A stretch of DNA of 60,794 bases from Frankia sp. AgB32 (lineage in GTDB: Bacteria > Actinomycetota > Actinomycetes > Frankiales > Frankiaceae): the NCBI RefSeq assembly GCF_023243045.1, contig NZ_JALKFX010000019.1:1-60794 (forward strand), given 5' to 3'. This document shows, in pieces, positions 1 to 60,794 of this stretch; position 1 is the stretch's first letter, and the number at the start of each line of letters is the position of its first letter. Below the pieces are notes generated by a model that saw only the letters and a program-made list of their open reading frames with translations, had not been told where the DNA came from and searched no databases. Position numbers and translations under genes: made by a program.

Positions 1-87
1 GGGGGGGGGGGGCCCCCGGCGCCGCCCCGCCGCGGCCCCGGCGGCGCCGTCCGGCACCGACATGCTCCTGCGGCGGCGCGCGAACAC
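1..87 (-). CDS. possible 5' fragment of a gene cut off by the contig end
   Basis: On the minus strand a GTG codon at 87-85 follows a strong ribosome binding site (AAAGGAG, about 5 bases upstream). An open frame then runs off the left end, reading MFARRRRSMSVPDG and then an Ala/Gly/Arg-rich stretch. The first 12 bases of the window are all G, which looks like a read artefact, so the last codons are not reliable. Too little remains to name a product. The call rests on the ribosome binding site and the open frame only. Confidence 0.3.
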   Translation of the reverse strand, partial: MFARRRRSMSVPDGAAGAAAGRRRGPPPP

Positions 88-661
88 CTTGTCTCCTTTC
101 GGCTTTCGTCGTCTGGGTGGATCTGCCGGCCGCGTCGCACTCACGAGTCCTGGCGCGGCGACCCACACGACCAGGGCCTGGGTCAGGGACCGCTGCCGGC
201 GGCGCTCGGGATCGCCGGTAACCGAGCGTGAAGGCACTCCCGCCGGCGTGGACGGGACCGACCGGGAGCCAACCCGCGCTTGCGGCGCCCACCCGGCGAC
301 CTCGGCCGTCCGGCTGGCCTGAGGACCCGGGCCGGCGGGTGGTCCGTTCAGCGGACAGCTCCGTCGGCCAGACCGGCGCGTTCGGCCACGCCCGCGGCCT
401 CGGCGGCCAACGGCGGCACCTGCCGGCCAGGCGTACCGCTCAGGCTGGCTGACCCGACTCCGCGACGGCCGGTGCGGACAGAACTGGAGACACTACGGCC
501 ACTCCCTACGCCGGAATTACCCGGACAGGTTCAGGCGGTCGGCGGCGCCGGGTCTGCACCCAGCCGCCCTCTCAGCCTCCTTGGGTGGAAGCTCCCGCAT
601 CATCGTTCGGACAAAAGTACGGCACGATCGAACTTCCGCCAACCCTGCGAACCGGCCGCGG
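88..661. other. intergenic stretch with no supported gene
   Basis: This stretch lies upstream of the possible minus-strand gene fragment and downstream of the AbiEi-like gene that ends at 662. The open frames in it are arginine/proline-rich, have no good ribosome binding site and no recognisable domain. I see no RNA gene or repeat. Confidence 0.5.
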
Positions 662-1585
662 TCAGGAAGCGATGGCCGCGGGAGCGCCGCGCCGCGGCGG
701 CACCCAGCCGCGCTCCCGCAACGCGCCGGTGAGCAGGGCAGCGGCCTCGTCGGGTGCCTGGCGCAGCAGGCGCGCCGGCAGCAGGACGACGAGCTCGCCG
801 TCGGGCTCACGGCGCGTGAGCGGTTCGGTCACCGTCGTCGCGATCTGGGCCTGGACCGACCACGGTTCGAAGCGCACCCGCAGCCGGGAGACGGGCTCAC
901 CCGCCGGACCGTCCACCGAGCACAGCGCGGCGGGCAGGTCGTGGAGCTGCTCCAGCCGCCGCAGCCTGATCTCGGTGAGCCGGGGTGCGTCGGACTCGAG
1001 CACGTCGAGCGTCTCGGCGATCAGCGTCCGGCGGCTGATCGGGCCCCGCCGGGCCAGCGCTCCGCGCAGCCCGCCGAGGCTGACGACGCCCTGGAGCACC
1101 GCGTCGACGATGGATCTGTGCGCCTGGGCTCGCGTCGGTGCCCACTCGGCCATGTCGACGACCGACCGGCTCGGCGTCGTCTGCCGGGGCAGCCGCAGCG
1201 CGTCGATCTCGGAGGTTTCCAGCCGAGCGCTGTGCCGCACCTGGATGCCAGGTGGGGCGTTGACCCGGCGCGGGGCCGGAACCAGCACCGTCACCGGCTC
1301 CGTGGGGTGGCCCGCCAGCCCGGCGAGGGCGGCCGCGCAGCCCCCGGCGAGCACCGCGTCGGGACCGACGGCCTGCAGGGCGGCCCACAGCCGCTGCGGG
1401 TCGGCGGGCGGCGTGAGGTCCGTGACCAGCACGCCTCGGAACGGCTGCCGCCAGCGGCCCGCGGTCAGGTGCGCACGGATCTCGGTGCGGGGCAGGCCGG
1501 CCGCGACCGCGTCGCGAATCGTGATCACGCCAGCCTGCGTGAGGGCGATCTCCTGCCAGGAGAGTCGGCCAGGGATAAGGGCCAT
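662..1585 (-). CDS. AbiEi-like antitoxin-family protein (type IV toxin-antitoxin or abortive-infection type)
   Basis: This protein of 307 residues opens with a winged-helix-like segment: an ALTQAGVITIRDAVAAGL-type helix, then an RTEIRAHLTAGRWRQPFRGV stretch. That is the usual N-terminus of actinobacterial AbiEi_4 proteins, which act as DNA-binding antitoxins or stand alone with unknown roles. The middle (AALAGLAGHPTEPVTVLVP, then SVVDMAEWAPT) also fits the family. The C-terminus lacks an obvious nuclease motif, unlike the related gene at 30230-31156. ATG at 1585 is the likely start; ATG at 1624 would add 13 residues. It lies 80 bases after the membrane protein gene and may share its transcript. 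No partner nucleotidyltransferase toxin (AbiEii) is present. Confidence 0.6.
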   Translation of the reverse strand: MALIPGRLSWQEIALTQAGVITIRDAVAAGLPRTEIRAHLTAGRWRQPFRGVLVTDLTPPADPQRLWAALQAVGPDAVLAGGCAAALAGLAGHPTEPVTVLVPAPRRVNAPPGIQVRHSARLETSEIDALRLPRQTTPSRSVVDMAEWAPTRAQAHRSIVDAVLQGVVSLGGLRGALARRGPISRRTLIAETLDVLESDAPRLTEIRLRRLEQLHDLPAALCSVDGPAGEPVSRLRVRFEPWSVQAQIATTVTEPLTRREPDGELVVLLPARLLRQAPDEAAALLTGALRERGWVPPRRGAPAAIAS

Positions 1586-1635
1586 GAGAAGACGATGACG
1601 GTTGTGCCCGCGTTGATCCAGCATCTGGCCCGAGT

Positions 1636-1654
1636 TGTGGAAAACTTCTGTGGA
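1636..1654. promoter_or_regulatory. pair of TCCACA motifs upstream of the AbiEi-like gene
   Basis: Two TGTGGA hexamers (TCCACA on the minus strand) sit at 1636-1641 and 1649-1654, 13 bases apart, just upstream of the possible starts of the AbiEi-like gene. They are near matches to the actinobacterial DnaA box (TTGTCCACA). The second gene of this family carries two exact copies upstream. Their function is inferred, not shown. Confidence 0.35.
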
Positions 1655-1665
1655 AATCGGGCGTG

Positions 1666-4224
1666 TCAGGCCGGATCGCGGGGCGGAAACTCGATGCGTC
1701 GCCGCCCGCGCCGAGGTGGTCTGCCATCGCCAGCCTCGCCCGCGGGCCCCGGCGCGACGGGACCGCCGGCCGGTGGAGTGGTGATCGGCGGTGGTGGGGT
1801 CACCGGCGGTCGGGCCGTGGCCGGCGGTCGGGCCGTGATCGGTGGTGGGGTCGTGATCGGTGGTGGGGTGGTGGCCGGTGGTGGGGTGGTGACGGGGACC
1901 CAGCCGCTGGGGGCCGGCTCCTGGCGGGCGGCTGGCCCGGCAGGGCGCGGCCCACCGGTCGGCGGGCCTTCGGGAGGCAGCCGAGCTGCGGTGGACGGCC
2001 TCGCGGGCGGCCAGGCGGGCGGCCACGCGGGCGGTGCCGCGGCGGGTGGCGCGGGTCGTGGTGATGGCGCCGGTGGTGGTGCGGCGGTGGGCCTGGCTGG
2101 GAGGTAGGCCAGGTTGTCCATGGGTACCGGGGCGGGGTGCCGGGGCAGCGGTGGGGATGGCGGGGCGGCCTCGACGGGCCTCGGCGGGAGGTCGTCGGCC
2201 CAGGCGGCCGGCCAGGCCGCCGACGGTGCCATCGCGGCCGGCGGAGCGGCGAACGGTGGTGCCAGCCCGGCGGCGGTGCGGGCCGCCGTCCAGCGGTCCA
2301 CCGGGGAGACCCGGGGGAGCAGCACGGTGCCGGGGTTGCAGTCGCCCAGCGTCACCCGGTCCGGCCCGTCGATCGCGCTGACCAGCAGGAAGGCGGTGGT
2401 CGGCAGAGTCTGCACGGTGGTCGGTTCGACAAGGAACTCGTACACCCGCTGGGAGGTCTCGCCGTCGGTCGTCGAGTCGCTGAGCGAGGCGTTCACGGTG
2501 CGCTGCCAGGTCTGCGACCGTGACGTCGTCACGGACTCCTGCCAGCCGGTGTTCGTCGAGGTGTTCTGCAGCCAGGGCAGGATGCGGGTGCGGTCGTAGG
2601 TGCGGCCGGTGCCGCCGCTGGTCCCGGTGGTGTCGGAGACGCCGTCCTGGCTGCCGACGCTGTCGCTGTCGCCGACGGTGAAGCTGCGCCCGACCTGCGC
2701 GGTGACCTGGGACAGGACGAAGCGGTGCCCGCGGCCGATGAACTCCGCGGCGGTGGTGGCGTCCTTGCCGTTGCCGAGCCGCATGATGATCGTCGAGCCG
2801 CCCTGCTCGCCGAGCAGGCGTTCGGCGTCGTCCGCGAGCCGTTCGAACAGCAGCACCAGACGCACCCCGGCGATCTCGGCGTGCCGGCTCAGGCTGGTCA
2901 GTACCGGTCGGCCGAGCTGATCCGCCCCGGCGACGACGAGCATGTCGTGACCGGCGCCCGGCATCATCGGGCGGTGCCGGAGCTGGTGGAACACGGCCTG
3001 GACGGCGAGTCGGTCGGCGAGCTCCTTCAGGTGCGGGGCGGAGCCGCGGCTGGAGGTCGCCAGTACCCGCAGGCCGCGCACCGGCCACCAGGCCGAGAGC
3101 CGCCGCGGGCGCGCGCCCGGGTCGTTGCCGCCGGCGGTGGCCGGCCGGCCCGCGGTGTCCGCCGGCGCGGCCGGCGGGCAGAGGGCCTCCAGCGACGAGC
3201 GCAGGTAGCGCAGCTCGTCGGCGACGCGGTCGCCGCGGCCGAACGCGTTCATCCTGCCGACGACGGCGCCGGCCTCGGCGGGCGTCAGGGCGCTGGCCGC
3301 CCGGCCGTCGTCGAGGCCTTCCAGTACCCGCAGGCCCTCGGTGAGTCGGCGGAAGGTCAGCCAGGGGCCGAGTACCTCGATGACCGCGTTCAGCAGGTCG
3401 GCGTGCAGGGCCCGCCGATGATGGTCGGGCTCGTTCTCCCGGCCCGGGGTGAAGGCGTCGGCGACGAGCTCGGCGGCCTCCCGCGGCGCGAGGCCGTCCA
3501 GCAGCCCCACCTCGTCGAGCTGGTGGGGCAGGTCCCACGATTCGACGGGGCAACGGGCCTGGCCGGCGAGTCGTGCCAGGCCGCCGCCGACGGTCCGTTC
3601 ACTGAGGTCGACCAGCAGGATCCCGGTGCCGCCGCCGAGCACGGAGCTGCCGGCGGTCGCGAGCAGGCTGGCCCAGCCGTTCCCGTCGCCGCCGAAGACG
3701 TCGACCCGCGGTGTCGCGGTCGGGCTGGTGACCGGGTAGAAGGCGCTGTTCGCGGCCCGTCGGCGCTGCTCGGCGTCATTGTGCGCGGCCACGGTGCTCC
3801 GCCAGGCGGTCATCGCCTCCTCGTGCGCGGCGCGGGCCTTCGCGGTGAGGGTGATCGTGCGGGTTCGGGCGCGGGCGAGCTGTGCGTGCCGCACCAGCGG
3901 GGCGGACCCGGCGAGCAGCGCGAGCGCACCGCCTGCGGGGACGAACAGCAGTCCGCCGGTGGTGGCCAGCACCGTGCCGAACAGGATGAACGCCGCGGGC
4001 AGCAGCATCCTGATCCAGGTCGCGCGGATCGCGCGGCGGCGTCGGTCGACCAGCGCGGGCAGGTCCGGCAGGTCCGGCTGGGCCCAGGTGGGTGGCTGGT
4101 CCGCGAGCGGGCTCGGCACGGGCGGTCCGCCGTCGACGAACTCCCAGCCCCAGCGTTCGACCGGGACGAACAACCGGTGCGCGAGTCGAGACTCCGCGGT
4201 CAGCAGGGCCGCGTCCCCCATCAT
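1666..4224 (-). CDS. large membrane protein with a degenerate P-loop NTPase-like domain, partner of the HerA-like ATPase
   Basis: About 852 residues. Two hydrophobic segments near residues 75-115 (MLLPAAFILFGTVLATTGG, then GGALALLAG) anchor it in the membrane. A soluble domain follows that looks like an inactive VirD4/FtsK/HerA-type ATPase. The stretch VFGGDGNGWASLL matches a Walker A loop in shape but has Trp where Lys should be, and GILLVDLSE follows as the next strand. Later segments (DMLVVAGADQLGRPV, LVLLFERLADDAERLL, FIGRGHRFVLSQVT) resemble the back half of coupling-protein ATPases. The last 200 residues are Pro-rich and repetitive. ATG at 4224 is chosen; ATG 4221 and TTG 4233 are alternatives. 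It lies 157 bases downstream of the HerA-like gene on the same strand, so a joint complex is likely. The exact role is unknown. Confidence 0.6.
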   Translation of the reverse strand: MMGDAALLTAESRLAHRLFVPVERWGWEFVDGGPPVPSPLADQPPTWAQPDLPDLPALVDRRRRAIRATWIRMLLPAAFILFGTVLATTGGLLFVPAGGALALLAGSAPLVRHAQLARARTRTITLTAKARAAHEEAMTAWRSTVAAHNDAEQRRRAANSAFYPVTSPTATPRVDVFGGDGNGWASLLATAGSSVLGGGTGILLVDLSERTVGGGLARLAGQARCPVESWDLPHQLDEVGLLDGLAPREAAELVADAFTPGRENEPDHHRRALHADLLNAVIEVLGPWLTFRRLTEGLRVLEGLDDGRAASALTPAEAGAVVGRMNAFGRGDRVADELRYLRSSLEALCPPAAPADTAGRPATAGGNDPGARPRRLSAWWPVRGLRVLATSSRGSAPHLKELADRLAVQAVFHQLRHRPMMPGAGHDMLVVAGADQLGRPVLTSLSRHAEIAGVRLVLLFERLADDAERLLGEQGGSTIIMRLGNGKDATTAAEFIGRGHRFVLSQVTAQVGRSFTVGDSDSVGSQDGVSDTTGTSGGTGRTYDRTRILPWLQNTSTNTGWQESVTTSRSQTWQRTVNASLSDSTTDGETSQRVYEFLVEPTTVQTLPTTAFLLVSAIDGPDRVTLGDCNPGTVLLPRVSPVDRWTAARTAAGLAPPFAAPPAAMAPSAAWPAAWADDLPPRPVEAAPPSPPLPRHPAPVPMDNLAYLPARPTAAPPPAPSPRPAPPAAAPPAWPPAWPPARPSTAARLPPEGPPTGGPRPAGPAARQEPAPSGWVPVTTPPPATTPPPITTPPPITARPPATARPPVTPPPPITTPPAGGPVAPGPAGEAGDGRPPRRGRRRIEFPPRDPA

Positions 4225-4381
4225 CGCCCCCAAGAAGCCCGTGTCGGCCGTACCACCGCGGCGGCTGGGGCGCCGGCCGCGGGACGCCAGGTGGATCCGG
4301 GGGCCGGCACGCGCCGTGGCGAATACGCATCCCTACGGTCACAGTATGGCGTCTTGTGTCCGCTCTGTCGCGTTCCGCCGC

Positions 4382-7300
4382 TCAGCCGGCGGACGGGGGC
4401 GCGCCGACCAGGTCGGCGATCTGGTCGGCCAGGTCTGTCAGCCCGGGGCCGGCACAGGCCGCCGCGAGGGCGGTGGCGAGGCAGGCCGGGTCCGTGCCGC
4501 CGGCGAGCGTCCGCACCGCGTCGAGCAGGCCGCTGGCCGACACGTCGCCGACGCTCACCCGGTCCGCGCCGCCGGCGTAGATCGGGCTGCCGCGAAGCCA
4601 GTCGAGCTGCCCGCCGAGAGTGTCGCCGGTGATGGCGAGGCCCCGCTCGCGCCAGGACGCGGTGAGCGGGTGCGGCCCGGCCGCGGCACCGGACCGGCGC
4701 ACGGCGTCACCGAGGGCGAGGCGGACGTCCTGCCACCGATAGACCCCGGCGGTGAGCCGCCGCGGGTCGGCCGCGTCGTCGACCGGGCCGGACAGGTCGG
4801 TCGGGCTGGCGGCCAGCAGCCGGCGCAGGGTGCCGCGCAGGGCGTCGGCGAACTCGTCGGGGTCGACGAACGTACGCAGCAGCGGTCCGCGCGCACCCGC
4901 GGACCGGTCGACGGCGTGCGCCAGCAGGCAGTCCAGCCGCCGCGGCGGCTCGGCGGCGAGGGTGGCACGCAGGGCCTGCGACGGGGCGAACGGCGGCAGT
5001 CCGAGCAGGTGGGCGAACCCCATCACCTGGTGCGCGGCGACCGCCTCCACCCACAGCACCAGCCGGGGATCGGCGGCGGCGAGCGCCGCCGTCTCCGTCT
5101 CCTCCAGGCTGCACGGCCGGCCGGACACGCAGGCAGCGCCGCAGTGCGCGCTGCGCCGGCCGGCCAGCGGCACCCGGTCGTGGCGGGCCGGCTCCGGCGT
5201 CTCCCGGGCGTCGCCGGCGACCATCTGGGCCAGGACGGGCCGGTCCATGCCGTCGATGCTGACCGCGGCCACCCCGGGGGGCAGGGAGACGACGACCTCG
5301 GACTGTTCCGGGCGCAGGTTCATCGTCGCGCCGACGGCCTCGCGGTCGTCGGCGGCGGGCAGCCGGTGCATCACCTTCAGAGCGGTGTTCTTGATGACGT
5401 CGGGCAGGATCTTCGCCGGGATCTGCTCGACGACGACGAGTCCCTCGCCGTAGGCCCGGATCTCCGCGAGCAGCGAGGCGAACAGCTCGACGGCTGCCGC
5501 AGCCGGGCCGTCGGTGACGTTCTTGAGCAGCCGGTGCGCCTCCTCGACGACGAGGACGTGGCGCAGCCCGCCCGCGCCCGTCGCGCCGAACCGGACCCGC
5601 AGGTGCTCGACGATGCGGATGAGCACCGCCCCGAGCAGGAACGCCTTGTCCTGGTCGCTGGTGATGTCCTCCAGCTCGATGACGGCGTTGCGGGTCAGCA
5701 GCGCGCCGATGTCGAGCGGGTGACCGCCCTCGAAGAACCGGCCGGGGCTGCCTTCGCGCAGGCTGCCGATGCGCACGTCGACGAACCCGCGGACGTCGGC
5801 AGTGACCTCCGCGCCGTACCCGATGTCCTCCACCACCCGGGTGGCGGTGCGTTGCAGGTCGCCGAGGGTCGGGTAGCGCCGGCCCGCCTCGACCAGGGGG
5901 TCCGCGTCGGGACCGGCGATCCGCAGCCGCGGCCGGTGCGCCGGTTCCGGCCGGTCGAGGACCAGGTTCCAGCCCAGGTCGCGGTAACAGGCGGTGAGCG
6001 CGCGCGCGAGGACCTGGGGGAACGGCTCGTGCGCCTCGAAGGCGGCGAGGAACAGCGCGCGGACCAGGTCGACGTGGCTCTGCAGTGGGAAGCCGGCTTC
6101 CGGCTCCAGCGGGTTCAGCGACGCCGGCGGCGCGTCGAGCCGCCCTGGTCGGATCACCAGGACCTCGCCCCGCCCGGCCCGACCGTCGGCGGGGTCGGCG
6201 CCGAGCGCGGGACCGGTGAGGTCGGCGAGGCGCCCGGCCATCCGGGCGTACTCCGCCTTCGCGGGTTCGAGCACCAGCCACGGCACCGGCCGCGGCGCCC
6301 GCGTCAACGACTCCAGCAGGGACCGGACGGTCTGCGACTTGCCGGAGCCGGTGGCGCCGCAGACGAAGGCATGGCGGTTGAGGGTGGCGCGCGGGACGGC
6401 GAGCGCGCCGGCCGGTGACCAGCCGGCGTCGATCACCTCGCCGAGGCGCACCGCCTCCGGCTCCCCGTTGGGATCCGCCGGTCCGGCGCGGTCCGGGCCC
6501 TCCGGGGTGACGTCGAACGTGTGCGGGGTGACGAGCGTGATGCCCGGCAGTTCCCGGGCGGGCGGACGCGCCAGTGCGGCGAGCAGTTCCGCCCCGGCCC
6601 GCAGCGGGGCGGGGGCGGCCGGCGGGCGGGCCGCGAGCGCCTGCGGCAGGGAGCTCACCGGGCCGGCCGGGCGCAGCGTGTACGGCAGTTCGTCGAGGTC
6701 GCTGGAGCTGCACAGCAACGCGGCAACGGAGAACGCGCCGGCCCTGCTCCCCCCGCCGACGAGGATCTGGACGTCCCACATGCCGCTGGCCGCGGCCCGG
6801 CCGAGCTCCCGGTGGCGCCGTTCGGCTCGCTCCAGGTCGAGGCGGGCGTCCTGGTCGTCCTCCCGGCGGCGCAGCGTGGGGATGGCCCGGCCGAGTGCGT
6901 CGCGTTCCGCGTCGAGGTGGTGCGCGGGCACCGGCCAGGCGAGCACCAGCCAGGCGAACGGGCCGGTGAGATGGGCGGCGTAGTCGTCGAACGAGCCGCG
7001 CCGGGGGGCGGCGGGTTCCTGGGCGTCCGGGCCGCTGCCGGACGCCGAGGCCCACAGGGCGTCCGGCGTTCCGGCGCAGTGCAGCCAGAACGGCAGCCGC
7101 GCGAGGTCGGCGGGCACGGTGCCGGGGGGCATCGGCCGCGCCGTCGAGCCGGGCGGGTAGAGCAGCGGGGCCGGCCGGCCGGTCGATCTTGGCCGTGCGC
7201 CCGGCCCCCGCGGTTTCCCCGGCTGGTGTAGGCCCGGCGGGGGCACGGCGGGGAACGGCGGAAGTGCCGGCAGCCCGGCGCCGTCCGCGGCCGGCCAGTC

Positions 7301-7735
7301 GTCGGCGGTGATCCATCCGGCGTCGCCGGTCGGTGTGCGCATCCCGGGCCAGGCCGCGAGGCCCCCGCCGGGGCGGGCGGCGGCGGGGCGTGCCGGCGGT
7401 GTGGGCAGGACCGGCGGTGTGGGCAGGACCGGCGGTGTGGGCAGGACCGGCGGTGTCGCCAGCGTCGGCGTCGGGTCGGCCGGGCTCGGGTCGGCCGGGC
7501 TCGGCGGGAAGTAGGGCCGGCCGCCGACGAGGAAGCGGATGTGGGCCTCGCCGGGGCCGCGAAGCCAGGCGACGGCGATGCCTGGCGCCGCGGGGCCCGG
7601 TTCGATCGAGGTCAGCTCGGCGTGGGCGCCGACGAGCGCGGCGAACAGCGCGGCCGGGACGGGATCGGGCCGGTCGCCCGGGTCGGGTCGGCGGGGCGCG
7701 CTGAGGACGCGGTGAAACAGGAAGTCGTCGAGCAC
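4382..7735 (-). CDS. HerA/FtsK-superfamily ATPase (DUF87-like)
   Basis: 1117 residues. A classical Walker A loop, GATGSGKSQT, lies near residue 460, and a Walker B strand, VLVVEEAHRLLK, near residue 730. Between them are segments typical of HerA-type hexameric ATPases. The later segment VVVEQIPAKILPDVIKNT fits the family, where it helps form the active ring. A small Cys cluster (CGAACVSGRPC) near residue 865 could bind a metal. The N-terminal 450 residues are not recognised and contain a Pro-rich spacer with three copies of VLPTPP. The GTG start at 7735 has no strong ribosome binding site. HerA-like ATPases move DNA, for example in end resection with NurA, in conjugation and in several phage-defence systems. 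No NurA or Sir2-type effector is adjacent; instead the downstream gene is a membrane protein with an inactive-looking P-loop. Confidence 0.8.
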   Translation of the reverse strand: MLDDFLFHRVLSAPRRPDPGDRPDPVPAALFAALVGAHAELTSIEPGPAAPGIAVAWLRGPGEAHIRFLVGGRPYFPPSPADPSPADPTPTLATPPVLPTPPVLPTPPVLPTPPARPAAARPGGGLAAWPGMRTPTGDAGWITADDWPAADGAGLPALPPFPAVPPPGLHQPGKPRGPGARPRSTGRPAPLLYPPGSTARPMPPGTVPADLARLPFWLHCAGTPDALWASASGSGPDAQEPAAPRRGSFDDYAAHLTGPFAWLVLAWPVPAHHLDAERDALGRAIPTLRRREDDQDARLDLERAERRHRELGRAAASGMWDVQILVGGGSRAGAFSVAALLCSSSDLDELPYTLRPAGPVSSLPQALAARPPAAPAPLRAGAELLAALARPPARELPGITLVTPHTFDVTPEGPDRAGPADPNGEPEAVRLGEVIDAGWSPAGALAVPRATLNRHAFVCGATGSGKSQTVRSLLESLTRAPRPVPWLVLEPAKAEYARMAGRLADLTGPALGADPADGRAGRGEVLVIRPGRLDAPPASLNPLEPEAGFPLQSHVDLVRALFLAAFEAHEPFPQVLARALTACYRDLGWNLVLDRPEPAHRPRLRIAGPDADPLVEAGRRYPTLGDLQRTATRVVEDIGYGAEVTADVRGFVDVRIGSLREGSPGRFFEGGHPLDIGALLTRNAVIELEDITSDQDKAFLLGAVLIRIVEHLRVRFGATGAGGLRHVLVVEEAHRLLKNVTDGPAAAAVELFASLLAEIRAYGEGLVVVEQIPAKILPDVIKNTALKVMHRLPAADDREAVGATMNLRPEQSEVVVSLPPGVAAVSIDGMDRPVLAQMVAGDARETPEPARHDRVPLAGRRSAHCGAACVSGRPCSLEETETAALAAADPRLVLWVEAVAAHQVMGFAHLLGLPPFAPSQALRATLAAEPPRRLDCLLAHAVDRSAGARGPLLRTFVDPDEFADALRGTLRRLLAASPTDLSGPVDDAADPRRLTAGVYRWQDVRLALGDAVRRSGAAAGPHPLTASWRERGLAITGDTLGGQLDWLRGSPIYAGGADRVSVGDVSASGLLDAVRTLAGGTDPACLATALAAACAGPGLTDLADQIADLVGAPPSAG
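7395..7448. repeat. three 18-bp tandem repeats inside the HerA-like gene
   Basis: The unit GGCGGTGTGGGCAGGACC is repeated exactly at 7395, 7413 and 7431. It encodes the VLPTPP hexapeptide spacer on the minus strand. Copy number can change in steps of six codons without breaking the frame. Confidence 0.85.
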
Positions 7736-8152
7736 GATCGGCTGGCCTGACTCGCGGGGCCGGATGCGGGCGGACGGAATCTATCACCCTCTGCGTGGCA
7801 TTCGATCCAGATCGTGGTCATCATTGGTCGGATCAGATGGAGTTGCTGCTTTCCGGAGGTGTCCGGACGGCGCTGGTGGGCGAGTGGTGATGGGAGCGTG
7901 ACGGATGATCCTGAGTTGTCCCTCGGCGGCGCCGAGGCGTGCGAGGCGAACAGGGCAGGCGTGGGGGCACCTGTCCCAGGACGGGGGCACGGGCGCGAAG
8001 TACCCCGGTTTCGGGGGGAAGCAGGCACGTATCGTCGTGGCCGGTGCGGTCTGGCCGCACCCCCGCGGCGCGGGCGAGAGCCTCGCGGGGAGCGCCGGCC
8101 ATCGACAGCGTGACGCTGCCTCGCTCGCGGCGTTATCCCGGAAACCGGAGAC
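7736..8152. other. divergent intergenic region between the HerA-like gene and the L,D-transpeptidase gene
   Basis: 417 bases between two divergent genes, so it should hold both promoters. The part near 7790-7860 is less GC-rich than its surroundings. I cannot assign a -35/-10 pair with confidence, and no palindrome or small gene stood out. Confidence 0.4.
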
Positions 8153-9031
8153 ATGGCCGATCACCGAAGCAGGCGGCAGCGGACGCGGCCACGCACAGAC
8201 ACGACGCGCGGCCGATCGATCGCCGTCGGTGTCGCGGCGGTCGGCGTGACGCTGGCCGTGGGCGCCGCGAGCGCTCTCCACTTCATCGGTTCCGGGCCCG
8301 AGGGTGGCAGTGCGCCGAGGTCCGCCATGAATATCCGGGCGGCGTCCACCGGGGCGTCCGTCCCGTCCGCGGCGACACCCGATCGTCTGCGGCCGAACCG
8401 GCTCGCCGGGCGGGCCGGTGCGCCGGCCAGCGCCGGCGCCCTGCCGGGTCTGGGCTCGGCCATCCTCGCCAGGATTCCGCACGAGTCGCTCCAGGTGATC
8501 ATCGTGAGCGGCGCCGACCGCGACGCGAACACCAACAGCGTCACGCTGTGGCAGCGCGCGAACGTGGACGCCCTCTGGACGGCGTTCGGCACCCCGATCA
8601 CCGGCCGTAACGGCGAGAACGGATGGACCACCACGCATCACGAGGGTGACCTGCGCAGCCCGATCGGTGTGTTCAGCCTGACGGCGGCCGGGGGCCGGCT
8701 GCCCGACCCGGGCACCGGCCTGCCCTACGAGTACCGGCCGTCCTACTACCGGACCGCCGCCCCGCAGGGCCTGCCGCTGGCCGACGCGTTCAACTACGTG
8801 GTCGCCATCGACTACAACCGCCTGCCCGGCCACCCGCCCTCGGACCCGACCCGGCCGCTGGGCGACGACGTGGGTGGCGACATCTGGCTGCACGTGGACC
8901 ACCGCACGCCGACCCGGGGCTGCGTCGCCGTCCAGCAGGACGCCCTCGCGTCGATCATGCGCTGGCTGGCTCCGACGTCGCATCCGATGATCGTCATGGG
9001 GGACGCGCCGGACCTGGATCTCGAAACCTGA
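8153..9031 (+). CDS. L,D-transpeptidase (YkuD-type) family protein, secreted or membrane-anchored
   Basis: 292 residues. An Arg-rich N-terminus precedes one hydrophobic segment (SIAVGVAAVGVTLAVGAASA), a signal peptide or anchor. The C-terminal domain carries the signature HVDHRTPTRGCVAV, with His247 and the catalytic-type Cys257, as in cysteine transpeptidases that link peptidoglycan stems 3-3 or attach proteins to the wall. An upstream motif, GDLRSPIGVFSL, is also typical of this family. The ATG at 8153 is preceded by CCGGAG. It acts outside the membrane. It is divergent from the HerA-like gene and convergent with gnd, so it is probably transcribed alone. Confidence 0.8.
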   Translation: MADHRSRRQRTRPRTDTTRGRSIAVGVAAVGVTLAVGAASALHFIGSGPEGGSAPRSAMNIRAASTGASVPSAATPDRLRPNRLAGRAGAPASAGALPGLGSAILARIPHESLQVIIVSGADRDANTNSVTLWQRANVDALWTAFGTPITGRNGENGWTTTHHEGDLRSPIGVFSLTAAGGRLPDPGTGLPYEYRPSYYRTAAPQGLPLADAFNYVVAIDYNRLPGHPPSDPTRPLGDDVGGDIWLHVDHRTPTRGCVAVQQDALASIMRWLAPTSHPMIVMGDAPDLDLET

Positions 9032-9042
9032 CCAGGACGGCC

Positions 9043-9075
9043 GGCCCGGCCGGAAACCGCGTTCCCGGCCGGGCC
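9043..9075. terminator. bidirectional hairpin between the transpeptidase and gnd genes
   Basis: A perfect 11-bp inverted repeat (GGCCCGGCCGG and its complement) with an 11-base loop lies between two convergent genes. There is no T tract, as is usual in GC-rich actinobacteria. Confidence 0.6.
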
Positions 9076-9085
9076 CACGAGGCTG

Positions 9086-10102
9086 CTACGGCTTGTGCTG
9101 CTCGGCGTGGCCGCCGAACTGCTTGCGCATTGCGGAGAGGATCTTGTCCGCGAACAGGCCCTCCCCGCGGGAGCTGAACCGCTCGTAGAGCGACGCGGTC
9201 AGCACGTGGGCGGGGACACCCTCCTCGACCGCGGCCAGCACCGTCCAGCGGCCCTCACCGGAGTCCGAGACCCGGCCGCTGAACTCCGTCAGCTCAGGGT
9301 CGGCGTGCAGGGCGGTGGCGGTGAGGTCGAGCAGCCAGGAGGCGACGACGCTGCCGCGCCGCCAGACCTCGGAGATCGCGGCGGTGTCGAGGTCGTACTG
9401 GTAGTACTGCGGGTCGCCCAGCGGCGCCGTCTCGGCGTTGTGCTCGGCGGCCTCGCGGCCGATGTTCGCCTTGTCCAGGACGGCGAGGCCCTCGGCGAAG
9501 GCGGCCATCATGCCGTACTCGATGCCGTTGTGGACCATCTTCACGAAGTGCCCGGCACCGTTCGGCCCGCAGTACAGGTAGCCCTTCTCGGCCTGGGACG
9601 GCTCGCCGGTGCGACCGGGCGTGCGCTCGACCGAGCCCACGCCGGGCGCGATCGTCTCGAACAGCGGCTCCAGACGGGCGACGGTCTCCGCCTCGCCGCC
9701 GATCATCAGGCAGAAGCCGCGCTCCAGGCCGAACACGCCGCCCGAGGTGCCGACGTCCACGTAGTGCACGCCCTTCGCGGCCAGTGCCTGGGCCTGGTGG
9801 ATGTCGTCCCGGTAGTACGAGTTGCCGCCGTCGATGATGATGTCGTCCGGCGCGAAGTGCTCGGCCAGCGCGGTCACCGTCTCACCCGTCAGCCCGGCCG
9901 GGACCATGACCCAGGCGGCCCGCGGCGGGCGCAGCGCCGCGGCGAACTCGGCGAGCGTGCTCGCCCCCGTGGCGCCCTCGGCCTCCAGGGCCTTGATGGC
10001 CTCGGGGTTCACGTCGTAGACCACGCACTCATGGCCGCCGCGGATCAGCCGGCGCACCAGGTTCGCGCCCATTCGGCCGAGTCCGACCATCCCGAGCTGC
10101 AT
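9086..10102 (-). CDS. gnd: 6-phosphogluconate dehydrogenase, decarboxylating (short GndA/YqeC type)
   Basis: 338 residues starting [19 protein letters not shown], a Rossmann GxGxxG cofactor site. The substrate-domain signatures [23 protein letters not shown] and [16 protein letters not shown] are all present, with the Lys and Asn residues of the family. It oxidises 6-phosphogluconate to ribulose 5-phosphate and CO2. This short form, about 300-340 residues rather than 470, is usually NAD-linked. ATG at 10102 follows GGGGAG. The reading frame continues upstream, but without good starts. It is a single gene, divergent from the flavin reductase gene. Confidence 0.9.
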
Positions 10103-10517
10103 CTCGTCTCCCCGCTCGTCTCGTTCGGCGGCCCGGACGGCGAGGTGCGCCGCGGCCGGGCCGTGCTTCGGCTCCTGCCATTGTTCCCGGCCAGCCGCCC
10201 GGCTCCCGGACGTGGTCGGCGCGCCCGTCCGTTCGGGCCGGGTGCTTCTCGTCACCGTCCGGCGGCGCGACCCCGCCGGGGGCTGCCACCCGCTCACGGT
10301 GCTACCCGATCCCGTGCGATCGGCTCACGGCGCGACCCGCCGGCGGACGGTCGGGGCGGTTTCGCGCAGCGCCGACCGGCCTGGCCGGTTCACCGTAGCC
10401 GTCCGCGTACCGTGCGACGGTCCGACCCGGCAATTCCGACCCGGCAATACTGCCGTGGCCAGGTAACGACACGGGGTCGGCCGGGTAGCGGGCCGGCAGC
10501 GGGGGAGGGCGGTAGGC
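10103..10517. other. divergent intergenic region upstream of gnd and the flavin reductase gene
   Basis: 415 bases with no supported gene. At 10421-10448 a 14-bp unit, TCCGACCCGGCAAT, is directly repeated twice with no gap, about 70 bases before the GTG of the reductase. It could be a regulator site or part of the leader. Nothing else stood out. Confidence 0.45.
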
Positions 10518-12011
10518 GTGGATGAGGACACGAACGTTGACGTGATCGTGATCGGCGCGGGGCCGGCCGGGGAGAACGTGGCCGGGCGCTGCGCGGATGC
10601 CGGGCTTGCCGTGGCGGTCGTCGAGCGGGAGCTCGTCGGCGGCGAGTGCAGTTACTGGGGCTGCATTCCCAGCAAGACGCTGATCCGCCCCGGCGAGGTG
10701 CTGGCCGCGGCCCGCCGGGTGCCCGGGGCCGTCTCGGCGGTCATCGGCACGGCGGATGCCGTCGCGGCCTTCGCCCGGCGGGACTGGATGGTCAGTGACT
10801 ACTCCGACGAATCCCAGGTGCCGTGGCTGACCGACAAGGGGGTCGAGCTCGTCCGCGGCGTCGGCCGGCTGACCGGCCGCCCGCGCGAGGTCGAGGTCAC
10901 CGCGGCCGACGGCGCGCGGCGGCTGCTGCGGGCGTCCCGGGCGGTCGTGGTGGCCACCGGGACGCGGGCGACGATCCCGCCCATCCCGGGCCTGGCCGAC
11001 GCGCAGCCGTGGGACAACCGCACCGCGACCGGCGCCCACACCGTGCCGCGGCGGCTGGTGGTGCTCGGCGGCGGCGCGGTCGGCGCCGAGCTCGCCCAGG
11101 CGTTTCGCCGACTCGGCAGCGAGAAGGTCACCCTGGTCGAGGGCTCGCCCCGGCTGCTGGCCCGGGAGGAGGAGTTCGCCGGCGAGCAGGTGGCGGTGTC
11201 GTTCGCGGCGGACGGCATCACGGTGCTGGTCGGCACCCGGGTGAGCGAGGTCCGCCGGGCCCGGACCGACGTCGACCAGCCCCTCGGCCCGGTCACCGTC
11301 ACCCTCGACCGCGGGCACCGGCCGGCCGGCACCGACGTCAATACCAGCGCCGCCGCAGATGGCGAGGCGCCGACGTCCCTCGAGGCGGACGAGATCCTGG
11401 TGGCCGCCGGTCGTACCCCGGCGACCGCCGAGCTGGGACTTGCCGCGTTCGGGCTGCGCCCGGACGGGTTCATCGAGGTCGACGATCAGCTGCGCGCCGT
11501 CGGCGTCGCCGACGGCTGGCTGTACGCCGTCGGCGACGTCAACGGCCGCGCCCTGCTGACGCACATGGGCAAGTACCAGGCGCGGATCGCCGCCGATGTG
11601 ATCACCGGCCGCCGGGATCCGGCCGGGCAGGCCGCGCGGGATGTCGCCGACGGGTCCGCCGTGCCGCGGGTGACCTTCACCGACCCGCAGGTCAGCGCGG
11701 TCGGCCTGACTGAGCGGGCGGCGCGCGCGGCGGGCCTGTCGGTCCGCGCCGTCAGCGTGGCCACCGGCGGGGTCGCCGGGGCGTCCGTACGCGGCGAGGG
11801 AACTGCCGGAACCTCGATGATCGTGGTGGACGAGGCGCGCCGGGTCCTCGTCGGCGCGACGTTCACCGGACCGGACACCCAGGAACTGGTGCACGCGGCG
11901 ACGGTCGCGATCGTCGGGGAGGTGCCGCTGGAGCGGCTGTGGCATGCCGTGCCCTCGTTTCCGACGGTGAGCGAGGTCTGGCTGCGCCTGTTGGAGGAAT
12001 ACGGCTTGTGA
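10518..12011 (+). CDS. FAD-dependent pyridine nucleotide-disulfide oxidoreductase (lipoamide dehydrogenase / mercuric reductase-like)
   Basis: 497 residues. The N-terminal FAD site is VIVIGAGPAGENVA, followed by the redox-active disulfide motif GGECSYWGCIPSK. A second nucleotide site (VVLGGGAVGAELAQ) lies near residue 180. The region YAVGDVNGRALLTHMGKYQA is the second FAD contact, and the C-terminal interface domain is complete. The active-site spacing has two residues between the cysteines in an unusual SYWGC context, where lipoamide dehydrogenases usually have LNVGC, so the physiological substrate is uncertain. The GTG at 10518 follows GGGGGAGGGCGGTAGG. It ends four bases before a G-only run that is probably artefactual. 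Confidence 0.85.
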   Translation: MDEDTNVDVIVIGAGPAGENVAGRCADAGLAVAVVERELVGGECSYWGCIPSKTLIRPGEVLAAARRVPGAVSAVIGTADAVAAFARRDWMVSDYSDESQVPWLTDKGVELVRGVGRLTGRPREVEVTAADGARRLLRASRAVVVATGTRATIPPIPGLADAQPWDNRTATGAHTVPRRLVVLGGGAVGAELAQAFRRLGSEKVTLVEGSPRLLAREEEFAGEQVAVSFAADGITVLVGTRVSEVRRARTDVDQPLGPVTVTLDRGHRPAGTDVNTSAAADGEAPTSLEADEILVAAGRTPATAELGLAAFGLRPDGFIEVDDQLRAVGVADGWLYAVGDVNGRALLTHMGKYQARIAADVITGRRDPAGQAARDVADGSAVPRVTFTDPQVSAVGLTERAARAAGLSVRAVSVATGGVAGASVRGEGTAGTSMIVVDEARRVLVGATFTGPDTQELVHAATVAIVGEVPLERLWHAVPSFPTVSEVWLRLLEEYGL

Positions 12012-12013
12012 GT

Positions 12014-12102
<89 letters not shown>

Positions 12103-12164
12103 CGGCCCCCCCGCGGCGCCTCCCGCCGCCCCGAGCGCGAGAACCGCGAACTTCTGGTGGACGG

Positions 12165-12195
12165 CGCCCACGTCAGCGAGATACCGACGTGGGCG
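12165..12195. terminator. hairpin between the flavin reductase and GPGG protein genes
   Basis: CGCCCACGTC pairs perfectly with GACGTGGGCG across an 11-base loop. The site lies between two convergent genes, which fits a bidirectional terminator. Confidence 0.55.
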
Positions 12196-12237
12196 AAACC
12201 CTCGACGTCAGGGCGATGACACCGGGCGAACATGGGA

Positions 12238-12381
12238 TCAGGTGAACACCGAGACCCCGCCCGGACCGATGAGCAGGCCGACGACGATGAGCGCGATCCC
12301 GTAGAGCAGACCCCCGCGCACGATCGTGACGATTCCAGCGATGACCAGCACCACGGCGATCAGCCAGAGAAAAAATGCCAT
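12238..12381 (-). CDS. GPGG-motif small membrane protein
   Basis: 47 residues with two hydrophobic helices (FFLWLIAVVLVIAGIVTIV and LLYGIALIVVGLLIGPG) and the sequence GPGG just before the C-terminus. This matches a small, widely conserved actinobacterial membrane protein family of unknown function. The ATG at 12381 has a strong ribosome binding site (GGAAGGGAG). It lies between the glpD-like gene upstream on the same strand and the flavin reductase gene. Confidence 0.8.
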   Translation of the reverse strand: MAFFLWLIAVVLVIAGIVTIVRGGLLYGIALIVVGLLIGPGGVSVFT

Positions 12382-12484
12382 GCCGACTCCCTTCCGCGGT
12401 CGGCACCGGTAAAACCCTCGGGCGCACCGTGGCGAAATACTGTTTTGCCCGGCGCAGGTCAGCCGGCGGTTGCCCGGTGGGAAG

Positions 12485-14266
<1,782 letters not shown>

Positions 14267-14517
14267 GATGGCGATCCTCCTTCGTGCCTGCGTGGTGCGT
14301 GCTGACGGTGTACGGCCGTTGCGGCGTGGCCGTCTCCATCGTGCCGGCTGGCGGTGACGAACGCCTGTGCGCAGGTGAACGACGGGCGTCGACGGGACGG
14401 CGCGACGGCGCTGGCCGGAGTTTGTCGAGCGACGCACGACCGGGTCGTGGAGTACTACGGTCTGTCTGTCCGGACCCTCCCGCCCCTGCGACGAGGCCGA
14501 CAGATGGGTGCGACCAC

Positions 14518-15696
14518 GTGGACCTGACCTACTCTCCGGCCGCGGCGGAGTTCCGCGCCGAGCTGCGGGCGTGGCTTGCCGCGAACATCCCCGCGCGGTG
14601 GGCCGCGCCCGGGTTCTGGGCGTCGCTCGACGAGGACGAGGCGTTCGACCTGCGCCGCGACTGGGAGCGCCGCAAGGCCCTGGCCGGCTTCGCCGGGGTC
14701 GACTGGCCGGTCGAGTTCGGCGGGCGCGGAGGCACTCCGGCGATGGCGGCGATCCTCGACGAGGAGCTGGCGCGGGCCCGCGCCCCGCGGTCGGTGAACA
14801 CCCTCGGCCTGACCTTCCTGGCGCCGACCCTGATGGCCGTCGGCACCCCCGAGCAGAAGGCCGAGATCATCGGTCCGCTGCTGCGCAACGAGGTGATCTG
14901 GTGTCAGGGGTTCTCGGAGCCCGGCGCCGGCTCGGACCTCGCGGCCCTGCGCACCCACGGCGAGCGCGACGGCGACGAGTTCGTCGTGAACGGCCAGAAG
15001 GTGTGGACGACGTTCGCCCGCCGCGGCGACCAGATCTTCACCATGGTGCGGACGGAACCGGGTTCCAGCCGGCATCGCGGGCTGTCCCTGCTGCTGATCG
15101 ACATGCACGCGCCCGGGGTGGAGGTCCGCCCGATCCGGCAGATGAGCGGCGTCAGCGAGTTCGGCGAGGTCTTCTTCACCGATGTGCGGGTGCCTGCGGC
15201 GGCCTGCGTCGGGGGTCTCGGCAACGGCTGGGCGACGGCGATGCTGCTGCTGTCGTTCGAGCGTGGCGCGTCCGCGATCGGCCAGTACACCGACTACCTG
15301 CGCGCCTTCGAGGAGATCGTGCGGGTCGCCCGGGCGCTGGGACGGGACGGCGACCCGGTCGTGCGCCAGGAGCTCGCGCGGCGCCGGGTCGAGCTGGAGT
15401 GCCTGCGCTACCACTCGCTGCACGTGCTCACCGAGGTCGAACAGGGCCGCGATCTCGGCTTCGCCTCGTCGGTGACGAAACTGCAGTGGTCGCAGGCCTA
15501 CCAGGGGCTGTTCGAGACGTTCGACGAGCTGCTCGGCCCCGACGCGGCGCTCGTGCGGCCGACGGCGGACGTCGACCTGACGGCGCTGCGCCGGGAGAGC
15601 TTCTGGACCAGGTCGGTGACGATCTGGGGCGGCTCGTCGCAGGTCCAGCGTTCGATCGTCGCCGAGCGGGTGCTCGGTCTGCCGCGTGGGTCCTGA
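14518..15696 (+). CDS. acyl-CoA dehydrogenase, catalytic-type subunit
   Basis: 392 residues starting MDLTYSPAAAEFRAELRAWL, typical for FadE proteins that work as heteromers. Family signatures include WCQGFSEPGAGSDLAALRT (FAD and substrate contact), VNGQKVWTTFA, and the C-terminal IWGGSSQVQRSIVAERVLGLP. The segment LLSFERG holds a Glu at the position of the catalytic base in related FadE26-type chains. It introduces a 2,3-double bond into an acyl-CoA. The GTG at 14518 was chosen for its fit with family N-termini. It lies 90 bases before a second acyl-CoA dehydrogenase gene on the same strand. Confidence 0.88.
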   Translation: MDLTYSPAAAEFRAELRAWLAANIPARWAAPGFWASLDEDEAFDLRRDWERRKALAGFAGVDWPVEFGGRGGTPAMAAILDEELARARAPRSVNTLGLTFLAPTLMAVGTPEQKAEIIGPLLRNEVIWCQGFSEPGAGSDLAALRTHGERDGDEFVVNGQKVWTTFARRGDQIFTMVRTEPGSSRHRGLSLLLIDMHAPGVEVRPIRQMSGVSEFGEVFFTDVRVPAAACVGGLGNGWATAMLLLSFERGASAIGQYTDYLRAFEEIVRVARALGRDGDPVVRQELARRRVELECLRYHSLHVLTEVEQGRDLGFASSVTKLQWSQAYQGLFETFDELLGPDAALVRPTADVDLTALRRESFWTRSVTIWGGSSQVQRSIVAERVLGLPRGS

Positions 15697-15786
15697 CCAC
15701 CCGCTGGCCCCACCATCGCTGGCCCGACCGCCCTGGGCGCCAGCCGCCTCGTGTCCCCGTCCCGTGCCGTCAGGAGACCACCGACC

Positions 15787-16923
15787 GTGTTCTTCGCCCT
15801 GACCGACGAGCAGCGTGCGCTCGCCGCCTCCGTCCGTGACCTGCTCGCCGGCCGCTTCGACCTGGCCGCCGTGCGGGCCGTGTTCGACGACCCGGCCGGC
15901 GACGGCCATCCGCTCGACCTGTGGAAGACGATCGGGGAGCAGGGCTGGCTGTCCGTGCGGGTACCGACGGAACACGACGGTCTCGACCTCGGCCTGGTCG
16001 ACGTGCAGGTGATCGCCCGGGAGTTCGGCGCGGGCGTCGTGCCCGGGCCGTGGGCGGCCACCGTCCTCGCGGGCGAGGCGGTGCTGCGCGCCGGCGGCCC
16101 GGAGCAGGCCGCGGCCGTGCTCGGCCCGCTCGCCGCCGGTGACCTCGTCGCGACCGTGGCGCTGCGCGGGCCCGGCGGCGGTCCCGGGCCGGACGGCGTC
16201 GCCGTGCGTGCCACCGCCGCGGGACGGCTCGACGGGATCGCGTCGGGCGTCGAGTACGCCGGAGTCGCCGATCTCGTCGTGGTCGCGGCGATCGAGGGGC
16301 CCGGCCCGTCGGCCGCCGGCACCGGTCCGGGCCTCGGGCTGTACCTGCTGGACCCGACGGTCGCCGGGGTGACGATCGAGCCCCAGGCGGCCCCCGACGG
16401 CACGACCCGCCTGGCCGCGCTGACGCTCGCCGGCGCGGCGGCGACGCGACTGCCCGGTTCGGGCGCCGCCGCCCTCGCGGACCTGCGGCGTCGTGGGGCC
16501 GTGCTGGCCGCCGCGGACCTCGTCGGCCTCGCCCGCGCGGCGCTGACCCGCACCGTCGCCTACGACACCGACCGGGTCCAGTTCGGCCGACCGGTCGGCT
16601 CCTTCCAGGCGGTGGCACATCACCTCGCCGACCTGCACGTCGCCGTCACGATGGCCGAGCACGCCGTGCTCTACGCGGCGCACGCACTGGACGCCGGCCG
16701 CCCGGACGCCGACCTCGCCGTCGCCGTCGCCAAGAGCAAGGCGAACCAGGCCGGTGCGGACACCACCGCCGCCATGATCCAGTACCACGGCGGGATCGGT
16801 TATACCTGGGAACACGACGCTCATTTCTTCTACAAACGCGCACGGCGCCTCATCGCCGCCTTCGGCGACAGCCAGTGGCACCGAGAACAGGTCGCGCGGC
16901 TGACGATCGACTCCGTGGGCTGA
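15787..16923 (+). CDS. acyl-CoA dehydrogenase, second subunit of a probable heteromeric pair
   Basis: 378 residues. It opens with FFALTDEQRALAASVRDLLA and ends with IQYHGGIGYTWEHDAHFFYKRA, the typical tail of partner-type acyl-CoA dehydrogenases. The usual catalytic-base and GSD motifs seen in the upstream gene are weak or missing. That fits the FadE26-FadE27 kind of alpha2beta2 enzyme, in which each chain gives part of the active site. Such pairs commonly act on bulky substrates such as sterol side chains, but nothing next to it proves the substrate. The GTG at 15787 follows AGGAGACC. Confidence 0.85.
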   Translation: MFFALTDEQRALAASVRDLLAGRFDLAAVRAVFDDPAGDGHPLDLWKTIGEQGWLSVRVPTEHDGLDLGLVDVQVIAREFGAGVVPGPWAATVLAGEAVLRAGGPEQAAAVLGPLAAGDLVATVALRGPGGGPGPDGVAVRATAAGRLDGIASGVEYAGVADLVVVAAIEGPGPSAAGTGPGLGLYLLDPTVAGVTIEPQAAPDGTTRLAALTLAGAAATRLPGSGAAALADLRRRGAVLAAADLVGLARAALTRTVAYDTDRVQFGRPVGSFQAVAHHLADLHVAVTMAEHAVLYAAHALDAGRPDADLAVAVAKSKANQAGADTTAAMIQYHGGIGYTWEHDAHFFYKRARRLIAAFGDSQWHREQVARLTIDSVG

Positions 16924-17072
16924 TTGTCCCGCCGCGCCGAACCCTGAGTTCGATCACCGGCGGCGATCCTTCCCGTTTTTCGGTCGGCCGGCGGCGGGCC
17001 GACATCTGACACTGCGCGGTCAGCTGCCCCGGGCGCTCCGCCCGGTTGCCGGATCCCCCACACTTATGCGAC

Positions 17073-19799
17073 ATGAACGGACGCTCCGTGCAGGCGCTGT
17101 CAGCGGTGATAGTTCGATGCACGGCTCAGTTGCGGGTCGCGCAGATCGGATTCCTGCTGTTTTTCGGCATGGTCTGGGCCGGCTGGTACCGCGACCATCC
17201 GATCGCGGTGGTGGCCATGGCGGTGCTGGTGGCCTGGGGTCTGCTGCTGGCGCTGCTCCGGCGCGGCCCGCGACGGGCGTACGTCGTCGCAGACGCGATC
17301 GTGTCCGGGCTCGCCGCCGCCACCACGACCTGGATCACTCCGGCCGAGTCGCGGGGCGACCCGGCGTCCGTCGTGTTCGTCGTCGTGCTCACCGTCGTGG
17401 TCGGCGCGGCCTTCTCGCACAGCCGGCGGCTGTTCGTGGCCATCCTGGCGACACTGGCCGTCGCGCAGCTTGCCAGCGCCGTGGGACACCGACCCCAGGT
17501 CTTCGCCTCCACGGCGATCATGGTCGTGGTCGCCGTGCTGGTGCGCCGGGCCGTCGACCGGCTGCGCCGGGTCGCGATCGAGGCCGACAGACAGCGCCGC
17601 GCCGCCGCCGCCCGCCGCCGAAGACTGCTGGTCGCCGAGGGCCGCGAGCGCGACACCCGGGAGCAGGAGCGGCTGCTGCACGACACCATCCTCAACACGC
17701 TGACCGGGCTCGGCATGAGCGTGGACCAGCCGGTGGAGCTGCTGCGCCGGCAGTGTGACCACAGTGTCCGCGTCGTCGAGGAACAACTGGCCGGCCGGGC
17801 GGAGCCGGGCGTCGGTGTCCTCGAACGCCTCGCCCAGGTCGTCAGCGCCGCGTCCGTCGACGGCCTGCGCGTCACGCTGGTCCGCGTCCCGCCCACCGCG
17901 CAGGCGGGTACGGCGCGGCCCGGCGCGGCTGAGTCGGTCGGTGACGAGTCGGTCGGGGACGAGTCGGTCGGGGACGAGGCGGTGGGGGAGGGACCGGGCG
18001 GCGATCCGGCGGCGCTGATACCGGACGAGGTCGCGACGGCCGTCGCCGCCGCGGCGGGCGAAGCGCTGCGCAACGTGCGTTCCCACGCCGGCGTCGCGCA
18101 CGCACGCGTCGAGGTGGCGCTGAACCCGGGTGACCTGTGCGTCCGCGTCGTCGACGAGGGGCGTGGTTTCCAGCCGGAGCTGGACGCCGCCGGTGGGCAG
18201 CGGCTCGGCCTGCGCAACTCGATCGTCGCCCGGATGTGGGCGGCCGGCGGTCGGGCCGAGATCTGGTCGCGACCCGGCCGCGGCACCCAGGTCACCCTGA
18301 GCTGGGAGGCTCCACCGGCGGAGCCGGCCGAGGCGCTCGCCGCCGCGCCGCTGGCCGAACAGCTCACCATCGCGGCCCGCCGGGCCTTCGCGGTCGCCGT
18401 CGTCGTCGGCTGGCTCGCCGCCCTCGTCCCCGTGATCCTGCACCGTGACCAGACCCGCTCGTTCGCGGCCGGGCTGGCGGTCTGGCTGGTGACCGCGGTG
18501 GTCATCGCCGTGACCGCGCGGGTCGTGGCCCGCCGGGCGCTGCGCCGCGGCGAGGCCCTCGGCGTCCTGCTGGTCGCCATCGCCTCGGCGGTCGCCGGGG
18601 CCGTCAACACCGTCGAGCTGCCCGGCCACCTGGTCGTCAGCTGGGGCACCACGATGGTCAACCCGCTGCTGGTGGCACTCGCCGTGCTCACCCGGCGGGC
18701 CCGGGAACGGTACGCCGCGGCCGCGCTGGCGGCGGTCGCGATGGCCGCGATCGTCCTCGGCCTCGGTGGCTGGGGCAACGAGCTGGTGATGGCCCGGCTC
18801 GGCGCGGCGATCTACGCGCTGGTGATCCTCCAGCTGTTGGTGACCATGTTCGGACCGGTCCTGCGCGCCAGTGCGCAGCAGCGGGCGCGCGCCGCGGACC
18901 TCGACGTCGAACTCGTCAGCCGCCGGGTCCTGGGCCGGGCGGTGCGGCGGGACCGCCAACTGCGGCTGAAGGAGCTGGACGCCCGGTTCCTGCCGCTGCT
19001 GCGCGACATCGCCGCGGGTCGGCTCGATCCCGCCGACCCCGACGTCCGTGCCCAGTGCACGGCCCGGGCCCGCGCGCTGCGCCGCGACCTGACCGGCGCC
19101 GGGCCGGCCGCGCTGCGGCGGCTGACCGGGCCCATCGAGGAGGCCGAGGCGCGGGGCATCGCCGTCACCGTCCAGACGGTCGGCGAACTCATGGTCATCC
19201 CGGAGGCGGTGCGGGGGGAGTTCCTCGCCCGGATCTCCGCGGTGCTCTCCGCCGTCCGCCACGGCCCGGTGCTGCTCACCGCCTACGTCGACGACTCCGG
19301 GGCGAACGTCTACCTCACCTATCCCGCCCGCTCGGCAGCGCGCCCGCCCGCGGAGCGCGCCGCGGCTGTCTCGTCGGCGGCAGCGACCTCCCCCGCGGAG
19401 GCAGCCGTGGGGCGCCGCGGCGGGGGACGGCCAACCCGGCGCGCGGCGACGCTCGCGGACTTCGGCCGCACCGGCGAGTTCGGCCCCGGTGGTTCCGGGC
19501 TCGTCCGCGGCGGCGGGACCATCGGGGACGGCGTCGTCTGCGTGGAGATGCACTGGTCCGCGGCCGAGGCGGTGGGCGACGCTCCGCCCGCCCCGCGCCA
19601 GCCCGGGCAACCCGTCGAGACCGGTCGGCCGGCGGGGCGGACGCTCGCCGCGGCGGGAGCTGGCGGGTCCGGCGGCCCGGACGCGCTGATCGCCATCGCC
19701 GGCCTGCGTGGCTCCGGTCGGAGCGGCGAGGACGTCAGGCAGTCATCGCCCGATCGAACAGCCGGGTGGCGGCGGCGAGCGCCGCGCGGCGCTCGCTAG
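17073..19799 (+). CDS. orphan sensor histidine kinase-like protein with two membrane modules
   Basis: 908 residues. Several membrane helices (residues 15-160) lead to a coiled linker and a phospho-acceptor-like motif, QERLLHDTILNTL, near residue 205. An HATPase domain follows: EALRNVRSHAG (N box), VVDEGRGF (G1), GLRNSIVARMW, and GRGTQVTLSW near residue 410. Unusually, a second block of about six membrane helices (residues 440-600) and another cytosolic region follow, and the protein ends in a long disordered tail. The linker before the ATPase holds four copies of a five-residue repeat (SVGDE). No response regulator gene is adjacent. ATG at 17073 was chosen. The 3' end overlaps the convergent glpD copy by 65 bases. 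Confidence 0.75.
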   Translation: MNGRSVQALSAVIVRCTAQLRVAQIGFLLFFGMVWAGWYRDHPIAVVAMAVLVAWGLLLALLRRGPRRAYVVADAIVSGLAAATTTWITPAESRGDPASVVFVVVLTVVVGAAFSHSRRLFVAILATLAVAQLASAVGHRPQVFASTAIMVVVAVLVRRAVDRLRRVAIEADRQRRAAAARRRRLLVAEGRERDTREQERLLHDTILNTLTGLGMSVDQPVELLRRQCDHSVRVVEEQLAGRAEPGVGVLERLAQVVSAASVDGLRVTLVRVPPTAQAGTARPGAAESVGDESVGDESVGDEAVGEGPGGDPAALIPDEVATAVAAAAGEALRNVRSHAGVAHARVEVALNPGDLCVRVVDEGRGFQPELDAAGGQRLGLRNSIVARMWAAGGRAEIWSRPGRGTQVTLSWEAPPAEPAEALAAAPLAEQLTIAARRAFAVAVVVGWLAALVPVILHRDQTRSFAAGLAVWLVTAVVIAVTARVVARRALRRGEALGVLLVAIASAVAGAVNTVELPGHLVVSWGTTMVNPLLVALAVLTRRARERYAAAALAAVAMAAIVLGLGGWGNELVMARLGAAIYALVILQLLVTMFGPVLRASAQQRARAADLDVELVSRRVLGRAVRRDRQLRLKELDARFLPLLRDIAAGRLDPADPDVRAQCTARARALRRDLTGAGPAALRRLTGPIEEAEARGIAVTVQTVGELMVIPEAVRGEFLARISAVLSAVRHGPVLLTAYVDDSGANVYLTYPARSAARPPAERAAAVSSAAATSPAEAAVGRRGGGRPTRRAATLADFGRTGEFGPGGSGLVRGGGTIGDGVVCVEMHWSAAEAVGDAPPAPRQPGQPVETGRPAGRTLAAAGAGGSGGPDALIAIAGLRGSGRSGEDVRQSSPDRTAGWRRRAPRGAR
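17931..17990. repeat. four 15-bp tandem repeats inside the kinase-like gene
   Basis: Units GAGTCGGTCGGKGAC start at 17931, 17946 and 17961, with a diverged fourth copy at 17976. They encode SVGDE-type pentapeptides in the linker before the ATPase domain. Copy number can vary without a frameshift. Confidence 0.85.
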
Positions 19800-21324
19800 C
19801 GACGAGGCCGATCCGCGTCCGGCGGTCCAGCAGATCAGCCGCGTCGAGGGCGCCTTCGTGACGCACGGCGAACAGTAGTTCCGCCCCTGTCACCGACAGG
19901 CCGGTGGCGATCGGCGCCAGCAGGTCCGGGTCGTCGTCGCCGAGCGCGAGCACCCGGGGGGCCTCCGTTCCGTACCGCTCGACGAGGCGGCGGGGCGCTG
20001 CCACGTCGGCGAGCGCCGCGCGGGGGGCCGCGCCGACCAGCCCGACCTGGCGGGTCCGGCAGGGCCCCGCGAGCAGACCCGTGACCGCGAGAGCCGCGTC
20101 CACCGCGTCCGCGGCCATCCGCCGGTAGGTGGTGAGCTTCCCGCCGACGACGGTGACCAGGCCGTCGGGGCCGGTGTGCACGAGATGACGCCGGGACAGG
20201 TCCGCGGTGCGCCCGCCGGCCGCCGCGCCGCCGTCGAGCAGCGGGCGCAGGCCGGCGAAGGCGCCGAGCACGTCGGCGCGGTCCAGCGGGGCGGCGAGCA
20301 CCGTCGACACGACGTCGACCAGCTGGGTGATCTCCTCCTCGGCGGGCTCGGGAACGTCGGTGACCTGGTCCACCGGGACGTCGGTCAGCCCCACGTAGAC
20401 ACGGCCGTCCCCCTGCGGCAGGACCAGCGCGAACCGGTCGAGCTCCCCGGGCATCGGCACGGACAGCGCGCCGCCGCGGGCGAGGGCGTCGCAGCGCACC
20501 ACCAGATGGGTCCCGCGGCTCGGCCGCAGCCGGACGGCGGGCGCCAGGGTCGGTGCCCAGACCCCCGTCGCGTTCACCACCGCGCGGGCGCGCAGCGTGA
20601 ACTCGCCGCCGCCAACGCCGTCCCGAACGGTCACCTCGAAGCCACCGCCACCGGGCCGGGTCCGGCCCTCGACGTGCCGCACGGCCAGCCGGGTGAGGAT
20701 CCGGGCGCCGAAGCCGGCGGCGCTGCGGGCCAGCGCGACGACGAGCCGGGCGTCGTCGACGAGCTGGCCGTCCCAGTACACCAGCCCGCCACGCAGCCCG
20801 GTCTCCCGCAACGCCGGGGCGATCCCGAGCGTCTCCACCGCGGTCAGCCGCCGGGGTGTGGGCAGCACCGCGCGCGGGGTGCCGGCGGCGCGGCGCAGCG
20901 CGTCGCCGACATGCAGGCCGGCGTGTACCAGGGCCGCGGTCGGCCGCGACACCTGCGGGGTCAGCGGGGTCACCATCGGCAGCGCCCGGATGAGGTGCGG
21001 CGCGGTACGCCGCATCAGGATGTCGCGTTCCACGGCGCTCTCCCAGGCCACCGGGAGATCGCCGTGGGCGAGGTAGCGCAGCCCGCCGTGGACGAGCTTC
21101 GAGCTCCACCGGCTCGTCCCGAAGGCGAGATCATGGGCCTCGACCAGGGCGACCCGCAGCCCCCGCGACGCGGCGTCCAGCGCGGCCCCGGCCCCGGTGA
21201 CCCCGCCGCCGACCACGATCAGGTCCAGCCGCTCACCGCCGGCGAGGGCGGCCAGCTCCCGTTCCCGCCGGCCGGCGTTCAGGGAGGTGTCCCCAGGCGG
21301 GAACGCCCCGGTCGCGGTGCTCAC
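19735..21324 (-). CDS. glpD: glycerol-3-phosphate dehydrogenase, FAD-dependent (second copy, in TetR operon)
   Basis: 529 residues. The FAD site DLIVVGGGVTGAGAALDAA, SRWSSKLVHGGLRYLAHG, and TVVGGKLTTYRRMAADAVD mark it as a GlpD-family oxidase. It is shorter and clearly diverged from the copy at 12485-14266. The GTG start at 21324 overlaps the TetR stop codon (GTGA), so translation is coupled. With the divergent alkyl-DHAP-synthase-like gene, it may supply dihydroxyacetone phosphate for glycerolipid or ether-lipid synthesis rather than glycerol use. The 3' end overlaps the convergent kinase gene by 65 bases. Confidence 0.88.
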   Translation of the reverse strand: MSTATGAFPPGDTSLNAGRRERELAALAGGERLDLIVVGGGVTGAGAALDAASRGLRVALVEAHDLAFGTSRWSSKLVHGGLRYLAHGDLPVAWESAVERDILMRRTAPHLIRALPMVTPLTPQVSRPTAALVHAGLHVGDALRRAAGTPRAVLPTPRRLTAVETLGIAPALRETGLRGGLVYWDGQLVDDARLVVALARSAAGFGARILTRLAVRHVEGRTRPGGGGFEVTVRDGVGGGEFTLRARAVVNATGVWAPTLAPAVRLRPSRGTHLVVRCDALARGGALSVPMPGELDRFALVLPQGDGRVYVGLTDVPVDQVTDVPEPAEEEITQLVDVVSTVLAAPLDRADVLGAFAGLRPLLDGGAAAGGRTADLSRRHLVHTGPDGLVTVVGGKLTTYRRMAADAVDAALAVTGLLAGPCRTRQVGLVGAAPRAALADVAAPRRLVERYGTEAPRVLALGDDDPDLLAPIATGLSVTGAELLFAVRHEGALDAADLLDRRTRIGLVASERRAALAAATRLFDRAMTA

Positions 21325-22091
21325 GACGCGGCCTCCCCGCTGACGGGCGGCGTTCCCGAGGCCGGCGGCTGTGCGGCTGGTGGTGTCTGTGAGTCCGGTG
21401 GTGTCTGTGAGTCCGGTGGTGTCTGCGGGGCCGGTGGTGTCTGTTGGGTCGGTGGAGCGAGGTAGGTGCGCAGCAGATGGCGCAGCTCGGCCACCTGGGT
21501 GTCGGCGGGGACGGTGCCACCGAGCGCGCCCGCGGACAGCACGAACGACTGCACGACGAGCAGCAGCATCACCGCCAGCGCCTCGGGGTCGGCGCCCCGC
21601 ACCGCCCCGTGCCGCGCGGCCGGGCCGAGCTGCGTGGCCAGCAGATCCACGATCATCTGCTGGGTCGCGCCGCGGCGCTCGGTCAGGTAGGGCAGCAGCA
21701 GCTCCGGTTCGGTCTCGATGATCCGCAGGTAGACCGGATTCGTCCGGAACGCCTCGACGGTCGCGACGATCTGCCCGACGAGGCTGTCGAGGGTGCCGTG
21801 GTCCGGATCGTGCGCGGCCAGGTTCGCCGCCTCGGTGACGATCCGGCTCCACTCCCGGGTCATCACGTCCCCGAGGAGGGTGCGCAGGTCGGGCCAGCGC
21901 CGGTAGAGGGTCATCCGACTCATCCCGGCGCGGCGGGCGACCTCGGTGAGCGTGGTGCGGCGCACCCCGACCGCGAGCAGGGTCGCGGTCGCCGCGTCGA
22001 GGACCGCCGCCTCGCCCGGCCACCGCCCGGGCCGCGGGCCCGCCTGGACGGCCGGGCCGACGTCGACGTCGCGGTCGAGGTCGAGGATCAC
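21321..22091 (-). CDS. TetR-family transcriptional regulator
   Basis: 256 residues. A helix-turn-helix near residues 35-80 reads LLAVGVRRTTLTEVARRAGM and SRMTLYRRWPDLRTLL, the TetR signature. The C-terminal ligand domain is helical and ends in a Pro-rich tail with QTPPDSQTPPDS repeats. The GTG at 22091 follows GGGAGGAA. It is co-translated with the downstream glpD copy and divergent from the FAD-linked oxidase gene. A palindrome at 22174-22200 in the shared promoter region is the likely operator for this protein. Confidence 0.85.
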   Translation of the reverse strand: MILDLDRDVDVGPAVQAGPRPGRWPGEAAVLDAATATLLAVGVRRTTLTEVARRAGMSRMTLYRRWPDLRTLLGDVMTREWSRIVTEAANLAAHDPDHGTLDSLVGQIVATVEAFRTNPVYLRIIETEPELLLPYLTERRGATQQMIVDLLATQLGPAARHGAVRGADPEALAVMLLLVVQSFVLSAGALGGTVPADTQVAELRHLLRTYLAPPTQQTPPAPQTPPDSQTPPDSQTPPAAQPPASGTPPVSGEAAS

Positions 22092-22173
22092 GCGTTCCTC
22101 CCATCCCCGGGAGGCCGACCTGGCCGGCGGGCCGGCGGGCCGGCGTCGGGTATGCCATCGTGGATCGAGCCTG

Positions 22174-22200
22174 TGTGACAATGTTACGTCTACTGTCACA
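22174..22200. promoter_or_regulatory. palindromic operator between the TetR and FAD-linked oxidase genes
   Basis: TGTGACA and its exact complement TGTCACA flank a 13-base AT-richer spacer (ATGTTACGTCTAC). The site sits in the 160-base divergent promoter region, so a TetR dimer bound here could control both directions. The symmetry is direct evidence; the binding protein is inferred from position. Confidence 0.65.
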
Positions 22201-22251
22201 TCGGCACGGGCGGGAGTCCATCCGGATCGATCAGGTGTACCGGAGGCGACG

Positions 22252-23952
22252 TTGACGAGCACCGATGCATCCCGCGGAATCGCCGCTACCGAACCCGTCT
22301 GGTGGGGATGGGGTCCGGCGGTGGCCCACGACCCGCTGCCGGAAACCACCCGCCGCCTGCTCGCCTACCTGGGTATCACCGGCCAGCCCAGTCCCCCCGT
22401 CGCCCTCGACGAGGTGCGCCTGCCGCCGGCCCGACTGCCGGTGTCGGCCCGGGCGGCGCTCGTGGAGGTCGTCGGCGCCAGCCACGTTCGCGACGACCGG
22501 GAGACGCGCGTGCGGCACTGCCGCGGCCGTTCCACCTCCGACCTGCTGCGGCTGCGGGCCGGCGACGCCGCCGCCGCGCCCGACGCCGTCGTCCTGCCCG
22601 CCGGCCACGACGAGGTGCTCGCCGTGCTGCGGGTCGCGACCCAGGAGCGGATCGTCGTCGTGCCCTACGGCGGCGGCACGTCCGTCGTCGGCGGCCTCGC
22701 GCCGTCCGGGCACGGCGACCGGCCCGTGATCGCGCTCGACCTGTCCCGGCTGGACCGCCTGGGCCGGGTCGACCGCGAGTCCAGCACCGCCGAACTCGAC
22801 GCCGGCCTGCGCGGCCCGCGGGCCGAGGCGCTGCTCGCCGAGGAAGGGCTCACCCTCGGGCATCTGCCGCAGTCGTGGGAGTACGCCTCGATCGGCGGTT
22901 TCGCCGCCACCCGGTCCAGCGGCCAGGCCTCGGCGGGCTACGGCCGTTTCGACGACCTGGTCGTCGGGCTGCGCGTGGCCACGCCCGCCGGCTCCTGGGA
23001 ACTCGGCCGCGCGCCCGCGTCGGCGGCCGGGCCGGACCTGCGCGAGCTGGTCCTCGGCTCCGAGGGCGCCTTCGGCGTGATCACCCAGGTGGTGGCGCGG
23101 GTGCGGCCGCTGCCGGCCCGGCGCCTCTACGAGGGCTGGACGGTGCCCGACTTCGCCACCGGAACCCGGCTGCTGCGTGCCCTGGCCGTGCGCGACCTGC
23201 GGCCCACCGTGTGCCGGCTGTCCGACGAGACCGAGACGCTCGCCGGCCTGGCCGGGCCGCCGCGCCAGCACGACACGACCAGGCGCGGCTCCCTCGAGGG
23301 CGCCGACAGAACCGGCACCGACCTGGACAGCGGCCCGGCGGCGGCCCTGGACGGCGCCGCGGCCGGCGGCGGCTGCCGACTTGTCGTCGGCTACGAGGGC
23401 GCCGGTCCGGCGGTGGAGCGCCGCGCCGCCCAGGTCACGGTCGTGCTGCGGGCGGGCGGGGCGCGCCGGCTCGAACCGGCGGCCGGCACCGACTGGGAAC
23501 TCGGCCGGTTCCGCGCGCCGTACCTGCGCGACGCCCTGCTCGACCTCGGGATCTTCGCCGAGACGCTGGAGACCGCCGGATTCTGGTCGGCGCTGCCGGC
23601 GCTCTACGCCGACGTGCGCCAGGCACTGACCGACAGCCTCGGCGCCGCCGGGCTGTCCCCGGTGGTCATGTGCCACATCTCGCACCTGTACGAGAACGGC
23701 GCGTCCCTCTACTTCACCGTCGTCTGCGCCCAGGGCGGCGATCCGATCCGGAGCTGGCACGCGGCGAAGACGGCGGCGGGCGACGCGATCATCGCCGCCG
23801 GTGGCACGATCACCCACCATCACGCCGTCGGGACCGACCATCGGCCCTGGCTCGGCGCCGAGATCGGCGGGCTCGGGGTGGAGGTGCTGCGCGCGGTCAA
23901 GCGGACCCTGGACCCCGCGGGCATCCTGAACCCGGGCGTCCTCGTCGAGTAA
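22252..23952 (+). CDS. FAD-linked oxidase, alkyldihydroxyacetonephosphate synthase-like
   Basis: 566 residues. The FAD_binding_4 (PCMH) fold shows in IVVVPYGGGTSVVGGL and GHLPQSWEYASIGGFAATRSS, and the C-terminal oxidase domain includes MCHISHLYENGASLYFTV and ITHHHAVGTDH. The His-rich segment near the end is typical of alkyl-DHAP synthases (AgpS), which replace the acyl group of acyl-DHAP with an alkyl chain. Related FAD enzymes use lactate or glycolate, but the His motif and the glpD neighbour favour the AgpS group. The TTG at 22252 follows CGGAGGCGAC. It is divergent from the tetR-glpD operon. Confidence 0.82.
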   Translation: MTSTDASRGIAATEPVWWGWGPAVAHDPLPETTRRLLAYLGITGQPSPPVALDEVRLPPARLPVSARAALVEVVGASHVRDDRETRVRHCRGRSTSDLLRLRAGDAAAAPDAVVLPAGHDEVLAVLRVATQERIVVVPYGGGTSVVGGLAPSGHGDRPVIALDLSRLDRLGRVDRESSTAELDAGLRGPRAEALLAEEGLTLGHLPQSWEYASIGGFAATRSSGQASAGYGRFDDLVVGLRVATPAGSWELGRAPASAAGPDLRELVLGSEGAFGVITQVVARVRPLPARRLYEGWTVPDFATGTRLLRALAVRDLRPTVCRLSDETETLAGLAGPPRQHDTTRRGSLEGADRTGTDLDSGPAAALDGAAAGGGCRLVVGYEGAGPAVERRAAQVTVVLRAGGARRLEPAAGTDWELGRFRAPYLRDALLDLGIFAETLETAGFWSALPALYADVRQALTDSLGAAGLSPVVMCHISHLYENGASLYFTVVCAQGGDPIRSWHAAKTAAGDAIIAAGGTITHHHAVGTDHRPWLGAEIGGLGVEVLRAVKRTLDPAGILNPGVLVE

Positions 23953-24043
23953 CGACTGGCCAGTGACCGTTCGTCGTGACCCAGCGCTATGATCCATTTG
24001 CCGTCTGCTGATGTCTCTGTCGTGAACGGGGTATACCGACGGC

Positions 24044-24463
24044 ATGCAGACCCTCGGAGCGGTCATCGTCGCCTTCGCGCTCATGCTGATTCCGCTGATC
24101 ATCGTGGGTGGGGCGCTGACGTGGGTCTACCTGCGGTGCGCCCCGCTGCGGGCCGCCAACGCGCGCTCAGCCGCCCGGGCCCGGCCCGCCGGTCACCCGG
24201 CCGCCGCGGCCGCGGCCCCGGTCCGTCCACCCGATCCGGCGATCCCCGACATGTCCGGCCGTGGCCTCCGCCAGGATGAGGGACATGAGCAGCACCGCAG
24301 CGCGGTCTTCCGCCACGGCCTCCGCTCCGGCGGCGCCGCCGGAACGGTCGGCCGCGGCAGCCGCGGCCGTCGCGCCGGGCGCCGGTGGGCACGCACCGGA
24401 CGTCGGGCCACCCACGACGCGGGGACTCGTCGTCATCGGGCCCGGAGCGAGTTTCGGCGCTGA
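24044..24463 (+). CDS. possible small single-pass membrane protein
   Basis: The frame begins MQTLGAVIVAFALMLIPLI and continues with VGGALTWVYLRC, a clear membrane helix. About the first 70 residues look like a real protein. The rest overlaps the short-chain dehydrogenase gene for 180 bases and is Arg/Gly-rich, as shadow frames are. The true end may be different, for example through an indel. No function is known. Confidence 0.4.
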   Translation: MQTLGAVIVAFALMLIPLIIVGGALTWVYLRCAPLRAANARSAARARPAGHPAAAAAAPVRPPDPAIPDMSGRGLRQDEGHEQHRSAVFRHGLRSGGAAGTVGRGSRGRRAGRRWARTGRRATHDAGTRRHRARSEFRR

Positions 24464-25106
24464 GCTGCTGCGCCGCTACGGCCGGGAGGGATTCGCCCTC
24501 GGCGTCGTCTCGCGTTCGGCGGACACTCTGAGCCGCGTCCGGGACGAGCTCGCGCCGGCCGGGCTGGCCGTCGCCGGCGCCGTGGCCGATGTCACCGACG
24601 CCCCGGCGCTGACCCGCGCGGTCGAACAGCTCTCGGCGGAGATCGGCGGGCTGACGGTCTGCGTGTACAACGCCAAGCTCAGCATTCGCGGCGCCGCCCT
24701 CACCGTGTCGCCGGCGACGCTCAACCAGACCCTCGCGGTGAACATCACGGGCGCGCTCGCCGCCATCCAGGCCGCCGTCGGGCCGCTGGAGGAACGCCCG
24801 GCGGCCACCATCCTGGTCACCTCGGCGAGCCCGCGGACCCAGCCGGTGGCCGGCCGGTTCACGCTGGCCGTCGGTAAGGCCGGCCTGGCCGCCCTCGCCG
24901 AGGCGCTGCGCCCGACGCTCGCCGCGCGAGGGATCCGGCTGCGCACCGTCGTACTGGACGGACGGGTGGCGCCGACCGGGCCGCTGCGGCCCGAGGCGGT
25001 CGCCGACCACTTCTGGCAGGCGTTCGCGGCGCCCCGCGGTGACATGTTCCGGCTGGCACCGGCCAGACGGGACACCTCGGTGGCGCAGCTCCCCCTGGAG
25101 GTGTGA
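24285..25106 (+). CDS. short-chain dehydrogenase/reductase family protein
   Basis: 273 residues. After an Ala/Pro-rich leader of about 45 residues comes a Rossmann core: RGLVVIGPGASFGAELLRR, ADVTDAPALT, VYNAKL, and VNITGALAAIQAAVG. The usual catalytic Tyr-x-x-x-Lys is not present; the matching place reads FTLAVGKAGLAALAEAL, with Lys kept and Tyr replaced. The nucleotide motif is also unusual (GPGASFGAE). It may therefore be inactive or have a changed mechanism. The ATG at 24285 follows a GAGGG-type ribosome binding site. It may be co-transcribed with the FAD-linked oxidase gene upstream. Confidence 0.7.
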   Translation: MSSTAARSSATASAPAAPPERSAAAAAAVAPGAGGHAPDVGPPTTRGLVVIGPGASFGAELLRRYGREGFALGVVSRSADTLSRVRDELAPAGLAVAGAVADVTDAPALTRAVEQLSAEIGGLTVCVYNAKLSIRGAALTVSPATLNQTLAVNITGALAAIQAAVGPLEERPAATILVTSASPRTQPVAGRFTLAVGKAGLAALAEALRPTLAARGIRLRTVVLDGRVAPTGPLRPEAVADHFWQAFAAPRGDMFRLAPARRDTSVAQLPLEV

Positions 25107-25341
25107 GCTGGCCAGGACGCGGTGCCCGCCGCGCGGTGGGTCGCGGACGTGCCACGTCACCGCGGTGGGTGGGCGCGGGTCGGCAATCCGACATGTCTGT
25201 CAGTGAGGCGATCGCACCCGACAGGGTGCGCAACGCGTGGAACGTGCGACGATCCGGCAGGACCTGAGCGCGCGGCAAGTGCCAGGCGGACGACCACAGG
25301 GCGACGGCGCGATCCGACGCGGTACGGCGGGAGATGGACCG

Positions 25342-26673
25342 GTGAACGACGGACGCGACGGTGACGAGCAGACGGCAGACGGCGCCGACATGGTGCCCGC
25401 TGAAGGCGACGTGACCCGATTGTCGGATCCGCGGGCGCGGGGCGGGGCGAAGGGCGCCCGACCCGGCGCGCCCGCCGGTCCGCCACCACCGGCGGACTCG
25501 TTCCGCCCCGCCGGTCCGCCACCGCCGGCGGACTCGTTCCGGCCCGGCCGCCCCCTGGGCGCGGCCGCCGGTCCGCCGCCGCCCGCGGCCCCACCCACCG
25601 GCCGGACGGCCCAGGTGCCCCGGCGCGGCGCACCGGCGCCGGACCCGGCCGCCGGGGAATCGTCCGAGGGCACGATGATCATCGAGCGCGGCGGTGCCGT
25701 CACCTGGGACGCCCGCTCCGGCGCGCCCGCGCCCGGTGGGCCTGGTGTCGGTGGGCCTGGTGCCGGTAGGCCTGGTGTCGGCGCGCCGCTGCGCAAGCAG
25801 TCGCAGCCGTACCCTTCCAACCCGGCCGAGCCGTGGCCCGGCACCGGACAGTTGCCCGTCAACGCGACGCCCGCGGCCTCCGCCGGGCACGGCGCTGCCT
25901 CCGGGCCGCCTGGCCCCACCGCGCCGAAGCCACCGCGGCGGCGGCGGCGCGGCCGGCTGCTGGCGATCATCGCGGTCGTGCTGGTGGTCCTGTTCGTGGT
26001 GGGCGACCGGGTCGGAGTGGTGATCGCCAAGGGGCAGATGCGTAAGCAGGTCGAGGCCTCCGTGGCCGAGAACCTCAAGCCCGGCGACCCGAAGCCGACC
26101 GTCACCGACGTCAGCATCGGCGGGTTCCCCTTCCTCACCCAGGTGCTTTTCGGCAAGTACACCGACATCGGGGTCGGCATCGACGGCATCCCGACTCCCG
26201 GCCCGAAGATCACTTCGGTGAAGGCCCACCTCAAGGGCCTGCACGTGCCGCTCAACGAGGCCCTCACCGACAGCGTGGGCAAGGTGCCCGTCGACGAGGT
26301 GCGGGCCACCGTCGTCATCACCTACGCCGACCTCAACGCCTATCTCGCGAAGCAGGCCGGAGCGGTCCAGGTGAACCCGGTCGACGGCGGCAAGCGGGTG
26401 GAGGTGCTCGGGACCCTGGACGTGCCCGGCTTCGGCTCCCAGCAGGTGGGCGGCGTGACGACGTTCGCGGTCACGGACAACTCCCTGACGCTGGTGCCGT
26501 CCGGGCTGAAGGTGGCGGGTGTCAGTATTCCGCTGCCGACCGGGGTGTTCCCGGCGATCCCGATCCCGGTGTCCGGGCTGCCGTTCCACCTGAAGCTGGT
26601 GAAGGCGTCGACCAATGCGACCGGCCTGTCTCTCACCGCGACCGCCAAGGATCTGGTCCTGCCCGCGAAATGA
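25342..26673 (+). CDS. DUF2993 (LmeA-like) membrane-anchored protein
   Basis: 443 residues. The first 200 are disordered and Pro/Gly/Ala-rich, with the duplicated phrase PPPADSFRP. One membrane helix (LLAIIAVVLVVLFVVGDRVG) near residue 215 is followed by an extracytoplasmic DUF2993 domain: IGGFPFLTQVLFGKYTDIGV, VRATVVITYADLNAYLAKQA, and VPSGLKVAGVSIPLP. Mycobacterial LmeA of this family helps lipomannan maturation in the periplasm. The GTG at 25342 has GGGAG eight bases upstream. The long cytosolic N-terminus could be a partner-binding tail. No mannosyltransferase gene is directly beside it. Confidence 0.78.
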   Translation: MNDGRDGDEQTADGADMVPAEGDVTRLSDPRARGGAKGARPGAPAGPPPPADSFRPAGPPPPADSFRPGRPLGAAAGPPPPAAPPTGRTAQVPRRGAPAPDPAAGESSEGTMIIERGGAVTWDARSGAPAPGGPGVGGPGAGRPGVGAPLRKQSQPYPSNPAEPWPGTGQLPVNATPAASAGHGAASGPPGPTAPKPPRRRRRGRLLAIIAVVLVVLFVVGDRVGVVIAKGQMRKQVEASVAENLKPGDPKPTVTDVSIGGFPFLTQVLFGKYTDIGVGIDGIPTPGPKITSVKAHLKGLHVPLNEALTDSVGKVPVDEVRATVVITYADLNAYLAKQAGAVQVNPVDGGKRVEVLGTLDVPGFGSQQVGGVTTFAVTDNSLTLVPSGLKVAGVSIPLPTGVFPAIPIPVSGLPFHLKLVKASTNATGLSLTATAKDLVLPAK

Positions 26674-26762
26674 CCCCGTCGCCGACGATCGGCGTAGCAC
26701 GGATCACCTTTCCGTCGGCCGGCATGAATCGCGACACGTTCACGGCGTCCCGCGTCGGCTCC

Positions 26763-26810
26763 GCCCGTCCGCCCGTCCGCCCGTCCGCCCGTCCGCCCGT
26801 CCGCCCGTCC
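26763..26810. repeat. six 8-bp tandem repeats, unit GCCCGTCC
   Basis: Six perfect head-to-tail copies, followed by a related GTCCGTCC. The array lies 90 bases after the DUF2993 gene, outside any gene. Such 8-mers are prone to slippage. Confidence 0.85.
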
Positions 26811-27390
26811 GTCCGTCCGGCCGACCGGTGAGCCGTCGGTGACCCACCGGCGCCGTCGCCACGGCTGGCCGGCGGTCGGGTGTCGTCGGCCCCCGGCGGG
26901 CGGTACGTGGCCGGCGTCGCGCACACGCGGTATTCGGCGCTCCGCGCCCGCGGGTATGCGGCGGCACCGGCCGGGGGACCGCTCGGTCCACCGCCGATGA
27001 CGTGCGGGAATCGATTGAGTGCGGAGCGCGCGGTACCGGAGGCGATTCCGGTCACCTGCCCGGTCGGATCGGCGACATCCACCACTGTCCGGGTGTTCCG
27101 GGCGGCATTCTCATAAAGTGCCGCACGGGAGTCGCGTGCGGCACCATCGGGGATCGGCCTCCGGGCCGGGGACGAATCCGTGCCCAGTGGCCAGCCCGAA
27201 GGGCCAGGTCGAAGATCAAATGGAAAAGGCGGCGGGAACCCGAGAGATGTCCACAGGTCGAAACGCGGCGGCGACATCCGTCAATCGTCACCCGGGGTGG
27301 ATCAAGGTCATCCCTCGACGCTACGATCGGACATCCGGCATGATCGGTCAACCCGCGTGACCGCTCGATGTGGCGCCGCCGCCCGCCCGG

Positions 27391-27479
27391 GCGGCAACGC
27401 TCGACCTGGCTCCGGCACCCGAACCGGTGGCAACGCTCAAACTGGTGACAACGCTCAAACTGGTGACAACGCTCGACTT
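27391..27479. repeat. 18-bp tandem repeats in the leader of the FHA-ABC gene
   Basis: The unit GGTGACAACGCTCAAACT occurs at 27426 (one change), 27444 (exact) and 27462 (changed end), with a degraded copy near 27391. The array ends about 60 bases before the GTG start. It may bind a regulator as an iteron-like array, or it may be just a minisatellite. Confidence 0.8.
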
Positions 27480-27541
27480 GGTGACATGGTGGAGTTCGGC
27501 GGGACAACCCGGCCAGCGTCCCGTCGCGAAGGGGGAAACAC

Positions 27542-30118
27542 GTGCAGACGACCTTCCTGAGAGTCGTCACCGAAGCTGGTGCGGCGACCGTACCCGCCGA
27601 CGCCCAGTTCATCATCGGCCGTGCCCGGACCGCCGACTACGTCATCGCCGACAGCCGGGTTTCCCGTCGTCATCTCCTCCTCGAGCGGACCGGCGGCGGC
27701 TGGGTCGTCCGCGACGTCAGCTCCAACGGCACCTGGCTCGACGGCCAGCGGATGCCCGAGGCCGTCAGCGTCGACGGTGAGATCCGGTTCCGGCTCGGCA
27801 CGCCGACCGGTCCCGAGGTCGTCGTGCACGAGGAGTTCCCGCAAGGCCGAGGCCCGGTGGACGAACCGGCCTACGACCCCGGCTACGACATGCAGACGAT
27901 GCTGCCCAACGCCACCGGCTACACCCCGCCGCGGGCGACCGGCAGCCGCGGCGGACGTGCCCACCAGGGCCCGACCAGCCCGGCGCAGCGCGGACGCGAC
28001 TACGACGACTACGACGACCGCCGCCGCGACGACCGCGACGACCGCGACCGTGCCGCCGGCCTCACCAGCCTCGAGCAGGAGCACGAGCGGCGCACCACCT
28101 ACCGCCTGCGCCAGGGCACGATGTCGATCGGCCGTGCCCGCAACAACGACGTCGTCATCACCGACCTGCTCGCCTCCCGCCGGCATGCCGAGCTCTACGT
28201 CGGCCGCGGCGGCGTGCAGATCGCCGACCTCGACTCCGCCAACGGCGTGTTCGTCAACGGTCGCCGGATCAACCGGACGGACCTGAACCAGGGCGACGTC
28301 ATCGCGGTCGGCCACCACATCTTCCAGCTCGAGGGCGACCAGCTCGTCGAGTACATCGACTCCGGGGACGTCAGCTTCGAGGCCGACGCGCTCAACGTCT
28401 GGGCCGGCCAGAAGCAGCTCATGCACGACATGACGTTCAAGCTGCCCGGCCGCGCGCTGCTCGGCGTCGTCGGGCCGTCCGGCGCCGGCAAGTCGACCCT
28501 GCTCAACGCCCTGACCGGCTTCCGCCCCGCGGACAAGGGCACCGTCCGCTACGCCGGCCGGGACCTCTACTCCGAGTACGACGAACTGCGCCGCCGGATC
28601 GGCTACGTCCCGCAGGAAGACCTGCTGCACACCTCGCTGACGGTGCGCAAGGCCCTCGAGTACGGCGCCCAGCTGCGCTTCCCGCCGGACGTCACCAAGG
28701 ACGAGCGCCGCACCCGGGTCGACGAGGTGCTCGCCGAGCTCGGCCTCACCCAGCACGCGAACACCCAGGTCTCCCGCCTGTCCGGTGGTCAGCGCAAGCG
28801 GACCTCGGTGGCGCTGGAGCTGCTGACCCGGCCGACCCTGCTCTACCTGGACGAGCCGACCTCCGGCCTCGACCCGGGCATGGACAAGAACGTCATGGAG
28901 TCGCTGCGCAAGCTGGCGGACGACGGCCGGACCGTCGTCGTCGTCACCCACAGCGTCGCCCAGCTCGACCTCTGTGACTACATCCTCGTCCTCGCGCCCG
29001 GCGGCTACGTCGCCTACTTCGGGCCGCCCGGCGAGGCGCTGACCTTCTTCGGCAAGCGCGACTACCCGGACGTCTTCCTCAACCTGGAGGCGACGCCGGG
29101 CGCCGAGTCGGCCGCGAAGTTCCGCAACTCGCGGTACTTCGTGCCCGCCTCGATCACCGCGCCCTCGGCGCGGCCGGCGCCCGAAGAGCTGCCCTCGCTG
29201 CGGCAGCAGTCCGTCGCCTCCCAGCTGGCCACGCTGAGTCGACGAACGATGGCCGTCGTCGCCTCGGACAAGTCCTACCTACGGCTGATCATCGCGTTCC
29301 CGTTCCTGCTCGGCCTGATTCCCCGAGCCATCGGCGGAAACTTCGACCTCACCGCCGAACAGGCCAAACAGTTCTCCCCGAACTCCGACGGTCCGACGAT
29401 CCTGCTGATCATGGTTCTCTGTGCCTGTTTCATGGGCATGGCGAACTCGGTCCGCGAAATCGTCAAGGAACGGGCGATCTACCGCCGAGAGAGAGCCATC
29501 GGCCTGTCCCGATCGGCGTACATCCTCTCGAAGGTCGTCGTCCTCGTCTTCATCACCATCGCGCAGGCGATCCCCTTCACCCTGATCGGCCTCGCCGGGC
29601 GAACGCCGAAGACCGGACTCGTCCTCGGTAACTCGCTCATCGAGATGCTGCTCGCCGTCATCGTCGTCTCGCTGGCCTCGGCGATGCTCGGCCTGCTCAT
29701 CTCCGCCATGGTCGACAACGCGGACAAGACCATGCCGCTGCTCGTCCTGCTCACCATGGGCCAGCTGATCTTCAGCGGCGGCATCGTGCCGGTCCACGGC
29801 ACCGTCGGCCTGGAGCAGGTCTCCTACATCGCGCCGGCCCGCTGGGGCTTCGCCTCCATGGCCTCCGTCGCCGACCTGAACCGCATCACCCTGGCCGGCG
29901 TCGCCCGACCCGACGACCCGACGAAGAAGGTCAACCCGAAGGTCGTCGTCGACCCAACCTGGCAGCACACGGTCTCGACCTACGTCACCGACATCGCCGC
30001 CGGCGTCGTCGTCGGCCTCATCTGCGTCATCATCGCCTCCATCCTCATCCGCCGCATGGACCCGAAGGTCGTCAAGCGCGCCCCCGCCGCCCCCATCAGC
30101 GGCCCCCCCCGCCGCTAA
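27542..30118 (+). CDS. FHA-FHA-ABC exporter (Rv1747-like)
   Basis: 858 residues. Two FHA domains: FIIGRARTADYVIADSRVSR with DVSSNGTWLDG near residues 20-90, and MSIGRARNNDVVITD with DLDSANGVFVNG near 200-270. An ATPase domain follows with GPSGAGKST (near residue 312), LSGGQRKR and LLYLDEPTSGLD, and then an ABC-2-type membrane domain with about six helices (residues 580-850). This is the layout of Mycobacterium Rv1747, an exporter controlled by phosphothreonine binding and a Ser/Thr kinase. A kinase gene lies 2 kb away at 32129-34408. The GTG at 27542 follows GAAGGGGGAA. Its cargo is unknown; in mycobacteria it affects cell-envelope glycolipids. Confidence 0.9.
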   Translation: MQTTFLRVVTEAGAATVPADAQFIIGRARTADYVIADSRVSRRHLLLERTGGGWVVRDVSSNGTWLDGQRMPEAVSVDGEIRFRLGTPTGPEVVVHEEFPQGRGPVDEPAYDPGYDMQTMLPNATGYTPPRATGSRGGRAHQGPTSPAQRGRDYDDYDDRRRDDRDDRDRAAGLTSLEQEHERRTTYRLRQGTMSIGRARNNDVVITDLLASRRHAELYVGRGGVQIADLDSANGVFVNGRRINRTDLNQGDVIAVGHHIFQLEGDQLVEYIDSGDVSFEADALNVWAGQKQLMHDMTFKLPGRALLGVVGPSGAGKSTLLNALTGFRPADKGTVRYAGRDLYSEYDELRRRIGYVPQEDLLHTSLTVRKALEYGAQLRFPPDVTKDERRTRVDEVLAELGLTQHANTQVSRLSGGQRKRTSVALELLTRPTLLYLDEPTSGLDPGMDKNVMESLRKLADDGRTVVVVTHSVAQLDLCDYILVLAPGGYVAYFGPPGEALTFFGKRDYPDVFLNLEATPGAESAAKFRNSRYFVPASITAPSARPAPEELPSLRQQSVASQLATLSRRTMAVVASDKSYLRLIIAFPFLLGLIPRAIGGNFDLTAEQAKQFSPNSDGPTILLIMVLCACFMGMANSVREIVKERAIYRRERAIGLSRSAYILSKVVVLVFITIAQAIPFTLIGLAGRTPKTGLVLGNSLIEMLLAVIVVSLASAMLGLLISAMVDNADKTMPLLVLLTMGQLIFSGGIVPVHGTVGLEQVSYIAPARWGFASMASVADLNRITLAGVARPDDPTKKVNPKVVVDPTWQHTVSTYVTDIAAGVVVGLICVIIASILIRRMDPKVVKRAPAAPISGPPRR

Positions 30119-30145
30119 CGCACCCCGCCGCTCCGCCGCTCCGCC

Positions 30146-30181
30146 GCCCCGCCCGCCGACACCCGCGTCGGCCGGCGGGGC
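30146..30181. terminator. 15-bp hairpin after the FHA-ABC gene
   Basis: GCCCCGCCCGCCGAC pairs with GTCGGCCGGCGGGGC (one mismatch) across a six-base loop. It sits between convergent genes, so it may act in both directions. Confidence 0.6.
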
Positions 30182-30229
30182 GTTCGCGGTTGCGGGCCGC
30201 TTCTGTAAGGGCGAATCGGACACGGAGCG

Positions 30230-31156
30230 CTACAGAAGCGGCCCGAAGTCACAGCCCAGTGCGGAGCCAACGAGCGCCATGATCCGCGGCCCGTCGGCGA
30301 CCACGTCCCGCCACGTGAAGCGCAGCACCTGCCAGCCGAGCCGAACGAGCGCGTTCTGGCGGGCACGGTCGCGATAGAGTGCCGCGGGCTCGCCATGGAC
30401 ACCGACACCGTCGGCCTCGACCGCCAGCCGCGAAGCTGGCCAGGCGAAGTCGACTCTGGCGACCAGACGCCCGCCCGCTGGATCAAAGACCGGCCACTGG
30501 ATCTCATCGGGATGCAGTCCGCCGTCGCCCAGAAGCAGGCGCAATCGCGTCTCCAGCGGTGACTCCGACCGCCCATCGATCAGCGGCCACCAGTGCCGAG
30601 CCCTGTGACCGTTCCGCCGAGCCTCCACTCGAGCGCGTAGTCCGGCCAGGCCGCCCTTGCCCAGACGTAGCTGATGAAGCATGCCGTCGACGACGCACAC
30701 AAACGACTCCCGGTCGGACAGCAACGCCATGTCTTCCAGCGTCCGAGACACCGAGGTCGTGGAGATCCCGCCGAGATCGACGATGTCCGACGGGTGCAGA
30801 GCCAGGCAGCGCCGGACATAGCCATTCCGCCGCCGGTGGTGGCCCTCATCGTTGTCCGCGACGTCGACGGGCTCCTGCGCCTCGCGCGCCAGCAGGCCGG
30901 GCATCCGGTGCAGACGGGCGGCGGTGAGCCCACAGATCGTGCCGCCGACCATGGCGACCACCGCTCGTGCGCGGGCCCGCAGCTCGTCACGGACAGGTGG
31001 AACGGTCAGAGTGCCGCGAATCGGCGATGTCCAGCCCTGGTCACGCCGCCGTCGGGCGATCGCCGCGTCCGACATGCCGAGCTGGCGCGCCTGTCGCCGG
31101 GTGAGGACATCGTCCTGGCGGCGGGCAAGCGCGATGACCTTGTCGTGGGCGTCCAT
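30230..31156 (-). CDS. AbiEi-like winged-helix protein fused to a DUF559 nuclease-fold domain
   Basis: 308 residues. The N-terminus (DDVLTRRQARQLGMSDAAIA, then RDQGWTSPIRGTLTVPP) is the AbiEi_4 winged helix. The C-terminal part has the Vsr/DUF559 endonuclease layout: SPLETRLRLLLGD (Glu), then ARVDFAWPASRLAVEADG (Asp and Glu as metal ligands), and finally LGWQVLRFTWRDV. This domain order is common in actinobacteria, but its role is not established. A DNA nick or transcription-control function is plausible. The ATG at 31156 has no strong ribosome binding site. Two DnaA-box-like motifs lie 45 and 160 bases upstream. It is convergent with the FHA-ABC gene. Confidence 0.75.
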   Translation of the reverse strand: MDAHDKVIALARRQDDVLTRRQARQLGMSDAAIARRRRDQGWTSPIRGTLTVPPVRDELRARARAVVAMVGGTICGLTAARLHRMPGLLAREAQEPVDVADNDEGHHRRRNGYVRRCLALHPSDIVDLGGISTTSVSRTLEDMALLSDRESFVCVVDGMLHQLRLGKGGLAGLRARVEARRNGHRARHWWPLIDGRSESPLETRLRLLLGDGGLHPDEIQWPVFDPAGGRLVARVDFAWPASRLAVEADGVGVHGEPAALYRDRARQNALVRLGWQVLRFTWRDVVADGPRIMALVGSALGCDFGPLL

Positions 31157-31201
31157 TCGGCAAGTCTCGGCTCGAATCGGCCGTTGGAGACGATCCGGTG
31201 G

Positions 31202-31218
31202 CCGTCCTGTGGACAACT
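31202..31218. promoter_or_regulatory. DnaA-box-like motif upstream of the AbiEi/DUF559 gene (copy 1)
   Basis: CCGTCCTGTGGACAACT contains TTGTCCACA in reverse, the actinobacterial DnaA-box consensus. An identical 17-base copy lies at 31319-31335. Confidence 0.5.
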
Positions 31219-31318
31219 ATGGCGGCGGCCCGCATCACCCTGGCCCGCCCTGTTTCGCCGCCTCCTGAAAAAGTCTTCAGGGAGCCGTCACAGACGTCGT
31301 CCTGGCACCGGCCGCCGA

Positions 31319-31335
31319 CCGTCCTGTGGACAACT
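31319..31335. promoter_or_regulatory. DnaA-box-like motif upstream of the AbiEi/DUF559 gene (copy 2)
   Basis: Exact repeat of the 17 bases at 31202-31218, in the same orientation and 117 bases away. Both copies fall in the 226-base gap between the AbiEi/DUF559 gene and the Nudix gene. Confidence 0.5.
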
Positions 31336-31382
31336 CGGCAGGATCACAAGCGCTGGCATGCCGAGCCGGATCCGCGCGGCAG

Positions 31383-31964
31383 ATGAGATCTCTCCGCGGG
31401 AGAATGCATTTGATCCGTCAGGCATGCGTCGCCGACACTGTTGGCGTGCTGGCCGAGGACGACGAGGGAAACCAGCTGCTCGCCTTTGAACGAGATGTCC
31501 GCGAAGACGCTCTCGCCGTGCGGGCTTCCGCAGCAGCGGTCGCGTCTCCCGGGGATGTCGCATCACCGTGGAAGGTGCCGCTGCCCGCCGCGCTGGTCGC
31601 GCTATGGCATGGCGATGAGCTGCTGCTTGTCTTCGACCGGTACCGGCATCGCTGGGAGCTGCCCGGCGGCGGGATCGACTCGGGGGAGACGCCCCGTGAG
31701 ACGGCCGTGCGCGAGCTGCGGGAGGAGTCCGGTTACGAGGTCACCGACCTGCTCCTTGCCGGTCGGGCGAGGTTCGCCCTCCAGGCCGGCCAGCGCGTCG
31801 AGGACGCCGCGATCTTCGCCGGTCGCGCCGAGCCCACCGGCGCCTTCACTCCGAACCCGGAGATCGCCGCGATCACCTGGTGGGACGGCGTCCGGCCGAT
31901 CGACGGCCGCGTCCAGGTACTCGACCTGATGCTGGGACGCCTCGCCCGGGCCGCCCTGCGCTGA
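31383..31964 (+). CDS. Nudix hydrolase
   Basis: 193 residues with a complete Nudix box: GGGIDSGETPRETAVRELRE followed by ESG (G-x5-E-x7-R-E-U-x-E-E-x-G-U). This binds the metal and hydrolyses nucleoside-diphosphate-linked compounds. The core spans residues 60-180. The substrate cannot be predicted from the visible residues. The start is uncertain: ATG at 31383 or ATG at 31404, neither with good spacing to a ribosome binding site. It is divergent from the AbiEi/DUF559 gene and convergent with the kinase gene. Confidence 0.85.
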   Translation: MRSLRGRMHLIRQACVADTVGVLAEDDEGNQLLAFERDVREDALAVRASAAAVASPGDVASPWKVPLPAALVALWHGDELLLVFDRYRHRWELPGGGIDSGETPRETAVRELREESGYEVTDLLLAGRARFALQAGQRVEDAAIFAGRAEPTGAFTPNPEIAAITWWDGVRPIDGRVQVLDLMLGRLARAALR

Positions 31965-32128
31965 CGAACCGCAAAGCTGGACCCGCGCTGGCGCCGAAGC
32001 CGGGCCGTCCCGCTGCCGGCGGCGGGCGAACTTTCGTCCGTGCGCAGGTCCGGGAACGGCCAGGCGGTCAAAGCGGCCGGGACAACGGCATCCCCGCTGG
32101 AGGGGTGCGACCGGGTCCGGCGCGTGGG

Positions 32129-34408
<2,280 letters not shown>

Positions 34409-34741
34409 CGAGCTGTTCCCCTGACTGCCTCGCGCCGACGGCGCCCCCGCGGGCCGCAGCGCCGCCGCCGCGTGACCCCGCCGGTGCCGCGCACCGACCC
34501 GTTGACCGTTTCGTGGTGTCCCGATCCGCCCGCATGGCGAACCACCTGGGTGAATCTTAGGCGAGATGGCTCCGTTGCCGGACCACCGTACGGTGACTCG
34601 GGGCGGACAGCGCTGTCCGAGGCCTGACAGGTTTTGGGTAGATCCGGATGGGCTCCAGCCGCGCGCGGTGTGCCATGGTCGTCTCATCGGAATCTTCGGT
34701 CGGTCCTGGGACCGATTGCTCCTGGGACGGAGAGTCACACG
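34409..34741. other. divergent intergenic region between the kinase and lipoprotein genes
   Basis: 333 bases that should hold the promoters of both genes. A less GC-rich patch lies near 34550-34650. I cannot assign promoter boxes, and no small gene is supported. Confidence 0.4.
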
Positions 34742-36025
34742 ATGCTGGGAACCGCGGGCCGTGTCGCCCGCGCGGTCGGCGTGCTGGGCTGCGCCGCGGC
34801 GCTGCTGGCGCTGGCGGCCTGCTCGGACGGCGGTGACCCGCCGGCGGCGGCGAGCTCGGCCGCCGGCAGCGGCGCGGCGACGACGCCCGCCGGCACCGCC
34901 ACGGCCGGCACCACGCCCGTGTGGGGGTTCGCCGGTCTCACCTCGCCCGACATCCAGATCGGCGCCTCGACGCCGATCACCGCCGCCCAGAGCTCGGGGA
35001 GCTGGATGACGGCCGGTGGCTCGGGCGCCTCCGCGCGGGTCACGGTCGTGCACCGGGCAACGGGAAGCTACCGGGTGAGTTTCCCGGGCATCGCGGTGCC
35101 CGGCGGGCGGGGCGTGCCGCTGGTGACCGCGCTGGACCGGGTGGGCACCGACCCGACCGGGCCGGTCGCGTCCTGCCACGTCGTGCGCTGGGATGCGGCC
35201 GGGACGGCCGAGGAGGTCGATCTCACCTGCCGTGACGCCGCCGGGACCCCGGTCGACTCGGCCTTCTCGGCGATCTTCACCCACGTGCCCGACACCGCCG
35301 CCGTGTCACCGGGCGGTTCCTACGCCTACCTGCGCCTCGACGCCGGCGCCGCCTCGGCCGCGACGGCGAAGCCCGCCGACGCCTACAGCGTGAGCGGTCC
35401 GGGCACGATCGAGATCCACCGCGTTGGCGCGGGCCACTACACGATCGACCTCATCGGCCCGGCCTTCGCGAAGAACGGTAACAACCTGCAGGTCAACGCG
35501 ATCGGTGACGGCCCGGTCGGCTGCAACGCGCTCGGCCGGGTGGTCGGGAAGGACCGGCAGTCGGTCTTCGTCGGCTGCGCCAACGGCGCCACCCCGACGG
35601 ACAGCCCGTTCGCGCTGCTCTACACCAGCGGCCACGCGCTGATCCCGACGGACGCGACGAGCTTCGCGCACGCCTTCACCGGCGTCACCCGCCCGGGCGG
35701 GCCCACCCAGCAGCCGCCGATCGGCCCGGCCGAGAACGCCTGGGGCTGGTATTCGGCGAACAGCACGGGGGCGGCGAACCAGGTCCGCCGGCTCGCCGTC
35801 GGCCGCTACGAGGTCACCTTCCCGGGGGTCGCACGCACCCCGGACCAAATCCAGGTCACGCCGTACGGCGAGCCGACTGCCCGCTGCTCGGCGGCGACCG
35901 GCCCGTCACCGGCCGCCGGCCAACCGATCACCGTGTCGGTGCGCTGCGTCAACGCCGCCGGGCAGCCGGCGGACAGCTACGCCAGCGTCGCCTACGCCAG
36001 CGCCTCCGGGCCGGCGACATCCTGA
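34742..36025 (+). CDS. secreted lipoprotein with three internal repeats, unknown function
   Basis: 427 residues. A lipoprotein signal peptide ends in LALAAC, so the mature protein should be lipidated at Cys and sit outside the membrane. After an Ala/Gly/Thr spacer come three repeats of about 110 residues. Each has a G-Y-x-V/I strand (SYRVSFPG, HYTIDLIG, RYEVTFPG), a Cys pair, and a phrase like AAGTPVDSAFSAIF, GATPTDSPFALLY or AAGQPADSYASVAY. The repeats look like beta modules with one disulfide each. The family is common in actinobacteria but unnamed to me. The ATG at 34742 follows GGAG. It is divergent from the kinase gene. Confidence 0.75.
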   Translation: MLGTAGRVARAVGVLGCAAALLALAACSDGGDPPAAASSAAGSGAATTPAGTATAGTTPVWGFAGLTSPDIQIGASTPITAAQSSGSWMTAGGSGASARVTVVHRATGSYRVSFPGIAVPGGRGVPLVTALDRVGTDPTGPVASCHVVRWDAAGTAEEVDLTCRDAAGTPVDSAFSAIFTHVPDTAAVSPGGSYAYLRLDAGAASAATAKPADAYSVSGPGTIEIHRVGAGHYTIDLIGPAFAKNGNNLQVNAIGDGPVGCNALGRVVGKDRQSVFVGCANGATPTDSPFALLYTSGHALIPTDATSFAHAFTGVTRPGGPTQQPPIGPAENAWGWYSANSTGAANQVRRLAVGRYEVTFPGVARTPDQIQVTPYGEPTARCSAATGPSPAAGQPITVSVRCVNAAGQPADSYASVAYASASGPATS

Positions 36026-36039
36026 CGGTCCCGGACCCG

Positions 36040-36081
36040 GACGCTCCTGACCCCGACGCTCCTGACCCCGACGGTCCTGGG
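36040..36081. repeat. 15-bp direct repeats after the lipoprotein gene
   Basis: GACGCTCCTGACCCC occurs twice head to tail at 36040 and 36055, then a partial copy at 36070. They sit just before the terminator hairpin. Confidence 0.7.
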
Positions 36082-36106
36082 GGCACCGCCCCCGCCGGTG
36101 CCCCCA
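36078..36106. terminator. hairpin between the lipoprotein and nitroreductase genes
   Basis: TGGGGGCACCG pairs perfectly with CGGTGCCCCCA across a seven-base C-rich loop. The flanking genes are convergent. Confidence 0.65.
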
Positions 36107-36295
36107 GCCCCCCAGCCCCCGAACCGTCGACCGGCCGCCGGGTGGGACAGGACGCCCCCGAACGTTCCCGGCTCACCGCAGCGACCGCCCTGGAAGCATC
36201 AAACCCGCCCGGTGGCCCCAACACCCCGTATCTAGGCGGTTTTCGGTAGATTCCCGCTGGCCGCTTCGGCGGGCCGGGTCGCTCGGGCTTCGCCG

Positions 36296-37318
36296 TCAGT
36301 CCCCGGTGGTGAGGATCTCGTCGACCCCCCGGCGGGGCGTCGGGTCCAGCGGGTCGGCGCCGGCCGGCGCGTACCCGACCCGGAGGATCATCTGGACCTG
36401 CCCGAGGCCGCCGGTGGTCGCGCGGAACCGGTCACGCAGGCCTTCCACGTCGATTGCCTGGGACATCGGCGACGCGGCGAGGCCCAGCGCGGTCGCGGTG
36501 AGCAGTACCCGCTGCATGGCCTCCCCGGCGCGCAGCCGGTCGGCGGCCGTGTCCGCGTCGGTGCCGATGAGCAGCACCCCGGGGCGTTCCACGCCCGGCT
36601 CCGACGCCGGCGGTGGGTCCGCGGGGGCGGCGGGGTCGAGATCGCGCATCGGGAACTCGGCCTGGCGCGTCGCCCCGGCGGCCACGACCGCGCCGCGCGG
36701 GACGCCGTCCGGGGCCGGCTCCGAGCGGATCCACGATTCCAGCTCGCGCCGGTAGGCGGCGTCGTGCTGCTCGATCCAGTCCGCCCGCGACAGCAGGACG
36801 TTCACCTGGACGCGCAGGTCGGGATCGGTCAGGGCGGTCAGCCAGGCGCCCTGCGCCTCGGCGGCGGCGCGCAGCCGCGCGACGGCACCGGCCGGCAGGG
36901 GCCGGCCGTCGAAGGGTCGCCGGTCCGTGCGCCGCAGCGGGATCGCGTCGGAGAGGGCCCGTTCGGCGCCGTCCGCGGGGCGCTGCCCGGCGACCGTGAT
37001 CGTGGCCAGCGGGTCGGCACGATGGTCGTCGCCGTCCGGCAGGATCGTGACCTGCGGGACGAGACCGCGGGCGCGCAGGGCGAGCGTGGCGTTGCACAGT
37101 GCCGCGCCGCAGCTCAGCAGCAGCTGACGGCCCTCCGGGTCGGTGACGGCGAGCCGGCGCGAACCGTCGGCGAGCAGGGTGAGACCGCCGGCGTCGAGCC
37201 GCCACAGCCAGGGCTGGGTGTTGTGGATGGACGGCGCCGCGGCCGCCGCGGCGACCAGCTCCCGGGCCAGGCCGGGTGACAGCGAGAGCGATACGGAGTG
37301 CGCTGCTTCAGTGGGCAT
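36296..37318 (-). CDS. Acg-family nitroreductase-like protein
   Basis: 340 residues. It carries the nitroreductase motif PSIHNTQPW near residue 30 and the layout of actinobacterial Acg proteins (Rv2032/Rv3131 type), in which two related halves make one flavin-binding fold: LRRTDRRPFDGRPL, and later AGEAMQRVLLTATALGLAASP with QVQMILRVGY. Acg proteins are induced in dormancy and may store flavin rather than reduce nitro compounds, because their active site is often covered by a lid. The ATG at 37318 has a strong ribosome binding site (GGGAGG). It is divergent from the helix-hairpin-helix gene. No DevR-box could be confirmed by eye in the 217-base gap. Confidence 0.8.
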   Translation of the reverse strand: MPTEAAHSVSLSLSPGLARELVAAAAAAPSIHNTQPWLWRLDAGGLTLLADGSRRLAVTDPEGRQLLLSCGAALCNATLALRARGLVPQVTILPDGDDHRADPLATITVAGQRPADGAERALSDAIPLRRTDRRPFDGRPLPAGAVARLRAAAEAQGAWLTALTDPDLRVQVNVLLSRADWIEQHDAAYRRELESWIRSEPAPDGVPRGAVVAAGATRQAEFPMRDLDPAAPADPPPASEPGVERPGVLLIGTDADTAADRLRAGEAMQRVLLTATALGLAASPMSQAIDVEGLRDRFRATTGGLGQVQMILRVGYAPAGADPLDPTPRRGVDEILTTGD

Positions 37319-37535
37319 GGCAGCCTCCCTTCTCCTCGTACCTCCTCAAGCCTGCGGGACGGCCGCGTGCCATACATGCGTCGAACGGAGCCCAGGTGAG
37401 GGGACCGACGGCCGGCTCGGCAGAGCCGGGTGGCACCCGGCGGTCCCGGCGGATCCGCCGGGCATGGCGTAATTGGGGGGCCTGGCCTGCGGCGCGGCGC
37501 GGAGTGACGATCGGCTGCGGGGGTAGCCCCTTGAC

Positions 37536-38198
37536 ATGGCTGGAACCGATACCGAGGCGGTGGTCGCCGAACTGCTCGCTCGGCACGGGCGGACCTTCGC
37601 CGACGAGATCGGCGCCGACGTGCCCGCCGACACCGCCGAGGCGATGTTCCGGCTGACTGTCTTCGCCCTGCTGGCAGGCGCCCGTATCCGGGCCGACGCG
37701 GCGGTGCGAGCGTGCCGCGCGCTCATGGACGCCGGCTGGACCGACGCCGCGTCGATGGCGGAGGCCACCTGGGCCGAGCGCGCCCAGGTGCTGAACCAGA
37801 ACGGCTATGCCCGCTACGACGAGAGCACCTCCCGTCAGCTCGCGGACGCCTGCGACTACCTGTCCGACGCCTACGACGGTGACGTGCGGCATCTGCGCGA
37901 GGCCGCCGACTGTGCCCCCGACCGCGAGCGCGAGATGCTCCAGCGGATCAAGGGCATCGGCCCGGTGGCCGCGGACATCTTCCTCCGGGAGGCCCAGGCC
38001 GGCTGGGACGAACTCGTGCCATACCTGGACGAACGGGTGTTGCAGACGGCGGGGGAGCTCGGGTTGCCGACCAGCTCGGAGGACTTCGTCGAGCTCGTGG
38101 ACCGCAACGACGTGCCGCGCCTGGTCGCGGCGCTCGTCCGCGTCCACCTGGAACACGACGTGGCCGATCTGCGCCAGGCAACCTCCCGCCCATCCTGA
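37536..38198 (+). CDS. helix-hairpin-helix, endonuclease III-like protein
   Basis: 220 residues. The segment LQRIKGIGPVAADIF near residue 140 is a helix-hairpin-helix DNA-binding motif, and LVPYLDERVLQ follows where DNA glycosylases keep their catalytic Asp. The Lys found in bifunctional endonuclease III at the hairpin is absent (GPVAAD instead of GRKTAN), and the Fe-S cluster cysteines are also absent. It may be a monofunctional glycosylase or only a DNA-binding protein. The helical N-terminus (TFADEIGADVPADTAEAMFR) is unlike named glycosylases. ATG at 37536 was chosen. It is followed 450 bases later by the HelD-like gene on the same strand. Confidence 0.65.
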   Translation: MAGTDTEAVVAELLARHGRTFADEIGADVPADTAEAMFRLTVFALLAGARIRADAAVRACRALMDAGWTDAASMAEATWAERAQVLNQNGYARYDESTSRQLADACDYLSDAYDGDVRHLREAADCAPDREREMLQRIKGIGPVAADIFLREAQAGWDELVPYLDERVLQTAGELGLPTSSEDFVELVDRNDVPRLVAALVRVHLEHDVADLRQATSRPS

Positions 38199-38647
38199 CC
38201 CGTTTCGGCCCGTTCCGGCCCGTTCCGGCCCGCCGTTCGGGCCACGCGGCCGGTCCGAGCGCCCGAAGATGGCGGTGAGCCCCGTCGGCGGGTGCCCGTT
38301 CGGCGCGGTTCGTGGCGATGATCGACCCCACTCCCCGGGCGGGAAACCGTAACCTGGAGCAGGTGCCGGATACCGGCGCGGCCTGCGCGGACACCACGTT
38401 CTCGCGGCGGGCCGGGAGGATTCGCGGATTCGCGGCTGCTACCTTCCTGGCTCACCGTCGGGCGTTCGGACGAGGGACCTGCCAGGGTGCCCGCCCGACC
38501 CCGTCCGGCCGCCCGCTGGCGCCCGTCCGGCCGCGGCGCGAGTTGTCCGGCCGCCGTGCGATGGCGTGCGTGGGCAGGCGAGCTGTCCATCCCCCGGTCG
38601 GTCCCCGCCGACCGGTGCCGAACCGACCCAGACCGGGAGGAGCGTCC
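38199..38647. other. intergenic region upstream of the HelD-like gene
   Basis: 449 bases with no supported gene. Three copies of a 10-bp unit, CGTTCCGGCC-type, lie at 38201-38230. I looked for the 19-bp rifamycin-associated palindrome found before helR genes and did not see it. Confidence 0.45.
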
Positions 38648-41200
38648 GTGCCGACCAGGCAGGATGTCGAGCGCGCCCGCGAGCAGGCGTATCTGGACAG
38701 GCTGTACACCCGGCTGGACGAGGTCCGGGAGGTCACCCGCGGGCAGTTGCGGGGCGTGCTCCTCGCGGTGGGCACCGGAACCCCGCAGTCGATCGTCGAG
38801 CGGGACGTCTTCGCCGCCGCGCACGCCGACCGGCTCGCCCGTCTCGACGGCGCCGAGGGCCGGCTCTGCTTCGGCGCGATGGACCACGACGACGGCCGGC
38901 GCACCTACATCGGCCGGATCGGGCTGTCCGACGACGAGCAGGAGCCGATCCTCGTCGACTGGCGGGCCCCCGTCGCCACCGCCTTCTACCGGGCCACCCT
39001 GGCCGATCCGCACGGTCTGATCCGCCGCCGGCACCTGCGCACCCGCGGCCGGGAGGTCACCGGTATCGCCGACGACCCGCTGGGGGCGGCCGAGGCCGCC
39101 GCGGCCGGCACGGTCGCCGAGTCGGGCGACTCGATGCTGCTGACGGCGCTGGCCGCGCCCCGCACGGGCCGGATGCACGACATCATCGCGACCCTGCAGG
39201 CCGAGCAGGACCGGGTGATCCGGGCGCGGGCGAACGGCATCCTCGTCGTCGACGGTGGCCCGGGCACCGGCAAGACCGCGGTCGCCCTGCACCGCGCCGC
39301 GTTCCTGCTCTACAACGACCGGGCCCGGCTGGACCAGTCCGGCGTGCTGATCGTCGGGCCGAGCCCGGTGTTCCTCCGCTACATCGACCAGGTGCTGCCC
39401 TCCCTCGGCGAGACCGGCGTGGTCTTCGCGACCCCGAGCCGGCTGTTCCCCGGGGTCGACGCAACCGGCATCGAGCCGGTCGAGGCGGCCACCCTCAAGG
39501 GCGACCCGCGGCTGGCCGAGGTTCTCGCCGGCGCGGTCCGCGACCATCAGCGGGTGCCCGGCCGGGAGCAGACCATCCGTTACGACGACCATGTGCTCCG
39601 GCTGCGTCCGGACACGGTCACCCGGGCGCGCACCCGCGCGCGGCGCAGCCGCCGGCCGCACAACCTCGCCCGCGGGGTGTTCCTGCGCGAACTGCTCACC
39701 GAGCTCACCACCCAGGTGGTCAAGCAGATCCCCGGCGGCCTGCTCGACGCCGAGGAGCGCGGACAGATCACCCGCGACCTGTGGGCCGACGAGGTCGTCC
39801 GGGCGGCCCTGAACGCGCTGTGGCCGCTGCTGACCCCTCAGCGGCTGCTCATCGAGCTGTTCACCGACCCGGCGGCGCTGGCCCGCGCGGCCGGCACCCG
39901 GCTGACCGCCGAGGAGCAGGCGTTGCTGCTCGACCCGCCGCCCGCGGCGGCCCCGGCCGAGCAGGGCGCCGGGGGGTCGGACGACGACCTGTTCGCCGCC
40001 GCGAACCTGCTCCCGACGGCCGCCGGTGAGCGGGCCCCCGCGACCGCCCGGATACCGAGCCCGCGCGCGGACGGCCAGGGCGCCGGCGCGTCGTCCCGTC
40101 GCGGCCGGGCCGGGCGGGGGCGTGGGCGGGGGATGGATGGTCCCGGCCGGGCGTGGACGCCGGCGGACGTGCCGCTGCTCGACGAGGCGGCCGAGCTGCT
40201 CGGCGATCCCGACGCGGAGGCCGGCCGGGAGGCCGAGCGCCGGGCGGAACGGGAACGCGCGGAGGAACGCGAGTACGCCCGCGGGGTGGTCGACATGCTG
40301 GGCTTGGACGGCGAGGTCGACGCCGCCGCCCTGGCCGACCGCTGGGCCGGCCCGCGGACGCGGCGCAGCGCGGCCGAGCATGCCCGGCAGGATCGGAGCT
40401 GGGCTTTCGGTCACCTCGTCGTCGACGAGGCCCAGGAGGTCTCGCCGATGCTGTGGCGCCTGCTGTGGCGGCGCTGCCCGGGGCGCACCGCCACCCTCGT
40501 CGGCGATCTCGCCCAGACCGCCCGGCCGGGCGCGCCGACCACCTGGGCCGAGCTGCTCGCGCCCGTCGCTGACAAGCAGTTCACCGTCGAGCGGCTCACC
40601 GTGAACTACCGCACCCCGCAGGAGATCATGGACGTCGCCGCGGAGGTGCTGCGCGCGCAGAACCCGGCGCTGTCCGCGCCGGTCTCGGTCCGTTCGGCGG
40701 GCCGGCGGCCGAGCGCGCTGCGCGTCGGAGACGTGGCCGCCGACGAGGTTCCCGGGCTGGCTGAGCTGCTCGCCGCCCAGCCCCCGGCGGCGGAGGGGCC
40801 GTCGGCCGGGCTGCTGGCCGCCGTCGCCCGGGCCGCCAGCCGGGAGGCGGCCGGCGTCGGCACCGGCCGGGTCGCGGTGATCACCCGGCCGCGCGACGTC
40901 CTGCCGCTGCGATCGGCGCTGATGGCGCTGCTGCCGGAGCTCGCCGTCGTGGCTGACTCCGTCGACCCGGCGAGCGTCGCCGGCAACGCGCTGGACGCGC
41001 CGGTCGCGGTGCTCAGCGTGGCCGAGACCAAGGGCCTGGAGTTCGACGCCGTGGTCCTGGTCGAACCCGCCGCGCTGCTCGCCGAGCCCACCCGTGGCCT
41101 CGCCGACCTCTACGTGGCGCTCACCCGGGCGACGCAGTCGCTGTGCGTGGTCCACTCCGGCGAGCTGCCGGCGGTGCTGGCCGGCCTCGACCAGACCTGA
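38648..41200 (+). CDS. HelD-like UvrD-superfamily motor, RNA polymerase recycling factor
   Basis: 850 residues. An N-terminal coiled helical arm (QDVERAREQAYLDRLYTRLD) is followed by LVDWRAPVATAFYRATLADP, a HelD-specific signature before the helicase core. The Walker A loop GGPGTGKTA lies near residue 205, LVVDEAQEVSP near 590, TVNYRTPQEIMD near 650, and ETKGLEFDAVVLVEP with VALTRATQ near the end. HelD proteins bind RNA polymerase, remove stalled complexes and in some species give rifampicin tolerance. A Gly/Arg-rich disordered insert lies around residues 435-500. The GTG at 38648 follows GGGAGGAGC. Confidence 0.88.
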   Translation: MPTRQDVERAREQAYLDRLYTRLDEVREVTRGQLRGVLLAVGTGTPQSIVERDVFAAAHADRLARLDGAEGRLCFGAMDHDDGRRTYIGRIGLSDDEQEPILVDWRAPVATAFYRATLADPHGLIRRRHLRTRGREVTGIADDPLGAAEAAAAGTVAESGDSMLLTALAAPRTGRMHDIIATLQAEQDRVIRARANGILVVDGGPGTGKTAVALHRAAFLLYNDRARLDQSGVLIVGPSPVFLRYIDQVLPSLGETGVVFATPSRLFPGVDATGIEPVEAATLKGDPRLAEVLAGAVRDHQRVPGREQTIRYDDHVLRLRPDTVTRARTRARRSRRPHNLARGVFLRELLTELTTQVVKQIPGGLLDAEERGQITRDLWADEVVRAALNALWPLLTPQRLLIELFTDPAALARAAGTRLTAEEQALLLDPPPAAAPAEQGAGGSDDDLFAAANLLPTAAGERAPATARIPSPRADGQGAGASSRRGRAGRGRGRGMDGPGRAWTPADVPLLDEAAELLGDPDAEAGREAERRAERERAEEREYARGVVDMLGLDGEVDAAALADRWAGPRTRRSAAEHARQDRSWAFGHLVVDEAQEVSPMLWRLLWRRCPGRTATLVGDLAQTARPGAPTTWAELLAPVADKQFTVERLTVNYRTPQEIMDVAAEVLRAQNPALSAPVSVRSAGRRPSALRVGDVAADEVPGLAELLAAQPPAAEGPSAGLLAAVARAASREAAGVGTGRVAVITRPRDVLPLRSALMALLPELAVVADSVDPASVAGNALDAPVAVLSVAETKGLEFDAVVLVEPAALLAEPTRGLADLYVALTRATQSLCVVHSGELPAVLAGLDQT

Positions 41201-41202
41201 CC

Positions 41203-41230
41203 GGGGGGCCGGGCTGGCCCGGCGGCCCCG
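41203..41230. terminator. GC-rich hairpin between the HelD-like and VOC genes
   Basis: A GGGGCCGGGC-type arm pairs imperfectly with GGCCCGGCGGCCCC; the stem has a bulge. It lies between convergent genes. Confidence 0.4.
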
Positions 41231-41251
41231 CGACGGCCGGCGGGCCAGGAC

Positions 41252-41716
41252 TCACTCGCCACCCATGGCCGCCATCCGGCGGGCCGTCTCCTCGGGAGAG
41301 ACGATCTCGACCCGCGAGGCGACGTTCCAGCGGTGCCCGAAGGGATCGAGGTACTGGCCCGACCGGTCGCCGTAGAACTGGTCGCTGACCGGGCGCAGCG
41401 GCTTCGCGCCGGCGGCGATCGCGCGGTCGAAGGTGGCGTCGACGTCCTCGACGTACAGGTGCAGCGTCACTGCGGTGCCGCCGACCGCCAGTGGGCCGAT
41501 CATGCCCATCTCGGGATACTCGTCCGACAGCATGAGCAGCGAGTCGCCGAGGGTCAGCTCGGCGTGACCGATCTTGCCGTCGGGCTGAGCCATCCGGACT
41601 GTCTCCGTCGCGCCCAGCACGTCGGTGTAGAAGTCGATCGCGGCGGCCGCGCCGTCGACGCAGAGATAGGGCGAAAGTCGGGGGTACTCGGCGGGGATCG
41701 GAGTGATGTCGCTCAT
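41252..41716 (-). CDS. VOC-family protein (PhnB/glyoxalase-like)
   Basis: 154 residues with two beta-alpha-beta-beta-beta halves of the vicinal oxygen chelate fold: LSPYLCVDGAAAAIDFYTDV and VTLHLYVEDVDATFDRAI, ending in DRSGQYLDPFGHRWNVASR. This is the PhnB/YdhR-type group, whose members are often of unknown substrate and may bind a metal. The ATG at 41716 is preceded by a strong AGGAGG. An 18-bp repeat array lies in the leader. The frame stays open upstream through the repeats, but the ribosome binding site supports the shorter protein. Confidence 0.85.
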   Translation of the reverse strand: MSDITPIPAEYPRLSPYLCVDGAAAAIDFYTDVLGATETVRMAQPDGKIGHAELTLGDSLLMLSDEYPEMGMIGPLAVGGTAVTLHLYVEDVDATFDRAIAAGAKPLRPVSDQFYGDRSGQYLDPFGHRWNVASRVEIVSPEETARRMAAMGGE

Positions 41717-41735
41717 CGGGGCCTCCTGGGACGAT

Positions 41736-41797
41736 GACGGCGGGGTGACGCGGGACGGCGGGGTGACGCGGGACGGCGGGGTGACGCGGGACGGCGG
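41736..41797. repeat. 18-bp tandem repeats upstream of the VOC gene
   Basis: GACGGCGGGGTGACGCGG is repeated exactly at 41736, 41754 and 41772, with a partial fourth copy. It begins 20 bases before the VOC start codon, in its leader. Confidence 0.85.
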
Positions 41798-42167
41798 CCG
41801 GCGCGGGACGAGGCGCTGGGCACGGCGGGCGCGCCCGTAGGCGCGTGGCGCCATGCTCGCGCACGGGTCCGACAGTTTCGGCCGCCGCCGATGGCCCGGG
41901 CTCGTCCGATCGCGCCCGCGTGCGGTCTGTCCCACCGGCGCGCCGTCGCTGTGCGTGGTGGGCCGGCCAGCCCGATGGTCCTTCTGTACGGATGAATCGG
42001 GCGCGGAACCGTAGAGAAGGACCGCCGCGGCCCTCGTGCGATGTTGACCCAGCGTGACTTTTGGCGGCCATCCCTGCCGCCGTCCGCGTCCTGCCGTGGT
42101 CCTGGTGCCCAGAGTCGGCCGGAGTCGGATAAACAGGCGGACCGATATCCGGTTACTGGTCTGCCGT

Positions 42168-42183
42168 ATTTCAGTGCTGAAAT
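42168..42183. promoter_or_regulatory. 16-bp palindrome upstream of the exopolysaccharide locus
   Basis: ATTTCAG and its exact complement CTGAAAT are separated by TG. The site is AT-rich in an otherwise GC-rich genome and lies about 230 bases before the first frame of the locus. It fits a dimeric regulator site; the regulator is unknown. Confidence 0.45.
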
Positions 42184-42394
42184 GTCATGGAACATCGGTC
42201 TGGTTGGGTGGCGCGCTGGCTTCCGTAGCGGCTCCGGTTGTGTCTCGGAGTGTGCCGGATGGACGTAGTCGCCCGCCCGCCATGGCCGTACGGTAATTTT
42301 TCGCTCGGCCGCAGAGAATGCCAGGCCGAAGCTTGGACCGGGGGTGTCACTAAAGGTCCGGGCCGGGATCCCAATTAGCTGGGGGAAATTCGTC

Positions 42395-42529
42395 ATGCGC
42401 ACGGGAAGAAGTGCGTCCGACGGTCGCCGCGCGCAATTGCGGGCAACCGGTGGGCGGAACCCAGAAATGTATTCGACACCGGCCCGGGGCCGGGCGGTGC
42501 GCGGCCTGGGCGGAGACCGGCCGCGATGA
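42395..42529 (+). CDS. possible 44-residue leader protein, coupled to the GT2 gene
   Basis: The ATG at 42395 has a good ribosome binding site, GGGGGAA, eight bases upstream. The frame MRTGRSASDGRRAQLRATGG continues with Arg-rich sequence and stops with TGA overlapping the ATG of the glycosyltransferase gene (ATGA). The composition is like a shadow frame, so the product itself may be unimportant. The overlap suggests translational coupling. Confidence 0.35.
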   Translation: MRTGRSASDGRRAQLRATGGRNPEMYSTPARGRAVRGLGGDRPR

Positions 42530-43821
42530 CGCCGGCAGCCGTGGGCGGCCAACCCGACGACCTCACCGGCGTGCTGCGCCGACCGGTCCTGCCGCGTCCC
42601 CGGGTCCCCCCGGACGACTACGGGCTCGAACCGGTCGCCGATCCGGATGCGCCCCCGCCCGGCTCGGCGTCGCCGGCGCGGCCGCAGGTGTCCGTGGTGG
42701 TGCCGACCCGCAACGAGGAGCGCAACGTGGGGCCCCTGCTGCGCCGACTGGACGACGCGCTGCGCGGGCTGGCCGGCGAGGTCATCTTCGTGGACGACTC
42801 GGACGACGCGACGCCCGACGCGATCGCCCGCATCCGCCCCAGCCTGACCCTGCCGGTGCGGATCCATCATCGTCCGCGCGGGCACCGCCCGGGCGGCCTC
42901 GGCGGCGCGGTCACCGAGGGTTTCTCCCTGTGCGCCGCGCCCTACGCCGTGATCATCGACGGCGACCTGCAGCATCCGCCGGAGACGATCCCGACGATGC
43001 TCGCCACCGCCGTACGCGACCAGTCCGACGTGGTGATCGGCAGTCGTTACGTGGCCGGCGGCAGCGCCTCCGGCCTGTCCGGCACCGCCCGTCACCTGGT
43101 CTCCACCGGGTCGAACCTGGCCTGCCGGCTGGCCTTCCCGCGCCGGCTGCGCGGTGTCTCCGACGTGATGAGCGGATTCTTCCTGGTGCGGGTCGCGGCG
43201 GTGAACCGGGCCGGCCTGCGCCCGGACGGCTACAAGATCCTGCTGGAACTGCTGGCCACCGCCGGGCCACTGCGGATCCACGAGGTGGGCTACGTCTTCG
43301 CCGAGCGGCACACCGGGGCCTCGAACGCGTCGCTGGCGGAAGGGATCCGCTTCGCCCGCCGGCTGTTCGCCCTGCGGGTGCCGCGGGCAGCCCGCTTCGC
43401 CCTGGTCGGGGCGTCCGGTACCGTCCCGAACCTGCTGGGCACGGCCGCCCTGCACCGCCTCGGCCTGCACTACCTGGCCGCGGCGATCATCGCCACCCAG
43501 GTCGCGATCGCGTGGAACTTCGCCGGCTGCGAGCTGCTGGTCTGGGACCGCCGCCCGGGCTCTCGGCGGCGCCGCTACCCGCCGTTCGCGGTCATCAACA
43601 ACCTCGACCTGGTGATCCGGCTGCCGCTGCTGGCGCTGCTCGTCGGCCGGTGGGGGCTCGGCGTGGGCCTGGCGACCCTGCTGTCGCTGGCCGCCGCCGT
43701 CCTCGCCCGCTACCTGGTGGTGGAGCGGCTGGTCTATCGGGTCCGGCCGGTGCCGGCCGACCGGCCGTTCGGGCCGGTGCTGGCGGCTGCGGGGGAGGAC
43801 GCGCCTGATGCGCTCACCTGA
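42526..43821 (+). CDS. polyprenyl-phosphate glycosyltransferase (GT2) with GtrA-like membrane domain
   Basis: 431 residues. The GT2 domain (residues 45-270) shows VSVVVPTRNEERNVGPLL, VIFVDDSDDATPD and IIDGDLQHPPE, which is the DPM1/DPG-synthase pattern. This kind of enzyme moves a sugar from a nucleotide to polyprenyl phosphate at the inner membrane face. The C-terminal 130 residues carry four membrane helices of the GtrA family (RFALVGASGTVPNLLGTAAL, LVIRLPLLALLVG), which may flip the lipid-linked sugar. It would supply the donor for the dolichyl-phosphate-type transferase at 49798-51510. It starts inside the upstream small frame (ATGA) and overlaps the copper oxidase gene by 14 bases. Confidence 0.88.
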   Translation: MTPAAVGGQPDDLTGVLRRPVLPRPRVPPDDYGLEPVADPDAPPPGSASPARPQVSVVVPTRNEERNVGPLLRRLDDALRGLAGEVIFVDDSDDATPDAIARIRPSLTLPVRIHHRPRGHRPGGLGGAVTEGFSLCAAPYAVIIDGDLQHPPETIPTMLATAVRDQSDVVIGSRYVAGGSASGLSGTARHLVSTGSNLACRLAFPRRLRGVSDVMSGFFLVRVAAVNRAGLRPDGYKILLELLATAGPLRIHEVGYVFAERHTGASNASLAEGIRFARRLFALRVPRAARFALVGASGTVPNLLGTAALHRLGLHYLAAAIIATQVAIAWNFAGCELLVWDRRPGSRRRRYPPFAVINNLDLVIRLPLLALLVGRWGLGVGLATLLSLAAAVLARYLVVERLVYRVRPVPADRPFGPVLAAAGEDAPDALT

Positions 43822-46609
43822 CCACGCCGCCGCCGGTGCGCGTCGTCGCCGTCGGCGGCCGGCGCGGGCCGGCCGCGTGCTGGTCGCGGTCGTGCTGGCC
43901 TCGACGGTCGGGCAGTTCCTCGTCCTGATCGTCGCGGGCGAGCCGGCCGCGCGCGCCGAGACCTGCGCCGACGGCCAGTGGTCCGCCGAGTTCCACACCG
44001 GCACGGCCCTGGGCGGCGAACCGGTCGCCCAGCGCTGCGACGCCGCGATCGACGTCGACTGGTCGCAGAACGGCCCCGGCGTGACCGGGACCGGCACCAC
44101 CGACTACTCGGTCCGCTGGACCCGCCAGCTCACCCTCGCCGCCGGCTCCTACGCGGCGAGTGTCACCGGCGACGACGGCGTCCGGGTCCTCATCGACGGC
44201 CAGACCGTCGCCGACGGCTGGGGCGACCACGGCCCGCAGACGTTCACCGGTACCCGCACCCTGACCGCGGGCGCCCACACCATCGTCGTCGAGTACTACC
44301 AGAACGCCGGCGGCGCGATGGTGGAGTTCGACCTCTCCGGCGGCCCGGGGGACGACGGAGCCAGCGCCGGGACCGACTGCCCCGCCGGCCAGTGGGCCGG
44401 CACCTACTACCCGAACCGCACGCTCAGCGGCACCGGCGTGCCCCGCTGCTCGGAGAGCGTCGACTACCACTGGGGGACGGGCGGCCCCGGTCTCGCGGGC
44501 ATCGGCGCGGACGACTTCTCCGCCCGGTGGACGCGCACGCAGGAGTTGGCCGCCGGCACCCTGGCCCTCACCGCCGCCGCCGACGACGGCATCCGGGTCT
44601 CCGTCGACGGCCAGCCGGTCATCGACCAGTGGCACGACCAGGGCCCCACGACCTACTCGGCGAGCGTGCCGGTCAGCGCCGGCACCCACACCATCCGAGC
44701 CGACTACTACGAGCACACCGGCGACGCGAGTGCCCAGGTCGGGTACACCTTCACCCCCGCCGCAGTGTGCAACATGATCCAGTGGTCCGCGCAGTACTTC
44801 CCGAACGCGACGCTGGCCGGCGCGCCGTCGCCGGCCCGCTGCGAGACCGGCCTGCACCACGACTTCGGCCTGGGCGGTCCGGACGTCCCCGGCATCGGCA
44901 GCGACGAATTCTCCGCTCGCTGGACGCGGGTCGACCACTTCGCCGCCGGGCCGATCACGATCACCGCGGTGGCCGACGACGGGGTGCGCGTCCACGTCGA
45001 CGGCATCCGGGTCATCGACGGGTGGAACGACCAGGGGCCGACGACGTTCACGGCGACCCCGACGCTCACCGCCGGCGCCCACACGATCGTCGCCGAGTAC
45101 TACGAGGGGACCGGCGGCGCGCAGATCCGGGTCGACTACACCGGTGGCGGCGACCCCGGCCCGCTGCCGCCGCCACCACCCGGGGGATGCACCGCCGACT
45201 GCGGCGGATCGTGGCAGACGCTGAACTACCAGATGCCCGTGCGATCCGTGCACGCCAGCCTGCTGCACACCGGAAACGTGCTGCTCGTCGCCGGCTCGGG
45301 AAACGATCCGTCAGCATTCGACACGCATTCCTTCGCGTCGACGGTGTGGAATCCCACGACCGGCGAGTTCAAGGCTACTCCGGTAGCGGATGACCTTTTC
45401 TGCTCCGGGCATGTCCAGTTACCGGACGGCAAAATTCTGTTGGCCGGCGGAACGGCCGCGTACTCGACCGCGACGACGAACTACAAGGGCCTGGCGAAAA
45501 GCTACGTCTTCGACCCGGTGGCCGACACCTACACGGCCGCGAACGACCTGCCCGGCGGCGGCCACTGGTACCCGAGCCTGACCGAGCTCGGCGACGGGAA
45601 CGTCGTCGCCGTGGGCGGCCTCGACCAGAACGCCGACGGCAACGTCGCCACCGAACTGTTCGACAGCGCGGCGCACCACTGGCTGCCGGCCGCGCAGGTA
45701 CCGCAGAGCTACTTCTTCTGGGGCCTTTACCCCGAGCTGAAGCTGATGTCCGACGGCCGGCTGTTCTACGCCGGCATCCACACCTTCGGCAACGCGCCGA
45801 CCGCCGCCGGGTCGAACATCTACGACCCGGCGACCGCCACCGTCAACGACGTCCCCGGCCTGCGCGACGTCAACCTGCGCGACCAGGGCGCCGCGGTGCT
45901 GCTACCGCCGGCCCAGGCCGGCCGGATCATGACCCTCGGCGGCGGCAACGGCGACGCCGGCGCCGACGCCGTCGCCACCACCGACCTCATCGACCTGCGC
46001 CAGACCGACCCGCACTGGCAGCCCGGCCCCGACCTGCCGGCCGCGAAGATGTACGTCTCCGCGGTGATCCTGCCCGACGGACAGGTCCTGGAGACCGGCG
46101 GTGGCCGTCACCTGCGCTCCGACCCGGTGCACGAGGCGTCGCTCTACGACCCGGTGGCGAACCACTTCACCACCGTCCCGCCCGACCCACAGGACCGGAC
46201 CTACCACTCCCAGGCGCTCCTGCTGCCCGACGGCAGCGTGGCGGCGCTCGGCAACAACCCGCTGGACGGCTCGTTCAGCCAGACGATCTCCATCTACCGG
46301 CCCTGGTACATGACCCGCCAGCGGCCCGCGATCACCGCGGCGGCGGACACGTTCGGCTACGGCTCCCAGCAGTCCCTGACGGTCAGCGGCGACATCGGCC
46401 GCGTCACGCTGCTGCGCCCCGCCTCCGTCACCCACCAGGCCGATCCCAACCAGCGCAGCGTCGACCTGCCGATCTCCGCCAGCGGCCAGAACGGCATCAG
46501 CGTCGACGTCCCGGCCAACCCGAACCTACTTCCACCGGGGTACTACATGATGTTCGCCCAGAACACCGCCGGGGTTCCCTCGGTCGCCCGCTGGGTGCGT
46601 GTCGGTTGA
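43808..46609 (+). CDS. secreted radical copper oxidase (GlxA/galactose oxidase-like) with three PA14-like domains
   Basis: 933 residues. An Arg-rich start and a hydrophobic segment ending near ARA form a signal peptide or anchor. Three PA14-like modules follow (residues about 57-180, 193-315 and 320-445), each with a W-x-A-x-Y/F opening and a DDGVRV-type calcium loop. The kelch catalytic domain has every residue expected for the Tyr-Cys radical site: FCSGH (Cys532), HWYPSL (Tyr588), Trp638, TYHS (Tyr799, His800) and SVTHQADPNQR (His876). Such enzymes oxidise alcohols or aldehydes to give hydrogen peroxide; GlxA acts on a glycan made by CslA. PA14 modules usually bind sugars, so they could hold the polymer. 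It overlaps the upstream GT2 gene by 14 bases. Confidence 0.88.
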   Translation: MRSPDHAAAGARRRRRRPARAGRVLVAVVLASTVGQFLVLIVAGEPAARAETCADGQWSAEFHTGTALGGEPVAQRCDAAIDVDWSQNGPGVTGTGTTDYSVRWTRQLTLAAGSYAASVTGDDGVRVLIDGQTVADGWGDHGPQTFTGTRTLTAGAHTIVVEYYQNAGGAMVEFDLSGGPGDDGASAGTDCPAGQWAGTYYPNRTLSGTGVPRCSESVDYHWGTGGPGLAGIGADDFSARWTRTQELAAGTLALTAAADDGIRVSVDGQPVIDQWHDQGPTTYSASVPVSAGTHTIRADYYEHTGDASAQVGYTFTPAAVCNMIQWSAQYFPNATLAGAPSPARCETGLHHDFGLGGPDVPGIGSDEFSARWTRVDHFAAGPITITAVADDGVRVHVDGIRVIDGWNDQGPTTFTATPTLTAGAHTIVAEYYEGTGGAQIRVDYTGGGDPGPLPPPPPGGCTADCGGSWQTLNYQMPVRSVHASLLHTGNVLLVAGSGNDPSAFDTHSFASTVWNPTTGEFKATPVADDLFCSGHVQLPDGKILLAGGTAAYSTATTNYKGLAKSYVFDPVADTYTAANDLPGGGHWYPSLTELGDGNVVAVGGLDQNADGNVATELFDSAAHHWLPAAQVPQSYFFWGLYPELKLMSDGRLFYAGIHTFGNAPTAAGSNIYDPATATVNDVPGLRDVNLRDQGAAVLLPPAQAGRIMTLGGGNGDAGADAVATTDLIDLRQTDPHWQPGPDLPAAKMYVSAVILPDGQVLETGGGRHLRSDPVHEASLYDPVANHFTTVPPDPQDRTYHSQALLLPDGSVAALGNNPLDGSFSQTISIYRPWYMTRQRPAITAAADTFGYGSQQSLTVSGDIGRVTLLRPASVTHQADPNQRSVDLPISASGQNGISVDVPANPNLLPPGYYMMFAQNTAGVPSVARWVRVG

Positions 46610-47073
46610 GCTGGCACTCTGCCCACAACGGGCCTGACCGCGTCCACGCTGACCGGAGCCGGCGTCGCGGGAGGCTGGCCGCGATCGCGCTCACGGTCGT
46701 CGTCGTGAACGGCGTCGCCGGCGCGCTCGCGCGCGATGGCTGGCCCGCCGACGGCGCGGGGCCGCCGAACACCGGCGATCCCGCGGCCGTCGCGGCGGCG
46801 CCACCCGGTGTCCTGTCCGGCCGGGTCGTGCCACGCGGCAACGGCCGTCCCTCGCCGGTGCCCGCCGGACTCGACGGCTGCGACTACAACTACGTGGCGG
46901 GGGACACCGGGCGGCGGATTTGCGTGCCCCGCACGCCCCCGCCCGGCCAGCGACTCGACTGCGCCTACCTGCGGGCCCAGGGCATCGGCCCGGTCCGCGT
47001 GATCGGCGAGGACACCCGCAAACTCGCGGGCGCCATCCCGGTGACACGAGGCGCGGTGCTCTGTGCCCGGTAA
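46606..47073 (+). CDS. small exported Cys-containing protein of unknown function
   Basis: 155 residues. The TTG at 46606 overlaps the stop of the copper oxidase gene (TTGA). A basic start and hydrophobic segment (LAAIALTVVVVNGVAGALA) form a signal peptide or anchor. The mature part has a motif GCDYNYVAGDTGRRICVP and then DCAYLRAQGIGPVRVIGEDT, ending in a Cys. The layout recalls the C-terminal part of Excalibur-type extracellular modules, but the Asp-rich calcium end is missing. Four Cys could make two disulfides or hold copper. Its place between the oxidase and SCO genes suggests a role in the oxidase pathway. The start is the least certain part. Confidence 0.55.
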   Translation: MSWHSAHNGPDRVHADRSRRRGRLAAIALTVVVVNGVAGALARDGWPADGAGPPNTGDPAAVAAAPPGVLSGRVVPRGNGRPSPVPAGLDGCDYNYVAGDTGRRICVPRTPPPGQRLDCAYLRAQGIGPVRVIGEDTRKLAGAIPVTRGAVLCAR

Positions 47074-47776
47074 CGCGACGCCCCGGGTGCCGGGTCGCCG
47101 TCCGGGCAGCGCGGCCGCGGGGCTGGCAGCGGCCGCACTGCTGCTCCTATCTGCGGGCTGCGGCGGCGGGCCCAGGCCGGTGCTCGGTGGATCCGGGGCG
47201 CGGGCGGCGGGTACGCCGGTCGCGGCACCCAGCCTTCCCGGCGACTGGCACGGGACCGCCACGGTGGGGACCGTCCGCCGGCCGTCGTTCACGCTCACCG
47301 ACACCGACGGCCGCCGCTTCGACTTCGCCCAGGCCACCGCGGGCCACGCGACCCTGCTGTTCTTCGGCTACACGCACTGCCCCGACGTGTGCCCGACGAC
47401 GATGGCGGATCTCGCCGTGGCCCGGCAGGTCGTCGGGTCCGCCGTCGCGGCGAAGGTGACGGTCGTGTTCGTCACGACGGACCCGGCGCGGGACACCCCG
47501 GCGGTGCTGGCGCGGTGGCTCCGCCAGTTCGACGCCCGGTTCATCGGGCTGACCGGAACGTCGGCGCAGGTTGCGGCGGCCCAGCGGGCCGTCGGCGTCC
47601 CGGTCGCCCTCGCCGACCCGGACGGCGCTGGCCCGGACGGCGCCGGCTACCTGGTCGGCCATGCCGCCCAGGTCCTCGGGATCGGCCCCGACGACCGCGT
47701 CCACGTCCGCTGGTTCGCCGACACCACCGTCGCCGAGTACGTCGCCGACGTCCCGCGGCTCGCCGCCGCTGTCTGA
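47063..47776 (+). CDS. SCO1/SenC-family copper chaperone, lipoprotein
   Basis: 237 residues. A lipoprotein signal ends LLLLSAGC, so it should be lipid-anchored outside the membrane. The thioredoxin-like domain has the copper motif CPDVC (Cys106, Cys110) with His200 in LVGHAAQV, the full ligand set of SCO proteins. SCO chaperones load copper into cytochrome oxidase, and in Streptomyces an SCO protein is needed for GlxA maturation. Here no cytochrome oxidase gene is near, while a radical copper oxidase is encoded two genes upstream, so that is the probable client. The GTG at 47063 overlaps the previous gene by 11 bases. Confidence 0.88.
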   Translation: MPGNATPRVPGRRPGSAAAGLAAAALLLLSAGCGGGPRPVLGGSGARAAGTPVAAPSLPGDWHGTATVGTVRRPSFTLTDTDGRRFDFAQATAGHATLLFFGYTHCPDVCPTTMADLAVARQVVGSAVAAKVTVVFVTTDPARDTPAVLARWLRQFDARFIGLTGTSAQVAAAQRAVGVPVALADPDGAGPDGAGYLVGHAAQVLGIGPDDRVHVRWFADTTVAEYVADVPRLAAAV

Positions 47777-47842
47777 CCACACCTCGCCGCGGTCGCCGGC
47801 CACAGCGGCGACCGGGCGGCCCTGACCCACCAGGCAGGCAAA

Positions 47843-49801
47843 GTGAGATCCGAAACCGAGTCCGACCTTCCACCCACCCGCGAACTCCCCGCCTCCGCGC
47901 GCCGGGAACCGAGCCGACCGCCACGCCTCGACGGAGCCGACCCGTTGAGCCCGACCCGGCTCGCCGCCGCCGGCTGGGGCGTCGGCCTGCACGTCACGCT
48001 GACCGCCCTGGGCGCCGGCCCGCTCGGCATCGACCAGCCGCTGGCCTACCTGATCCCGGCGGCGCTGGCCGTCCTCGGCCCGCGCACCTCCGGCCGCGCC
48101 GGCCCTCGCGACGCGATCCGCCCAGCCCCTGCCGGCCCGGAGCGCGCCCATCGCGGGAACCGGCTGCCGCGGTGGGTCCAGCTCGCCTGCGAGGCGGCCG
48201 GCTGGTACGTGTTCGCCGCCGTCGGTGAGCCGGGCCTCTCGGGTGTCGGCGGGCCCGGCCTGTCGACCTGGCTGGCCGCCGCGCTCGGCGCGGTGACGGC
48301 GATCGCGGCCATCACCGTCCTGACCCGGCGCGGCCTGTCCGCCCGGCCGGCGGCACGCCGTCGCCGGCGGGTGGCGTGCGGCCTGGTCGTCGCGCCGCTC
48401 GCCGTCGCCCTCGCCGTCACCGCGGCGCGGCACCACCACACGGTGCTGCTGGCCGCCTGGACCGGAGTCTCGCTGCTGATGCTGGTCGTCGCGGTGGTGA
48501 CGTTGACCCGCGGCCAGTACGGCTGGCAGCTGCCGGAACGGGTGCACCATGTCGACCTCACCGACATCGCACCGCCGCGGCACCGCGTCTCGCTGATCGT
48601 GCCAGCCCGCGAGGAGCCCGTACTCGGGCGGACGCTTACCCAGATCCTGGCCGGTGACTACCCGGAATCACTCGTCGAGATCGTGGTGATGGTGTCCCAC
48701 GACGAGGTCGACCGGGCCACCCGGGAGATCGCCGAACAGATCGCGCGGCGGCATCCGAACGTGCGCGTCGTCGCGCCGGAGGGCAGCCGGCGCAGCAAGC
48801 CGCTGTCGCTGGAGGACGCCCGCCAGCACTGCACCGGCGACCTCGTCGGCATCGTCGACGCCGAATCGCTCATCGCCCCGGGGCTGCTGACCTACGTCAA
48901 CACCCTGGCGTCCCGGCAGCCCGACGTCGGCATCTTCCAGGGCGGCGTGCAGCTGATGAACGTGCGCGGCCCCGACCGCGCCGACCAGGCCACCGGCCGG
49001 GACGGCGCCGGCGCCGCCGGCCCCCGGGCGGTGCTGCGCCGCCTGGACACCGATGCCTCCTGGTGGCGGGCCCGGAACTGTCTGGAGTACTACATCTGGT
49101 TCATGTCCCGGCTGCGCTTCCAGGCGCGGGCCCGGTTCATCCCGCTCGGTGGGAACACGGTGTTCATCCGCCGCGACGTGCTGGACCGCCTCGGCGGCTG
49201 GGACGTCGCCTGCCTGACCGAGGACTGCGACCTCGGAGTACGCGCCTCGGTCGCCGGGGTGCGCACCATCGTCTTCTACCACCCGGAGCTGACGACCCGG
49301 GAGGAGACGCCGGAGAGCCTGACCAAGCTCGTCGTGCAGCGCACCCGCTGGATGATGGGCTTCCTGCAGGTCCTGTTCAAGGGGGACTGGCGGCTGCTGC
49401 CGGGGGCACGCCAGCGGCTGATGGCCGCGGAGATGCTGGCCATGCCGCTGTTCCAGGCGGTCGCCGGGGTGCTGCTGCCCGTCTCCCTCGTTCTCACGTT
49501 GTTCCTCACCGCGCCGACGGGCCTGGTCATCGTGTTCTGGTTGCCGATGGGCGCGACCGTCATGGCCGTGTTCACCGAGCAGGCGGCGTTCCGGGAGTTC
49601 GCCGACGCCTACGACCTCGACGTCGGCCGCTGGGACAGCGTCCGTCTCGTGCTCAGCGCACCGCTCTACCAGCTCGCCCTGTCGGTCGCGGCGGTCCGGG
49701 CCGCCGGCCGCCTGCTGCGCGGCCGGCTCGAATGGGAGAAGACGTCGCACTCCGGCGCCCACCACGGCGTCGGCCGCGTCTCGCTGGAAGGCGTGTCCTG
49801 A
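47843..49801 (+). CDS. CslA-like processive GT2 glycosyltransferase (cellulose/chitin synthase type)
   Basis: 652 residues. Several N-terminal membrane helices (residues 45-225) precede the GT2 domain: VSLIVPAREEPVLGRTL, IVDAES (metal Asp), TEDCDLGVR (catalytic base) and QRTRWMMGF, the QxxRW motif of processive synthases. Three or more C-terminal membrane helices follow. These enzymes make a beta-linked polymer and thread it through the membrane. In Streptomyces, CslA acts with GlxA at hyphal tips. No GH6 gene (cslZ) was found in the locus. The GTG at 47843 follows AGGCAGGC. The stop TGA overlaps the next start. Confidence 0.85.
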   Translation: MRSETESDLPPTRELPASARREPSRPPRLDGADPLSPTRLAAAGWGVGLHVTLTALGAGPLGIDQPLAYLIPAALAVLGPRTSGRAGPRDAIRPAPAGPERAHRGNRLPRWVQLACEAAGWYVFAAVGEPGLSGVGGPGLSTWLAAALGAVTAIAAITVLTRRGLSARPAARRRRRVACGLVVAPLAVALAVTAARHHHTVLLAAWTGVSLLMLVVAVVTLTRGQYGWQLPERVHHVDLTDIAPPRHRVSLIVPAREEPVLGRTLTQILAGDYPESLVEIVVMVSHDEVDRATREIAEQIARRHPNVRVVAPEGSRRSKPLSLEDARQHCTGDLVGIVDAESLIAPGLLTYVNTLASRQPDVGIFQGGVQLMNVRGPDRADQATGRDGAGAAGPRAVLRRLDTDASWWRARNCLEYYIWFMSRLRFQARARFIPLGGNTVFIRRDVLDRLGGWDVACLTEDCDLGVRASVAGVRTIVFYHPELTTREETPESLTKLVVQRTRWMMGFLQVLFKGDWRLLPGARQRLMAAEMLAMPLFQAVAGVLLPVSLVLTLFLTAPTGLVIVFWLPMGATVMAVFTEQAAFREFADAYDLDVGRWDSVRLVLSAPLYQLALSVAAVRAAGRLLRGRLEWEKTSHSGAHHGVGRVSLEGVS

Positions 49802-51510
49802 CCGCGACAGAGCTGGCCGGCGAGACGCTTCCGCAGGCGTTCGGGCCGCGCTCGACCGCCGGCCGGGCCGGCGAGCGGACGCGGACCGTGGTCGCGTGGC
49901 TGGCGGCGCACGCCCGGGCGCACCGGCAGAGCCTGGTGCTGCTCGCTGTCCTGCTGCCGGTCGTCGCGGTCATCCACGGGGTCAACTTCGACGGCTGGCC
50001 GGGCCGGGTCACCGACGACGAGGGCACCTACGCCGCGCAGGCCTACTCGATGCAGTACTGGAACCGTATCGCCCACTACACCTACTGGTACGACCACCCG
50101 TTCGGCGGCTGGCTGCTGATCGCCATCTACACCAAGCTGACCGACGGCTTCCACCGGGCGCCGACGGCGGTCACCGCCGCCCGGGAACTGATGTTCTGGC
50201 TGCACCTGGTGTCCTGCGTGCTGCTCTACCGGCTGGGCCGGCTGCTCGGGCTGCGCCGGTTCTTCGCCGCGTTCGCCCTGCTCGCCTACTCGCTGTCGCC
50301 GCTCGGCCTGTGGTACCAGCGGATGGCGTTCCTCGACAACATCGCGGTGATGTGGCTGCTCGCCGCGTTCACGGCCGCGGCCTCGCCGCGGCGCAGCGTC
50401 GGGGCGGCCGCGCTGGCCGGCACGTTCATGGCGTTCTCGTTCTGGTCCAAGGAGACGACGCTGCTGTTCCTGCCCGGGCTGTACGTGCTGCTGCGCCAGC
50501 ACCGCGACCCGCGGAACTGGCGGTTCGTCCGGCGCAACTTCGCCGGCTGCCTGATCGGCATCTGCGCCATCTACATCCTCTACGCGGCGGCGAAGAACGA
50601 GCTGTTCGAGGGGCCCGGCCACGTCTCGCTGGAGTGGGCGGTGCGCTGGCAGCTCTTCGAGCGGGCACCGAGTGGCAGCGTGCTGGACAGCGGCAGCGAC
50701 ACCTACAACGTCGTCCGCTCCTGGCTGGACCTCGATCCCTACCTGGTGCTCGCCGGGATCGCCGCGGCGGTGCCGCTGCTCGCGCTGCGCCGCCTGCGGG
50801 TGGTCGCCGTGCTGCTGCTGGTCCAGTTCGGGTTCATCTTCCGCGACGGCTACCTGCCGAACCCGTACGTCACCGCGATGCTGCCCTTCGCGGCCCTGTG
50901 CGTCGCCGGGCTGCTCGACATGGCTCTTCCCCGCCGCGCTCTGCCGCTTCAGACGGGACGGCCGCTTCAGACGGGACGGCCGGCCTGGCTGGGGATGCTG
51001 TGGGCGATGGTGCGCCGGGGAGTCGTCGGTGCCGCGGTGGTCGGCGCGGTGACGGCCGTGACGCTGGACTGGACACCGAAGATCCACACTGCGCTGACCC
51101 GCGACGCGGGCGCCCCGAGCCGGGATGCCACCCGCTGGTTCCTGGCCAACCTGCGCGACCACGGCACCGTCGTCACCGACGACATCGCCTGGACCGACCT
51201 GGTGATCGCCGGCCGCCGTCCGTTACCCGTGTGGTTCTACAAACTGGACCTCGACCCGCAGGTCCAGGCCCAGTTCCCGAACGGCTGGCGGGACGTCGAC
51301 TACCTGATGATGGGCAAACCGCCGGACTCGGTGCTCGCCGAGGTCCCGCTGGTCGCCGAGGCGCTGCGCCACTCGGTCGTGCTGAAGTCCTTCGGCAACG
51401 GTGAGATCGAGATCCGCCGGGTGGTTCCCCCCGGCTGCCGGGCCGATCTCCCACCCGAGCGTTGCGAGCACCGCGCCAGCCCGCGCCGCAGGACGCCGTC
51501 GCACACCTGA
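49798..51510 (+). CDS. dolichyl-phosphate-mannose-type glycosyltransferase (PMT/GT39 or ArnT-like)
   Basis: 570 residues and about 10 membrane helices. The first outer loop holds DDEGTYAAQAYSMQYWN, with the acidic Asp-Glu pair expected in GT-C enzymes, then HPFGGWLLIAIYTKL, LLYRLGRLLGLRRFFA and YQRMAFLDNIAVMWL. GT-C enzymes take sugars from polyprenyl phosphate and attach them to proteins or glycans outside. The GT2-GtrA gene at 42526 could make that donor. No ATG, GTG or TTG is well placed; CTG at 49798 has GGAAGG six bases upstream and forms a CTGA overlap with the CslA-like gene. GTG 49888 and ATG 49732 are alternatives. A small duplication gives LQTGRP twice near residue 385. Confidence 0.82.
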   Translation: MTATELAGETLPQAFGPRSTAGRAGERTRTVVAWLAAHARAHRQSLVLLAVLLPVVAVIHGVNFDGWPGRVTDDEGTYAAQAYSMQYWNRIAHYTYWYDHPFGGWLLIAIYTKLTDGFHRAPTAVTAARELMFWLHLVSCVLLYRLGRLLGLRRFFAAFALLAYSLSPLGLWYQRMAFLDNIAVMWLLAAFTAAASPRRSVGAAALAGTFMAFSFWSKETTLLFLPGLYVLLRQHRDPRNWRFVRRNFAGCLIGICAIYILYAAAKNELFEGPGHVSLEWAVRWQLFERAPSGSVLDSGSDTYNVVRSWLDLDPYLVLAGIAAAVPLLALRRLRVVAVLLLVQFGFIFRDGYLPNPYVTAMLPFAALCVAGLLDMALPRRALPLQTGRPLQTGRPAWLGMLWAMVRRGVVGAAVVGAVTAVTLDWTPKIHTALTRDAGAPSRDATRWFLANLRDHGTVVTDDIAWTDLVIAGRRPLPVWFYKLDLDPQVQAQFPNGWRDVDYLMMGKPPDSVLAEVPLVAEALRHSVVLKSFGNGEIEIRRVVPPGCRADLPPERCEHRASPRRRTPSHT

Positions 51511-51537
51511 CCGGGGTGCGCCGCGGCGCACCCCGGT
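51510..51537. terminator. perfect 28-bp palindrome after the exopolysaccharide locus
   Basis: ACCGGGGTGCGCC is followed directly by GC and its exact complement. It begins at the last base of the transferase stop codon and lies between convergent genes, so it is likely a bidirectional terminator. Confidence 0.7.
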
Positions 51538-51544
51538 ACCAGGC

Positions 51545-51570
51545 GGGACGGCGTCAGCTCAGGGACGGCG

Positions 51571-51578
<8 letters not shown>
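51545..51578. repeat. 17-bp duplication across the 3' end of the FHA gene
   Basis: GGGACGGCGTCAGCTCA is present twice head to tail. The second copy contains the stop codon and the last Ser codon of the FHA gene. Confidence 0.8.
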
Positions 51579-52230
<652 letters not shown>

Positions 52231-52262
52231 GGCAATGTCCTCTCTGGGACCGTGGCCGGCCG

Positions 52263-52718
52263 TCAGGCCGGGAAGACCTCGCCGCCGCGGACGGCGACCG
52301 CGACGGGGGGGAGCGGTGCCTTCGCGGGGCCGGCGACCGGCTGGCCGGTGCGGGTGTCGAACGCGCTGCCGTGACACGGGCAGAGGATCCGGTCGCCCGA
52401 CACCGCGTTCACCGAGCAGCCCTGGTGGGTGCAGACCTTCGAGAATCCCTGGACCTCGCCGGCGGCGTTGCGGGTGAGCACGACGCCCTCGCTGTCGAGG
52501 ATCAGCCCGCCCTCGGCGGGCACGTCGTCGACCTTGGCCAGGGCCGTGGCGGCGCCGCCGCCACCCGCGGCACCGGAACTGGCGGGGGCGCGGCTGGCAG
52601 CGGGGTCGTCCGCCGCGTCACTGCCGCTGGCCACCGCGTATCCGGCGACGCCCGCGGCCACGGTGACCGCGATGCCGGGGACGACGGCCCGCCGGCTCGG
52701 CGCGTGCTGGCTGCTCAT
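52263..52718 (-). CDS. Rieske 2Fe-2S protein, exported
   Basis: 151 residues. A twin-Arg-like start (SRRAVVPGIAVTVAAGVAGY) suggests Tat export and anchoring. The Rieske domain has CTHQGC (Cys96, His98) and CPCHGS (Cys113, His116) as cluster ligands, with Cys101 and Cys115 able to form the stabilising disulfide of high-potential Rieske proteins. It ends LPPVAVAVRGGEVFPA, the normal last strand. It carries electrons on the outer face of the membrane. The ATG at 52718 follows AAGGACGAGAAG. It sits between a DUF6529-like membrane gene and the FHA gene with gaps of 63 and 32 bases, so it is probably one operon. Confidence 0.9.
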   Translation of the reverse strand: MSSQHAPSRRAVVPGIAVTVAAGVAGYAVASGSDAADDPAASRAPASSGAAGGGGAATALAKVDDVPAEGGLILDSEGVVLTRNAAGEVQGFSKVCTHQGCSVNAVSGDRILCPCHGSAFDTRTGQPVAGPAKAPLPPVAVAVRGGEVFPA

Positions 52719-52781
52719 GCTTCTCGTCCTTGTGCTCGGGAGCCGACGTTGCCGGGGCGGGAGACCGCGACCGGGGTGCGC

Positions 52782-53354
52782 TCAGACATGGGGGATTCCG
52801 GCGCGGGTGAAGAACCACAGCGACGCGGTCAGCCAGAGCGTGACGAGCGCGGCGAACACCAGCGAACCGAGTACCGGCAGCGTCCAACCGGGCAGGCCGC
52901 GCACCCGCAGGCCGAGCATCTTCGACGCGTACGCGCCGTAGAAGGCGCAGCCGGCGATGCCGTGGACGAGGACCCGCGCGTCGGTGTCGGCGAAACCGAG
53001 CGACCAGATGCAGGTGAACGCGACCGGCAGCGTCACCACGAACGCCGCCGTGCCGGCCCACCGGTGCACCAGGCTGGCCCACGCCGGCGCCGAGCCCGCG
53101 CCGGGCAGCCGGCCCCACATCCACAGCGCCGTGGTCAGCTGTCCGACCGCGAGCACCAGTGCCACCGTCGTCAGCCACGCCTTCATCGGCGTGGCGCTGG
53201 AGAAGCCGAGCGTGAGCACCGGCCGGCCGGCCGGGTCGTGGACCTTCGCGTACGTCCCGAGCGACACCGCGATGACGGCGCCGATCAGCAGTACCCACAC
53301 GATCGCACCACCCCGCGCCGTCGACCGCTCGGTCGATTCAGTGCCGACCGTCAT
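52782..53354 (-). CDS. DUF6529-like multi-pass membrane protein
   Basis: 190 residues and about five membrane helices (GAIVWVLLIGAVIAVSLGTY, WLTTVALVLAVGQLTTALWM, TAAFVVTLPVAFTCIWSLGF, LVHGIAGCAFYGAYASKML, LVFAALVTLWLTASLWFF). His residues in helices 3 and 4 (LVHRW, LVHG) could bind heme, as in cytochrome b561-like proteins, but this is not shown. The likely role is an electron partner of the Rieske protein downstream. The ATG at 53354 has a G-rich ribosome binding site. The assignment to DUF6529 is from memory of the family pattern. Confidence 0.65.
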   Translation of the reverse strand: MTVGTESTERSTARGGAIVWVLLIGAVIAVSLGTYAKVHDPAGRPVLTLGFSSATPMKAWLTTVALVLAVGQLTTALWMWGRLPGAGSAPAWASLVHRWAGTAAFVVTLPVAFTCIWSLGFADTDARVLVHGIAGCAFYGAYASKMLGLRVRGLPGWTLPVLGSLVFAALVTLWLTASLWFFTRAGIPHV

Positions 53355-53507
53355 GGCCGCCCACCCCCCTGAAAACTGCCTTAAGATTTCCTCTGCAACC
53401 GGAACATGCCCGAGTACAGCAGGTCGCGCCGGAAATCGTCGTCGGGACGACAAAGACGGCGAGTTTGAGGGGTTCGCGCCGTTACGCGGCGCGACAAGGT
53501 CGGCGAA

Positions 53508-56108
53508 TCAGCCGCGAGCGCGCACCGAGCGGCGCAGCTCGTCGGTGGCGTCGACGACGACCCGGCGCAGCAGCGGATCGATGTCCTCCCGGCCGAGCAG
53601 CTCCTCGGCGGCGTCCACGGTCGCCGTCGAGACGGCGTACTGCGGGTAGGCGGCGGCGGCGATCTGGCGGGCGGCGTGCGGGGTGCGGCGGCCGGTCATC
53701 GCCGGCATCTGCTCGAAGTAGCGGGCCACGTAGCCGGCGGTCAGCTCGTCCTGCTCCGGCTGCCAGAAGCCCTCGGCGCTCGCCGCGACCAGCCGCGCCG
53801 ACGCGGTGTCGTCGGCGACGATCGACTCCCAGGCACGGGCCTTCGCCGCCGGATCCGCGATCGCGGCCCGTGACCGCGCGGCGTGCTCGGCGGCCCGCGC
53901 GCTGCGGTCGAGGCGCGCCTCCGCGGCGATCTCCGCCTCGCCGGCCCGGCCCAGCACGACGAGCCGGTGCAGCACCGTCCAGCGTAGTTCCGGGTCCACG
54001 ACCAGACCGGCGGGCACGTCGTCCCCGGTGAGCCAACCGGCCAGCCCGGCGGCCTGCGCCGGCCCGCCGCAGCCGATGGCGCCGCGGGCTGCGGACAACT
54101 GCCGGCCGCTGCCCGCGACGGCCTCGGTGAGCACCTGGCGGCAGGCGGCGTGCAGCCGGGCGGCGGCCGGCGGGCGTTCGGCGGGGGCGAGGTAGCGGTT
54201 GAGCACGGTCGCGCGGGCGAACCGCAGGGCGTCCTCGAAGACGGCGAGCTGGGTCTCCGCGGGCAGCGCCGCGGCGGCGAGGGCCAGGTAGTCGGCGGCG
54301 GGCCAGTCGGCGTCGCGTGTCGCGTCGGCCGCGGCGGCCCAGATCACCGCGCGGGCCAGCGGGTCGGCGACCCGGGGCAGCACGTCGGGCAGGCTCGCGC
54401 GGTCGGCGGCGGTGAACCGGATCTTCGCGTAGGTGAGGTCGCCGTCGTTGACCAGCAGCAGCCGCCCGGCGGGCAGGCCGGTGAGCGCGCCGATGTCGGT
54501 CCTGCCGCCCGGCGCGGCCGGGTCGAGATCGACCTCGACCCGGCGGACGAGCTCCACCGGGGCGTCGGGGTCGGCCTCGCGACCGGTGGCCGGCGCGTAC
54601 ACGCCGATCCCGACCCGGTGCGGGCGCAGCGTCGGTGCCTGCGGTGGCGCCGTCTGGATCACGGCCACGGCCGCGAGGTTCCCGGCGGCGTCGGCGACGA
54701 CCCGCGGGTGCAGCGTGTTGACCTGCTCGCGGCGCAGCCACACCTCGGCCCAGCCGGCGAGATCACGACCGCTGGCACTCGACAGGGCGGCCAGCAGGTC
54801 GGCGAGGGAGGCGTTGGCGTAGGCGTGCGCGCCGAAGTAGGCCCGCAGCCCCGTCAGGAACGCCTCCTCGCCGACCCAGGCGACGAGCTGGCGCAGCACC
54901 GAGGCACCCTTGGCGTAGGAGATCCCGTCGAAGTTCAGCAGCGCGAGTCCGGTGTCGGCGACGTCCGTCGGCGCGACCGGGTGGGTCGACGGGCGCTGGT
55001 CGGCGGCGTACCCCCAGCTCTTGCGGCCCACCGCGAAGCTGGTCCACGCCTGGGTGAAGCGGGTCGCCTCGGCCGTCACCCGGTAGCCCATGTACTCGGC
55101 GAACGACTCGTTCAACCACAGGTCGTCCCACCAGCGCATCGTCACCAGGTCGCCGAACCACATGTGCGCCATCTCGTGGGCGATGACCACGGCGCGCAGC
55201 TCGCGCTCGGCGTCGGTCACCGCCGAGCGGTAGACGAACTCGTCGCGGAAGGTCACGCAGCCCGGGTTCTCCATCGCCCCCGCGTTGAACTCGGGCACGA
55301 ACGCCTGGTCGTACTTGCCGAACGGATAGCGGTCGGCGAACAGGTCGTGGTAGCGGTCCAGGCACGACTTCGTGACCTCGAAGATCTCGCCCGCGTCGGC
55401 CGCCAGGTACGGCCCGAGCGAACGGCGGGCGAGCAGGCCGAGCGCGATACCGTCGTGGCTGTCCTCCACCAGGTGGTACGGCCCGGCGACCACGGTGACG
55501 AAGTACGTCGCCAGCGGCGCGGTCTCGGCGAACTCCCACCGGCCCGGCTCGGTCTGGCGGCCCGCGCCGTTGGCGCGCACGACCCAGTCCGGCGGTGCCA
55601 GGACGACGAGGCGCACCGGTGCCTTGAGGTCCGGCTGGTCGAAGCAGGCGAACATCCGCTGGGCGTCGTCGAGGAACGTCTGGGCGTACAGGTACACCTC
55701 GCCGTCCTCGGGGTCGGTGAAGCGGTGCAGCCCCTCGCCGGTGTTCGAGTACCGCATCGTCGCCGTCGCGACGAGCTCGTTGCTCGGGTCGAGCGCGTCG
55801 AGCGGCAGTCGGTTACCGTCCAGCCCGGCGGGGTCCAGCGCATGGCCGTTGAGCCGCAGCTCGTGCAGGGCCGCCGGCTTCATCTCGGCGAACGTCCCCG
55901 CGCCCGCGCCCGCGCCCGCGCTCGGCGCGGAGCCGGCCGGCGCGGCCGGCGCGGCCGGCGTGGCCTCGCGGAGGCTGAACCGCACCCGGGTGGTCGAGCC
56001 GAACTCCGCCGAGGTGCGGGCCGCCGTCAGGTCCAGCTCGATGTCGTAGCCGTCGACGCGCAGCAGCTCGGCGCGGGCGACTGCCTCGGCCCGGGTGAGG
56101 GTGTGCAT
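53508..56108 (-). CDS. pepN: aminopeptidase N (M1 family)
   Basis: 866 residues. The exopeptidase motif GAMEN lies near residue 275 and the zinc site HEMAHMW near 310, followed 18 residues later by the third ligand Glu in NESFAEYMGYR. It removes N-terminal amino acids from peptides in the cytosol. The C-terminal ERAP1-like helical domain is complete, as seen in LGREDIDPLLRRVVVDATDE near the end. An Ala/Gly-rich insert at residues 50-72 with tandem GAGA is unusual for the family. The ATG at 56108 has a weak ribosome binding site. The gene stands alone on the minus strand. Confidence 0.93.
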   Translation of the reverse strand: MHTLTRAEAVARAELLRVDGYDIELDLTAARTSAEFGSTTRVRFSLREATPAAPAAPAGSAPSAGAGAGAGTFAEMKPAALHELRLNGHALDPAGLDGNRLPLDALDPSNELVATATMRYSNTGEGLHRFTDPEDGEVYLYAQTFLDDAQRMFACFDQPDLKAPVRLVVLAPPDWVVRANGAGRQTEPGRWEFAETAPLATYFVTVVAGPYHLVEDSHDGIALGLLARRSLGPYLAADAGEIFEVTKSCLDRYHDLFADRYPFGKYDQAFVPEFNAGAMENPGCVTFRDEFVYRSAVTDAERELRAVVIAHEMAHMWFGDLVTMRWWDDLWLNESFAEYMGYRVTAEATRFTQAWTSFAVGRKSWGYAADQRPSTHPVAPTDVADTGLALLNFDGISYAKGASVLRQLVAWVGEEAFLTGLRAYFGAHAYANASLADLLAALSSASGRDLAGWAEVWLRREQVNTLHPRVVADAAGNLAAVAVIQTAPPQAPTLRPHRVGIGVYAPATGREADPDAPVELVRRVEVDLDPAAPGGRTDIGALTGLPAGRLLLVNDGDLTYAKIRFTAADRASLPDVLPRVADPLARAVIWAAAADATRDADWPAADYLALAAAALPAETQLAVFEDALRFARATVLNRYLAPAERPPAAARLHAACRQVLTEAVAGSGRQLSAARGAIGCGGPAQAAGLAGWLTGDDVPAGLVVDPELRWTVLHRLVVLGRAGEAEIAAEARLDRSARAAEHAARSRAAIADPAAKARAWESIVADDTASARLVAASAEGFWQPEQDELTAGYVARYFEQMPAMTGRRTPHAARQIAAAAYPQYAVSTATVDAAEELLGREDIDPLLRRVVVDATDELRRSVRARG

Positions 56109-56458
56109 ACCGCGAACCTACGAGACGCCGGGGCGGCTGTCCGCTTCGCCTCAGAGGAGCTGCGACCAGGTGAAGGCACAACCGTCATCGGATTCGCAGC
56201 GCCACAGATGCCCGTCGGTGCCGCCGGATCCACAGTTGGCCGGTGCGCACACAGACGGCGCTGTTCGGTGCGGACGGGCTGAGGGTGATCTGGGAAGGGT
56301 AGGCGTCGCCGCCGGCCTCCCCGACGCCGAAGATCGGTTGTCCGAGCCGGTCGTGGACGAGCAGCGGGTTGCCGGTGCCGGTGGTGCCACGTGCACGCTC
56401 GATTCGCGCGGCGGTGGTTCGCCGGGCCGGCGCGAAAGTGGCGGCCGGGGCCTGACGG
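56109..56458. other. 350-base region upstream of pepN holding a broken gene
   Basis: No intact gene is supported. Most of it is covered by the frameshifted fragment described at 56151-56391. Confidence 0.5.
56151..56391 (-). pseudogene. frameshifted fragment of an unknown protein
   Basis: One minus-strand frame reads NPLLVHDRLGQPIFGVGEAG and then SQITLSPSAPNSAVCVRTGQ, both protein-like. Near 56220-56235 sense seems to move to another frame, which reads GGTDGHLWRCESDDGCAFTW and then SQLL before a stop at 56151. A single indel would join them. No start codon or ribosome binding site is clear. It may be a decayed gene or an assembly error. Confidence 0.45.
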
Positions 56459-56917
56459 TCAGGCCGTCGGGGCCGGTGGCGCGTCGGCGGTCGTCGTCCC
56501 GTCCGGGCGTGGCGCGGTCCGGCGCAGCCAGGCCAGGCCGAGGACCGGCAGGACGACGGGGATGAACAGGTAGCCGCCGCCGTACGTCGACCAGACGGCC
56601 TGGTCGGGGAACGCCGAGGAGTCGAGGACACTCGCGGTTCCCACCGCGAGCACCCCGGCGAGCTCCGTCGTGCACGCCGCGACGGCGACCCGGTGCCAGT
56701 GCACCCCGGGCCGGGTCAGCGCCACGGTCGCCACCACGTAGACCACGGCGGCGAACGCCGAGAGCAGATACGCCAGCCTGGCGTGGTCGAACTCGGTCGC
56801 GATCTGCACCGCGGACCGGGAGCAGGCCGCCACGGCGAAGATCGCATAGACCGCCACCAGGATCCGCCCGGGCCCGGACGACGTGCCGGCCGGCCGGTCG
56901 GTCGACGCGCTAGCCAC
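56459..56917 (-). CDS. small integral membrane protein, second of a pair
   Basis: 152 residues with four membrane helices (ILVAVYAIFAVAACSRSAVQ, LLSAFAAVVYVVATVAL, VAVAACTTELAGVLAVGTAS, YLFIPVVLPVLGLAWL). The FIPVVLPVLGLAWLRR end and the conserved WSTYGGGY segment are seen in paired actinobacterial membrane proteins of unknown function. The GTG at 56917 has GGGAGG upstream and overlaps the stop of the first gene by 8 bases, so they are co-translated. Confidence 0.7.
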   Translation of the reverse strand: MASASTDRPAGTSSGPGRILVAVYAIFAVAACSRSAVQIATEFDHARLAYLLSAFAAVVYVVATVALTRPGVHWHRVAVAACTTELAGVLAVGTASVLDSSAFPDQAVWSTYGGGYLFIPVVLPVLGLAWLRRTAPRPDGTTTADAPPAPTA

Positions 56918-57275
56918 CAGTGCCCTCCCAGACCTGGCCGAGCCGGACAACGATGATCGCGACCGCCACGCAGGCGACGCTCAGCACCGCGCTGCCCCAG
57001 CGGGTCCGCTCGCCCAACGACCACCACACCCCGGCGGGCAGCGCCGCGACCGACCCGATCAGGTACAGCACGAACACGGCGGGCTGGTCGGCCCGCTGCC
57101 CGCGGGAGATCTCGACGACCGCGCCGACGACCTGGGCGAGCAGGACGAGTTCGGTCGCCCCGGTGCCGGCCAGCAGGCCGACGCCGACCGGCCGGTCCCG
57201 CCAGGTCTGCAGCAGACAGGCCGCGCCGACCAGCAGCGCACAGATGATCGACGCGGCCGCGAGACCGTCGATCAT
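56910..57275 (-). CDS. small integral membrane protein, first of a pair
   Basis: 121 residues with about four membrane helices (SIICALLVGAACLLQTW, TELVLLAQVVGAVVEI, FVLYLIGSVAALPAGVWW, AVLSVACVAVAIIVV). No motif gives a function. The ATG at 57275 has a weak GGCGCGG ribosome binding site. Co-translation with the next gene suggests the two make one complex. Confidence 0.7.
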   Translation of the reverse strand: MIDGLAAASIICALLVGAACLLQTWRDRPVGVGLLAGTGATELVLLAQVVGAVVEISRGQRADQPAVFVLYLIGSVAALPAGVWWSLGERTRWGSAVLSVACVAVAIIVVRLGQVWEGTGG

Positions 57276-57512
57276 CCGCGCCGCCCGGCTGTGTCCGTGC
57301 CGCCTGGCCGCATGCCCGCCCCCTCCGGCCGCACCGCCGCGCGGCGTCCCGTCCCCGTCTACTACGGATGGTAGGACTTCCGGCGGGAACGCCGAGAGCC
57401 GGCATCGTCGATCGGGCGGTTCGCCACGGCGGGCGCGGCGGCGCGGTAGCGTCGGGTCCGGCCGCCGTGGCCGCGGTCCGGTGGACAGCCGCGGCGGGGA
57501 CGGGAGGCCGGG

Positions 57513-58289
57513 CTGGACGCCGACCTGCGGCTTGGGCTGGGTCTCGGGCTGCTGCTCGTCGTGACGCTGGCGGTGCTGAGCTGGGCGCGGGTGCCGCGCC
57601 GGCGAGACGTGCTGACCGCCTCGGCGCGGGCGATCGTGCAGCTCGCCCTGATCGGGCTCGCGTTGCGCGGGGTGTTCTCCGCGCCCCTGGCGACCGTCGC
57701 GGTGCTGGTGCTCATGCTCGGCGCCGCCGTGGGCACCGCCGCCCGCCGGCTCGCCGGCTTCCCGGCGGCCACCCGCTCGGTCGCCGTTTCCTGCCTGCTC
57801 GGCGCCGCCATCACCCTCGGGCTGATCTTCGCGGTCGAGGCGGTCATCCCGACGACGCGGACCCTCGTCGCGCTCGCCGGCAGCGTCGTCGGCGGCACGA
57901 TGACGGCCTGCACGCTGACCGGCCGACGCCTCGCCGACGGGCTGCTGCGCCGGTGGGACGAGGTGGAGGGCTGGCTCGCGCTCGGCGCGACGCCGCGGCG
58001 GGCCGTCGTGGACATCGCCCGGGACAGCGTCGGCGAGGCGCTCGTCCCGGCGCTGGACCAGACCCGCACGGTCGGACTGGTCACCCTGCCCGGGACGTTC
58101 GTCGGGGCGCTGCTCGGCGGTGCGTCGCCGGCGGGTGCGGCCCGCTTCCAGGTGGTGATCCTCGTCGGCCAGCTCTGCGCGCAGAGCATCGCGGCGGTGT
58201 CACTGGCCTACCTGCTCGGCGCCACGGCCCGGCTGCCCGCGCCGCGGCGCGCGGTCAGCCCGCCGGACCGGCCCGCACCGACGCGGTGA
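57513..58289 (+). CDS. FetB-like ABC transporter permease (UPF0014 family)
   Basis: 258 residues with about seven membrane helices. Family signatures include SARAIVQLALIGLALRGVF, VVGGTMTACTLTGRRLADGL, LALGATPRRAV, LDQTRTVGLVTLPGTFVGAL and ASPAGAARFQVVILV. In E. coli FetB works with the ATPase FetA in iron export and oxidative stress resistance. No ATPase gene lies next to it here. The start is unusual: a CTG at 57513 has GGGAGG five bases upstream and includes the first membrane helix, while GTG 57561 would cut that helix. Confidence 0.85.
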   Translation: MDADLRLGLGLGLLLVVTLAVLSWARVPRRRDVLTASARAIVQLALIGLALRGVFSAPLATVAVLVLMLGAAVGTAARRLAGFPAATRSVAVSCLLGAAITLGLIFAVEAVIPTTRTLVALAGSVVGGTMTACTLTGRRLADGLLRRWDEVEGWLALGATPRRAVVDIARDSVGEALVPALDQTRTVGLVTLPGTFVGALLGGASPAGAARFQVVILVGQLCAQSIAAVSLAYLLGATARLPAPRRAVSPPDRPAPTR

Positions 58290-58323
58290 TCTCGGGGCGG
58301 GCCGGATCGAGGGGACCTCGTCG

Positions 58324-58764
58324 TCAGGAGCCGGCGGGCTCGAGCACGAACACCGGAATGGCGCGCTCGGTGTTGCGCTGGTAGTTCTCGTAGTCCGGGT
58401 AGGCGGCGACCGCGGCCTTCCACCAGCCGGCCTTCTCGTCCCCGGCGACCTCCCGGGCGACGTAGTCCCGCCGGGCCGCGCCGTCCTGCAGTTCGACGTG
58501 CGGGTCGGCCACGATGTTGAAATACCAGACGGGGTGATTCGGCGCCCCGCCGAGCGAGGCGACCACCGCGTACCGGCCGTCCCGCTCGACCCGCATCAGC
58601 GGGGTCTTGCGCAGCTTGCCGGACTTCGCGCCCTTGGTGGTCAGGATGATGACGGGCAGCCCGTTCATGGTGTTTCCCCGGGTGCCACCCGAGTTCTCGT
58701 ACTCCGCGACCTGGTCACGGACATAGTCCTGGGTGCTCGGCTCATACTCACCGGTCAGTGGCAT
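58324..58764 (-). CDS. deazaflavin (F420)-dependent nitroreductase-family protein (Ddn-like)
   Basis: 146 residues with the family start [19 protein letters not shown] and the core motif [20 protein letters not shown], then [20 protein letters not shown]. Split-barrel proteins of this kind bind F420 and reduce quinones or nitro compounds; Mycobacterium Ddn activates pretomanid. The C-terminus ([20 protein letters not shown]) also fits. ATG at 58764 is used; GTG 58779 has AGGAGA upstream and would add five residues. It is convergent with the FetB-like gene. Confidence 0.9.
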
Positions 58765-58840
58765 GAGCACAGTCAACACCAGTCTCCTGCCGAGGTCCCG
58801 TCGTGCGCGCCGCCGTCGCGGTCCGTTCAGGAGCCGATCG

Positions 58841-58879
58841 ATCGGTGCCGCCTGAATCGGTGCCGCCTGAATCGGTGAC
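58841..58879. repeat. 15-bp tandem repeats upstream of the F420-type nitroreductase gene
   Basis: ATCGGTGCCGCCTGA is present twice (58841, 58856) with a partial third copy at 58871. It lies 77 bases before the start codon of the nitroreductase gene, in the gap shared with the methyltransferase gene. Confidence 0.75.
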
Positions 58880-59037
58880 AACCGACGTGAATGATGCGCG
58901 AGTGGAGACATCGGCTGTGCCGGGGGACGCTGCACCTCGTCCGTACGGAGGACTACTGGTGGCTGCGGGAGCTCACCGCACCGAGGACGGCGGGGCAGAT
59001 CCGCCGCCGGCTGCCCCAGGAAGGCGTCTCGCCGCGG

Positions 59038-59874
59038 TCACCCCACCGGCTTGCGCAGGCGCCAGATGCACTCCGAGGGCCAGCGGCGGGCCCACTCCTC
59101 GTCGGCGCGCTCGGCCGCCGCGGCGCTCTCCCGGCCCGTCCCGCCGGCCGCACTCCCGTCGAGGTCTCCGTCGAGCCTGCCGTCGAACACCGGGGTCGAT
59201 GGACGTGGTTCCAGCAGGTCCTCGACGACGAGCCCGCTGTCCCGGAACAGCCGGATCCAGGCGCCGTAGGGGAGGTTCATGCTGACGAGGCCGTCGGCCT
59301 CGGCGACCAGCCGCAGGCCGAAGTAGTCCCGGGTCAGCCGGGTGCCGGGGCTGTTCCGGCCGGGCCGCACGGTGATCTCGTAGATCGGGCTGACGTGGCT
59401 GAACGCCAGCAGCCCGCCGGGCCGCAGCACCCGGGCCGCCTCGGGGATCGCCCGCATCGGGTCGGCGAAGCTGAACGCCCCGTGGTCGGCGAAGACGATG
59501 TCGAAGGAGCCGGCGGCGAAGGGAACGGTCTCCGCGCTCGCCTGCACCAGCGGGAAGGCCAGGCCGGTGTCCGCGGCGAGCCGGCGGCTGTGCAGGAGCT
59601 GGCGCTCCGACAGGTCCAGCCCGACGACCCGGGCACCGCGGCGCGCCAGCGCGGTCGACCACTGCCCGCCGCCGCAGCCCATCTCCAGCACGTCCCGCCC
59701 GGCGACCTCGCCGAGCACGCCGAGGCGGGACTCCGGTACCTCCCACAACCCCCAGGAGATGTCGCCGGTGAACGCCTGACGGCGGATCTGCGGGCCGTTC
59801 AGTCGCTGGTAGTCGTCGGAGATCTCGTTCCAGCGCGCTCGGTTCGTCCGCACGTGCGTCCCGCCGTCGATCAT
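59038..59874 (-). CDS. SAM-dependent methyltransferase (class I)
   Basis: 278 residues. The SAM site VLEMGCGGGQWSTALARRGA is motif I, followed by VVGLDLSERQL, FDIVFADHGAFSF and ARVLRPGGLLAFSH. The N-terminal phrase RTNRARWNEISDDYQRLNGP is common in actinobacterial Methyltransf_11 proteins acting on small molecules. A disordered insert near residues 235-265 is unusual. The substrate is unknown. The ATG at 59874 has a strong ribosome binding site, GGGGAGGACGAG. Confidence 0.85.
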   Translation of the reverse strand: MIDGGTHVRTNRARWNEISDDYQRLNGPQIRRQAFTGDISWGLWEVPESRLGVLGEVAGRDVLEMGCGGGQWSTALARRGARVVGLDLSERQLLHSRRLAADTGLAFPLVQASAETVPFAAGSFDIVFADHGAFSFADPMRAIPEAARVLRPGGLLAFSHVSPIYEITVRPGRNSPGTRLTRDYFGLRLVAEADGLVSMNLPYGAWIRLFRDSGLVVEDLLEPRPSTPVFDGRLDGDLDGSAAGGTGRESAAAAERADEEWARRWPSECIWRLRKPVG

Positions 59875-60290
59875 GCTGTTCTCGTCCTCCCCTCCGGCGG
59901 GCGCGGGCGCCACGATCACCGTGTCACCGTGTCACCTGGGACGCCGGGTCGCCGCGCGGGACCGTCGGGCCGGGCGGCGGCTGTCGTGAATGGATCAGAT
60001 CGTCCGGTCGGTCATCGTATGGGACGCCCGACAGCCGTCGGCCCGCGGCCCGCCGCGGCGGGCGGGTGACGATGCCCCGGGTTGCCGCCGCCGACCGAAG
60101 CTCGCCCCCGGCCGGCCTGGCGGGCCGCGCGGTCAGCACCGCTGCGGAAAATGCGGGCGGTGGCGCCGAAAGCCCGGAAAATGGCTGCCAGGTAAACGGT
60201 GCGGATTTTGGGATGACGCTTTGTCTGACGACGATTTCGCGACCGGCGACATCCTGGACGTCGGTCGGCGGGGCGGGCATTCTCGCTTTC
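59875..60290. other. intergenic region upstream of the methyltransferase gene
   Basis: 416 bases with no supported gene. Near 59920-59936 CCGTGTCA occurs twice in a row. An open frame starts earlier for the zinc-ribbon-like gene (ATG 60213), but the sequence before 60291 is low quality as protein. Confidence 0.4.
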
Positions 60291-60497
60291 GTGACAAGGG
60301 CGCGAAAACGATCGAGCAGGTTTTTCCGACCCCCCGACGAACGATTTGTCGGGGGGCTCGCGACCTGCCCTTCCTGCAACGGGACCCGCTACCAGACGCG
60401 GCCTCAGGCCGAGCTGGACGCGGACGGCATCTTCGATGGAGATGCCAACATCAAATGTCGGGAGTGTGATGGAAGCGGAAAGATATTGCCTCGATGA
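60291..60497 (+). CDS. small zinc-ribbon-like protein (DnaJ-type CxxCxGxG motif)
   Basis: 68 residues with two Cys pairs, TCPSCNGTRY and KCRECDGSGK, each like one half of a DnaJ zinc finger, so they probably hold one zinc ion. The middle (TRPQAELDADGIFDGDANI) is acidic. The GTG at 60291 was chosen because the sequence before it is not protein-like; ATG 60213 is an alternative. Neither has a strong ribosome binding site. Similar small proteins occur in actinobacteria without a known role. Confidence 0.5.
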   Translation: MTRARKRSSRFFRPPDERFVGGLATCPSCNGTRYQTRPQAELDADGIFDGDANIKCRECDGSGKILPR

Positions 60498-60720
60498 GAG
60501 AGTGCTGCCTGGTGGGGGCGGGTTTTGTCCGGTGGCGCCGCCGGCTGACGTCGGGGTTTCCCGGAGTGGTGTCCGAGGCATGCCGCGACCCGTGGGGAAT
60601 GCCCTGTTGCTGGATAGTCTGACGGCGGACGGTCGACGTGGAGCGCGAGTGGCGACTCGGCGTTCGGCCCGGTTCGGCGGGCCCGGGAGCGGGCGGTGCG
60701 CGGACGGGGGCCGTGCCGGC

Positions 60721-60794
60721 CAGTCTCTTATACACAAATCCGAGCCCACGAGACCACTCTACAGCGCGGATGGCGGCGTCGGCGGGGAAAAAAA
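60721..60794. other. Illumina Nextera transposase and P7 adapter, not genomic
   Basis: The segment CTCTTATACACA followed by CCGAGCCCACGAGAC is the Nextera read-2 adapter (three mismatches in 34 bases). An eight-base index (CACTCTAC, 60755-60762) follows, then 24 bases that match the P7 end with every mismatch changed to G, then poly-A. This is read-through sequence left at the contig end. Confidence 0.95.

Follow-up and report, generated by a model that had tools for sequence, protein, structure and literature searches.

A conserved Frankia operon for the probable synthesis and copper-radical oxidation of a sugar-decorated surface polymer

The window (the whole stretch of DNA analyzed, 60,794 nucleotides of a Frankia sp. 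AgB32 contig) carries six genes on the forward strand, coding in order for a GT2 glycosyltransferase with a GtrA/DPMS-like membrane domain (GT2-GtrA; positions 42526..43821, 431 aa), a radical copper oxidase (43808..46609, 933 aa), a four-Cys protein (46606..47073, 155 aa, TTG start), an SCO1/SenC copper protein (47063..47776, 237 aa), a membrane GT2 of the QxxRW type (47843..49801, 652 aa), and a polytopic GT-C of the PMT family (49798..51510). The reading frames mostly overlap, successively by 14, 4, and 11 bases, followed by one 66-base gap and by a 4-base GT2/GT-C overlap if 49798 is the first base of GT-C. That start is uncertain; the codon there is CTG in the window and GTG in the nearest relative, and the gene caller chose GTG 49888. 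Genes on the opposite strand flank the cluster on both sides (41252-41716 and 51571-52230). The compact six-gene cluster of the initial annotation, with its overlaps and gap, holds up, but its start at 42395 does not, as this is out of frame with the first gene, in whose frame the earliest ATG, GTG, or TTG is at 42526. A scan for promoter-like sites (none) and terminator-like sites (one, versus 1.6 expected) was uninformative.

The oxidase has three N-terminal PA14 stretches (Pfam, 2.4e-30) ahead of a kelch and E-set part (45188-46606, forward strand; GO-like E-set PF09118, 4.7e-25), and Cys532, Trp587-Tyr588, Tyr799-His800, and His876 are kept in an alignment to GlxA (4UNM). Pfam and the alignment thus bear out what had first been read by eye, namely three PA14 modules fused to a GlxA-like oxidase with all copper and radical residues, and these correspond to the catalytic residues of GlxA. 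On its Cys-Tyr pair, second Tyr, two His, and kelch/E-set architecture we classify the protein, by sequence, as an AA5-type radical copper oxidase; it is predicted to be exported or membrane-anchored, with a single hydrophobic stretch (residues 24-42) as signal or anchor. Its score against the GlxA equivalog NF052501 (388 bits) is below the curated cut-off of 800 bits; the canonical GlxA of another genome (G103) reaches 1038.6 bits, and AgB32's own canonical GlxA, at 654.4 bits, is likewise under the cut-off. A quick tree of 47 oxidases (49 rows minus two fragments, the second part from G020 and the G010 remnant) separates a window clade of 31 rows from a canonical clade of 13, both forks with an SH-aLRT of 99 and with long-branch warnings that also attach to the quick GT-C and GT2 trees (35 rows minus one fragment and 40 rows minus three, respectively). 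Membership in GlxA, judged by placement in the canonical clade and a CslA neighbor, was rejected because the clades are separate and the adjoining GT2 is far from CslA. The extra N-terminal modules also vary: window-type oxidases have PA14, whereas the three Streptomyces-type oxidases read carry another module. Neither a PA14-fused bacterial radical copper oxidase nor a GT2-GtrA/GT-C/oxidase locus was found in the open-access literature, as covered by titles and abstract beginnings of the top matches, and combining galactose oxidase, PA14 domain, and glycosyltransferase returned no open-access papers.

The four-Cys protein is predicted to be exported or membrane-anchored from its hydrophobic stretch (residues 24-42) and has a conserved domain (46870-47058, forward strand) whose counterpart is fused to the oxidase C terminus in all 11 Streptomyces-type loci read. 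This partner domain occurs in 34 of 393 genomes of the class, 32 of which also have a window-type oxidase, and all 32 genomes sorted as carriers of that oxidase have the domain, sorting being by bit score except in G129, which was placed by the oxidase tree. Departures from this are G009, an 880-contig draft with GT-C and the partner domain in which a window-type oxidase was not detected, and G288, whose weak match (3.5e-5) lies outside the pattern. Within the family f18, an identical set of 14 genomes has GT-C, the window-type oxidase, and the partner domain (three of them, G280, G322, and G335, sorted by score and position alone), and 17 others have oxidase matches of at most 245 bits and neither GT-C nor the partner domain. 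Neither the window protein nor three relatives have a Pfam match. Excalibur (PF05901, DxDxDGxxC) was considered and set aside, given that and the lack of the acidic loop in the operon proteins, although the C-terminal half of the protein family aligns to one excalibur of its own genome with an hhalign probability of 78%. The structure model is weak (mean pLDDT of 56, about 78 in the conserved domain), and Foldseek found nothing with it (best E value, 6.2).

The SCO protein matches PF02630 (SCO1/SenC, 2.4e-33) and, among solved structures, best 4BPY (9.2e-39), which we take to be Sco of S. lividans. It has CPDVCP and a distal His and, from a lipobox seen by eye, is probably a lipoprotein. Among operon SCO rows, CxxxCP is present in 15 of 15 and H-A/S-Q in 14 of 15, and all 15 form one clade (support, 100/99; 26 rows minus G010). 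The genome holds two further SCOs, one in an SCO-DyP-PCuAC cluster, and its three COX1 matches are on other contigs (C22, C252, and C215), with none on the window contig; the claim that the chaperone belongs to the oxidase cluster is strengthened by this and by its fixed position in complete loci. The tree suggests that SCO genes were recruited independently to several oxidase loci, but not significantly so, as constraining the second-locus SCOs of G014 and G020 with the operon clade was not rejected (p-AU, 0.0625), nor was the same constraint including the canonical-locus SCOs (P = 0.175). The regions read in Streptomyces-type loci have no SCO match; systems of this type can therefore do without a dedicated SCO.

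GT2-GtrA matches GT2 (PF00535, 4.5e-22), GtrA (PF04138, 1.8e-15), and the dolichol-phosphate-mannose synthase 5MLZ (2.7e-43, residues 54-397), an alignment that spans both the transferase and membrane domains; it is a predicted polyprenyl-phosphate-sugar synthase, possibly acting in flipping as well. Of the three parts of a multi-component transmembrane glycosylation system (lipid-sugar GT-A, GtrA-type flippase, and GT-C), these matches would supply the first two. The membrane GT2 (PF13641, Glyco_tranf_2_3, 5.6e-56) has the motifs DAE, TED, and QRTRW. Its description as CslA-like is not sustained, however: against the genome's own CslA, which has DxD, TED, QxxRW, and FxVTxK by pattern, it aligns with an E value of 0.004 over 77 aa. 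Assignment as a CslA/BcsA cellulose synthase was rejected, with DAE standing for DxD and the FxVTxK gating motif unseen by eye, so processivity is unproven; profile comparison with solved structures ranks 6YV7 first, above the cellulose synthases, and we consider the protein probably a glycan synthase other than CslA. GT-C is linked to this scheme through relatives only, as PF02366 (PMT) is matched by 8 of 11 at E values up to 1 (best, 4.6e-12) and the window protein itself has neither a PMT nor another Pfam match. It shares the conserved motifs DDEGTY and YTYWYDHP, its profile has no PDB match up to an E value of 10, and its structure model (pLDDT, 38) was left unused. Pfam finds no glucanase among the six genes. 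All three proteins tested that adjoin oxidase-free GT2/GT-C pairs are GH8, a hint of a beta-glucan-like backbone.

All six genes stand in this order in 12 of 18 related loci, and the other six are consistent with it up to the contig ends at which they stop; the cluster is therefore not a product of chance, and the co-occurrence anticipated from gene order is found. The locus is not universal even within the family; the window-type oxidase is missing from 3 of 13 genomes of genus g1, 3 of 6 of g2, and all 8 of g6. Because the genomes are related, none of the presence and absence counts given here and above represents independent events. A natural deletion in G010 has removed most of the oxidase and SCO genes and the entire Cys protein gene, sparing GT2-GtrA, GT2, and GT-C, between which only oxidase and SCO fragments lie. 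In G014 and G020 the genes are permuted, but contig breaks at the critical point mean that an origin by tandem duplication is not shown. The initial annotation overlooked both the fusion through which the Cys protein is tied to the oxidase and the deletion separating two modules.

The operon stands apart from the Streptomyces-type cslA-glxA cellulose locus and occurs in addition to it. AgB32 has a canonical CslA-GlxA-GH6-GH6 locus on another contig (C166), and the window operon is thus a second, paralogous system. The proposal that a GT-C enzyme here replaces the cslA-glxA hydrolase accordingly fails, the canonical locus being present, the oxidases falling in two clades, and the GT2 not being CslA; the idea of a variant system for making and oxidizing a glycan survives as a conserved cluster with a copper oxidase, not as a rearranged cslA-glxA. 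Streptomyces cslA-glxA(-cslZ) similarly pairs a membrane GT2 with a secreted radical copper oxidase, whose copper loading is reported as Sco dependent (PMC4736821, PMC11022532, PMC3543389), GlxA maturation in S. lividans requiring Sco unless copper is added (PMC4736821). The window operon differs in its oxidase clade and GT2, its PA14 modules and partner domain, and in having GT2-GtrA and GT-C and no endoglucanase. Linkage of an SCO gene to a radical copper oxidase is shared with the Frankia cslA-glxA cluster, which adjoins an sco homologue (PMC4736821) and is already published, and so is not new as such. In six other genomes of the family (G003, G008, G025, G024, G022, and G019), but not in AgB32, an SCO gene is found no more than about 6.4 kb from the canonical oxidase, and in the canonical loci read it is downstream of the oxidase (after GH6 in G003); in contrast, the window SCO follows the partner protein, precedes another GT2, and falls in its own clade. 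The established scheme of a GT-A, a GtrA flippase, and a GT-C, as described for CsbB-GtcA-YfhO (PMC8035078), may also fit the window operon, although here the GtrA-type domain is fused to the GT-A, and a copper oxidase and a QxxRW GT2 are encoded alongside. The Actinoplanes missouriensis gsf cluster (PMC13390465) is likewise a GtrA-dependent actinomycete surface glycosylation system, required for sporangia; its main text has no mention of copper, galactose oxidase, or SCO1 and states that AMIS_70410 is not a GT-C.

We lean modestly toward the operon being a two-module surface-glycan machine, with synthesis and copper modules, whose probable task is to make a surface polymer decorated with sugars and then to oxidize it. 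The QxxRW GT2 would elongate a backbone across the membrane, at best guess beta-glucan-like; the DPMS-like GT2-GtrA would load a sugar onto polyprenyl phosphate and display it outside, and the PMT-type GT-C would move it onto the emerging chain. SCO may deliver copper to the exported oxidase, allowing the Cys532-Tyr588 cofactor to form, and the Cys protein may be a dedicated partner subunit in docking, maturation, or activity. Through its PA14 domains the oxidase could stay attached to the glycan and would there convert hydroxymethyl groups to aldehydes able to cross-link the surface polymer. More tentatively, and with odds somewhat against us, these loci may be a second, undescribed class of radical-copper-oxidase glycan systems in Frankia and Streptomyces-like genomes, in which side sugars are attached outside the cell by GT-C, a dedicated oxidase acts on the branches, and a new, obligate partner domain docks or matures it; that domain would be a separate protein in Frankia and a fused tail elsewhere. 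The locus brings together an oxidase of a second clade, a fixed glycosyltransferase set, an SCO of its own, and a partner domain dedicated to the oxidase, and G010 is a natural strain in which the copper module has been lost and the synthases retained; oxidase action on glycan side chains and copper loading thereby become testable, as do effects of surface oxidation on Frankia mycelium, sporangia, and host-plant symbiosis.

The PMT family of GT-C includes protein mannosyltransferases, and perhaps one chance in several should be reserved for the three glycosyltransferases modifying proteins or an existing wall polymer, with the oxidase acting on the product or on small aldehydes or alcohols. 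The absence of DxD and gating motifs from GT2 and its proximity to 6YV7 fit this, as does glycolaldehyde being the best GlxA substrate to date (PMC4736821), but TED and QRTRW, the GH8 glucanases beside related GT2/GT-C pairs, and the extra N-terminal modules of the oxidases argue for the surface-polymer machine. It is improbable that the window operon is nothing other than the Frankia cslA-glxA-sco cluster already published (PMC4736821), despite the sco homologue adjoining the latter, since the canonical locus (with SCO nearby in the six genomes above) is separate and has a four-motif CslA, GH6, and an oxidase of the other clade. We give equally little credence to an oxidase that mainly makes hydrogen peroxide for a peroxidase or defense and for which glycan is no more than a fuel or an anchor; a DyP peroxidase adjoins another SCO in the genome, and DtpA is proposed to clear GlxA peroxide in S. 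lividans (PMC4736821). Among the six genes, however, there is no match to a peroxidase family, and the linkage is to glycosyltransferases. SCO proteins usually serve the CuA site, but accidental placement of a chaperone for cytochrome c oxidase is the least credible reading, as the gene has a fixed position in 12 of 12 complete loci, its own clade, a contig free of COX1, and two other SCOs in the genome, and in G010 most of it disappeared along with the oxidase.

From sequence comparisons, the six-gene operon (about 42526-51510, plus strand) is conserved and probably forms a second glycan system built around a radical copper oxidase, with a putative product and oxidation site; it is a likely variant of the GlxA kind that brings its own SCO chaperone and a new partner domain. 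The six genes lie where the initial annotation placed them, except that the first starts at 42526 and not at 42395, and the start of the GT-C gene is uncertain. In Pfam, the first protein matches GT2 plus GtrA, the oxidase matches PA14 three times and a galactose-oxidase-type E-set, the SCO protein matches SCO1/SenC, and the fifth protein is a large GT2. Neither the Cys protein nor the GT-C protein has a match at E 0.001. Alignment to GlxA (4UNM) bears out the claim that the GlxA-like radical-site residues are conserved in the window oxidase. The nearest gene at either side of the operon is on the opposite strand. We note that the GT-C gene has CTG at position 49798, where the start codon of the nearest relative is a GTG that overlaps the stop codon of GT2. 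Downstream, genes at 51571-53453 on the other strand code, as judged by eye, for a protein with an FHA-like N terminus and a poly-Pro tract, a Rieske-like protein, and a membrane protein.

The closest named relatives are Frankia, with 91% oxidase identity to Frankia sp. AgKG'84/4. The AgB32 genome also carries a second oxidase (GlxA) on contig C166, in a canonical cslA-glxA locus with two GH6 enzymes and a CslA-like GT2 that has the motifs DPD, TED, QQLRW, and FVVTPK, and the window locus is thus an additional system. In this genome's canonical locus (L003, 10555-13241), glxA is followed by two GH6 glucanase genes; genome G003 instead has one GH6 gene and then SCO.

The expected co-location of these genes holds in family f1 (apparently Frankiaceae), where 12 of 18 loci carry the full set, arranged as GT2-GtrA, oxidase, Cys protein, SCO, GT2, and GT-C; the remaining six run off contigs, with the visible order in agreement. 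The oxidases have three PA14 domains at 12 loci, four at two, and one at three, and two are counted at one further locus that is cut by a contig end. By genus, the oxidase search found the window-type oxidase in 10/13 genomes of g1 (apparently Frankia), 5/5 of g3, and 3/6 of g2, and in 0/8 of g6 and 0/3 of g4, g5, and g7. In f18, apparently a Streptomyces-like family, the order is GT2, GT-C, GT2-GtrA, and oxidase, with no SCO match in the regions read, no GT2-GtrA match at one locus (L129), and a different N-terminal module instead of PA14 in all three oxidases read. GT-C, window-type oxidase, and partner domain occur together in the same 14 f18 genomes, although these are related and do not represent 14 independent events; all three are absent from the 17 further f18 genomes that the oxidase search matched. 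Genomes G014 and G020 have a second neighboring system (L063 and L064 with L139 and L140), whose genes are permuted: one contig carries SCO-GT2-GT-C-GT2-GtrA, another a second oxidase with its Cys protein, and the assemblies break between the two parts.

All 11 f18 window-clade oxidases read extend at the C terminus into a domain that is homologous to the Cys protein of Frankia. Because some genomes fuse this domain to the oxidase and others encode it in a neighboring gene, a pattern that is classic evidence for physical association, the Cys protein is likely a partner of the oxidase. Among 393 genomes of the class, a profile of the domain matches 34 (33 strongly, and G288 weakly at 3.5e-5), including all 32 with a window-type oxidase as sorted from the oxidase-search list; the sole strong match outside these 32 is in G009, whose draft assembly is fragmented. 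Among 296 genomes drawn from across the phylum, four have the domain, none additional to those already found. The fused f18 domain has a C-terminal acidic loop, D-x-(D/N/S)-x-(D/N)-G, which is absent from the operon Cys proteins but kept in the Cys protein beside the second oxidase of G014 and G020. The C-terminal half of the domain bears a resemblance to an excalibur domain that is no more than suggestive.

The operon SCOs form one clade of 15 rows in the tree (100/99), distinct from the SCOs of canonical loci and from that of the SCO-DyP-PCuAC cluster in the AgB32 genome, although a topology test does not reject merging some SCO groups. In Streptomyces lividans lacking Sco, GlxA remains immature unless copper is supplied, according to PMC4736821, and the natural reading, by analogy, is therefore that the operon SCO would be dedicated to the operon oxidase. 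The complete 5,433,628-base chromosome of G010 retains GT2-GtrA, GT2, and GT-C intact, but between the GTs (L144, about 6500-7010) has only an oxidase fragment and, after it, an SCO tail, a natural deletion of most of both; the partner domain is not found in this genome, the whole Cys protein being deleted. All 15 operon SCOs lack a C-terminal (D/N)Y(A/S)HD(I/L)P stretch that is present in nine of 10 other SCO rows. A SCO-DyP peroxidase-PCuAC cluster at L090 (7745-10395) resembles S. lividans sco-ecuc-dtpA.

For the synthesis module, GT2-GtrA aligns over both domains to the dolichol-phosphate-mannose synthase 5MLZ, and 8/11 members of the GT-C family have a PMT match, although the window GT-C itself does not. 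TED and QRTRW motifs are present in the window GT2, a membrane enzyme whose closest solved relatives by profile search are 6YV7 and cellulose synthases. In other families, seven loci (L126, L127, L128, L131, L134, L135, and L137) have GT2/GT-C pairs with no oxidase match nearby, and GH8 adjoins the pair in all three proteins tested (L126, L128, and L131), with candidate GH8 look-alikes at L127 and L135. The GT2 relatives, GH8 neighbors, and GT2-GtrA/GT-C content fit a glucan-like backbone that would be made by the GT2, with side sugars added outside the cell, in the same manner as in multicomponent transmembrane glycosylation (PMC8035078). L126, L128, and L131, from other actinobacterial families, represent a glucan-like locus type that merits study. 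By eye, GtrA-like and lipid-sugar-synthase-like genes are also near the pair at L126 and L128.
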